The notes under the pieces are model-generated. The model ran no database searches, was not told where the DNA came from, and saw nothing but the letters and a program-made list of their open reading frames with translations. Shown one piece after another: positions 1 to 38,579 of a stretch of DNA of 38,579 bases. A program made the position numbers and the translations under genes. The stretch is from an uncultured Alphaproteobacteria bacterium (GTDB lineage Bacteria; Pseudomonadota; Alphaproteobacteria; RF32; CAG-239). Location: positions 1-38,579 of the forward strand of contig CALXVZ010000011.1 of NCBI GenBank assembly GCA_944392235.1, read 5' to 3'. Position 1 is the stretch's first letter. Each line of letters starts with the position of its first letter.

Positions 1-1532
1 GCATTTGCTGCGGCTGCTTTTGCTATAATACCTTTCTGCTTAGCCACTTGCTGAGCTGTTAATTTAACCGTATGCGTCCCCCCTTTTGCCGCTAACTTTT
101 GCTCAAATTTATCCATAGACACAGAAGCCATTTCCTGAAACTGTGTTATTTTTTTCTCTGCATTTTGAGGTAGCGGAGGCAAATCAGATACAGTTTTTCC
201 ATCAACCAAAGGAGGTATTGGAGGAGGCATCTGCATAAAATTCGAAAAATCACGCTTAAAAGCATAAGTTGTCGGCACACGAACATCTATATTACCAAAT
301 ACATCTGTCTGAAAATTCAATTGTTTTTTCAAAGCATCATCAGCATTAGCAAACCTTCGTTTCAAAGACTGCAATACTTCATTATTTAATTCACTATCAT
401 CAAAATTATATTTTAAATGGATACCATCAGCTTGATAACAAACCCCATTTGGCACCCCCAAGGTTGTAATCTGTCCATTTGCCGGATTAGTTACAGGAAA
501 ATTTTCTAAATTATTTACAACCAACACCGCTGAGCGTTCTGTTTTTCGACCACTAGCCTTACGAAAAGCTCTTTCCGCCTCAATTCCGTAAATTTCACTA
601 TACCTTTCCTTAGGTTGTTTATGATAAGCATTATATGCTTTTTTACCAATGCATCTAACTTCATTATAGCTAAAAAGATCATACAAATCTTTTGTCAGTA
701 TCCTTTGAGCCCGTTCTGGAGAAATATAATAATGATAATTCCATGCCATCAATTCATGAAAATCTTTTCCTAACTCAGGTTTTGCAATAACTCCATTAAG
801 AAACGATCGATTTTGCATAGGAGAACTTGTCTGCAAATGAGCATGAGCAGATTCATGGAAAGCAACATGAATAATATCATCTTTTGCATTTTTCTGATTA
901 ATATTAATACGGCAATGCTGATCATCTATGACTATAGCCAAACCATTATAATTTGTAAAATCTTTATCAATTTCAATAACAGATCTCGGATACCTTGGAT
1001 TATGTTGCAAATACTCCGTTTGCTTCAAAGTCAAATCATCAGCAGTTGAAGCCATATTCAAAATTGCATTATCACCATACTCTTTTATCGGCAAAGCAAC
1101 TTTTGCTGCATCGACACCTGTTTCTGCCAATTTAGTCCCCACATCATGAGCCATTTCACGAATAATTTTTAATTGATCTGGTTCAAAGGAATAATTTCTG
1201 TTCAACTTGCACATCATATCTCCAAATTGGTCAAGTTCAACAAAAAGCCTTCTTTTTTGATTTATCTGTATATCCAATAACTGTTGTGCAGTCACATTTT
1301 TCATTTGCTCATCTGATAATTTCAGAAACAGCCCTTTATCAACCATTTCATCAAATTTTTGTTGATAAATTTTATGGAAATCCTCACTTGACACAACGTA
1401 GGCATCTAACTTGCGATAAAAGTTTACCCAATCTTTAGAAGTAAAAGTCTTTATTTCTTTTTCATCCAAATTTTTTGCCCAAGCGACAAAATCTTCACCA
1501 CTTTTAAAATCTGGAATAAAAACAACACTCAT
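1..1532 (-). CDS. Large HExxH-motif protein, 5' part only (510 codons, runs off left edge)
   Basis: The frame stays open from an ATG at 1532 to the window edge, so the C-terminus is missing. GGGG lies about 10 bases upstream of the ATG and can act as ribosome binding site. No signal peptide or membrane segment is visible. Residues 226-230 read HESAH, preceded by a hydrophobic stretch (IIHVAF), which is the usual look of a zinc metallopeptidase helix; a Glu in FHELMAW about 30 residues later could be the third zinc ligand. Further on there is a proline-rich stretch (MPPPIPPL) and a Lys/Ala/Gln-rich end. I do not recognise the family. It could be a cytoplasmic zincin or a secreted effector. It is divergent from polA, with 148 bases between the starts. 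Confidence 0.75.
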   Translation of the reverse strand, partial: MSVVFIPDFKSGEDFVAWAKNLDEKEIKTFTSKDWVNFYRKLDAYVVSSEDFHKIYQQKFDEMVDKGLFLKLSDEQMKNVTAQQLLDIQINQKRRLFVELDQFGDMMCKLNRNYSFEPDQLKIIREMAHDVGTKLAETGVDAAKVALPIKEYGDNAILNMASTADDLTLKQTEYLQHNPRYPRSVIEIDKDFTNYNGLAIVIDDQHCRININQKNAKDDIIHVAFHESAHAHLQTSSPMQNRSFLNGVIAKPELGKDFHELMAWNYHYYISPERAQRILTKDLYDLFSYNEVRCIGKKAYNAYHKQPKERYSEIYGIEAERAFRKASGRKTERSAVLVVNNLENFPVTNPANGQITTLGVPNGVCYQADGIHLKYNFDDSELNNEVLQSLKRRFANADDALKKQLNFQTDVFGNIDVRVPTTYAFKRDFSNFMQMPPPIPPLVDGKTVSDLPPLPQNAEKKITQFQEMASVSMDKFEQKLAAKGGTHTVKLTAQQVAKQKGIIAKAAAAN

Positions 1533-1623
1533 CACGTACCCCGTTAATATCTCAATAATTACTCTAATAATACCATAAAATTAAGGGAATGTAAATAAAA
1601 ATAGCAAAACCGATAGTTTTCTC

Positions 1624-1652
1624 TTTACCCAGAAATTCAAGCCGTATATAGT
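1624..1652 (+). promoter_or_regulatory. Predicted sigma70 promoter of polA
   Basis: TTTACC, a 17-base spacer and TATAGT lie 29 bases before the polA start codon. A GAGG motif at about -10 from the ATG follows. Called from pattern alone. Confidence 0.5.
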
Positions 1653-1680
1653 ATCAAAAAATAACTCTGAGGATACATAA

Positions 1681-4413
1681 ATGACAGAAACATTAGCTGA
1701 AAACACTAAAGAAAAAGTATGTTTAATAGATGGCTCCGGCTATATTTTCAGAGCATTTTTTGCTAGTCCAATGATGACAAATCCAGAGGGACTGCCAGTA
1801 AATGCGGTGTATGGCTTTTTAAATATGTTTCTGAGTTTAACAGCAAACATTAAGTGCGATTATTGTTTAGTATTATTTGATGCCAAACGTCAAAATTTCC
1901 GCAATGAATTCTTTGCAGATTACAAAGCCACACGACCGGAATTACCACCTGAATTAAAGCCACAATTTGCTCTAATTCACGAAGTTGTAGAAGCCTTAAA
2001 TTTGCATTGGCTACAAATGGAAGGATATGAAGCCGATGATTTAATAGCGACCTATACAGATTTAGCATTAAAGGATAATAAAGAAGTAACAATCGTCTCT
2101 GCCGATAAAGATTTAATGCAATTAATTCGTCCCGGAGTAGAATTTTACGATGGTATGAAAAACAAGTTTTTTACTCCGGAAGATGTGAAAGAAAAGTTTG
2201 GCGTTTATCCGGAGCGAGTAACAGATGTCCAAGCCCTAGCAGGAGATTCAACAGATAATATTCCCGGTGTCCCCGGCATTGGTATAAAAACAGCGGCAGA
2301 ATTAATCAACACATTCGGCTCACTGGAAGAGGTATTAGAACACGCCAAGGAAATAAAACAAAATAAACGCAGAGAATTAATATTAAGCCACAAAGAAGAT
2401 GCTTTAATCTCCCAAAAACTTGTCACCTTAAAAGCAGATGTCCCAGTAGAAATAGCTCTAAAAGATTTACGCTGCACAGCGCCTCATGAAGATATTTTGC
2501 TAAATTTACTTGAAAGACATGCCTTCAAAAGTCTGAAAAACAAAGCTACAAATTGGTTAAAACAAAAGTGTTGTTCTTTACCTCAAGAAACGAAGTTGAT
2601 ACCAGTTTATAAACTTATCACAAATTCTAATGAGTTAAATGAATTACAAAAGTTTATATATCAAAACAACGCTTTTGCATTCAAGGTTAATCAAGCTGAC
2701 AATAAGTTTTTAGGAATTTCCATAGGGTTAGATAAAGCACAAAGTTTTTATATTCCTATTCAACAAGAAGAAGAATTGCCAACAGATTTATTTGCACCAA
2801 CATCTAAACAAACACAAGGGATAACACTTAAAGATTTACAAAAATTCTTACTTCCACTATTCAGTAGCGCTGCAGTCTTAAAAATATCCTTGAATATTAA
2901 AGAAAATCTACGTCAATTAGAAAAAGAACTAAAAATAGCTTTAAATGCTTTTCCGTATGATGATGTGGCAATCATAGCCTACGATATATATAGCTCATCA
3001 ATTTCCCCTACTCTGTCAGGATTATGTTCAAATATACTCGATATTACACCAAAAACAGAAAACCCTGAATATAAAAAAACAGACTTCAAATCTCTACCTC
3101 AAGAAGAAGCTTTAAGTTTCTTTGCAGAAGAAGCTGATTTAATACATCGCTTACACAAACAACTACGAACCCAATTACTTCCAGAAAAGAAACTCTATGT
3201 ATATGAACAAATAGATAGACCACTCTCCGCCATATTACACAGTATGGAAAGAGAAGGAGTTATGCTGGATACCTTAAAGCTAAAACAATTAGATGCACGC
3301 TTCGATAATAAAATGAATAAATTATCAGAAGAAATTTATGCTCTTGCCGGAGAAGAATTTAATTTAAGTTCCCCTAAACAAGTTGGAGAAATATTGTATA
3401 CTAAATTAGGCCTAAAAGGAAAAAAACACACTTCAGGCTCGCTTAATACCAGTGCCGAAGTATTAGAGCAAATGGCAGAGGAGCATGAACTACCACGTAA
3501 AATTTTAGAGTGGCGACAATATCAAAAATTAAAATCGACCTATACGACAGCCCTTCTATCATTAACAGACAAACAAAATCGTGTCCACACAACATACAGT
3601 CAAGTATCTGTAAATACCGGACGCTTATCGTCATTAAACCCCAATCTGCAAAACATACCTATTCGCACACCTGTTGGGCGAGAAATCAGAGAATGCTTTA
3701 TCGCAAAACCTGGATGTAAATTAATAGCCGCCGATTATTCGCAAGTAGAGCTACGATTACTAGCAACAATTGCCGATGTTAAATTTTTACAAGAATCATT
3801 TCTAGAAAACGTAGATATCCATAGAAAAACAGCAGCACAAGTATTTGGTATTCCTTATGAAGAAGTAGATGCCAGCCACCGTCGCAGAGCAAAAGCCATA
3901 AACTTTGGAATAGTCTACGGAATATCGGCATTTGGCCTGTCAAAAGAAATAGAGAGCACACCTGCAGAAGCTCAGAAATATATAGATGCATACTTTGCAA
4001 ATATGCCGGAAGTTAAGACATATATGGAAGAGATAATAAATTTCGCTCGTCAAAATGGCTATGTTCTGACCCCATTTAATCGCAAAATCAGCATCTATGG
4101 AATTCAAGACAATAATAAGAGAATATCTTCATTTGCAGAAAGAGCTGCAATTAATGCCCCCATACAAGGAGGAGCAGCAGATATTATCAAATTAGCCATG
4201 CAGAGAATTTTTACCAAGCTTCAAGAAAAGAATTTGCAAACTAAAATGTTATTGCAAGTCCATGATGAGCTAGTTTTCGAAGCTCCTATCGAAGAAGTAG
4301 AACAAGCAAGCAAATTAATCAAACAAGAAATGGAAAACATTCAAGGCATAAGTCTAAAAGTTCCTCTAATTGCCGATGTAGGAATTGGTGACAATTGGGA
4401 TGAAGCACACTAA
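1681..4413 (+). CDS. polA: DNA polymerase I with inactive proofreading domain
   Basis: This polymerase fills gaps and removes RNA primers. The N-terminal 5'-nuclease domain (about 1-295) shows LIDGSGYIFRAFF, YEADDLIATY, SADKDLMQLI and the helix-hairpin-helix segment GDSTDNIPGVPGIGIKTA. The polymerase domain (about 510-910) has motif A DYSQVELR with Asp685, motif B RRRAKAINFGIVYG with Lys738, and motif C VHDE at 861-863. The 3'-5' exonuclease-like region between them has lost its metal ligands: the position of the E. coli DTE motif reads KVN, NLKYD reads NIKEN, and the late YxxxD motif reads FFAEE. Length (910 aa) is normal. The HAD phosphatase gene follows after 14 bases, probably in one transcript. 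Confidence 0.97.
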   Translation: MTETLAENTKEKVCLIDGSGYIFRAFFASPMMTNPEGLPVNAVYGFLNMFLSLTANIKCDYCLVLFDAKRQNFRNEFFADYKATRPELPPELKPQFALIHEVVEALNLHWLQMEGYEADDLIATYTDLALKDNKEVTIVSADKDLMQLIRPGVEFYDGMKNKFFTPEDVKEKFGVYPERVTDVQALAGDSTDNIPGVPGIGIKTAAELINTFGSLEEVLEHAKEIKQNKRRELILSHKEDALISQKLVTLKADVPVEIALKDLRCTAPHEDILLNLLERHAFKSLKNKATNWLKQKCCSLPQETKLIPVYKLITNSNELNELQKFIYQNNAFAFKVNQADNKFLGISIGLDKAQSFYIPIQQEEELPTDLFAPTSKQTQGITLKDLQKFLLPLFSSAAVLKISLNIKENLRQLEKELKIALNAFPYDDVAIIAYDIYSSSISPTLSGLCSNILDITPKTENPEYKKTDFKSLPQEEALSFFAEEADLIHRLHKQLRTQLLPEKKLYVYEQIDRPLSAILHSMEREGVMLDTLKLKQLDARFDNKMNKLSEEIYALAGEEFNLSSPKQVGEILYTKLGLKGKKHTSGSLNTSAEVLEQMAEEHELPRKILEWRQYQKLKSTYTTALLSLTDKQNRVHTTYSQVSVNTGRLSSLNPNLQNIPIRTPVGREIRECFIAKPGCKLIAADYSQVELRLLATIADVKFLQESFLENVDIHRKTAAQVFGIPYEEVDASHRRRAKAINFGIVYGISAFGLSKEIESTPAEAQKYIDAYFANMPEVKTYMEEIINFARQNGYVLTPFNRKISIYGIQDNNKRISSFAERAAINAPIQGGAADIIKLAMQRIFTKLQEKNLQTKMLLQVHDELVFEAPIEEVEQASKLIKQEMENIQGISLKVPLIADVGIGDNWDEAH

Positions 4414-4427
4414 AAAAAGGATAAAAG

Positions 4428-5072
4428 ATGATAATTTTCGATTTAGATGGAACATTATTAAATACTGCAAAAGATTTAGAGATTGCATTAAATCATGCAT
4501 TAAACACTCATAAATTACCTCTCAAAGATGAAAAAGAAACTCTCAAGCTACTTGGTAATGGGATAGACATGTTAGTTGCCGGAGCTATTCCGGAAGGTAA
4601 ATCTAATCCTCAATTTCCTGAAATTTTTGCGACATTTAAAGATTATTATTCTCAACATTTAAATGATTATACCGCCCCTTATGAAGGAATAATTCCCCTA
4701 TTAGAAACACTACATCACAAAGGAATAAAGATGGGAATTATCTCTAATAAATTTGATGATGGTGTAAAAGAGCTAGCAAAAAAATTCTTTAGCGGACTGA
4801 TTGCTCACGCACAAGGAGTTACTGAAACAGTTAAAAAGAAACCTGCCCCAGATGCTGTATTTGCCCTAATAAAAGAGCAAAAAGCAGAACAAGAAAACAA
4901 CATCTATGTCGGAGATTCGGAAGTAGATATAGCAACAGCCCAAAACGCCGGATTAAACTGCATTAGTGTTTCATGGGGATTTAGAACTAAAGAAACATTA
5001 AAAGAACTAGGCGCACAAACAATTATAGATAAACCGGAAGAATTACTAAAAATTATCACTTCTGCTATGTAA
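4428..5072 (+). CDS. gph: HAD-family phosphatase, phosphoglycolate phosphatase-like
   Basis: This is a haloacid dehalogenase-superfamily hydrolase, most like Gph, which dephosphorylates 2-phosphoglycolate formed during repair of oxidised DNA ends. Motif I is FDLDGTLLNT at the extreme N-terminus (nucleophile Asp5, Asp7), motif II lies in GIISNKF, the motif III lysine in KKKPAPDAVF, and motif IV is GDSEVDIATAQNAG. An alpha-helical cap sits after motif I, as in subclass C1. At 214 aa it is slightly short but complete. AGGAT precedes the ATG. It lies 14 bases after polA and ends at a strong terminator. Substrate is not proven; HAD enzymes of this type can act on several phosphoesters. Confidence 0.85.
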   Translation: MIIFDLDGTLLNTAKDLEIALNHALNTHKLPLKDEKETLKLLGNGIDMLVAGAIPEGKSNPQFPEIFATFKDYYSQHLNDYTAPYEGIIPLLETLHHKGIKMGIISNKFDDGVKELAKKFFSGLIAHAQGVTETVKKKPAPDAVFALIKEQKAEQENNIYVGDSEVDIATAQNAGLNCISVSWGFRTKETLKELGAQTIIDKPEELLKIITSAM

Positions 5073-5080
5073 CTACAATT

Positions 5081-5116
5081 AAAAGCACTTATATAACCAA
5101 CTTATAAGTGCTTTTT
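5081..5116 (+). terminator. Terminator after polA-gph, probably bidirectional
   Basis: A 13-bp stem (5081-5093 with 5103-5115, AAAAGCACTTATA and its complement) with a 9-base loop is followed by T residues. The A-run on the left arm makes it usable from the minus strand for mltG too. Confidence 0.85.
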
Positions 5117-5144
5117 CTATAACTTTAATTTTCTCATAAAAATG

Positions 5145-6119
5145 TTACTTTTTCATGGCTCTGCGATATAGAACAACATTTTTATTGTGTTCCGTCAAAG
5201 TTCTAGCAAACCTATGCCCTCCAGAAACACCATCGGCAACAAAATAAAGATACTTAGTCTTTTCAGGATGAGCTGCAGCATATAAAGCCTCTCTCCCCGG
5301 ACTACAAATCGGTGCAGGAGGAAGTCCTGCATAAAGATAAGTATTATAAGGAGAATCAAAAGCCAAATCTTTACGATAAAGCGGTCTTTTCAAATTCATA
5401 CTGCCATTAGTAACCGCATAAATAACCGTAGGATCTGTTTGTAATTTCATCCCCAAATTCAAGCGATTAACAAAAACAGAAGCCACTTTTCCTCGTTCAG
5501 AAGATATGCCTGTCTCTTTTTCAACAATACTAGCCAAAACAAGCAATTCTTTTTCAGAATGAATAGGAATATTAAGATCTCTATCTTTAAAAATTTTTTG
5601 CAATTCTATTTGCATCGCCTGCTTAGCCTTTCTAAGAATGCTGTTACGCGATTCTCCTCGAGAAAAGTGATAAGTCTCGGGTAAAACATCCCCTTCTTTT
5701 AGTCCAATAGAAATATCCCCTACCAAATATGGATTAGCATTTAATATCTGTTTAATTTCAGCAAGCGACTTACCTTCAGGAATAGTAATCGTGCGAACAA
5801 TAACTTCGCCATCTGTTAATTTTTGAGCAACATCAATCAAACTCATCTCACCAGAAAAACTATATTCCCCAGCTTTTAAGTGAGAAGCAACACCATAAAG
5901 TCTGCCATAAAAAACAAAAAGCCGCGCATTTTGTATAATATTTTTTTCCTGTAAAAGATGAGCAACTTTATTTAAGCCAGCCCCTTTAGGAATAACAAGT
6001 TCAACAGGTTTTGCAATCAAGTGAGGCAAAGCAAACTGATGACTAATCCAAACACATAAAAAAGCTCCTAAAGTTATCATTAGAAATAACAACACTAGGA
6101 GCTTCCGAAATATTCTCAT
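5145..6119 (-). CDS. mltG: Endolytic murein transglycosylase MltG
   Basis: MltG (YceG family) cleaves nascent glycan strands at the inner membrane and helps set peptidoglycan strand length. One N-terminal membrane helix (FRKLLVLLFLMITLGAFL) is followed by a periplasmic domain. Family signatures are LVLASIVEKETG, which holds the catalytic Glu, then ASVFVNRL, LQTDPTVIYA and SPYNTYLYAGLPPAPI. The frame stays open up to a TTG at 6140, but I prefer the ATG at 6119 (324 aa), which puts positively charged residues just before the helix. It starts 21 bases after fabF, the usual order in alphaproteobacteria. Confidence 0.93.
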   Translation of the reverse strand: MRIFRKLLVLLFLMITLGAFLCVWISHQFALPHLIAKPVELVIPKGAGLNKVAHLLQEKNIIQNARLFVFYGRLYGVASHLKAGEYSFSGEMSLIDVAQKLTDGEVIVRTITIPEGKSLAEIKQILNANPYLVGDISIGLKEGDVLPETYHFSRGESRNSILRKAKQAMQIELQKIFKDRDLNIPIHSEKELLVLASIVEKETGISSERGKVASVFVNRLNLGMKLQTDPTVIYAVTNGSMNLKRPLYRKDLAFDSPYNTYLYAGLPPAPICSPGREALYAAAHPEKTKYLYFVADGVSGGHRFARTLTEHNKNVVLYRRAMKK

Positions 6120-6140
6120 TACAAACCCAAAAGCCAGCAA

Positions 6141-7418
6141 TTAGCCATTAAATTTTTTAAAGATAATAGATGAGTTTGTCCCGCCAAATCCAAAAGAGTT
6201 AGACATAGCAGCTTTAATTTCACGTTTTTTCGGCTTTAAAGGAACCAAATCAAAATCAGCCAATTCATCAGCTGGATTTTCCAAATTCAAAGTTGGAGGG
6301 CAAGTTTGTTCCTGAATAGCCATAATTGTATAAACAGCTTCCACAGCACCAGCAGCACCAAGTAAGTGACCAATAGCAGATTTTGTAGAAGACATAGAAA
6401 CATTTTTAATCCCTTCATCGCCAAAGAGACGTTTAACAGCCATAGCTTCACCAACATCACCTGCTGGAGTTGAAGTCCCATGTGCATTGATATAACCAAT
6501 ATCAGAAAGTTCAACACCATTTTCTTTAGCATGATCTGTAGCCATTTTCATAGCTCTATAAGCACCATCACCAGAAGGAGCTGTAATATGATAAGCATCA
6601 CCACTCATACCATAGCCAACAACTTCAGCATATATTTTAGCCCCTCTCTTCAAGGCATGTTCAAGTTCTTCAAGAACAACAGCACCACTACCTTCACCCA
6701 TAACAAAACCGCTACGAGCTTTATCCCAAGGGCGAGAAGCCTTTTCAGGAGTATCATTAAAATCAGCTGTAATAGCTTTCATGCGAGCAAAACCGGCCAA
6801 ACCTAAAACATTAACTGCAGATTCTGCACCACCAGCAACCATCATATCAGCATCACCGCGAGCAATCATAGCAGCTGCGTCACCAATAGCATGAGTCCCT
6901 GTAGAGCAAGCTGTTACGCAAGCATGGTTAGAACCTTTCAAGCCATGTTTAATAGAAACATTACCGGAAATCAAGTTAATCAAGACAGAAGGAATAAAGA
7001 AAGGAGAAATTTTCTTCATACCAAATTCATTAAAAGAAATAGAATTTTCGTAGATTCCCTGCAATCCACCGATACCAGCACCAATCATAACACCGGCACG
7101 ACATTTTTCATCTTCTGAAGCCGTTTCAGAGTTCCAGCCAGCATCTTTAAGAGCATCATCAGCTGCGGCCATACCGAACATAATAAACTTATCATTTTTC
7201 TTTTGATCTTTAGGCGCGAACACTGTATCTGGATTAAAATCGGGTTCATTTTCACCAAAAGGCACCTGTCCTGCAATCATAACAGGAATATCTTTCAAAT
7301 CGACACCTTCAATACGTTTAATACCGGATTTACCAGCCATTAAAGCATCCCAGTTATGTTTAACACCTCTACCAAGTGGAGAGACAACACCCAAACCTGT
7401 AACGACAACTCTTCTCAT
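6141..7418 (-). CDS. fabF: Beta-ketoacyl-ACP synthase II
   Basis: FabF elongates acyl-ACP with malonyl-ACP in type II fatty acid synthesis. The catalytic triad is visible: Cys171 in ACVTACSTGTHAIG, His in NAHGTSTPAGD and His in KSAIGHLLGAAG. The C-terminal FGFGGTNSSIIF motif is intact. An in-frame extension to 7460 exists, but the start at 7418 (425 aa) begins with the family's MRRVVVTGLGVVSPLG and has GAGG eight bases upstream after a run of eight T. It lies between acpP and mltG. A terminator-like hairpin separates it from acpP, so part of its expression may be set by read-through. Confidence 0.96.
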   Translation of the reverse strand: MRRVVVTGLGVVSPLGRGVKHNWDALMAGKSGIKRIEGVDLKDIPVMIAGQVPFGENEPDFNPDTVFAPKDQKKNDKFIMFGMAAADDALKDAGWNSETASEDEKCRAGVMIGAGIGGLQGIYENSISFNEFGMKKISPFFIPSVLINLISGNVSIKHGLKGSNHACVTACSTGTHAIGDAAAMIARGDADMMVAGGAESAVNVLGLAGFARMKAITADFNDTPEKASRPWDKARSGFVMGEGSGAVVLEELEHALKRGAKIYAEVVGYGMSGDAYHITAPSGDGAYRAMKMATDHAKENGVELSDIGYINAHGTSTPAGDVGEAMAVKRLFGDEGIKNVSMSSTKSAIGHLLGAAGAVEAVYTIMAIQEQTCPPTLNLENPADELADFDLVPLKPKKREIKAAMSNSFGFGGTNSSIIFKKFNG

Positions 7419-7446
7419 AAAAAAAACCTCTTCAATTTTACTCGCG

Positions 7447-7475
7447 GTTCGCCCAAGCAAAAGAGTTGAGCGAAC
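7447..7475 (-). promoter_or_regulatory. Stable hairpin in the fabF leader
   Basis: On the minus strand GTTCGCTCAA pairs with TTGGGCGAAC (10 bp, one G-U) around a 9-base loop. No T-run follows, so it is not a simple terminator. It sits between the acpP-fabF terminator and the fabF ribosome binding site. Confidence 0.45.
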
Positions 7476-7495
7476 ACAACGAATAACCTAGTATG

Positions 7496-7526
7496 AAAAA
7501 ACTCGCTTAAAACCTTTGAGCGAGTT
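7496..7526 (-). terminator. Terminator between acpP and fabF
   Basis: Minus-strand AACTCGCT pairs with AGCGAGTT around an 11-base loop, followed by a T-run. Strong acpP terminators before fabF are common and give excess ACP mRNA. Confidence 0.75.
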
Positions 7527-7550
7527 CTAACTTATGACAAATCCAAAGAC

Positions 7551-7784
7551 TTACGCAGCTTTAGAAAGATAGTCAATAGCATCTTTCACTGTAAGAATTT
7601 TTTCTGCTGCTTCATCAGGAATTTCGCAACCAAATTCTTCTTCAAATGCCATAACCAGCTCAACAGTATCCAAACTGTCAGCACCTAAATCGTCAATAAA
7701 GTTTGCGTTATCTGTTACTTTTGTTTCTTCAACACCTAAATGTTCAGCAACAATTTTCTTAACGCGATCAGCGGTATCAGTCAT
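7551..7784 (-). CDS. acpP: Acyl carrier protein
   Basis: ACP carries acyl chains on a 4'-phosphopantetheine arm. The protein is 77 aa and acidic, and the modified serine is Ser37 in [13 protein letters not shown]. The ribosome binding site AGAGG lies 8 bases before the ATG. fabG and fabD, often upstream, are not present; the upstream neighbour is the divergent ldh. A predicted promoter lies at 7839-7867. Confidence 0.97.
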
Positions 7785-7838
7785 TAATTCAACCTCTAAA
7801 AATTATTAAAACAAATCTTAGACTAACGTCTGGAATAG

Positions 7839-7867
7839 ACGCTACACAGAAAAACTTTATTTGACAA
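7839..7867 (-). promoter_or_regulatory. Predicted acpP promoter
   Basis: Minus-strand TTGTCA, 17-base spacer, TAGCGT. The same pattern (TTGTCA, 17, TAGAGT) lies before gapR. A small palindrome (CGTCT, 5-base loop, AGACG at 7827-7841) overlaps the -10 side. The 298-base gap to ldh otherwise shows a possible ldh -10 (TATAAT at 8051-8056) with a poor -35. Confidence 0.4.
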
Positions 7868-8082
7868 GTATTTTTTTAAACTTTTCAACCAATAAGAAGT
7901 GGATAAAAAATATAAGTATATGATTTATCGTAATTTAACATTAAAAAAAAGATATTAAAAACTTGTAAAAAAAAATACATTTCCCCCAAAAATAAGACTT
8001 TATTTCTAAAAAAAGACATACTATATATACCAATGAATTACAATTAAGCCTATAATCTATATTTAGAAAGAAGGAAAAAGAC

Positions 8083-9024
8083 ATGCAAATAGGAATTATC
8101 GGAACCGGAATGGTTGGAAGTGCAATAGCCTTTTCACTAGCAAGCGAAGGAAGTGCTGAAAAATTAATTTTGATTGATGCCAACAAAGAAAGAGCTATAG
8201 CAGAAGCTATGGATATTTCCCACTCAACACCTTTTACATTTGGAGCAAAAGTTGTTGCCGGTGATTACAAAGATTTAAAAGATGCCGGAATTATCATAAT
8301 CACAGCCGGAGCAAATCAAAAACCAGGTGAAACCCGTTTAGACTTATTAGAAAAGAATGTAAGCATATTTAAGAGCATCATTCCAGAAGTTGTAAAATAT
8401 GCACCAAATTCCATTTTAATTATTGCAGCCAACCCTGTTGATATAATGACCGAAGTAACCTTAAAGATGTCTGGTTTCCCGAAAAACCGTGTTTTCGGTA
8501 CAGGAACAGTTCTCGATTCGGCACGTTTCCGTAGCATTTTAGGACGTCACCTTGGTATTTCTCCAAAATCTGTTCATGCCAATGTAATTGGAGAACATGG
8601 TGATAGTGAAGTTTTAGTATGGTCTAGTGCCGTTGCAGGAACTACCTGCGTTGAACGCCTTGCAAAACAAACAAATAAAGAACTAGATAGTGTCGTTAAA
8701 GGCTCCATTGATAATGAAGTTCGCAATGCCGCTTACACAATCATTAAAGGTAAAGGTTCAACATATTTCGGTATTGCATCTGCAACTCAATACATCTGCA
8801 ATTCTATCATCAGTGACAAACATGCAATATTAACAGTAAGTTCACATCATGATAAAGGAATAAGTGGTTACGATAATATTTGTTATTCATTACCATCTAT
8901 TGTCAGCAAGAATGGTGTTGAAACAGCGTTAATTCCTGAATTATGTGAAAGCGAACGCGAAGCATTAGAAAAGAGTGCTGCAACATTATCTGAATACACA
9001 CAAAAAGCTCTATCTATGTTGTAA
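8083..9024 (+). CDS. ldh: L-lactate dehydrogenase
   Basis: It reduces pyruvate to L-lactate and reoxidises NADH. The Rossmann start is GIIGTGMVGSAIAF, with Asp32 binding the NAD ribose. The active-site loop reads GANQKPGETR: Gln79 at the specificity position indicates lactate rather than malate dehydrogenase (which has Arg), and Arg85 is the loop arginine. Asp145 and Arg148 (LDSARFR) and catalytic His172 (GEHGDSEV) are in place. Length 313 aa is normal. AAGGA lies upstream of the ATG, and a strong terminator follows. Together with adhE and pyk it points to fermentative pyruvate disposal. Confidence 0.95.
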   Translation: MQIGIIGTGMVGSAIAFSLASEGSAEKLILIDANKERAIAEAMDISHSTPFTFGAKVVAGDYKDLKDAGIIIITAGANQKPGETRLDLLEKNVSIFKSIIPEVVKYAPNSILIIAANPVDIMTEVTLKMSGFPKNRVFGTGTVLDSARFRSILGRHLGISPKSVHANVIGEHGDSEVLVWSSAVAGTTCVERLAKQTNKELDSVVKGSIDNEVRNAAYTIIKGKGSTYFGIASATQYICNSIISDKHAILTVSSHHDKGISGYDNICYSLPSIVSKNGVETALIPELCESEREALEKSAATLSEYTQKALSML

Positions 9025-9060
9025 TTACAACTAAGAATACTTCAATTTCTCCAAATATAG

Positions 9061-9084
9061 AAAGCACCCTCAACGGGTGCTTTT
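9061..9084 (+). terminator. Terminator of ldh
   Basis: AAAGCACCC and GGGTGCTTT form a 9-bp stem with a 5-base loop, ending in a T-run. Confidence 0.9.
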
Positions 9085-9108
9085 ATTATGCAATAAGGAA
9101 TAAAATTG

Positions 9109-9140
9109 TAAAAAAATAAAAGCCGGCAAAACAACCGGCT
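9109..9140 (-). terminator. Terminator of the GT8 gene
   Basis: On the minus strand AGCCGG, an 8-base loop and CCGGCT are followed by TTTATTTTTTT. Confidence 0.85.
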
Positions 9141-9150
9141 CAATAAAAGA

Positions 9151-10170
9151 TTATGGAATTTGTTCCAATGGTGGTAAATCTTGATAATACTTATACCACA
9201 AACGTTGCAGCATATAGAAGAAGTCAGTTTTTTTCACCACAGTTCCCAAAGGTTTCGCTGAAGATGCAAAGTGCAGAATTGTTGCATTAGCAAAAACATC
9301 TTCTAAATTTTGCCAATTTTCATTATAATATTTAGCCATAGTTGGTAAATCAATATGCTCAAAAAAGAAGTTCATCGTATTATTTTTGAAAGGCAACAGA
9401 GCGACATCATTTCCAGCAACCACATTAAAAGCATCTTGATCCATATAAGTTCTAAAATTATTATTAGTATAATCCTCCAATTTTGCTAAAAGATTATCTT
9501 CTCTGATTTTCTGTAAATTTAAGAGCATAACACCGGCATTAAAATAAAATCCACGTTTTTCAAGATTAAGTTCCAAAACATGAGTATTTTCGAAAAACCA
9601 AGAAGGATCTTTAACTGCTGCCAAATATTTTCCATCAATATTCGTCTGATACAGTGCATTCAAGTCATGCAAAATTAACACATCAGAATCAACATATAAA
9701 ACTTTATCAAGTTCAGATAAAGCTTGAGCAATATAATATTTAAGCAACGAAGCTTTAGAAACATGAGTATCACGAATATAAAACAGATCAACAGCTTTCT
9801 GAGGCAACACAGTTATTTTAACCTTATCTGTTTCCATTGCTTTAAGTGCTGATATATCGGAATCATATACATCCAAAGTCATCACATAAAAATTGTATTG
9901 ACTATTAGGACATTTCGTTTGCTTAGCTGAATTAATCGCAACGCGAGTAAAATCCATATAATTTGCATCTGTAATCAACGCCACATTAACCGTTCCATCA
10001 ACACCTTTACAATTTTGAGGAGTTAACTGCAAATCAAAATCATATGTTTTAACAACATTCTGTTGTTGCTGCACCTCTTTTTCAATATAAGAGGCCCAAA
10101 GCAACAAACCAACAATAACAACCGCCATAACATCCGCGATTATAACCCATTTCATTCCTTTATCTTTCAT
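9151..10170 (-). CDS. Membrane-anchored family 8 glycosyltransferase
   Basis: This looks like a GT8 retaining glycosyltransferase, a family that uses UDP-sugars with a metal bound by a DxD motif. A short basic N-terminus and one membrane helix (about residues 8-26) put the enzyme on the periplasmic side if the positive-inside rule holds, which is unusual for bacterial GT8 enzymes. The catalytic domain starts at VNVALITDANY (about 61). The DxD motif is DSD at 151-153 in KVLYVDSDVLILHDL, followed by FNAGVMLLNL, DQDAFNVV and a final HFASSAKPLG. AGGAG lies 11 bases upstream of the start; an internal Met6 is an alternative. It is flanked by its own terminator. Acceptor unknown; a cell-surface glycan is likely. 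Confidence 0.82.
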   Translation of the reverse strand: MKDKGMKWVIIADVMAVVIVGLLLWASYIEKEVQQQQNVVKTYDFDLQLTPQNCKGVDGTVNVALITDANYMDFTRVAINSAKQTKCPNSQYNFYVMTLDVYDSDISALKAMETDKVKITVLPQKAVDLFYIRDTHVSKASLLKYYIAQALSELDKVLYVDSDVLILHDLNALYQTNIDGKYLAAVKDPSWFFENTHVLELNLEKRGFYFNAGVMLLNLQKIREDNLLAKLEDYTNNNFRTYMDQDAFNVVAGNDVALLPFKNNTMNFFFEHIDLPTMAKYYNENWQNLEDVFANATILHFASSAKPLGTVVKKTDFFYMLQRLWYKYYQDLPPLEQIP

Positions 10171-10237
10171 AATACCAACTGCTCCTAAAGATAACCACTA
10201 TACTAACAAAGTAACGCAAGATAAATTAATATCAAGT

Positions 10238-10271
10238 AAAAAAAGGAGAAGCACAAGCTTCCCCTTTTTTT
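10238..10271 (-). terminator. Terminator of adhE
   Basis: Minus-strand stem AAAAGGGGAAGC with GCTTCTCCTTTT, 4-base loop, one G-U pair, followed by T residues. Confidence 0.85.
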
Positions 10272-10294
10272 TCAAAAGCGATTAAAGAAATTAA

Positions 10295-12928
10295 TTAAAT
10301 TTCAAAATCGGTAACCCCTTCATAAGCCAATTCATAAAGCTTACGAATTTCCTTAATTAAAGGATAACGAGGGTTAGAACCTGTGCATTGGTCATCAAAT
10401 GCAAGTGTCGGCAAAGTTTCCATAGCTTTTTTGAAATCTTCATCGGTATATTCACCTTTAATAGCGAACCATTCGCGAATAGATCCCGGAATACCGATTT
10501 TCTTCTTTAATTCTTGAATACCATTAATCAAAGCATCAACTTTTTCATCCTCAGTTTTACCTTTGAATCCCATAGCTGTAGCAAACTCGGCATAAGCAGC
10601 TTTTGCGTGTGGGAATTTATATTGAGGGAAAGCACATTGTTTAGTCGGTTTATCAGTTGCATTATAGCGAATAACCTGACAGAACAAGAGAGCATTAGCC
10701 ACACCATGAGGAATATTAAATGCAGCACCTAATTTATGAGCCATAGAGTGGCAAACACCCAAGAAAGCATTAGCAAAAGCCATACCTGCAAGAGTAGAAG
10801 CTGCGTGCATTTTTTCGCGAGCATGTAAATCGCCGGTTGCATAGGATTGAGGTAAATAATCAAATACTAATTTACCAGCCTCCAAAGACAAACCGCGAGT
10901 ATATTCTGTAGCCATAGAAGAAACGAAAGATTCCAAAGCATGCGTTAAAACATCAATACCAGAGGCTGCGCAAAGCCCCTTTGGCATAGTTTGAACCAAA
11001 TCAGAATCAACAATAGCCATAGAAGGAGTTAATGCATAGTCAGCAACAGCATATTTAACACCTTCGCTATCATCAGTAATGATTGAGAACGGAGTAACTT
11101 CAGAACCTGTACCGGAAGTTGTAGGAATAGCTACCATCATAGCTTTTTCGCCCAACTGAGGGAATTCAAAAATACGTTTACGAATATCCATAAAGCGCAT
11201 AGCTAAATCTTCAAACTTCAACTCAGGATGTTCATACATCATCCACATAATTTTTCCGGCATCAATTGGAGAACCACCGCCAAGAGCAATAATAACATCA
11301 GGTTCGAAAGAACGTAATGTTCCGATAGCCATATTAACTGTAGTCAAATCCGGATCTGGATGAACATCAGAAAAGATTTTATAAGCTACACCAATTTCAT
11401 CAAGAACATCTGTAACTCTCTTAGTAAATCCCAAATCGAACAAAGGTTTATCTGTAACAATAAATGCACGTTTTTTACCTTTAAGTTCTTTCAAAGCGAA
11501 AGACAGAGAACCCGGTTTGAAATAGATTTTCGGAGGCACTCTAAACCACAACATATTTTCTTCACGTTTAGCAACATTTTTAATATTCATCAGATGTTTT
11601 ACTCCCACATTTTCACTAACCGAGTTACCGCCCCAAGAACCACAACCTAAAGTCAAAGAAGGTTCCAACCTAAAGTTATAAATATCCCCAATAGCTCCTT
11701 GAGAAGTCGGACAGTTAATCATAACACGCCCTGTAATCATCAGATGACCAAAATATTTAATTCTGTCATCATTTTGCGGATTAGTATAAAGAACAGACGT
11801 ATGACCACGACCACCATGAGAAACAAGTTCTTTAGCCAAATCTGCTCCAGACTTGAAATCATCAGCTTTATACATAGCCAAAACAGGAGAAAGTTTCTCA
11901 GCTGAGAAAGGTTCTTCTACACCTACTTTAGAACATTCAGCGATAAGCACTTTAGTTTCTTCCGGCACAGAGATTTTAGCCATTTCAGCAATTTTATAAG
12001 CAGGTTGTCCAACAATAGCTGAGTTAAGATGCCCATCAATCATAATAACTTTAGCCAATTTTTCTTTTTCTTTCGGAGACAAGATATAAGCACCGCGTTT
12101 AATGAACTCATCTTTAACAGCATCATAAACATCTTTAACAGCAGTAACAGATTGTTCAGAAGCACAGATCATACCATTATCAAAAGTTTTAGAAAGCAAG
12201 ATAGAAGAAACCGCCATTTGAATATCAGCTGTTTCATCAATCAAAGCAGGCACATTACCAGCACCAACACCTAGAGCAGGTTTACCTGAACTATAAGCAG
12301 ATTTAACCATTCCCGGACCACCTGTTGCCAAGATAATATCAACTTGCGGATGTTGCATTAAATACTGAGTTTGGAAGATAGATGGATTCTCAATCCAAGC
12401 GATAATATTTTCTGGTGCCCCAGCTTTAACAGCCTCCTCAAGAATAATACGAGCAGTTTCCACCGTACATTTTTTTGCTCTTGGGTGAGGAGAAAAGATA
12501 ATACCATTACGAGTTTTCAAAGCAATCAAAGATTTAAAGATAGCAGTAGAAGTAGGGTTAGTAGTTGGAATAACCCCAGCAATAACCCCCAAAGGCTCAG
12601 CAATTTTAATTAAACCATTAGCCTTATCTTCTTCTAAGATTCCGCAAGTTTTAGTATTTTTAAATTTATTGTAAATATATTCAGAAGCAAAGTGATTTTT
12701 AATAACTTTATCTTCAACCACACCCATTCCTGTTTCTTCAACAGCCATTTTAGCCAAAGGAATTCTGAGTGAGCTAAGTTTCAAAGCAACTCTTCTAAAA
12801 ATATAATCTACCTGTTCCTGAGAATATTCAGCATATTTTTTCTGAGCTTCTACAACCTTAGCAACAATTTCATCAACATGTTTTTTTTCAACTTCTTCAT
12901 TAGTCTGAACTTGAGTTTCTTTTGCCAT
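10295..12928 (-). CDS. adhE: Bifunctional aldehyde-alcohol dehydrogenase AdhE
   Basis: AdhE converts acetyl-CoA to ethanol in two NADH-using steps and forms spirosomes. The N-terminal CoA-acylating aldehyde dehydrogenase (about 15-440) has catalytic Cys245 in FDNGMICASEQS. The C-terminal iron alcohol dehydrogenase (about 450-877) shows GGGSPIDAGK and the metal-binding HALESFVS and CHSMAHKLGAAFNIPHG. The chosen start at 12928 gives MAKETQ and has GGAG 11 bases upstream; the frame extends to 12958, but that extension contains the ribosome binding site. Length 877 aa is normal. It stands alone between pyk and the GT8 gene, each with its own terminator. A key sign of anaerobic growth. Confidence 0.97.
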   Translation of the reverse strand: MAKETQVQTNEEVEKKHVDEIVAKVVEAQKKYAEYSQEQVDYIFRRVALKLSSLRIPLAKMAVEETGMGVVEDKVIKNHFASEYIYNKFKNTKTCGILEEDKANGLIKIAEPLGVIAGVIPTTNPTSTAIFKSLIALKTRNGIIFSPHPRAKKCTVETARIILEEAVKAGAPENIIAWIENPSIFQTQYLMQHPQVDIILATGGPGMVKSAYSSGKPALGVGAGNVPALIDETADIQMAVSSILLSKTFDNGMICASEQSVTAVKDVYDAVKDEFIKRGAYILSPKEKEKLAKVIMIDGHLNSAIVGQPAYKIAEMAKISVPEETKVLIAECSKVGVEEPFSAEKLSPVLAMYKADDFKSGADLAKELVSHGGRGHTSVLYTNPQNDDRIKYFGHLMITGRVMINCPTSQGAIGDIYNFRLEPSLTLGCGSWGGNSVSENVGVKHLMNIKNVAKREENMLWFRVPPKIYFKPGSLSFALKELKGKKRAFIVTDKPLFDLGFTKRVTDVLDEIGVAYKIFSDVHPDPDLTTVNMAIGTLRSFEPDVIIALGGGSPIDAGKIMWMMYEHPELKFEDLAMRFMDIRKRIFEFPQLGEKAMMVAIPTTSGTGSEVTPFSIITDDSEGVKYAVADYALTPSMAIVDSDLVQTMPKGLCAASGIDVLTHALESFVSSMATEYTRGLSLEAGKLVFDYLPQSYATGDLHAREKMHAASTLAGMAFANAFLGVCHSMAHKLGAAFNIPHGVANALLFCQVIRYNATDKPTKQCAFPQYKFPHAKAAYAEFATAMGFKGKTEDEKVDALINGIQELKKKIGIPGSIREWFAIKGEYTDEDFKKAMETLPTLAFDDQCTGSNPRYPLIKEIRKLYELAYEGVTDFEI

Positions 12929-13049
12929 AGTATACATTTCTCCATAACAATTTAACACTATTGAAAAGATAATAGCGTATAAAAAATTAACAAGGCGTTT
13001 AAAACAATTATTAAGACACGAATTATTTCAGATTATTACGTATGCAAAA

Positions 13050-13080
13050 CAAAAAAATCCCAACTAAACAGTTGGGATTT
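13050..13080 (-). terminator. Terminator of pyk
   Basis: AAATCCCAACT and its complement (11-bp stem, 4-base loop) followed on the minus strand by a run of T. Confidence 0.9.
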
Positions 13081-13099
13081 CAAAGTCACAAAATTGCAA

Positions 13100-14521
13100 T
13101 TAGGCTTTAACAATATGTAAAACATTAGTGCTACCAACTCTACCAAACGGATAACCAGCGGTAACAACGATATATTCACCTTTCTTAGCCAATCCTGATA
13201 AATTAGCAAAAGCCCGAGAAACTGTTTCGATATTATCAAAGCTTTCAAAAACTTTAGTATCAACAAAAGTTTTAACACCCCAAACCAGATTAAGTCTTCG
13301 AGCAATTTCTTCTTGAGGATTAATAGAAATAATCGGCAAATTAGGACGTTCCTGAGCCATACCGAGCGTTGTAGCCCCACTAACAGAGAAAGTTGCAATA
13401 CAAGCCACTTTATCTAAAGTTTTAACGACTTCACCAGCGGCATGAGTAATTGCATGTCCTTCATTATTACAATTATTTCCCTGACAGAAATGATGAACAT
13501 TTTCCAAGTATTTAGGATCATTCTCAACTTGTTGAATAACACCATGCATAGTTTTAACAGTTTCAACAGGATAATTACCGGCAGCTGTTTCACCAGAGAG
13601 CATAACAACATCACATCCATCATAAACAGCATTAGCGATATCAGAAACCTCTGCACGTGTAGGCATAGGAGCATTCATCATCGATTCGAGCATTTGCGTA
13701 GCAACAATAACGGGTTTACCAAACACACGACATTTAGAAACGATTCGTTTTTGTAAAACAGGAACAGTCACAATAGGACATTCGACACCCAAATCACCAC
13801 GAGCCACCATAACCATATCAGAAGCTTTAATAATATTATCTAAATCATCTAATACCTGAGGTTTTTCGAGTTTAGAAATAATCCAAGCTCTTTTACCGAT
13901 AATTTTACGAGCCTCTTTAATATCTGAAACTCTTTGCACAAAAGACAAACAAATACAATCAACACCTAGTCCCAAAGCAAATTCCAAATCATTCAAATCT
14001 TTTGGTGTCAACGGAGAGATATTAAGAGAAGAATTAGGCAAATTAACCCCTTTATGCCCAGAGATAAAGCCACCGACTTCAACTTCTGTCAAAGCAGATT
14101 CTTTATTGCATTTCAGAACATTTAAGACGATATTACCATCATTAACGAGTAATTTATCCCCCACCTTTAAAGCTTCAAAAATTTCTTTATGAGGAAGAGT
14201 AACACGATTCTCATCACCTAATTCATTTTTCATATCCAGAGTAAATTTCTGTCCTTTATGAAGAAGAACCTTACCATCTTTAAACATACCGATTCTCAAC
14301 TTAGGACCTTGCATATCCGCAACAACTGTTATTTGCAAACCTTTTTCCTGAGCTAATTTTCTAACCCGTTGATAAATATTTTTATGTTCTTCATGTGTTC
14401 CATGACTAAAATTCAATCTAAACCCATCTACACCAGCATCCATAAGGGCCGAAATTTTTTCCTCTGTATTAGAAGAAGGACCCAATGTAGCTAATATTTT
14501 TGTTCGAGTATCTTTTGGCAT
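13100..14521 (-). CDS. pyk: Pyruvate kinase
   Basis: Pyruvate kinase makes ATP and pyruvate from phosphoenolpyruvate. It contains RLNFSHGTHEEH, the active-site lysine segment IISKLEKPQ, the metal-binding VMVARGDLGVECP and the family signature ATQMLESMMNAPMPTRAEV with GETAAGNYPVETV. The C-terminal regulatory domain is complete. Two ATGs lie two codons apart; AGGGG abuts the first (14527), so the second at 14521, with a 6-base spacing, is the better start (473 aa). It feeds pyruvate to the Ldh and AdhE routes encoded on either side. Confidence 0.96.
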   Translation of the reverse strand: MPKDTRTKILATLGPSSNTEEKISALMDAGVDGFRLNFSHGTHEEHKNIYQRVRKLAQEKGLQITVVADMQGPKLRIGMFKDGKVLLHKGQKFTLDMKNELGDENRVTLPHKEIFEALKVGDKLLVNDGNIVLNVLKCNKESALTEVEVGGFISGHKGVNLPNSSLNISPLTPKDLNDLEFALGLGVDCICLSFVQRVSDIKEARKIIGKRAWIISKLEKPQVLDDLDNIIKASDMVMVARGDLGVECPIVTVPVLQKRIVSKCRVFGKPVIVATQMLESMMNAPMPTRAEVSDIANAVYDGCDVVMLSGETAAGNYPVETVKTMHGVIQQVENDPKYLENVHHFCQGNNCNNEGHAITHAAGEVVKTLDKVACIATFSVSGATTLGMAQERPNLPIISINPQEEIARRLNLVWGVKTFVDTKVFESFDNIETVSRAFANLSGLAKKGEYIVVTAGYPFGRVGSTNVLHIVKA

Positions 14522-14651
14522 ATTCATCCCCTAAAAAAATTAAGACTCATCACATATACGATAGATATATACTAAAAAAGTTTAATATCTCATTATTCTT
14601 CAACTTCTCCACAACAATTTAAATATACCTCCGAAGTCGATAATTTATTAC

Positions 14652-14680
14652 TTGTCAAAAAAAAATATCTTTGTTAGAGT
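14652..14680 (+). promoter_or_regulatory. Predicted gapR promoter
   Basis: TTGTCA, 17-base spacer, TAGAGT, 56 bases before the start codon. Similar to the acpP promoter pattern. Confidence 0.45.
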
Positions 14681-14735
14681 TCACAACCGAAAACATTAAA
14701 TAAGATTCTTTAATAACCACAAAGGGAGAAAAGAC

Positions 14736-14984
14736 ATGGCAGAAAATGAAGTTGGAGGCATTGATAGCACAAGATTGAATTCCTTGATAGAACGTATCGA
14801 ACGTTTGGAAGAAGAGAAAAAAGGAATTGCATCAGACATCAGAGATATATACGCTGAAGCTAAAGGCGTAGGCTTTGATGTAAAAATTATGAAAGCAATC
14901 ATCAAGTTAAGAAAAATGAATCAAGCAGACAGAGATGAACAAGAATTTTTGCTTGAAACCTATCGTAAAGCATTAAATGTATAA
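14736..14984 (+). CDS. gapR: GapR / DUF2312 nucleoid-associated protein
   Basis: GapR binds overtwisted AT-rich DNA ahead of replication and transcription complexes in alphaproteobacteria, and is essential in Caulobacter. The 82-aa protein has the family's layout: STRLNSLIERIERLEEEKKG coiled coil, then IRDIYAEAKGVGFDVK and IMKAIIKLRKM. GGGAG precedes the ATG. It is monocistronic, with its own promoter and terminator. Its presence is one of the best class markers in the window. Confidence 0.93.
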   Translation: MAENEVGGIDSTRLNSLIERIERLEEEKKGIASDIRDIYAEAKGVGFDVKIMKAIIKLRKMNQADRDEQEFLLETYRKALNV

Positions 14985-15003
14985 GCGATAAAAAACAAAA
15001 AAT

Positions 15004-15029
15004 AAAAGCACCTATCAAAAGGTGCTTTT
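15004..15029 (+). terminator. Terminator of gapR
   Basis: AAAAGCACC and GGTGCTTTT, 9-bp stem with 8-base loop, with a T-run in the right arm. Confidence 0.9.
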
Positions 15030-15085
15030 ATTGTATCTGAACAATAAAGAAAGCTATCTAACAAAATAGTTAAAAAAATTATAAA

Positions 15086-15916
15086 TTAAGCCAAAGCTAA
15101 ATCCAAATATTGTTGCGGTGTTAAATTTTCAGCGCGTAATGTAAGATCAATACCAAGTTTATCGGCTTTTTGTTGCAAATCGGGAATAGTCTTTAAGCTT
15201 TGACGCAACATTTTGCGACGTTGACCAAACGCTAATTCTGTTAATTTTTCAACTTTTCTCAAGACCTCCGCATCAAGAGCATTTTCTTTAGGTTTAAACA
15301 AAAGAACAGATGACCAAATTTTGGGAGCCGGAACAAAGCAAGTTGGAGGCAAATCAAACAATCTCACAATTTCACACTGTAATTGAGATATAACAGAAAC
15401 ACGCCCATAATCTTTAGTCCCGATATTTGCAATGATTCTATCAGCCACTTCTTTTTGAAACATCAGAGTTAAGCTTTTATAGTTCTGAATATTTTTAAGC
15501 CAACCGGTTAAAAGCACCACAGAAATATTATAAGGTAAATTACTAACAATATGAAATTTCCCCTCCTGAGCTGCTTTTAAGGAAAAATCAAATTTAAGCG
15601 CGTCACCTTCAATAATTTCAAGCTGAGGATAAAAAGTTTGAATTTCATGCAAAATATCCAAACATCTCGTATCCATTTCTATCACAGTCATTTTTAAAGG
15701 ATTTTGCCGTAAAACTGCCTGGGTTAACCCCCCAGGCCCCGGTCCTATTTCCATAACACATTCTGTTTTTAAATCTGTTAATTTTTGAGCATTTAAGGAA
15801 AGGCGCATAATTTTATCGGTAATATTGGCATCCAACAAAAAATTCTGACCTAAAGACTTCTTAGCCATCAATTCATATTTTTCTACAAAAAATTTTGTTG
15901 TAGGCACATCAAGCAT
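15086..15916 (-). CDS. rsmA: 16S rRNA (adenine-N6,N6)-dimethyltransferase
   Basis: RsmA (KsgA) dimethylates the two adjacent adenosines of the helix 45 loop of 16S rRNA late in 30S assembly. The N-terminus shows KKSLGQNFLLD; the SAM-binding motif is EIGPGPGGLT from about residue 56; the catalytic NLPYN motif follows, and a helical C-terminal domain has FGQRRKMLRQSLK. Length 276 aa is typical. It begins 26 bases downstream of surA; pdxA, which often sits between them, is absent. Confidence 0.96.
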   Translation of the reverse strand: MLDVPTTKFFVEKYELMAKKSLGQNFLLDANITDKIMRLSLNAQKLTDLKTECVMEIGPGPGGLTQAVLRQNPLKMTVIEMDTRCLDILHEIQTFYPQLEIIEGDALKFDFSLKAAQEGKFHIVSNLPYNISVVLLTGWLKNIQNYKSLTLMFQKEVADRIIANIGTKDYGRVSVISQLQCEIVRLFDLPPTCFVPAPKIWSSVLLFKPKENALDAEVLRKVEKLTELAFGQRRKMLRQSLKTIPDLQQKADKLGIDLTLRAENLTPQQYLDLALA

Positions 15917-15942
15917 TATAAGCTATCCCTCAAATCAAAAAA

Positions 15943-17073
15943 CTAAAATTTCTTTTCAACAACAGCATTATTGCGCAAATCACGAATATACTTATTAGCA
16001 ATTTCATCGGTTTTACGTTTTTTAATAAAATCGCGAACTTCATCTTCTGTCGGCATTTTTTGCTTATCCTTAGCTGGATTATAAATTTTATCCATTTTAA
16101 AGATATAGAAGTCAGATCTATACGGAATAGCTTTTGAAACCTGTCCTTCTTTTAACTGACGCACTGCTTTATCGAGGGGCGCTGGAAGTTGTCCGACAGC
16201 AACCCAACCAAGTTTTCCTCCAGAAGGAGCGCTTGCACTCTGAGAGAATTGAGCTGCATATAATTCAAAACGAGGATCTTTCTGTAAAATTTCCACTAAT
16301 TCATCAATATGTTCCCCATCTTTACGTTTAATAACGATTTCAGATACCATATATTTTGGCGTACTCATATCTTTTTTAATACGAGCAAATTCGTCTTGCA
16401 CCTCACGTTCAGAAACATCAGAAGCTCTATTACCAACTTTATTAGCAACTAATTTATTCCACAACAAATTAGCTCTAATTTGAGCCATAAAGACCTCTTT
16501 ACTAACTTTATATTCTTTAAGAACTTTAGCAAATTTACCAGCTGGAACTCCATTAGCCTTCTCAAAATTACGATATGCTTCACGAACTTCTTTATCAGAA
16601 ACGCTAAGACCTAATTTTTGAGCTTCCTGTAATTTAATTTTCTCATCAATAGTATTTTGGAGCACTTTATCAGCAACCATTTTTTTGTTTTTAGCATTAA
16701 CATTTAAGCCTGTTGTCAAAGAAAACAAATTAGCACGTTCCTGCAAATCTTTATTAGACAGCATTTCGCCATTAATAGTCGCAACAATTTTCCACCCCGA
16801 GCCAAACAAATTATAAGGGCGAAAGACAGCTTGCTCTTTTTTTAATTTAGCTTCTTGTTCAGCTTTTTTCCGAGCCATTTCTTCAGCTTCTTGCTGAGCA
16901 CGTCTTTCCATTTCAGCCTGAGCCTCAGGACCTCTTTTAAACATAATTGAGTTAGAAGAAGAACTACGCACTGCTTTATCCAAATCAGACAAATCCATAT
17001 CTGCAGCCAGAGCAACCGTTGACAATAAAGTTCCACACAAGATTGTAGCAAGTCCTTTTTTCAGCAACATCAT
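15943..17073 (-). CDS. surA: SurA-like periplasmic chaperone / peptidyl-prolyl isomerase
   Basis: SurA escorts outer-membrane proteins, including LptD, through the periplasm. A signal peptide (MMLLKKGLATILCGTLLS, cut after VALA) is followed by a charged Glu/Lys/Ala-rich stretch (about 50-85), a SurA N-terminal helical domain (from about ATINGEMLSNKDL), and a single parvulin domain (YMVSEIVIKRKDGE to YIFKMDK) with the typical SGGKLGWVAVGQLP. E. coli SurA has two parvulin domains; one is usual for alphaproteobacteria. AGGAG lies 6 bases before the first of two adjacent ATGs. It starts 12 bases after lptD. Confidence 0.9.
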   Translation of the reverse strand: MMLLKKGLATILCGTLLSTVALAADMDLSDLDKAVRSSSSNSIMFKRGPEAQAEMERRAQQEAEEMARKKAEQEAKLKKEQAVFRPYNLFGSGWKIVATINGEMLSNKDLQERANLFSLTTGLNVNAKNKKMVADKVLQNTIDEKIKLQEAQKLGLSVSDKEVREAYRNFEKANGVPAGKFAKVLKEYKVSKEVFMAQIRANLLWNKLVANKVGNRASDVSEREVQDEFARIKKDMSTPKYMVSEIVIKRKDGEHIDELVEILQKDPRFELYAAQFSQSASAPSGGKLGWVAVGQLPAPLDKAVRQLKEGQVSKAIPYRSDFYIFKMDKIYNPAKDKQKMPTEDEVRDFIKKRKTDEIANKYIRDLRNNAVVEKKF

Positions 17074-17085
17074 AAAATACTCCTT

Positions 17086-19392
17086 TTACTTAGACCCCAT
17101 TCCACCCAATGTCTTAAGGAAGAAATTAACACTCCACTCATAATCATCATCCAAAGTAGGATCATCATAATTATATTTTTTGGCGACAAAAGCCAATCTT
17201 AGGCATTCATCTTCATAAATAAGTTGTCCACCATGTTCAAGAGAGCCACCATTATCTGTCAAATCAATACGATCATAGATAGAAACGGACCAATCTTTAG
17301 TCAACTTAGAATTAAAAGACAAATAGAGTTCTTTACGTTCGCTAGCTTTATAATAAGAATTTTGATTAGGTTGTAAATAGATGTAAGAAGTATAAACATT
17401 AAATATATCAGAACCAACCTTAGCACCAAGTTCACTATATTTAAGATCAAAATCATCTCTATCCAAGCGATAACGATAGTTTAAATCAAGATATTTATTA
17501 GGAGACGCATAAACACGTCCGACATAATCCGAAAAACGACTATTATCAGCATCACCATTAATAACATCCATAAAAGAACTATTACTAGAGAACTGATAAC
17601 TTTGAGCAATAAATGCAGAAGTTCTACCTAAAATATTTCCATAAGAACTCCAATTCAAACCATAACTAATGCGACTACCATCATCATTTCTATCATAACC
17701 GGCATATCTATCCAAACTTAAAATATTAGTATCATCAAATTCAACATCAGCACTATCTGCATTTGGAATTTTTTCAATATCATTATCATTTTCTGGAGCC
17801 AAAACCGCAACAACAACCGGTTCTAATATTTGTCTGGAAGTTTCAGTAGCACGCACAAAAGGCAATCTCCACTCAACACCCAATTGCGGAAAAACGCGAG
17901 CCAATGTTCCATCATAATCATCATTAGCGTTATACATATAATCATCAACATAATACAAATCCGACTTAACCGAAGCAACAAATTTATATTGTTCACCATA
18001 GTTACTGGTATAAGGCAACTCCCAAGAATTAATCATTGTAACCCTTTGAGATTCCTCATCTGTCTCACGATAAACAGAAGCCGAGCTGATATTCGTTTTA
18101 AAATAAGCCCCATACTCATTAGCATCACTAATATGTTCATATTCCATATAAGGAGCAACGGTAGGCAAATTTTTCATACGACTTTGATATTCTGCATTAT
18201 TAGAAGCCCTTAAGCTATAACTTGTAAGTTTATAATAATAACCTTCGATTGTAGCATAATCACGTCCTTCAAAACGTTCAAAAGAAAGTTTTGAAGTAAG
18301 CCAAGGATCATCACGTCCGTCCAAATCCATATCTTTGAGATAAAAGACATCCGAAACATAATTCCAATCCAAATTAGCCAACCAATAATCATTTAATTCA
18401 TATCGAGCACTTAAGAACAAATTACCTCTTTTTTCAGGTCTACTAAAGTTTTTATAATCTACATTTTCATAATCTTTACCATCATCTTCCAAATATGTCC
18501 CTCGAGCAGTAATTTCTCCATTATAGAAATATTGACGATACTGTCCCCCCCAAACAATCCCTCTATCTGTTGTAAAATAAGGAGAAAGAATAAGATCAGT
18601 CTGATCTGAAACATTCCAGAAATAAGTTGGTTGAATATATTGACCGGTATAAGAAGTGCTTCCCATAGAAGTCATAAGTAAGCCAGAGCGTCTTTTAACT
18701 TCCGGAGAAGGATGACTTAAAAACGGAGTATAAAAGACCGGTATATTTTTAACACGAAGAACAGCATCATTATAGTTAATATTTTGCCCTTCAGCATCAT
18801 AATTAACTTTACGCGCATCGATTCTCCACAAAGGAGATTTTCCCTGACAAATATCGCAAGCCGTATAAGAAGCATTTCTCATTTGCTTATTATCGCTAAC
18901 TTTTTTAACAAACGTATCAGCCCAAATACGAGATTCATCTCTCATAATAACTTTAACTTTATTAACATCGGCTCGTTTCATTCTTTCAGACAAAGTAATT
19001 TTATCAGTATAAAGCACACTACCATCAGCTTCTGTTAAAATAGCATTACCTTCAGCAACAATAACATCTCGTTTTTGATCATACCAAAGCTCATCACAAA
19101 CAAGCTCCATAGAACCGCGAGTAACGACAACATTACCCCTAGCAATAATAATAGCATTCGCTTCATCTGTTTCCATTTCATCAGCAGAGAAAAATATTTC
19201 CTGTTCTTTAGGTTCTTTGGGAGCATCTAGAGAAGGCATAATATCCGTTAAATTTCCGGGTTTAAAATCCGCCTGCGGAGTAACATTTGTCTCTTTACGC
19301 ACGATAGCCCCCGCCTGAGGCTCATTAGCAGCATGCAAAGGCAAAGCAACAACCATCAAAGCAATAGCAGATAAGCAAGATTTAAATTTCAT
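17086..19392 (-). CDS. lptD: LPS assembly protein LptD
   Basis: LptD is the outer-membrane barrel that inserts lipopolysaccharide, with LptE as plug. The start at 19392 gives a clear signal peptide (MKFKSCLSAIALMVVALPLH, cut near HAA) and has GGAG upstream; the open frame reaches 19458, but that part overlaps lptF and has no signal. An OstA-like jellyroll (about 60-165, FSADEMETDEANAIIIARG) precedes a long aromatic beta-strand-rich barrel domain. Cysteines are few: one in the jellyroll, a CDIC pair after it and one near the C-terminus, so a disulfide of the E. coli kind is possible. The start codon region overlaps the lptF end by 11 bases, suggesting translational coupling. Confidence 0.95.
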   Translation of the reverse strand: MKFKSCLSAIALMVVALPLHAANEPQAGAIVRKETNVTPQADFKPGNLTDIMPSLDAPKEPKEQEIFFSADEMETDEANAIIIARGNVVVTRGSMELVCDELWYDQKRDVIVAEGNAILTEADGSVLYTDKITLSERMKRADVNKVKVIMRDESRIWADTFVKKVSDNKQMRNASYTACDICQGKSPLWRIDARKVNYDAEGQNINYNDAVLRVKNIPVFYTPFLSHPSPEVKRRSGLLMTSMGSTSYTGQYIQPTYFWNVSDQTDLILSPYFTTDRGIVWGGQYRQYFYNGEITARGTYLEDDGKDYENVDYKNFSRPEKRGNLFLSARYELNDYWLANLDWNYVSDVFYLKDMDLDGRDDPWLTSKLSFERFEGRDYATIEGYYYKLTSYSLRASNNAEYQSRMKNLPTVAPYMEYEHISDANEYGAYFKTNISSASVYRETDEESQRVTMINSWELPYTSNYGEQYKFVASVKSDLYYVDDYMYNANDDYDGTLARVFPQLGVEWRLPFVRATETSRQILEPVVVAVLAPENDNDIEKIPNADSADVEFDDTNILSLDRYAGYDRNDDGSRISYGLNWSSYGNILGRTSAFIAQSYQFSSNSSFMDVINGDADNSRFSDYVGRVYASPNKYLDLNYRYRLDRDDFDLKYSELGAKVGSDIFNVYTSYIYLQPNQNSYYKASERKELYLSFNSKLTKDWSVSIYDRIDLTDNGGSLEHGGQLIYEDECLRLAFVAKKYNYDDPTLDDDYEWSVNFFLKTLGGMGSK

Positions 19393-20503
19393 AAGCAATC
19401 TCCTTTGAGCGTTTTTTACGCCATGATGGTGTTTTCCATAACAAGCCACCTGCAACAAACAGAGGCAAGAAGCAATTAAGATACATTAGAACGACAATCC
19501 ACTCATATCTACGAGCCATATTAGCAAAGCACATATCCAAAGCTTGAACGACAATCATCGCCAAAATAGAAACAAGCATAACACGTCCTTGACCACGTCT
19601 ATTAAAGTTTGAAATAAGCAATCCGACACAAGCCAACAGGGCAAAAATCAGATTAAACCAAGGCGCTAAAATACGGCGATGAGCTTCCGCTCTAAAAGCT
19701 CTGGCATCTTTATCAGAAACACCTTTTTTATTAGCCTCTTCAAACAATTCAGCAATACTTCTTTCGCGCACACTTTTATCTTTTTTACGGGAAACAGAAA
19801 CATCACCAAAGTCAACAACATAATCATCAAAAGTCATCGAAGAGAACTGTCCGCTTTTTTTATTCATCACCTGACGGGTACCATTTCTAAGTAAGATTTT
19901 AGGCCCCACATCTGTATATTCAAGCATACCGCTTTCCGCAACTGTAACAACTTTTTCCTGAGGGTTCTTACCGTCGCTAACTAAGATTCCTTGCACAGTT
20001 CCGTCATCTAAAAACTTATCAATAAAAATGGTCATATTATTTTTGAAAGAAGTAAACGCCCCTTCTCTAAGCATCATTTTCGAAAAACTATTTTTAACTT
20101 CATATTCCAAATCACGAAATTTACTTTCCGCTGCAGGAATACCGACATTAAGCACAAAGACATTAAAGAGCGCCAAAATAAGTCCAATTCCGATTGCCGC
20201 TCTAGCAATAACAACCGAACTAATACCCACAGCTTTCATTACCACAAGTTCGCTATCCATCAGCAAGCGATTATAAACAAACATAACAGCCACAAAAAGG
20301 GCAATAGGAGAAAGGATAGTGAATACACGCGGCATAAGAAGGGATGTCATCTCAACAAAGAGATAGACTGGCAACCCTTTATCAGTAACCATTTCAACAA
20401 AGCGAAGTGACTGTGTCAGCCAAAGCATGGACATCAGTGAAAGGGCAACAAGCAAAAAACCGGTTATAATTTGCTTGGCAATATAGATATCTAATTTTTT
20501 CAT
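19382..20503 (-). CDS. lptF: LPS export permease, LptF type
   Basis: This is a YjgP/YjgQ-family permease of the LptB2FG complex that extracts LPS from the inner membrane. It has the family layout: three helices, a periplasmic beta-jellyroll (about 130-260) and three more helices. The segment WLTQSLRFVEMVTDKGLP and YNRLLMDSELVVMKAVG resemble alphaproteobacterial LptF more than LptG. In most relatives lptF is followed by lptG and then lptD; here lptD follows directly, so either this single permease works as a homodimer or lptG is elsewhere. AAGG precedes the ATG closely. Confidence 0.88.
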   Translation of the reverse strand: MKKLDIYIAKQIITGFLLVALSLMSMLWLTQSLRFVEMVTDKGLPVYLFVEMTSLLMPRVFTILSPIALFVAVMFVYNRLLMDSELVVMKAVGISSVVIARAAIGIGLILALFNVFVLNVGIPAAESKFRDLEYEVKNSFSKMMLREGAFTSFKNNMTIFIDKFLDDGTVQGILVSDGKNPQEKVVTVAESGMLEYTDVGPKILLRNGTRQVMNKKSGQFSSMTFDDYVVDFGDVSVSRKKDKSVRERSIAELFEEANKKGVSDKDARAFRAEAHRRILAPWFNLIFALLACVGLLISNFNRRGQGRVMLVSILAMIVVQALDMCFANMARRYEWIVVLMYLNCFLPLFVAGGLLWKTPSWRKKRSKEIAYEI

Positions 20504-20672
20504 AAGCCTTACGCTAAACCTTTAAATCTTATTTTTCAAACTTTATTTTTATAAACTCTACGTTTTAAAATCTTAAAAAAAAGTATTTAAATTAAAATAT
20601 TTAAGCGTTTCTTCGCAATAAATAAGGAATAAAGAGAATTTATCAGTAAACATTTCATAACATAGTTTTGAT

Positions 20673-20870
20673 TTAAAACAAAAAAAGCAGAATATGAAAT
20701 TCTGCTTTTTTTTTGTGAAAAAGAAATCTTTGATCATCCGAAAGAGATTTCTGTCCTTTAAGACAATTATAAACCTCTTCTAACTCTGTTTTTTTTTTGC
20801 ATTTTTTTCCATAATACATTAATTTTGACAAATCACAATTTTCTTTCGTGAGTGAGTAAATAGACAACAT
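20673..20870 (-). pseudogene. Probable frameshifted C-terminal extension of the upstream repeat protein
   Basis: This frame overlaps the last 52 bases of the 276-aa gene in another phase and reads MLSIYSLTKENCDL, then TELEEVYNC and KSLSDDQRFLFHKKK. That looks like continuation of the pattern in the last part of the upstream protein (FLSRCEPSALSIRERNLL, LLKKDNELIQ). One lost base near 20865-20870 would explain the break. It runs into the terminator hairpin, which encodes its last residues. It has no ribosome binding site of its own. Confidence 0.45.
20679..20714 (-). terminator. Terminator after the repeat protein
   Basis: Perfect AAAAAAGCAGAAT hairpin with a 5-base loop and T-runs on both sides. 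The space from here to lptF (20504) shows nothing else clear; it presumably holds the lptF promoter. Confidence 0.85.
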
Positions 20871-21649
20871 TGGATAAGTTCATTATCCTTTTTAAGAAGC
20901 AACAAATTTCGCTCTCTAATACTCAAAGCACTAGGTTCACAACGACTCAAGAAACTATTTAAGAGTTTTTTAGAGGCATACTTCAAGACATACTCTACCA
21001 TCTGATGATTAAAAATCTGCAATTTTTCAAAACGCACCCAATCATCATCATTGATAATAGCTTTAAGTTCTGAAAAATCATTACCTGAATCAACGGCATC
21101 ATCTTCATGTTTTTCTGGCAAAGAAGTTTTAACACTGCCAATTTTAGCATCATCATTGATAATAGCTTTAAGTTCTGAAAAATCATTACCTGAATCAACG
21201 GCATCATCTTCATGTTTCTCTGGCAAAGAAGCTTTAATACCAACAATTTTAGCATCATCCTTGAATGAACGCAGAACTTTAACAACCGACATTGTCTTAT
21301 CCGCTTCAGAAAGAGGATTTTTAATCACTCTACCATCTGCCAGAAGGACAAATGGAAATCCGAGAGCTTTTCCTTGTTCATTCAAATATTTCAGAAACTT
21401 ATCACCAGATGGCAATCCATCAGTAATATCTTTCACCGCCGAAGCAAAAGAAGATAACGAACCTTTATCTTTAGAAGGTTTTAAGACTTTTGCAACAGCA
21501 TTGTGCTTCCCATCAGAAGAAACCAACCCTTTTCCGCATTCACCATTAGCAAATATCATAAAAGGATAACCAAGGCTACTTCCACATGTATCCAAATAAC
21601 CCAAAAACTGTTCCGCTAAAACGGAAACATCGACATTATAATTTTCCAT
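20819..21649 (-). CDS. Unknown repeat-containing protein, 276 aa
   Basis: No family recognised, no signal peptide, no membrane helix. The N-terminal half holds two related units of about 50 residues: FLGYLDTCGSSLGYPFMIFA...VAKVLKPSKD and FLKYLNEQGKALGFPFVLLA...VVKVLRSFKD. Residues from about 131 to 200 are two near-identical 35-residue units (SLPEKHEDDAVDSGNDFSEL) caused by a 105-base tandem duplication. The last part is helical (VEYVLKYASKKLLNSFLSR) and probably belongs to a longer repeat region cut by a frameshift. It has its own promoter and terminator. The start has no Shine-Dalgarno and is preceded by the A/T-rich leader also seen in the J-domain genes. A 6-codon upstream reading frame (21656-21636) overlaps the start. 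Confidence 0.7.
   Translation of the reverse strand: MENYNVDVSVLAEQFLGYLDTCGSSLGYPFMIFANGECGKGLVSSDGKHNAVAKVLKPSKDKGSLSSFASAVKDITDGLPSGDKFLKYLNEQGKALGFPFVLLADGRVIKNPLSEADKTMSVVKVLRSFKDDAKIVGIKASLPEKHEDDAVDSGNDFSELKAIINDDAKIGSVKTSLPEKHEDDAVDSGNDFSELKAIINDDDWVRFEKLQIFNHQMVEYVLKYASKKLLNSFLSRCEPSALSIRERNLLLLKKDNELIQCCLFTHSRKKIVICQN
21051..21260 (-). repeat. 105-base in-frame tandem duplication
   Basis: Two adjacent copies (about 21051-21155 and 21156-21260) differ at a few bases only and encode 35 residues each. The phase is kept, so the protein grows by one unit. Confidence 0.9.
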
Positions 21650-21691
21650 AAGACATAAATTTTAGTTAATAATAATTTTTAGTTAGAAAAA

Positions 21692-21719
21692 AATATAGCA
21701 CGCTCATCTTTTTTGTCAA
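21692..21719 (-). promoter_or_regulatory. Predicted promoter and SD-less leader of the repeat protein
   Basis: Minus-strand TTGACA, 16-base spacer, TATATT. The following leader (21650-21690) contains AAAAATTATTATTAACTAAA, nearly the same as in the J-domain genes. Confidence 0.65.
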
Positions 21720-21737
21720 TATTTTTAAATATATACA

Positions 21738-21765
21738 AAAGCGGCATCTTTACAGACACCGCTTT
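21738..21765 (-). terminator. Terminator of grpE
   Basis: Minus-strand AAAGCGGTGTC and GATGCCGCTTT form an 11-bp stem (two G-U pairs) with a 6-base loop, then T residues. Confidence 0.75.
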
Positions 21766-21791
21766 AAAATGAGAATAAAATCTAAAGACAA

Positions 21792-22436
21792 CTATTTAGC
21801 AACAATAACCATAGCCTCACGCAAGATACGGTCATGAATTGTATAACCAGCTTGCAATTCCGCCAAAATAACACCACTTTTAGCTTTTTTATCTTCAATT
21901 TCCTGGACTACGCGTTCAAAATTAGGATCAAATTTTTCACCAATATGATTAAAGCGTCTAACTCCAAACTTTTCAAAAACTTTAGTTAACTCATTCTGAG
22001 TTAATTCAACACCTTTTAAAAGTTCGGCACAAGATTCAGCATTATCAGCCATAGCGGCAATAGCTCTTTCAAGATTATCAGCAACACCTAAGAGTTCTTT
22101 AGCAAAAGAGGATACGGCAAATTTAATCGTTTTCTCATTTTCCTGATGAGCTCTTTTCTTCATATTATCCATTTCGGCATACAAACGGATATAATCATCT
22201 TTAAGTTTTGCAAAATCCTTTTCTAATTTATCATGCCCAGCATCTTGAGCCGCATCATTTTCAGCATTTTGAGCTTTATCTTTAAGATTATCTTCTGCAG
22301 AAGTTTTCTCTTCTGAAGTTTCATTTTTTACATTTTCCTGAGATAAATCATCTTCATATGTTTCATTTTTTACATTTTCCTGAGATAAATCATCTTCATA
22401 TGTTTCGTTTTTCAGATTTTCATTTTCGGCACTCAT
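21792..22436 (-). CDS. grpE: GrpE nucleotide exchange factor
   Basis: GrpE releases ADP from DnaK. The core (about 68-214) has the long coiled coil DYIRLYAEMDNMKKRAHQE, the four-helix segment FAKELLGVADNLERAI and the C-terminal beta-wing with FDPNFERVVQEI and GYTIHDRILREAMV. The first 60 residues are acidic, probably disordered and repeated: the 14-residue unit ENVKNETYEDDLSQ occurs twice with flanking partial copies. Neither hrcA nor dnaK is adjacent. GAGG precedes the ATG. A palindrome over a predicted promoter -10 lies upstream. The J-domain array in this window is a possible functional partner through DnaK. Confidence 0.95.
   Translation of the reverse strand: MSAENENLKNETYEDDLSQENVKNETYEDDLSQENVKNETSEEKTSAEDNLKDKAQNAENDAAQDAGHDKLEKDFAKLKDDYIRLYAEMDNMKKRAHQENEKTIKFAVSSFAKELLGVADNLERAIAAMADNAESCAELLKGVELTQNELTKVFEKFGVRRFNHIGEKFDPNFERVVQEIEDKKAKSGVILAELQAGYTIHDRILREAMVIVAK
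22317..22421 (-). repeat. 42-base tandem repeat in the grpE 5' end
   Basis: Two and a half copies of a 42-base unit encode residues 6-40 of GrpE. Copies are almost identical, so copy number may vary between strains. Confidence 0.85.
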
Positions 22437-22462
22437 AATACCCTCTTAACCAAATAAAATTC

Positions 22463-22501
22463 ACCTAAAATAGATTTAGGTCTTAAAAGTGAGTAAGTCA
22501 A
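22463..22501 (-). promoter_or_regulatory. Predicted grpE promoter with overlapping palindrome
   Basis: Minus-strand TTGACT (22496-22501), 17-base spacer, weak -10 TAAATC. ACCTAAA, 5 bases, TTTAGGT (22463-22481) overlaps the -10, as an operator would. It is not a CIRCE element. Confidence 0.35.
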
Positions 22502-22548
22502 GTCCAGACGGCAACTTACACCAAATAAAGAGAATAATAACTGCAAAA

Positions 22549-22977
22549 TCACCAATAATCTAACAAATGATGTTTATGATACGGTCCCCAAATATCATAA
22601 GCGATTCGTCCCACCAAAGCTCCGCCCATAAAATAAATCAAGTTCTGCATAGGATTGGTTTCACAACAATACTTATTATTCTGAGCTTGTTTCCAAGCCA
22701 CATATTTAGGATACATTGGGGTAACAACTGGGGAAGCCGTATTTTTAGGAATGATAACAGGTTCTTGTATAACTTGAGGAACAACTTGCACATAAGTCGG
22801 CTCTGGAGCCATATATGAACTTTCATCAACATAAGAAGACACGATATTAGTATTTTGAACAGGTGGCGTTGTAATCATTTCCAAATAACTATTTGCCCAA
22901 ACCAACCGAGGTTGTATTACACACACCCCACATATAAGAATAGCTACCATTAAAATTTGTTTTTTATTATTAGTCAC
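22549..22977 (-). CDS. Small secreted protein of unknown function
   Basis: A hydrophobic signal (QILMVAILICGVCVIQPRLV, cut near WA) leads into a Pro/Val/Gln-rich segment (VPQVIQEPVIIP), then two cysteines (KYCCETNP) and a short hydrophobic C-terminal stretch (LIYFMGGALVGRIAYDIW) ending in YHKHHLLDYW. I prefer a GTG start at 22977, 14 bases after the previous stop; an ATG at 23007 in the same frame would overlap that gene and place ten residues before the signal. No family recognised. The Gly-rich hydrophobic end could be a membrane anchor. It probably shares a transcript with the gene before it. Confidence 0.6.
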   Translation of the reverse strand: MTNNKKQILMVAILICGVCVIQPRLVWANSYLEMITTPPVQNTNIVSSYVDESSYMAPEPTYVQVVPQVIQEPVIIPKNTASPVVTPMYPKYVAWKQAQNNKYCCETNPMQNLIYFMGGALVGRIAYDIWGPYHKHHLLDYW

Positions 22978-22991
22978 GAATACACCATTCT

Positions 22992-23333
22992 TTAGAAGTG
23001 ACGCCATCCATGATGACGGTGATAGCGAGGATGATAAGGCTTAAAAGGACGATATAATCGTAGATGATGATAAACATAAGCAGGAGCATAACAATCTCTA
23101 CAGCTTGAATAGCAATCATTTGAGCAAGAATTTGTATAAACTCTCTGCACTGTAACCGGTTGAGTTTGAACCGTAGTTGTTACCTGCTTAGTTTCAAAAG
23201 TTTCGGGAATAGAAATAATTTGTTCAACAACATTACCATTTTCATCAATAAAAACCGTAGACGCACAACTAACTTTTGCATACATCATAAACAAAGAAGC
23301 AGCAACAAGAAGTAAATTAAATTTTTTAAGCAT
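22992..23333 (-). CDS. Small secreted Cys/His-rich protein
   Basis: A signal peptide (MLKKFNLLLVAASLFMMYA, cut near VSCA) precedes a 95-residue mature protein. It has a Thr/Val/Gln-rich segment (KQVTTTVQTQPVTVQRVY), four cysteines in SCSNDCYSSCRDCYA and a basic, aromatic tail with many histidines (YHPRYHRHHGWRHF). The Cys cluster and His-rich tail could bind a metal, but this is inference. GAGG lies 5 bases before the ATG. The gene after it starts within 15 bases of its stop. The 253 bases upstream hold the accD terminator and presumably the promoter; nothing else is clear there. Confidence 0.65.
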   Translation of the reverse strand: MLKKFNLLLVAASLFMMYAKVSCASTVFIDENGNVVEQIISIPETFETKQVTTTVQTQPVTVQRVYTNSCSNDCYSSCRDCYAPAYVYHHLRLYRPFKPYHPRYHRHHGWRHF

Positions 23334-23532
23334 ATAAACCTCGCAAATTAACTAAATATATCTACAAGTATGTATGTAACATACCCTAATTTAAACATTT
23401 TTTCAACATTTAAATATAACGAAATTTTGTTTTATTTGTTCATTATTTTTTTGAAAAAAATAGCATCAAAAACCCTGCTCGGTAATTTATTCCACCAACA
23501 TAAATACTTACATATATTCATATAAATACTAA

Positions 23533-23560
23533 AAAAGACGAAGCATACTAGCCTCGTCTT
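23533..23560 (-). terminator. Terminator of accD
   Basis: Minus-strand AAGACGAGGC and GCTTCGTCTT (one G-U) with a 6-base loop, then TTTT. Confidence 0.8.
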
Positions 23561-23586
23561 CAAATTTCATTACATTAGATGTAAAA

Positions 23587-24450
23587 TTAAGCTACTGTTT
23601 TATTATGATTTGCCATCAAAAGAGATAACACTCTATCAACAGTTTCTTTTAAGTTTTTACGCTCAACCACAATATCAACCATACCATGCTCTTTAAGATA
23701 TTCTGCGGTTTGGAAGCCTTCCGGTAATTTTTCACGAATAGTTTGCTCAATAACACGTTTACCGGCAAAACCAATCATAGCACCTTTTTCAGCAATATGA
23801 ACATCACCAATCATTGCAAAAGAAGCAGAAACACCGCCGGTTGTAGGATCTGTAAAGATAGAAATGTAAGGCAAACCTTTCTCCTTAACACGATTGATTG
23901 CCGCGGTTGTTCTAGCCATTTGCATCAAAGAGAGCATACCTTCTTGCATACGAGCACCGCCAGAAGCACTTGCGATAATAAGAGGACAATCATGAGTATA
24001 AGCATACTCAGCTGCTGCAACAATACCTTCCCCAACAGCCGTTCCCATGGATCCCCCCATAAAAGAGAAATCCATAGCAGCAACAACGGTATCAATTCCC
24101 GCCACTTTACCTGTTCCAACTTTTATTGCATCATTATTATTTGTTTTTTTACGATAGACTTTCAATCTATCTGTATACCGTTGAGTATCTTTAAACTTCA
24201 AAGGATCTTCTTTAACAGCAGGAAGAGGCAGTTCTGAATAAATTCCATCATCAAAGAGTTGTCTTAATCTTTTATCAACATAAAGTCTCAAATGATGACC
24301 GCATTTAGTGCAAACATACATAGACTGTTTAAGTTCTTTAGAAAACAACATCTGACCGCATTCAGGACATTTAACCCACAAATCATCAGAAATTTCCTTT
24401 GGTGTAATTTTTTTTATTTTCGGTCTTACGATATCTGTTAACCAATTCAT
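23587..24450 (-). CDS. accD: Acetyl-CoA carboxylase carboxyltransferase subunit beta
   Basis: AccD, with AccA, transfers the carboxyl group from biotin to acetyl-CoA to give malonyl-CoA for fatty acid synthesis. The N-terminal zinc ribbon has Cys28, Cys31, Cys47 and Cys50. The crotonase-fold domain shows SGGARMQEGMLSLMQMARTT, DPTTGGVSASFAMIGD and GFAGKRVIEQT. Length 287 aa is at the short end of the family. GAGG precedes the ATG. In many alphaproteobacteria trpFBA lies upstream and folC downstream; here lapA is directly upstream and there is no folC. Confidence 0.96.
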   Translation of the reverse strand: MNWLTDIVRPKIKKITPKEISDDLWVKCPECGQMLFSKELKQSMYVCTKCGHHLRLYVDKRLRQLFDDGIYSELPLPAVKEDPLKFKDTQRYTDRLKVYRKKTNNNDAIKVGTGKVAGIDTVVAAMDFSFMGGSMGTAVGEGIVAAAEYAYTHDCPLIIASASGGARMQEGMLSLMQMARTTAAINRVKEKGLPYISIFTDPTTGGVSASFAMIGDVHIAEKGAMIGFAGKRVIEQTIREKLPEGFQTAEYLKEHGMVDIVVERKNLKETVDRVLSLLMANHNKTVA

Positions 24451-24478
24451 AATTTACCTCACTCTGCTTCAGTAACTT

Positions 24479-24871
24479 TTATTTATCATTTTCAGAGGGT
24501 TTAGAAAACCAACCTTTAATTTTCCTATTAAGAGAAAAGCCGTTAGCCTTATCATTTTTCTCAGCCTCTTCCTGCAAAGAAGAAATTTGTTGATTTAATT
24601 TTTCATGTTCTTGATTAAGTTTTTGATGTTCTTTTGACAAGATTTTATTTTCTTTTTTCTGTTTTTTGAGCATAGCTCTTAAAGGAGCATAAGCAGACCA
24701 TGCGGATAAGCGCCCACAAAGATAGCCCAAACAAAACAGAGCAAGATAAACAACACTAACTCCAACCATCAAAGACGACTCAGGAATAGGCCAAACGCTG
24801 ACCAAATCACTATTATTCTGGACCAAGAATATCAAGAAAAGTGCCATAAGTAAAATTTTAATCAGCCACAT
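24479..24871 (-). CDS. lapA: LapA-domain (DUF1049) membrane protein
   Basis: Residues 1-20 and about 36-57 form two membrane helices separated by the family's QNNSDLVSVWPIP segment, followed by a cytoplasmic coiled coil (KKQKKENKILSKEHQKLNQE) and a charged end. In gammaproteobacteria LapA works with LapB in control of LPS synthesis; in alphaproteobacteria it is usually found after ihfB, as here, without LapB, and its role is less clear. 130 aa. GAGGAG precedes the ATG. It lies 23 bases after ihfB and 28 bases before accD. Confidence 0.82.
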   Translation of the reverse strand: MWLIKILLMALFLIFLVQNNSDLVSVWPIPESSLMVGVSVVYLALFCLGYLCGRLSAWSAYAPLRAMLKKQKKENKILSKEHQKLNQEHEKLNQQISSLQEEAEKNDKANGFSLNRKIKGWFSKPSENDK

Positions 24872-24894
24872 AACAACTCCTCTCCAGGCAAGAA

Positions 24895-25176
24895 TTAATT
24901 TTCATTCATTTTTTCATGTAATTCTTTACCTACACGAAAATGAACAATATTTCTATTACCTATTTTAACTTTTTCGCCGGTTCTAGGATTTTGAGCGATT
25001 CTAGGAGAACGTTTATGAATAGAGAAGACACCAAACCCTCTGAATTCAACACGATCACCTTTAGCCAAAGCATTCGTCATATTCGAAAAAATAACATTAA
25101 CAATTTTCTCGATTTCAGAAACCAACAAATTAGGATTTTTCTTAGCAATACTTTCAATTAATTCAGATCTAGTCAC
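24895..25176 (-). CDS. ihfB: Integration host factor subunit beta
   Basis: This is an HU/IHF-family DNA-bending protein of 93 aa. The IHF-beta character is seen in MTRSELIESIAKKNPNLLVSE-type N-terminus, EFRGFGVFSIHKRSPRIAQ and the DNA-intercalating arm NPRTGEKVKIGNRNIVHFRVGKEL. It starts with GTG, with AGAGG 6 bases upstream. rpsA, commonly upstream, is absent; tsaB is 89 bases upstream on the same strand. In that gap the minus strand has TATAAT, but no matching -35 is seen. Confidence 0.92.
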   Translation of the reverse strand: MTRSELIESIAKKNPNLLVSEIEKIVNVIFSNMTNALAKGDRVEFRGFGVFSIHKRSPRIAQNPRTGEKVKIGNRNIVHFRVGKELHEKMNEN

Positions 25177-25265
25177 GGTAAACCTCTTTCACAAATTATA
25201 AACAATTTCCAATCATTGAATTTAGTCTCTAACACTAAATTTACAACATATCCATATTTTTTTAT

Positions 25266-25922
25266 TTATTTTACACAAGTGTCAGCCCCTCTTATATACA
25301 GAGGTTTTGGAAAATCAAGCATTTTCTGCAAATATTTTTGATAAGCACAACAAAAAAGAGCATCAATATCCATCATATCAGTAATTTCTACTTGTTTAAT
25401 CTGCAATCCGAGAGGAACAGATAGAAGACGTTCAACTCCATCTCCAACAAAACTAACTTGATGACCTTTTAATTTCTGAGCAATATCCTCACGCGACAAA
25501 GCCAAAGGCTGAGTAAGTTTGACCAAATTTTCATCAAACAATTGGAAGTAAAAATCTTCTCTTTTAGTTTCAATCACAACCGCGTTATAAAAAGCTCTAT
25601 CTTTATCCCTAAGCATATTAGCATAAACATCAAAAGCAGAAACGCCAGCCAATTTAAGCGATGGGCAAGCCACTCCTAGAGCCCTTGCAAACGCCAATCC
25701 TGAACGCACACCTGTAAAAGATCCCGGACCCACACAAACCCCCAACAATTCAACATTATCCATTTGCAAATTAGTTTCATTAATAATTTGCTTCAACCCC
25801 ATAGCCAATTGCTCAGCTTGTCCAAACTCTTCATATTTTTCTATTTTTTTTACACAATTAGTATCATTATAAAGAGCTAAAGCCAGTCCATGACCTGTAG
25901 TATCAAAAACCACTGTATACAT
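25266..25922 (-). CDS. tsaB: tRNA threonylcarbamoyladenosine synthesis protein TsaB
   Basis: TsaB pairs with TsaD and TsaE in making t6A37 of ANN-decoding tRNAs. The N-terminal ASKHA fold starts YTVVFDTTGHGLALALYN and contains the family signature CVGPGSFTGVRSGLAFARAL. The frame is open up to 26003, but the start at 25922 (MYTVVFDT, 218 aa) matches the family; the extension is A/T-rich and lies in the promoter region of the divergent PAS gene. No rimI follows, unlike in many genomes. The C-terminal half is short but present. Confidence 0.9.
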   Translation of the reverse strand: MYTVVFDTTGHGLALALYNDTNCVKKIEKYEEFGQAEQLAMGLKQIINETNLQMDNVELLGVCVGPGSFTGVRSGLAFARALGVACPSLKLAGVSAFDVYANMLRDKDRAFYNAVVIETKREDFYFQLFDENLVKLTQPLALSREDIAQKLKGHQVSFVGDGVERLLSVPLGLQIKQVEITDMMDIDALFCCAYQKYLQKMLDFPKPLYIRGADTCVK

Positions 25923-26041
25923 ATTGTTTACTCTTTCAATTTTTAATTTGCTATCCAACAACAAATAATTTAAAACTAAATATAAATTAAAAGAAAAAAA
26001 CAAACAACCATTATTTTAAATTCGCTATATTTTTTGAAGAG

Positions 26042-26071
26042 TTTACAAAATATAAGAAAAGCATCTATAAC
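26042..26071 (+). promoter_or_regulatory. Predicted promoter of the PAS gene
   Basis: TTTACA, 18-base spacer, TATAAC. It lies just 11 bases before the ATG, so the 5'UTR would be very short or absent. Confidence 0.35.
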
Positions 26072-26082
26072 AAGAGACAAGC

Positions 26083-27705
26083 ATGACGATTGAAACAATA
26101 ACATCTCTACTATATATCTGGATAAGCATAAGCTTAGTATTTCCGCTTATTGCCGTCATATTAATACGCAACAACCGCAAATTACGCAAAGAATTATCCC
26201 AGCAAGATCTCGCAACAAGACACTATGAGGAAATGCTATATGCATCAAAAGACGGCTATATCACATATACAACCTATAAGAACAAAGAATATCAATTTTG
26301 CTCACGCCGATTAGCAACCCTATTAAATCTCCCCCATGGAGAACAAAGCACGCTTGATGAAATACTAACTTTTTTCAACAAAATAGATTCTGAGAACTTA
26401 AACAGTTTATTTCAACGTTTAAAAGAAAAAGGAATTAGTTTCGAAATAATCGTTCAAAGCATAAGCAAAAAGACTTTTGTTATAACAGGAACCAGGATAG
26501 ATTCTTCCGATTCCCAAATAAGAAGTAATTGCCTATGGTTCAGAGACATCACAAAAGAAACAAACTACATAGATAGAGCAACCGAAGAAGCCATAAACAG
26601 CCATAAAGAAGTAGAGAATTTTAGAATACTAGTAGACAATCTCCCTTATCCTGTATGGTTACGAGATCAGAACCTAAAGATATGCTTACTGAATCGTCAA
26701 TACTTATCTTTATTAGGGCTCAAAGATTTTAAGGACATCAATGAGAAGAACGCAACTTTGCATGACTTAGGCAATACAACAAATCTGCAAACCCTAGCAC
26801 AAACAGCAAAAGAGTCCAACACACAACAAAAGAAACAAATAAATATTTTAAACAATGGAGAATTAAAGAAATACGAAATTACCGAAACCCCTTATTATGA
26901 TTCTTCATTAAAAACATCACATATAATCGGTTCATTAATAGACATCAGTGGAATTGATGAAATAAAAAGAAATTATCAAGTTCACTTAGATACCCACTTA
27001 GATATACTAAGTTCGTTAGATACAGCTTTTTGCATTATTAACACAAAACATGAATTTACATTTGGGAATGCCGCATTTTTAAAACTTTGGGATTTGCCCA
27101 CCAACTTCATAGACAACACACCACACTATAACACATTCTTAGAAAAAATACGAGAACAAAAGACATTACCGGAAGTTTCAGATTTTAAAGTTTATAAAGA
27201 AGAAGAGAATAAAGCGTTTGATGCTCTAACAGAACAAAAAGAAGATTTACTCTATATACCAGATGGACGAACATTTAGACGTATCAGAGCACCCCATCCA
27301 GACGGCACAATTATAGCCTACGAAGACATTACAGATAAATTAGCAGCGGCCCGCCATCTTAGTGATTTACTAGCTGTTCAGCGAGACATATTAGATAATA
27401 TCGACGATTCCGTTATAATCTTCACCCCCAATTTAAAACTAAAGACTTATAACAGTTCCTTTTTAAGTCTTTGGGGAATAGCAGAAACAGAAATTCAAGC
27501 CCAACCCTATATGCGAGACATTTTAAATAAACAAAAAAAGAAATTACCAGAAGTAGAAGATTGGGATACATTTAGAGAAGATATGCTAAAACATATCACA
27601 TCTTGCACATCTTTCACATTAAAAATGAAAAACAAACAAAAATTAAAAGTAACCCCTATTATCTTAGCAGATAGCAACCTAATGATTGCATACCATAAAG
27701 AGTAA
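26083..27705 (+). CDS. Membrane-anchored multi-PAS protein without a kinase domain
   Basis: One N-terminal membrane helix (about 9-28, IWISISLVFPLIAVILI) is followed by about four PAS-like units (roughly 46-160, 185-295, 300-420, 430-540). Typical PAS starts are NFRILVDNLPYPVWLRDQNL, ILSSLDTAFCIINTKHEF and ILDNIDDSVIIFTPNLKL, with C-termini such as GSLIDISGIDEIKR and IAYEDITDKLAAARHLSDLL. Alphaproteobacterial relatives of this kind normally end in HisKA and HATPase domains; here the protein stops at the fourth PAS, with no H-box or N/G boxes, and the next frames do not encode one. Role presumably ligand sensing and protein-protein contact. The next gene starts 17 bases later. Confidence 0.75.
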   Translation: MTIETITSLLYIWISISLVFPLIAVILIRNNRKLRKELSQQDLATRHYEEMLYASKDGYITYTTYKNKEYQFCSRRLATLLNLPHGEQSTLDEILTFFNKIDSENLNSLFQRLKEKGISFEIIVQSISKKTFVITGTRIDSSDSQIRSNCLWFRDITKETNYIDRATEEAINSHKEVENFRILVDNLPYPVWLRDQNLKICLLNRQYLSLLGLKDFKDINEKNATLHDLGNTTNLQTLAQTAKESNTQQKKQINILNNGELKKYEITETPYYDSSLKTSHIIGSLIDISGIDEIKRNYQVHLDTHLDILSSLDTAFCIINTKHEFTFGNAAFLKLWDLPTNFIDNTPHYNTFLEKIREQKTLPEVSDFKVYKEEENKAFDALTEQKEDLLYIPDGRTFRRIRAPHPDGTIIAYEDITDKLAAARHLSDLLAVQRDILDNIDDSVIIFTPNLKLKTYNSSFLSLWGIAETEIQAQPYMRDILNKQKKKLPEVEDWDTFREDMLKHITSCTSFTLKMKNKQKLKVTPIILADSNLMIAYHKE

Positions 27706-27722
27706 ACCCCTAAAGGATCACA

Positions 27723-28523
27723 ATGACAGAAGAGTTAACACCAAATAAAAAAAAGAAGATTAACTGGAAAGAAAAAAGTGCTTCAGATGCATCAAGAATA
27801 AGCAAGCGTTTAGAAGGAAGAGAACTTCTAACAGAAGAAGCCACAACCACAAATTCAGTAACTTCAAAAAAAGCAGCAGCCCCAACTTCACCATCATTGG
27901 AGGCACGCAATCGTCTACGCAAAAAGATTAAAGAAGTATATGACGATGAAGAAGATGATGAAAATGAAACAGTATTTTTTGATATTAATTTACTTGATAG
28001 CGAAGAAGACTTAAACCAATCATCCAATTCATTCCTCAAAGAAAAAGAAACTTTACGTATCATAAAAGAACAACAAATGGCCGGAAAATTAAATACCATA
28101 ATGAGCGCCAACCTAGCTGCCAAAGATTTAAATTTACCATCAAGTTTAACTAAAGAAGACCGACGCATTTTAAATTCGGCAGAGTATGACATTGCAGAAA
28201 CCCGTCGTCAAACCTTAAGAAGTAAAATAAGCAAACCACTAGGCATACAAGGCGACCTTCCAGAAAAAGAACTACAAAAGACCATAAAAGATATTAAAAC
28301 AATCCAAACAGAAGTATCTTTGGAAGATCTCGCCCCCATAAAAACAAAAAACATCAAAGAAACCGCCGATATCATAGAAGAAAAAGAAGAAAATGAGATG
28401 GCAAAATTAATATTAGAAAAAACAGGACGGCAACTTCCTAGCATTTCATCCCCTTTAAAACGCAAATTAGAAAAACGTGTTGCTGAAGAGTATGAAAAAC
28501 GCAAAGAAAAAGGCAATGACTAA
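27723..28523 (+). CDS. Unknown highly charged protein, 266 aa
   Basis: No known domain. The protein is hydrophilic, rich in Lys and Glu, with low-complexity acidic stretches (YDDEEDDENETVFFD, EEKEENEMAK) and several predicted helices (LTKEDRRILNSAEYDIAETR). No signal or membrane segment. AAGGA lies 5 bases before the ATG and the PAS gene ends 17 bases upstream, so the two are probably co-transcribed and may act together. Codon use is like that of the neighbours. Confidence 0.65.
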   Translation: MTEELTPNKKKKINWKEKSASDASRISKRLEGRELLTEEATTTNSVTSKKAAAPTSPSLEARNRLRKKIKEVYDDEEDDENETVFFDINLLDSEEDLNQSSNSFLKEKETLRIIKEQQMAGKLNTIMSANLAAKDLNLPSSLTKEDRRILNSAEYDIAETRRQTLRSKISKPLGIQGDLPEKELQKTIKDIKTIQTEVSLEDLAPIKTKNIKETADIIEEKEENEMAKLILEKTGRQLPSISSPLKRKLEKRVAEEYEKRKEKGND

Positions 28524-28533
28524 ATAAACATAA

Positions 28534-28562
28534 TTGACACTTATAAAAAAATATGATAGTCT
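28534..28562 (+). promoter_or_regulatory. Possible promoter of the PTS-methyltransferase cluster
   Basis: Perfect TTGACA with a weak TAGTCT 17 bases on, 40 bases before the next start codon. Confidence 0.35.
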
Positions 28563-28602
28563 TTGAAACGTTGATGATTTAAACTTAAGTAAGAGCCGTG
28601 AA

Positions 28603-29019
28603 ATGGAAAACCAATATTATACACTTATAGAAAAGCAAGACTTTTTTGAAATAATCGAAAACAAGTTCGGCGAATTAGCCATTTTTATTGATGCGCGCAA
28701 AGATGAACCAGCCAATCCCATTTTAGAATATGATGGAAAAAACACTGCTTTATTAAAAAGAGATGGTAAGATTGCCGTAAAATTAGAAGGCATCAATGAA
28801 GAAACAGGATTAGTATTAGCTGAATCAGAATTTGTAATGATTGTTGAAATCAATGGAGATGTCGTAGAACGCACCTATGGAGTTCCTGTTGAAACAGTTG
28901 AAGAATTTTCATTCAGAGGTCGTCAAACACGAGCAGATGAACTAGAGCGCATAAAGAGCAAACAAGAAATTATAAATGCTTTCGGTGCTGTAAGAATTTG
29001 GAAAAGTGGAGCAAAATAG
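28603..29019 (+). CDS. Unknown 138-aa protein upstream of PTS genes
   Basis: No family recognised. A small soluble protein with alternating beta-type segments (GELAIFIDARKD, TALLKRDGKIAVKLEG, EFVMIVEINGDVVERTYGV) and a helical end. It has no Walker A motif, so it is not HPr kinase, the enzyme usually encoded at this position in alphaproteobacteria. Its TAG stop is directly followed by the EIIA start codon, so it is translationally linked to the PTS genes. A regulatory partner of EIIA/HPr is conceivable but unproven. Confidence 0.7.
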   Translation: MENQYYTLIEKQDFFEIIENKFGELAIFIDARKDEPANPILEYDGKNTALLKRDGKIAVKLEGINEETGLVLAESEFVMIVEINGDVVERTYGVPVETVEEFSFRGRQTRADELERIKSKQEIINAFGAVRIWKSGAK

Positions 29020-29418
29020 ATGATAGGAATAGTATTGGTAACACATGGCCGTCTGGCAGATGAATTCAAATCCGCCATGCAACATATCGTTGGTCCTCAA
29101 GAACAACTAGAAACAGCATGTATTGGTCCAAATGATGATATGAATGAACGCCGCAACGATATCTTAAATAAAGTTCAAGCCGTAGATAGTGGCGAAGGCG
29201 TTATCGTGCTAACAGACATGTTTGGAGGCACTCCCTCAAATTTAGCGATATCGATTATGGACAGAGCAAAAGTTGAAGTTATCGCGGGGATAAATCTTCC
29301 CATGTTGGTAAAATTAAACACCCTAAGAAAAGAAAAGGATTTAAAATCGGCCATACATGGAGCAAAAGAAGCAGGGATTAAATATATAACAATAGCATCA
29401 GAATTACTTGGAAAATAA
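29020..29418 (+). CDS. PTS EIIA component, mannose family
   Basis: This is a stand-alone EIIA of the mannose (fructose) permease family, phosphorylated by HPr at His9 in IVLVTHGRLADEF. The fold is confirmed by VIVLTDMFGGTPSNLAIS and VIAGINLPMLVKL. Length 132 aa fits a single domain. No EIIB, EIIC or EIID genes are near, as in the regulatory PTS of many alphaproteobacteria, so it probably signals rather than transports. HPr starts one base after its stop. Confidence 0.92.
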   Translation: MIGIVLVTHGRLADEFKSAMQHIVGPQEQLETACIGPNDDMNERRNDILNKVQAVDSGEGVIVLTDMFGGTPSNLAISIMDRAKVEVIAGINLPMLVKLNTLRKEKDLKSAIHGAKEAGIKYITIASELLGK

Positions 29419-29419
29419 G

Positions 29420-29698
29420 ATGAGTGATACAATATCAGTAGAATTAAATATAATAAACGAAAGAGGTTTACATGCCAGAGCTGCGGCAAACTTTGTAAAA
29501 GCAATCGATGGATTAAATGCGGAAGTAGAAGTGGAAAGACTAGGACAAACTGTAGATGGCAATTCCATCATGGGCTTAATGATGTTAGCAGCATCAAAAG
29601 GCACCTCAATAAAAATAACAGCAAGTGGCACAGATGCCAAGCAAGCAATAACCAATTTAACCGAACTCATCAATAACAAGTTTGGCGAGAACCAATGA
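29420..29698 (+). CDS. ptsH: HPr phosphocarrier protein
   Basis: HPr passes phosphate from enzyme I to EIIA. His18 lies in NERGLHARAAANFVK and the regulatory serine in DGNSIMGLMMLA (Ser49, equivalent to Ser46 of Gram-positive HPr). The frame extends four codons upstream into EIIA, but the ATG at 29420 fits the family and the one-base gap. 92 aa. Its last four bases overlap the start of the DNA methyltransferase. Confidence 0.94.
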   Translation: MSDTISVELNIINERGLHARAAANFVKAIDGLNAEVEVERLGQTVDGNSIMGLMMLAASKGTSIKITASGTDAKQAITNLTELINNKFGENQ

Positions 29699-30627
29699 AT
29701 AAGACCCCGGCCCCACGCAATAAAACAATAGTTTTAAGCGATTCGGAAATAGAAGAATACTCATCCAGAGCAATAACACTGACTAAGAAAGCAAAAGTCA
29801 GTGAAATTTTAAACAAAACAATCTGGCAAGACACATTTGAAGCACTAAAATTTCTGCCAGCCAATTTTGCAGATTTGGTCGTTGTAGATCCTCCATACAA
29901 CTTAACAAAAAAATTTGGCACAAAAGAATTTAAGTCCATGGACTGGAACGACTATAAAAGATGGATGGATAAATGGTTAGCAGAAGTGTTTATCTCACTA
30001 AAGCCCAACGGAAGTTTATATATTTGCTCAGACTGGAATACGTCAATAGCCATTCCTGAAATAGCAGGAAAATACTTCCTACTAAAAAATCGTATAACAT
30101 GGGAAAGAGAAAAAGGTAGAAGCTCTGGCAACAATTGGAAAAATTGCATTGAAGACATTTGGTTTTTTACAAAATCCAGTGAATATACTTTTAATTTAGA
30201 TGCCGTTAAGCTAAAACGCCCTGTTTTAGCCCCATATAAAGATGATAACGGCATTCCTAAAGATTGGCAAGAAGATGAAGAAGAAGAGGGAAAAAAATAT
30301 AGACTTACCGCACCCTCAAATTTATGGACGGATATATCAATTCCCTTCTGGTCCATGCCCGAAAACACCTCACATCCGACCCAAAAACCAGAAAAATTAA
30401 TAGCAAAATTAATCTTAGCATCAAGCAATGAAGGAGATGTTGTTTTTGATCCATTTTTAGGTTCTGGAACAACCTCTGTAACAGCAGCAAAATTAGGCAG
30501 AAAATTTGTTGGAATAGAACGAGAAAAAGAGTATGTTGCCTTAGCCGAAAAACGCCTTGAAAAAGCTCAAACAGATAAAAGTATTCAAGGATACGAAAAT
30601 GGTGTATTCAAGCTTCGCCACGCCTAA
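29695..30627 (+). CDS. Orphan beta-class DNA methyltransferase (N6-adenine or N4-cytosine)
   Basis: Motif IV DPPYNL at 65-70 comes first and the SAM-binding motif DPFLGSGTTSVTAAKLGRKF (from 252) is near the C-terminus, the order of the beta class (CcrM, RsrI, HinfI). The DPPY form favours N6-adenine. HPTQKPEKL precedes motif I. At 310 aa it lacks the extra C-terminal domain of CcrM. No restriction endonuclease gene is adjacent. Its ATG overlaps the HPr stop (ATGA), so it is co-translated with the PTS genes. The target site cannot be read from sequence; a Glu-rich insert (DEEEEGKK) lies in the likely target-recognition region. Confidence 0.9.
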   Translation: MNKTPAPRNKTIVLSDSEIEEYSSRAITLTKKAKVSEILNKTIWQDTFEALKFLPANFADLVVVDPPYNLTKKFGTKEFKSMDWNDYKRWMDKWLAEVFISLKPNGSLYICSDWNTSIAIPEIAGKYFLLKNRITWEREKGRSSGNNWKNCIEDIWFFTKSSEYTFNLDAVKLKRPVLAPYKDDNGIPKDWQEDEEEEGKKYRLTAPSNLWTDISIPFWSMPENTSHPTQKPEKLIAKLILASSNEGDVVFDPFLGSGTTSVTAAKLGRKFVGIEREKEYVALAEKRLEKAQTDKSIQGYENGVFKLRHA

Positions 30628-30666
30628 TTTAAATAACCTAAAAATTTTCTAATCACCATTTATCTC

Positions 30667-30695
30667 TTGAAAAACATTATAAAAAAAGATATAAT
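30667..30695 (+). promoter_or_regulatory. Strong predicted promoter
   Basis: TTGAAA, 17-base spacer, perfect TATAAT, 27 bases before the next start codon. Confidence 0.65.
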
Positions 30696-30722
30696 ATCCA
30701 TTGAAAACAAGGAAGTTTTACA

Positions 30723-31958
30723 ATGGATACCAACATAATATACGCAAACTTCATAAAAAAACATAATACCTATCCCCAACAATTAGCGACTTTAATTGCA
30801 TCAATAAGATCAACTTTGCCCATCAATCAAGAACATCCAAATTACAATCTGGGCACAATGGAAAAAGATGCCGACATCGGATTATCTACTAATATAGGCA
30901 TTGCATCAGCACTGGAATTTGAAAAAAATTTCAAAAGCTACAAGCAAAGCACTCCTTGGATGTCTGATATAGAAGCCCAAGCTCGCACCATCTTTGATTT
31001 TCTCCACCAACACAACATCAATTTGACATACGAAAAAAACAAAGAAGATATCCTATTTAACAATATAAATAGAGAACAATTTTATGCATCCGAAATATAT
31101 CAGAATGCGTTATCTAACACCAATTTTTTTGATAGACACATTGGAAACATGCAAATCTTATGTTTAGAAATAAAAAAAGACACCGATTTTCCACGCAACA
31201 TTCAAGGCCTACCTCAAGAAAAGATTGATGAATTTAAGAGTATACCTACGGAAGAACGATTAGACATCCTTTACAAACGAGGTTTTTACCATGAAAGTAT
31301 TCATGTATCACTAGGCACAACCGACGAGAGAAAATGCGATGCTTTCGCTCTTTTAAAAGTCATGAAAGAATACCCTAAACACGCTCAAATTATATATGAT
31401 ATATACAATATTCAACGGTCGAAAATAGGACATACTATAAAAAACATGTATGGCAAAAAAGAACAGAGCAACGAATATCAACGAGCTATAAAAATTGGCA
31501 CAATGACATACCTTATGCCCAATACATATCAAAAAATAGCAAAATACGCACAACAACCAGAAACCATTCCTAATAATGATGATGAATTAATAAAATTAAC
31601 CTGCGAATTGACACAAGCACCTGAATTTACCAAAGAAGAATTAGAGGATTTCGCTAAACTAATCAACAAACCCGCCCTATGTCGTGCCGATTTAATTCAA
31701 AATTTGATTATTCAAAGATGTATGGAACAAGGAAACTTCAAGTCATTAAGCGATTATATAAACAGTGACAACACGTTAAAAGATTTCATGGATAAACAGG
31801 ATGCAAAACAAAGAAAGAATAATCTAACTAAAATCACTCAATTAAAACAAAGCCAATACAACGATACTTTTTCTCTAACAAAGTCAACCTCTGAGCAAAT
31901 TTTAAGCAATACAATAATAACCGTTTCAATGCAACGCAATAAGAAGCAAAAATCTTAA
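30723..31958 (+). CDS. Unknown 411-aa protein with HESIH zincin-like motif
   Basis: No family recognised. HESIH lies at 190-194 (GFYHESIHVSLGTTDERKCDAF), followed by acidic residues (Asp201, Glu202, Asp206) that could give the third zinc ligand of a metallopeptidase. No signal peptide or membrane helix. The rest is mostly helical and Lys/Asn/Gln-rich. The gene is single, with its own strong promoter and AAGGA 10 bases upstream of the ATG. It resembles the protein at 1-1532 only in carrying HExxH in a long cytoplasmic-type protein. It could be a peptidase or secreted effector; confidence that the gene is real is good, function open. Confidence 0.7.
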   Translation: MDTNIIYANFIKKHNTYPQQLATLIASIRSTLPINQEHPNYNLGTMEKDADIGLSTNIGIASALEFEKNFKSYKQSTPWMSDIEAQARTIFDFLHQHNINLTYEKNKEDILFNNINREQFYASEIYQNALSNTNFFDRHIGNMQILCLEIKKDTDFPRNIQGLPQEKIDEFKSIPTEERLDILYKRGFYHESIHVSLGTTDERKCDAFALLKVMKEYPKHAQIIYDIYNIQRSKIGHTIKNMYGKKEQSNEYQRAIKIGTMTYLMPNTYQKIAKYAQQPETIPNNDDELIKLTCELTQAPEFTKEELEDFAKLINKPALCRADLIQNLIIQRCMEQGNFKSLSDYINSDNTLKDFMDKQDAKQRKNNLTKITQLKQSQYNDTFSLTKSTSEQILSNTIITVSMQRNKKQKS

Positions 31959-32029
31959 ATAGTCCTATCTAAACAAAATTACATCAATATGTTTTTTACA
32001 CTTTCAAATTTAAAAAAACAAAAAAACTA

Positions 32030-32058
32030 TTGCAAAAACATATAACCTAATATATATT
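32030..32058 (+). promoter_or_regulatory. Predicted promoter of the structured RNA
   Basis: TTGCAA, 17-base spacer, TATATT. Transcription would start near 32065. Confidence 0.6.
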
Positions 32059-32064
32059 GCAAAA

Positions 32065-32229
32065 AAATTTGATACAAATATCGAATATGGGACTTCAGAA
32101 TTCCCAAAGCAATAGATATAAATATACCATGTTTGGACGGATGTCGACGAATAAGATTAGATCAAATAAGTCGAGCCGTCGATTGCTTACGGTTTCTGAA
32201 CATCCGCCCGCCTTATGTGGGCTTTTTTT
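32065..32229 (+). ncRNA. Candidate structured RNA of about 165 nt (6S-like rod)
   Basis: Between a good promoter and a strong terminator lies a sequence that folds into one long nested hairpin. Helix 1: 32094-32100 (TTCAGAA) with 32194-32200, flanked by GGA-TCC pairing. Helix 2: AAGCAAT 32107-32113 with 32182-32188. Helix 3: GACGG 32136-32140 with 32176-32180. Helix 4: TCGAC 32144-32148 with 32170-32174, closing a 21-base A-rich loop. A 22-base bulge (32114-32135) faces one base on the 3' side. Size and rod shape recall 6S RNA, but the bubble is one-sided and I cannot assign a family. It could also be a leader attenuator of ftsH. A 73-codon frame across it looks random. Within the 417-base gap between genes this is the main content. 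Confidence 0.6.
32206..32229 (+). terminator. Terminator of the structured RNA
   Basis: GCCCGC and GTGGGC (one G-U) with a 5-base loop, followed by seven T. Confidence 0.85.
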
Positions 32230-32288
32230 ATACATACCGGAATTGTATTTTCGTTACCCCCAATATATATCAAAATAAAAAATAGCTA

Positions 32289-32319
32289 TTGAGTTTTACA
32301 ACAGTTCACTCTATATAAT
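32289..32319 (+). promoter_or_regulatory. Predicted ftsH promoter
   Basis: TTGAGT with TATATA at 17 bases or TATAAT at 19 bases spacing, 57 bases before the ftsH ATG. Confidence 0.45.
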
Positions 32320-32375
32320 ATAGTTGAAAACAAATTCTTCATTCAGAAGAAAGAACAAGAGGGAAATAAAGACAA

Positions 32376-34241
32376 ATGAAACCTATGAAAAGTATGATAT
32401 TTTGGCTTGTTGCCTTTATTCTGCTAAGCGTATTTATGAATAATTTCACACCGACTGCACGTCAAAATGCGGCAGCACCGATAGCCTTTTCAGAATTTAT
32501 GGATAAAGCAGAAAATAATCAAGTTGAATCAGTAACCATCATTGGAAACGACATCTATGGCAACTACAATAATGGCACAAAGTTCAAGACATATGCTCCA
32601 TTTGATCCGAGCATGGTTGAGACTTTACGCAAACTTGGCGTAAAAATAGAAGCGCGCCCAATAGATACATCTGAAAGCACATTTTGGGGAATAGTCATTT
32701 CATGGTTTCCGATGTTATTGTTAATCGGCGTTTGGATATTTTTCATGCGTCAAGCCAATTCCGGAAACAATAAAGCGATGAGTTTCGGTAAATCCAGAGC
32801 AAAACTGATAGAAAACACCAAGAAAGTGACTTTCGCAGATGTTGCCGGAGCAGATGAAAGCAAACAAGAGTTAGAAGAAATCATTGAATTTTTAAAAGAC
32901 CCACAAAAATTTCAACGCTTAGGCGGAAAAATTCCAAGAGGTGTATTACTTGTAGGCCCTCCGGGAACTGGTAAAACCCTATTAGCCAAAGCTGTCGCTG
33001 GAGAAGCTAATGTTCCATTCTTTTCCATATCAGGCTCAGACTTCGTAGAAATGTTCGTAGGCGTTGGAGCATCACGAGTAAGAGACATGTTCGCTCAAGC
33101 AAAAAAGAATGCCCCATGTTTGTTATTCATTGATGAAATCGACGCGGTTGGTCGCCATCGTGGAGCGGGCTTAGGTGGCGGCAATGACGAAAGAGAACAA
33201 ACCTTAAACCAATTATTGGTTGAGATGGATGGTTTTGATGCGAATGAAAACGTCATATTGATAGCCGCTACTAACCGCCCGGATGTATTAGACCCTGCAT
33301 TATTACGTCCCGGACGTTTCGATAGACAAGTAACCGTAAATAATCCGGATGTAAAAGGTCGTGAAGAAATTTTGAAAGTTCACACCCGTAAAGTTCCATT
33401 AGCCAAGGATGTAAACTTAAGCGTTGTTGCACGCGGCACACCTGGATTTTCGGGAGCAGATTTAGCAAACTTAGTCAATGAAGCCGCATTATTAGCCGCT
33501 CGTAAGAACAAATTAAAAGTAAGTTCTGCAGACTTTGATGCAGCCAAAGACAAAGTTCTAATGGGCAACGAACGTAAATCCATGGCAATGGATGAAAAAG
33601 AAAAGACATTGACAGCTTATCATGAAGCCGGTCACGCAATTTGTTCATTAAACGTAAAAGATACAGATCCAATTCATAAAGCAACAATTATTCCGAGAGG
33701 ACGAGCTTTAGGTATGGTTCAGCAATTACCGGAAAAGGACAAATACTCATATACCCGCGCCCAAATGCTATCACGCTTAGCAATATTAATGGGAGGACGC
33801 GTCGCAGAAGAATTAAAATTCGGCTATGACGCAGTAACCTCGGGCGCCTCATCAGATATCAACGCAGCAACCAATCTAGCAAGAGCAATGGTAACCGAAT
33901 GGGGAATGAGCGATATTTTAGGACCGATTCGTTATTCAGAAAACTCCAATGAAGTTTTCTTAGGACGTTCCGTTACTCAAAATCAGAATATGAGTGAAGA
34001 AACAGCTCGCTTAGTAGATGCAGAAATCAAAAGACTAGTAACCGATGGTTACGAGGAAGCCAAAAAGATTTTGCAAAAACACAAGCAAGATTGGGAAACT
34101 TTAGCTCAAGCATTAATGGAATACGAAACTTTAACCGGCGATGAAATCAAAGATGTTCTAGCAGGAAAAGTTATTGATAAAACCAAAGATGCACCTGTTC
34201 CGGAAGAGAAACGCACAAAAGCATCTGTGCCGGAATTATAG
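32376..34241 (+). CDS. ftsH: ATP-dependent zinc metalloprotease FtsH
   Basis: FtsH is the membrane AAA+ protease that degrades misassembled membrane proteins and regulators such as sigma32 and LpxC. Two membrane helices (about 5-24 and 106-126) flank a periplasmic domain. The AAA domain has Walker A GPPGTGKT from Gly194, Walker [12 protein letters not shown] and the arginine-containing RPGRFDRQV region; the zinc site is HEAGH at 416-420. 621 aa is normal. GAGGG lies rather far (12 bases) from the ATG. tilS and folP/glmM, its common neighbours in proteobacteria, are absent; it is monocistronic. Confidence 0.97.
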
Positions 34242-34260
34242 AAGTTATAAAAACTCAAAA

Positions 34261-34285
34261 AAAGCCTGCTTAAAAGCAGGCTTTT
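34261..34285 (+). terminator. Terminator of ftsH
   Basis: AAAGCCTGCT and AGCAGGCTTT, 10-bp stem with 4-base loop, T-run at the end. Confidence 0.9.
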
Positions 34286-34311
34286 CTTATATCCCAATCT
34301 GAATATAAAAG

Positions 34312-34340
34312 AAAAACGCCCCTCTTTAAGGGACGTTTTT
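34312..34340 (-). terminator. Terminator of J-domain unit 1
   Basis: Minus-strand AAAAACG(T)CCC pairs with GGG(G)CGTTTTT around a 7-base loop. The same hairpin recurs after each J-domain gene. Confidence 0.85.
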
Positions 34341-34359
34341 GATTGTTTTGTTGAGCTGT

Positions 34360-35775
34360 TTAGCTTCTTGCTAAGCCTTCAAGATATGCATAATATCTTT
34401 GGACTTTTTGGAACATCTCAACAGCATTCGGTTCTTTGTTTCTATCCGGATGATACTTTTGCACCAAGCGTCTGTAGGCTTGTTTCAAGCTTTCTACTGT
34501 CAAGGTTTCTGACGTTAAGCCGAATAACCTAAAGGCTTCATTGTTTTCTTCCTTTGCCACATATGGCTGAATATCGCGAACTTCCTTGAAACTTGCAAAC
34601 TCTGGTCTTGTTTCTGCTAACTTGCGACATAACTCCAGCACTTGAGCTCTCGATAAGTTTCTGGTTTTAGAGTATTTGCTCAATATTTGATACTGTATCG
34701 GTGTTACGAATACACCATTGAAATCTATCAGTAAGTCACCGAAATCTGTCTTTTCTTTTGAATATTTTTGACGCTGTTTTCGTGACGGACGTTGATATGC
34801 TTTCGCTTTTCTCTCAGCATCGGCATAGAAATCTTTTCGCCAATTTTTGTAGCCACTCTTTTCAAGCTTCAATTTTAAACGAGCTAATAAAACATTTGTT
34901 TCTTCAGGACTATCAAAGAAATCTTGCAAGAATTCATTCACATACTTTTCACAGTTATGTATAATCTCTTGCTGTTTTAAAGCTTCTTGACGAAGTCTTT
35001 CTTCTTCAATCTTGGCTCGTTGTCTATTAAAATGTTTTTGCTTAGCATACAGGAAGATATAAATTGCCCATGCGGCACAAACTATATATTTTAGCACCTT
35101 TTGTTGAAAGGACGTCCTTTCTTTAACATATTGCATAGTCGCCTCAATGATGTTTTTACTTTTGTTAAAACTTGGATAGAGTACATACCCATAACAGCTT
35201 TTAATAATTCCACCTTCTTTAGTCGATCCGTCACGCACGCGATCTGCTAACTCATAAAATTGCTTATCTCCATCTTCATTCATTATAACGCATGCTCCCG
35301 CATCATATTGAATTATTCGCCCATAGTCGACTAACTCTCGTTGAGGATCTAATACTCTAAATATAACAAAAATAATAGATACAACTATGGCAAATCCTAA
35401 AGATAGAATTCGTGGATTGACTGCTTTACGTTCACTTAAGTCAATAACATATAGAAAAAAGAACACTGAAAAAAGTAATACCCAGACAAATTTAAGAAAA
35501 CTCATAATAGCTATTGCCATAGATTTATCTACTTGACTTAAAGTGTTATTATCATAAATAAATACTCCTTGCCCTTTTGCTGACAGAGGTTGTTTTAAGT
35601 ATCTATCCATGGTATCTTTTAACTTCAAAGTTACTTCTTGAGGAGAACCGTTTTCCATATAGATTCGCACTGTCGCATAGTTTCCTTCCAGTTTTTCCAA
35701 CTTTCCATAAGCTGTATGCCCATAACTTAGGCTGACTATCATTAGACAGCTCAAAATAAATAATAATCTTTTCAT
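34360..35775 (-). CDS. Membrane protein with C-terminal J domain, array unit 1
   Basis: 471 aa. A signal-like N-terminus (1-19) is followed by a short exported domain with YGKLEKLEGNYATVRIY, helices at about 87-113 and 123-142, a domain with DPQRELVDYGRIIQYD, a third helix at about 228-244, then a cytoplasmic coiled coil (RQRAKIEEERLRQEALKQQE). The C-terminal module starts DFGDLLIDFNGVFVTP and ends in a J domain (about 413-466, [18 protein letters not shown] at 442-444), which should stimulate DnaK ATPase. The start lacks a Shine-Dalgarno and follows the shared A/T-rich leader. The first 130 residues of the C-terminal module are shared with units 2-4. Function unknown: a membrane-tethered DnaK recruiter is the likely type. 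Confidence 0.8.
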   Translation of the reverse strand: MKRLLFILSCLMIVSLSYGHTAYGKLEKLEGNYATVRIYMENGSPQEVTLKLKDTMDRYLKQPLSAKGQGVFIYDNNTLSQVDKSMAIAIMSFLKFVWVLLFSVFFFLYVIDLSERKAVNPRILSLGFAIVVSIIFVIFRVLDPQRELVDYGRIIQYDAGACVIMNEDGDKQFYELADRVRDGSTKEGGIIKSCYGYVLYPSFNKSKNIIEATMQYVKERTSFQQKVLKYIVCAAWAIYIFLYAKQKHFNRQRAKIEEERLRQEALKQQEIIHNCEKYVNEFLQDFFDSPEETNVLLARLKLKLEKSGYKNWRKDFYADAERKAKAYQRPSRKQRQKYSKEKTDFGDLLIDFNGVFVTPIQYQILSKYSKTRNLSRAQVLELCRKLAETRPEFASFKEVRDIQPYVAKEENNEAFRLFGLTSETLTVESLKQAYRRLVQKYHPDRNKEPNAVEMFQKVQRYYAYLEGLARS

Positions 35776-35845
35776 AATCTTTAAATTTTTAGTTCATAAT
35801 AATTTTTAATTGGCTTTATCTTATTCGTTTTACTTCTTTTGTCAA
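35776..35845 (-). promoter_or_regulatory. Promoter and SD-less leader of J-domain unit 1
   Basis: Minus-strand TTGACA (35840-35845), 16-base spacer, TAAGAT, then AATTAAAAATTATTATGAAC and AAAGATTATG. No GGAG-type sequence before the start codon. Confidence 0.55.
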
Positions 35846-35882
35846 GTTTTTTGTGTATTATTTTGACGATTCTATATAAAAG

Positions 35883-35912
35883 AAAAACGCCCCATAATGT
35901 AGGGACGTTTTT
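35883..35912 (-). terminator. Terminator of J-domain unit 2
   Basis: Same AAAAACGTCCC hairpin as in unit 1, with a different loop. Confidence 0.85.
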
Positions 35913-35928
35913 GATTGTTTCGTTGAGA

Positions 35929-36540
35929 TTAGCATCTAGCCAAGCCTTCGAGATAGGCGTGGTATCTCTGGACTTTTTGAAACATTTCTGCCGCATTAGG
36001 CTCTTTGTTTCTATCCGGATGATACTTACGTACCAATCGTCTGTAGGCTTGTTTCAGGCTTTCAATCGTTAAGTTTTCAGCCGTTAAGCCAAACAATTTC
36101 AAAGCTTCGTTGGTTTCTTCCTGTTTCACATAAGGTTGAATACCTCGCTCTTCCTTAAAACTTGCAAACTCCGCCATTGTTTCAGCTAGCTTTCGACACA
36201 ACTCCAACACTTGAACTCTTGATAAAGTTCTGGTTTTAGAGTATTGGCTCAATATTTGATATTGAACTGGTGTTACGAACACTCCATTGAAATCTATCAA
36301 TAAATCGCCAAAGTTACCGAAATCTATTTCAATCTTAACTCGACGTTTCTGAAATTTTTGTTCTTGTCGAAATATTTCTTCTTCAAGCTTAGCTTGGCGT
36401 TTCTGCTTTACTATATCCTTAAACATAGAAAAAAATATATTGTAACAAATAGCTACTCCAAAGAACACTACTGCGAAACCTAGGAAGAAGATTAAAACCA
36501 AAAATAAAATCATAATAATATCACTCACAATCTCAATCAT
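35929..36540 (-). CDS. Short membrane J-domain protein, array unit 2
   Basis: 203 aa. One strong N-terminal membrane helix (about 6-37) replaces the exported and multi-helix part of units 1 and 3; a short Lys/Glu/Gln coiled coil follows (about 45-70), then the shared C-terminal module (FGDLLIDFNGVFVTPVQYQI) and a J domain with HPD at 174-176. The C-terminal module is clearly paralogous to units 1, 3 and 4. The start sits directly after the shared leader, as in the others, so the short form is a stable variant rather than a broken copy. Confidence 0.8.
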   Translation of the reverse strand: MIEIVSDIIMILFLVLIFFLGFAVVFFGVAICYNIFFSMFKDIVKQKRQAKLEEEIFRQEQKFQKRRVKIEIDFGNFGDLLIDFNGVFVTPVQYQILSQYSKTRTLSRVQVLELCRKLAETMAEFASFKEERGIQPYVKQEETNEALKLFGLTAENLTIESLKQAYRRLVRKYHPDRNKEPNAAEMFQKVQRYHAYLEGLARC

Positions 36541-36610
36541 AATCTGTAATTTTTTAGTTCATAATAATTTTTAATTGACTTTATACTATTCCCTTCTTAA
36601 TTTTTGTCAA
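36541..36610 (-). promoter_or_regulatory. Promoter and SD-less leader of J-domain unit 2
   Basis: Minus-strand TTGACA (36605-36610), 16-base spacer, TAGTAT, then AATTAAAAATTATTATGAAC up to the ATG. No Shine-Dalgarno. Confidence 0.55.
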
Positions 36611-36647
36611 GTTTTTTGTGTGTTATTTTGGCGATTCTATATAAAAG

Positions 36648-36677
36648 AAAAACGCCCCTTTTATAAGGGACGTTTTT
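36648..36677 (-). terminator. Terminator of J-domain unit 3
   Basis: Same AAAAACGTCCC hairpin family, 8-base loop. Confidence 0.85.
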
Positions 36678-36697
36678 AACTTGTTTAGTTTTGCTTC

Positions 36698-38242
36698 TCA
36701 GCATCTTATCATACCTTCGAGATATGCATAATATCTTTGGACTTTTTGAAACATCACAACCGCATTGGGCTCTCTGTTTCTATCCGGATGATACTTCTGC
36801 ACCAAGCGTCTGTATGCTTGTCTTAAGCTTTCTGCAGTCAAGGTTTCCGCTGTTAAACCAAATAACCTAAAGGCTTCATTAGTTTCTTCTGCTCTCACAT
36901 ATGGTTGAATATCACGAACTTCCTTGAAACTTGCAAACTCTGGGTTTGTTTTAGCTAACTTGCGACATAACTTCAGCACTTGAGCTCTTGATAAGTTTCT
37001 GGCTTTGGAAATTTTGCTCAATATCTGATACTGAGCCGGTGTTACAAACACTCCTCTGAAATCTATCAATAAATCGCCAAAGTTGTCGAAATCTGTCTCT
37101 TCTGCTGAAGAATTTTGACGTTGTTCTTGTAACGAACGTTGATACTTATTTGCTTTTTTCTTAACATTTGCATAGAAATCTCTTCGCCATTTTTTGTAGC
37201 CACTCTTCTCAAGCTTCAATCTCAAACGGGCTAATAAAACACTCGTTTCTTCAGAACTATCCATAAAATCTCGCCAGAACTCATTCACATACTTTTCACA
37301 GTTTTTGAATAATTCTTGCTGTTTTAGTGCTTCTTGACGAAGTCTTTCTTCTTCAATCTTGGCTCGTTGTTTTTGCATCTTAATGTCTTTAAGCTTACAC
37401 CTAACTTTTATCGCTGTAAACATCAATAACATCAATATTGAAGCTATCATTATATACATAGCAATATTTCGCTGATAACCTGTTTTTTTATTGATGTATT
37501 TCATTGTGGCTTCTACAATGTTTCTACCTTTATCAAAACTTTGATACAGAATGTAGCCACCTCTTACCCGATAAATAAGAGTTTCTTTTGTTCGAATAGT
37601 TAATAGCTTGTAGTAAAAACCTTCTAATGGATCGGCATTATATATTAATTGATAAACAGCATCTCGGAATTTGTAATATTCTTGTTTGCCATCTTCGCTT
37701 TCTATAACACAAGATCTTGTATCCAGATTTATTTGTGATATTTTACCATAAGTTACCACTTCTCGGTGAGGATCACAACTTATTAATAATCCCCATGTTA
37801 AAAAAGACCCGACAGATAATACTTCAAAAAATCTTATCCATTTAGATATCTTTATCGGTTTATTCTTTTTTAGTTTCTCTATGATACTAGGTACCATATC
37901 TACTAAAATAAAATATCCGGCAAAAATGATGATAATACTTATAAATACCCATTTAGCCATACTTACGATATGACCTACAGCTTCTTGGTCAACCTCACTT
38001 AAGCCATCCTTGTATATTACAACTTCTCGTCCATCTGCCACAAGTGGTGTTTTGAGATAACAATCTAAGGTATCTTTTAACTCTATTGTTACTAATTTGG
38101 ACTCTTGAAAATCAGAATGTACATTGACTATTGCTTGGTTACCCTCTAGCTTTTCCAACCTTCCAAAACTATGTTGGGATGGTGCAAAAAAACAAGAACT
38201 GAACATAAAGATACAGCTCAGCATTAATAATAATTTTCTCAT
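36698..38242 (-). CDS. Membrane protein with C-terminal J domain, array unit 3
   Basis: 514 aa, full-length paralog of unit 1. The N-terminus MRKLLLMLSCIFMFSSC is a signal peptide and might be a lipobox with Cys17. FGRLEKLEGNQAIVNV, two helices, DPHREVVTYGKISQIN and CVIESEDGKQEYYKF match unit 1, with an extra segment around residue 215-235. A third helix precedes the coiled coil RAKIEEERLRQEALKQQE, which is identical to unit 1. The shared module and J domain follow, HPD at 485-487. The exported parts have diverged more than the cytoplasmic parts. SD-less start after the shared leader. Confidence 0.8.
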   Translation of the reverse strand: MRKLLLMLSCIFMFSSCFFAPSQHSFGRLEKLEGNQAIVNVHSDFQESKLVTIELKDTLDCYLKTPLVADGREVVIYKDGLSEVDQEAVGHIVSMAKWVFISIIIIFAGYFILVDMVPSIIEKLKKNKPIKISKWIRFFEVLSVGSFLTWGLLISCDPHREVVTYGKISQINLDTRSCVIESEDGKQEYYKFRDAVYQLIYNADPLEGFYYKLLTIRTKETLIYRVRGGYILYQSFDKGRNIVEATMKYINKKTGYQRNIAMYIMIASILMLLMFTAIKVRCKLKDIKMQKQRAKIEEERLRQEALKQQELFKNCEKYVNEFWRDFMDSSEETSVLLARLRLKLEKSGYKKWRRDFYANVKKKANKYQRSLQEQRQNSSAEETDFDNFGDLLIDFRGVFVTPAQYQILSKISKARNLSRAQVLKLCRKLAKTNPEFASFKEVRDIQPYVRAEETNEAFRLFGLTAETLTAESLRQAYRRLVQKYHPDRNREPNAVVMFQKVQRYYAYLEGMIRC

Positions 38243-38312
38243 AATCTTTAATTTTTAAGTTCATAATAATTTTTAATTGACTTTATACTATTCTTGTTTT
38301 TACTTTTGTCAA
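38243..38312 (-). promoter_or_regulatory. Promoter and SD-less leader of J-domain unit 3
   Basis: Minus-strand TTGACA (38307-38312), 16-base spacer, TAGTAT, then AATTAAAAATTATTATGAAC up to the ATG. No Shine-Dalgarno. Confidence 0.55.
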
Positions 38313-38349
38313 GTTTTTTGTGTATTGTTTTGGCAATTCCATATAAAAG

Positions 38350-38377
38350 AAAAACGCCCCTCTTTAAGGACGTTTTT
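38350..38377 (-). terminator. Terminator of J-domain unit 4
   Basis: Same AAAAACGTCC hairpin family as the other units. Confidence 0.8.
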
Positions 38378-38396
38378 ACTTGTTTTGTTGAGCTGT

Positions 38397-38579
38397 TTAG
38401 CTTCTTGCTAAGCCTTCAAGATATGCATAATATCTTTGAACCTTTTGGAACATCTCAACAGCATTCGGTTCTTTGTTTCTATCCGGATGATACTTTTGCA
38501 CCAAGCGTCTGTAGGCTTGTTTCAAGCTTTCTACTGTCAAGGTTTCTGACGTTAAGCCGAATAACCTAAAGGCTTCATT
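38397..38579 (-). CDS. C-terminal J domain of a fourth array unit (5' part outside window)
   Basis: Only the last 60 codons are inside the window. They encode [20 protein letters not shown], the HPD motif in [11 protein letters not shown] and the end YLEGLARS. The protein sequence matches the end of unit 1, and the DNA from 38385 to 38579 differs from 34351-34545 at two positions that I can see. The array therefore continues to the right of the window. Confidence 0.85.

Follow-up and report, generated by a model that had tools for sequence, protein, structure and literature searches.

The window, a stretch of 38,579 nucleotides that makes up contig C11 of the genome labelled G000 (31 contigs, 1.29 Mb, 76.8% complete), ends in a tandem array of J-domain genes. 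Three complete minus-strand genes lie within positions 34312-38579, and a fourth is represented there by its final 60 codons, bearing out the proposal of an earlier note that at least four such units stand in a row. J-domain proteins decide where Hsp70 works, and those known from bacterial membranes come mostly from genes present once per genome, such as DjlA. On the reading we favour, to which we give about an even chance, the array belongs to a lineage-restricted, accessory family of class C J-domain co-chaperones in the inner membrane, with variable heads that would determine the place or purpose of DnaK recruitment. What is new here is a class C J-domain variant with cassette-like evolution, the J fold being supported by structure prediction.

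The array lies next to ftsH (32376-34241, plus strand), which is the constant gene to the left of the insertion site in the relatives examined, and all features of the array are on the minus strand. Unit 1 (34360-35775), defined by its complete ORF, Pfam, helix and structure prediction, encodes 471 aa, of which residues 411-471 form the HPD-containing J domain (34363-34545, from Pfam and the predicted fold); its leader occupies 35792-35845, with a TTGACA-type site at 35845 and a conserved element at 35792-35812, and its terminator hairpin 34312-34340. Unit 2 is a short form of 203 aa (35929-36540), with a leader at 36557-36610 (conserved element 36557-36577) and a hairpin at 35883-35912, and unit 3 (36698-38242) encodes 514 aa on the plan of unit 1, with a leader at 38259-38312 (conserved element 38259-38279) and a hairpin at 36648-36677; both rest on complete ORFs, Pfam and helix prediction. 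The last 60 codons of unit 4, comprising its J domain, span 38397-38579, where the gene is cut by the contig end, and are followed by a hairpin at 38350-38377. All four hairpins were located by a terminator scan. Compared with unit 1 over 235 nt, the 3′ ends of units 2, 3 and 4 showed DNA identities of 73%, 80% and 94%, far above chance. The further claim that four units share the same plan held for units 1-3, but not for unit 4, of which only those last 60 codons lie within the window.

Unit 1 is laid out as a signal-like segment, exported domain 1, TM1-TM2, exported domain 2, TM3 with a long coil, a pre-J module and the J domain. Unit 2 has a membrane helix, a short coil, the pre-J module and the J domain, without exported domains, and helix prediction agreed with the earlier view that this helix is its only one. 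At the hydropathy threshold used, TM3 went undetected in unit 1 and in the copies on contigs C12 and C13, so that the topology is either non-uniform or not fully resolved, and the membrane arrangement given here is a predicted one. Each of the three complete proteins scored 38-43 bits with the Pfam DnaJ family (PF00226), above the cut-off of 27.8, and a whole-genome scan showed the fragment of unit 4 to exceed it as well. Regarding class C, HPD is present in the J region between helices II and III, the G/F-rich, zinc-finger and client-binding regions of DnaJ/CbpA are absent, and DnaJ was the sole Pfam family to pass. The fold of the HPD module had been set beforehand as a point on which the assignment could fail; the predicted structure matches solved J domains, in a model of low overall confidence (mean pLDDT 64.3, pTM 0.30). 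One full-length Hsp70, a DnaK, was found in G000 (77% complete), and the J-domain tail would be expected to recruit it.

The shared module had been said to begin near GDLLIDFNGVF, which is correct for unit 2 only; in the full-length units the shared part begins earlier, in the coil, at about window position 35030 in unit 1. The exported domains are dispensable, being absent from unit 2 and from two other copies (C6b in G000 and G009b in the related genome G009), and one relative in G009 lacks the J domain. A family pattern of variable exported parts with a constant J module was supported. Exported domains 1 and 2 were also considered as duplicates of one another, and hhalign gave no relation.

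Each of the four units is followed by a hairpin and a T-run, as expected from the claim of a common terminator, and a TTGACA-type site lies upstream of units 1-3. Terminator-like sites were in excess over a shuffled control (11 versus 2.0, sd 1.5); for promoter-like sites (22 versus 14.1, sd 4.4) the excess was not clear. The element between the TTGACA-type site and the start codon was conserved in 10/10 aligned flanks. The leader pattern CAATTAANAATTATTATGAAC, with up to two mismatches, had 23 occurrences spread over 6 of 12 genomes, against 0 for the reversed-pattern control. Eighteen of these occurrences precede J-family genes (in two of these the contig stops before the J domain is reached), one precedes a J-less relative and one the gene of a 131-aa membrane protein that has no J domain; another marks a deletion scar in G008, and the remaining two lie at contig edges with the gene out of view.

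A whole-genome scan placed seven of the ten J domains of G000 in the family. Outside the window, members were found at C12:11356-12858, at C13:24475-25875 (truncated at its 5′ end by the contig boundary) and twice on contig C6 (C6a, C6:3-1184, 3′ end cut; C6b, C6:1340-2326). The genes after ftsH in relatives are those that follow the C6 copies, namely p192, a membrane protein, DHFR and RNase HII; therefore the right end of C11 very probably abuts the left end of C6, and through this link the FtsH site of G000 very probably holds at least five genes. From the same gene order, the 5′ part of unit 4 is probably the sequence at the left end of C6, with a gap of about 80 codons between the two unjoined pieces. 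Contig C18 has a leader at its left edge, next to an hsp20 gene, and this probably supplies the start that the C13 copy lacks. With the inferred C11-C6 and C13-C18 links, the family total in G000 comes to about seven genes.

Copy number, which the earlier note had proposed to compare, differs between related genomes at both the FtsH and the FMN-reductase sites. An ftsH match was present in 17 of 19 genomes of the genus, to which G009 and G011 belong together with G000 according to genome grouping. Among the nine genomes viewed at the FtsH site, G000 carries at least five genes (via the C6 link), G011 one and G009 a J-less relative; the site is empty of J genes in G017, G003, G008, G006 and G015, and could not be assessed in G012. 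The FMN-reductase site, in 9 of 12 genomes with that gene, contains J genes in G000, G009, G011, G003 and G017, none in G006, G014 and G015, and a scar in G008. Across the bacterial family the full pre-J and J module was found in 4/153 genomes and J-region relatives in 10/153, and a class-wide sample of 385 genomes gave three matches, in G000, G023 and G049 (the last to the J region only).

Neighbouring genes of G009 and G011 differ by dS 0.35-0.51, and the first ~60% of the copies G009a and G011a, which occupy different sites, by dS 0.00-0.05. Likewise, between G009 and G003 the dS of carbonic anhydrase is 1.09, and that of the J genes J268 and J216, a few kb away, is 0.03 and 0.01. An 18-kb comparison of these two genomes revealed 10/52 intervals with at least 97% identity, eight of them in the block formed by J268, J216 and a companion gene, MEK, and two outside, so this block is the longest of its kind in the comparison and not the only one. 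Between G011 and G003, 6/31 intervals reached 97%, all six outside J genes; exchange is therefore common in the group and not unique to the cassettes. Phage and plasmid origins were considered and rejected: viral-contig matches to the C-terminal profile (80 kept of 239 relatives) cover the J region only, as do 39 viral-contig matches of the G023 protein, and unit 1 had no match in plasmids.

The two halves of the genes have different histories. Within G000, synonymous differences of the N and C halves were 0.71/0.35 for units 1 and 3, 0.75/0.36 for unit 1 and C12, and 0.69/0.32 for unit 3 and C12 (permutation p 0.0002 each). Across species the contrast was reversed, with 0.60/0.80 for unit 1 and G009a (p 0.006) and 0.60/0.78 for unit 1 and G011a (p 0.011); G009a and G011a gave 0.01/0.16 (p 0.0002), and in two of the eight pairs the halves showed no significant contrast (C12-C6a, p 0.34; unit 3-G009a, p 0.16). 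A tree of the exported part (seven rows; C13, C6b, units 2 and 4 and G009b lack that part) grouped unit 1 with G009a and G011a (100/99) and rejected the G000 copies as one group (p-AU 0.0008), the program warning of long branches meeting at unit 3. A tree of the C part (nine rows; C6a, unit 4 and G011b lack that part) placed all six of its G000 copies together (100/99) and rejected unit 1 with G009a and G011a (p-AU 0.0001); the groups for both AU tests were picked after the domain-wise divergence comparison had been seen. DNA identity between units 1 and 3 is 0.86 in the leader, about 0.5 in the middle and 0.78-0.90 from about window position 35030 on. The J half is thus alike within G000 largely because the copies have been homogenised, synonymous sites included, for which gene conversion or repeated unequal exchange would be the simplest cause.

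The J domain had been described as nearly fixed, which is true mainly within one genome (79-98% protein identity in G000), where synonymous sites are homogenised too, but not against the G009 and G011 copies, to which identity falls to 56-66%. This makes the family a clear example of how a domain may look conserved through homogenisation of its copies in addition to constraint. The proposed diversification of the outward-facing part was not supported as far as selection goes: no clear positive selection was found, and in the exported domains dN was below dS wherever divergence was measurable (for instance 0.17 versus 0.89 in domain 1 of unit 1 and G009a), near-identical pairs having too few changes for dN/dS. 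Several pairs gave dN near or above dS in TM1-TM2, a saturated and badly aligned stretch in which such values are unreliable, and faster change there could still occur. The pre-J and J parts had dN well below dS in the informative comparisons.

These features can be joined in one scheme. The N-terminal part, with its signal-like segment, small beta-rich exported domains and helices, would anchor the protein in the inner membrane and contact a partner or signal on the outer side, and DnaK would be brought to that spot by the coil, the pre-J module and the C-terminal J domain, all in the cytoplasm; our best guess is that the heads specify the client or signal. The genes are cassettes, each carrying a leader and a terminator, and recombination between copies through the conserved ends would leave a 3′ half homogenised within the genome beside heads that are retained, exchanged, dropped or passed between species. 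Such exchange suggests flexible delivery of a general chaperone to the membrane, and a tandem exchanged family with one J tail and many heads would offer a direct route to how heads redirect a single DnaK.

The view that no known family covers the whole architecture was supported, and a description of such an array was not found in the open-access literature searched. DjlA is membrane-linked, has a C-terminal J domain and works with DnaK, according to the portions of PMC8215388 and PMC10754441 that treat it; the E. coli protein (b0055, class C) resembles the present family in its membrane link and C-terminal J domain. The NCBIfam DjlA model matched the window proteins weakly (24-30 bits, cut-off 162), pairwise BLASTP with E. 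coli DjlA gave 24% identity over 90 residues (E 9e-6), and both these below-cut-off matches and the BLASTP alignment reach upstream of J. No Pfam match to TerB was obtained before the J domain at E up to 1, and the family was therefore not filed under DjlA; a TerB/DjlA origin of the pre-J module was also rejected when the pre-J profile alone gave no match to E. coli DjlA (E 0.57). A very distant kinship at the sequence level could nonetheless exist. Unlike DjlA, the family has a signal-like segment, exported beta-rich domains and several helices, and is multicopy and horizontally exchanged. DjlB and DjlC of E. coli, given in a section of PMC8215388 as class C, tail-anchored plasma-membrane proteins and partners of HscC, are likewise J-domain proteins at the membrane, but here the J domain ends the protein and the helices precede it. 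DnaK was the only full-length Hsp70 found in the 77% complete genome. In prokaryotic families under concerted evolution, as summarised in part of PMC6053082, copies from one genome resemble each other more than they resemble copies from other species; in the present family this applies to the 3′ half and the leader but not to the exported half.

MEK, named from its first residues, is encoded at the FMN-reductase site; its members are 475-481 aa long, and no Pfam family was found for them. Within the genus, MEK and the J family match in the same 7/19 genomes (Fisher p 2e-5, kinship ignored), the MEK matches in G014 and G015 being weak and on contigs other than those of the J genes. A MEK-like match was found in 9/10 J genomes and 16/143 others across the bacterial family (p 2e-7). 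MEK had no match in viral contigs or phage records. A partnership of J proteins with MEK appears plausible from these patterns, for which AtcJ of Shewanella oneidensis may be a model: as far as the relevant text of PMC6715715 goes, it is a small class C protein of 94 aa with an N-terminal J domain, a C-terminal partner-binding tail and a dedicated partner, AtcC, encoded beside it. The likeness is one of gene layout, and the J domain is C-terminal here.

Strong full-length MEK is carried by five genomes, every one with J genes at the FMN-reductase site, where it stands beside them in 5/5 genomes with J genes there, and a C-terminal remnant of MEK directly adjoins the J gene of G023, which is of a different genus. 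This pairing, with the accessory profile, presence or absence at fixed sites, near-identical cassettes between species and repeated small arrays, would suit a conflict or immunity system in which the heads sense or neutralise a rival toxin or phage, MEK is an effector or protected client, and DnaK recruitment is the common output. We consider such a system unlikely, since MEK was not seen at the FtsH-site array, 16/143 family genomes that lack the J family have MEK-like cores, none of the neighbours was recognised as toxin-like, and PADLOC gave no convincing match, only weak ones to REase_II (unit 2, E 0.0043) and pAgo (G023 protein, E 5.6e-5). A wider and equally doubtful proposal is an exchanged multi-cassette recognition system, in which swappable heads and MEK would plug into DnaK via one homogenised J tail, possibly in conflict with rivals or phages; if true, it would amount to modular aiming of Hsp70 at changing targets.

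Antigenic or contingency variation, in which recombination between conserved ends alters a hypervariable exposed middle, would account for the conserved leader and 3′ half, the diverged middle, recombination among copies, the conflicting trees of the halves and the heads shared with other species. It is nevertheless very improbable: a single expression site is missing, every complete window unit being preceded by a leader of its own, the exported domains show no dN > dS in measurable comparisons, and the exported loops are predicted from the helices to lie at the inner membrane, not the cell surface. Mostly neutral duplication and decay, with a selfish or tolerated tandem family kept alike by recombination and having little present function, could explain the G008 deletion scar, the J-less G009 relative, a rearranged G023 copy and the empty sites in several relatives; we find it quite unlikely, as the ORFs of the complete window copies are intact, the pre-J and J parts keep dN well under dS in the informative comparisons, and leader and terminator have been kept.

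A simple heat-shock pattern had no match at the cassette sites and none at dnaK either, which makes its absence uninformative about heat-shock co-regulation. The cassette leader is unlike the dnaK promoter, judged by eye. The FtsH and other cassette sites adjoin ftsH and hsp20 in G000 and dnaJ in G009 and G011.

At the array's insertion site beside ftsH, contig C57 of the congeneric genome G009 carries a 398-aa relative of the J family (locus L047, 7041-8237, plus strand), in which the coil-side module is retained twice and the pre-J module once, while the J domain is lacking. On contig C14 of the same genome, the J-family leader and a similar terminator flank the gene of a 131-aa membrane protein that has no J domain (L243, 5292-5687, minus strand); this gene is oriented divergently relative to dnaJ. 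At the FMN-reductase site, another insertion site for J genes, a scar was observed in the relative G008 (contig C7, L244, about 1380-1500, plus strand), consisting of the leader and approximately 14 first codons of a J216-type gene followed by unrelated sequence.

Next to the array in the window's genome, G000, on the side facing the DHFR gene, lies a gene for a 192-aa protein (L042, 2477-3055, minus strand) that is fast-diverging, with 46% identity between G000 and G009 vs 97% for FtsH of the same pair. Pfam searches gave no family above the cut-off for this protein or for the 462-aa protein (L044, 4847-6235, minus strand) adjoining the J-family copy on contig C13. Contig C3 of G000 encodes a separate membrane J-domain protein with membrane helices (L045, 5905-7092, plus strand). 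Its J domain is located close to the N-terminus, and by eye its C-terminal part resembles an SH3 domain.

In several genomes of other genera without the J family, small membrane proteins adjoin distant proteins (L175-L178) sharing the core of MEK, the family accompanying J genes at the FMN-reductase site. Within the window, the sequence of a 276-aa protein (20819-21649, minus strand) upstream of grpE (21792-22436) contains an identical 26-residue stretch twice.
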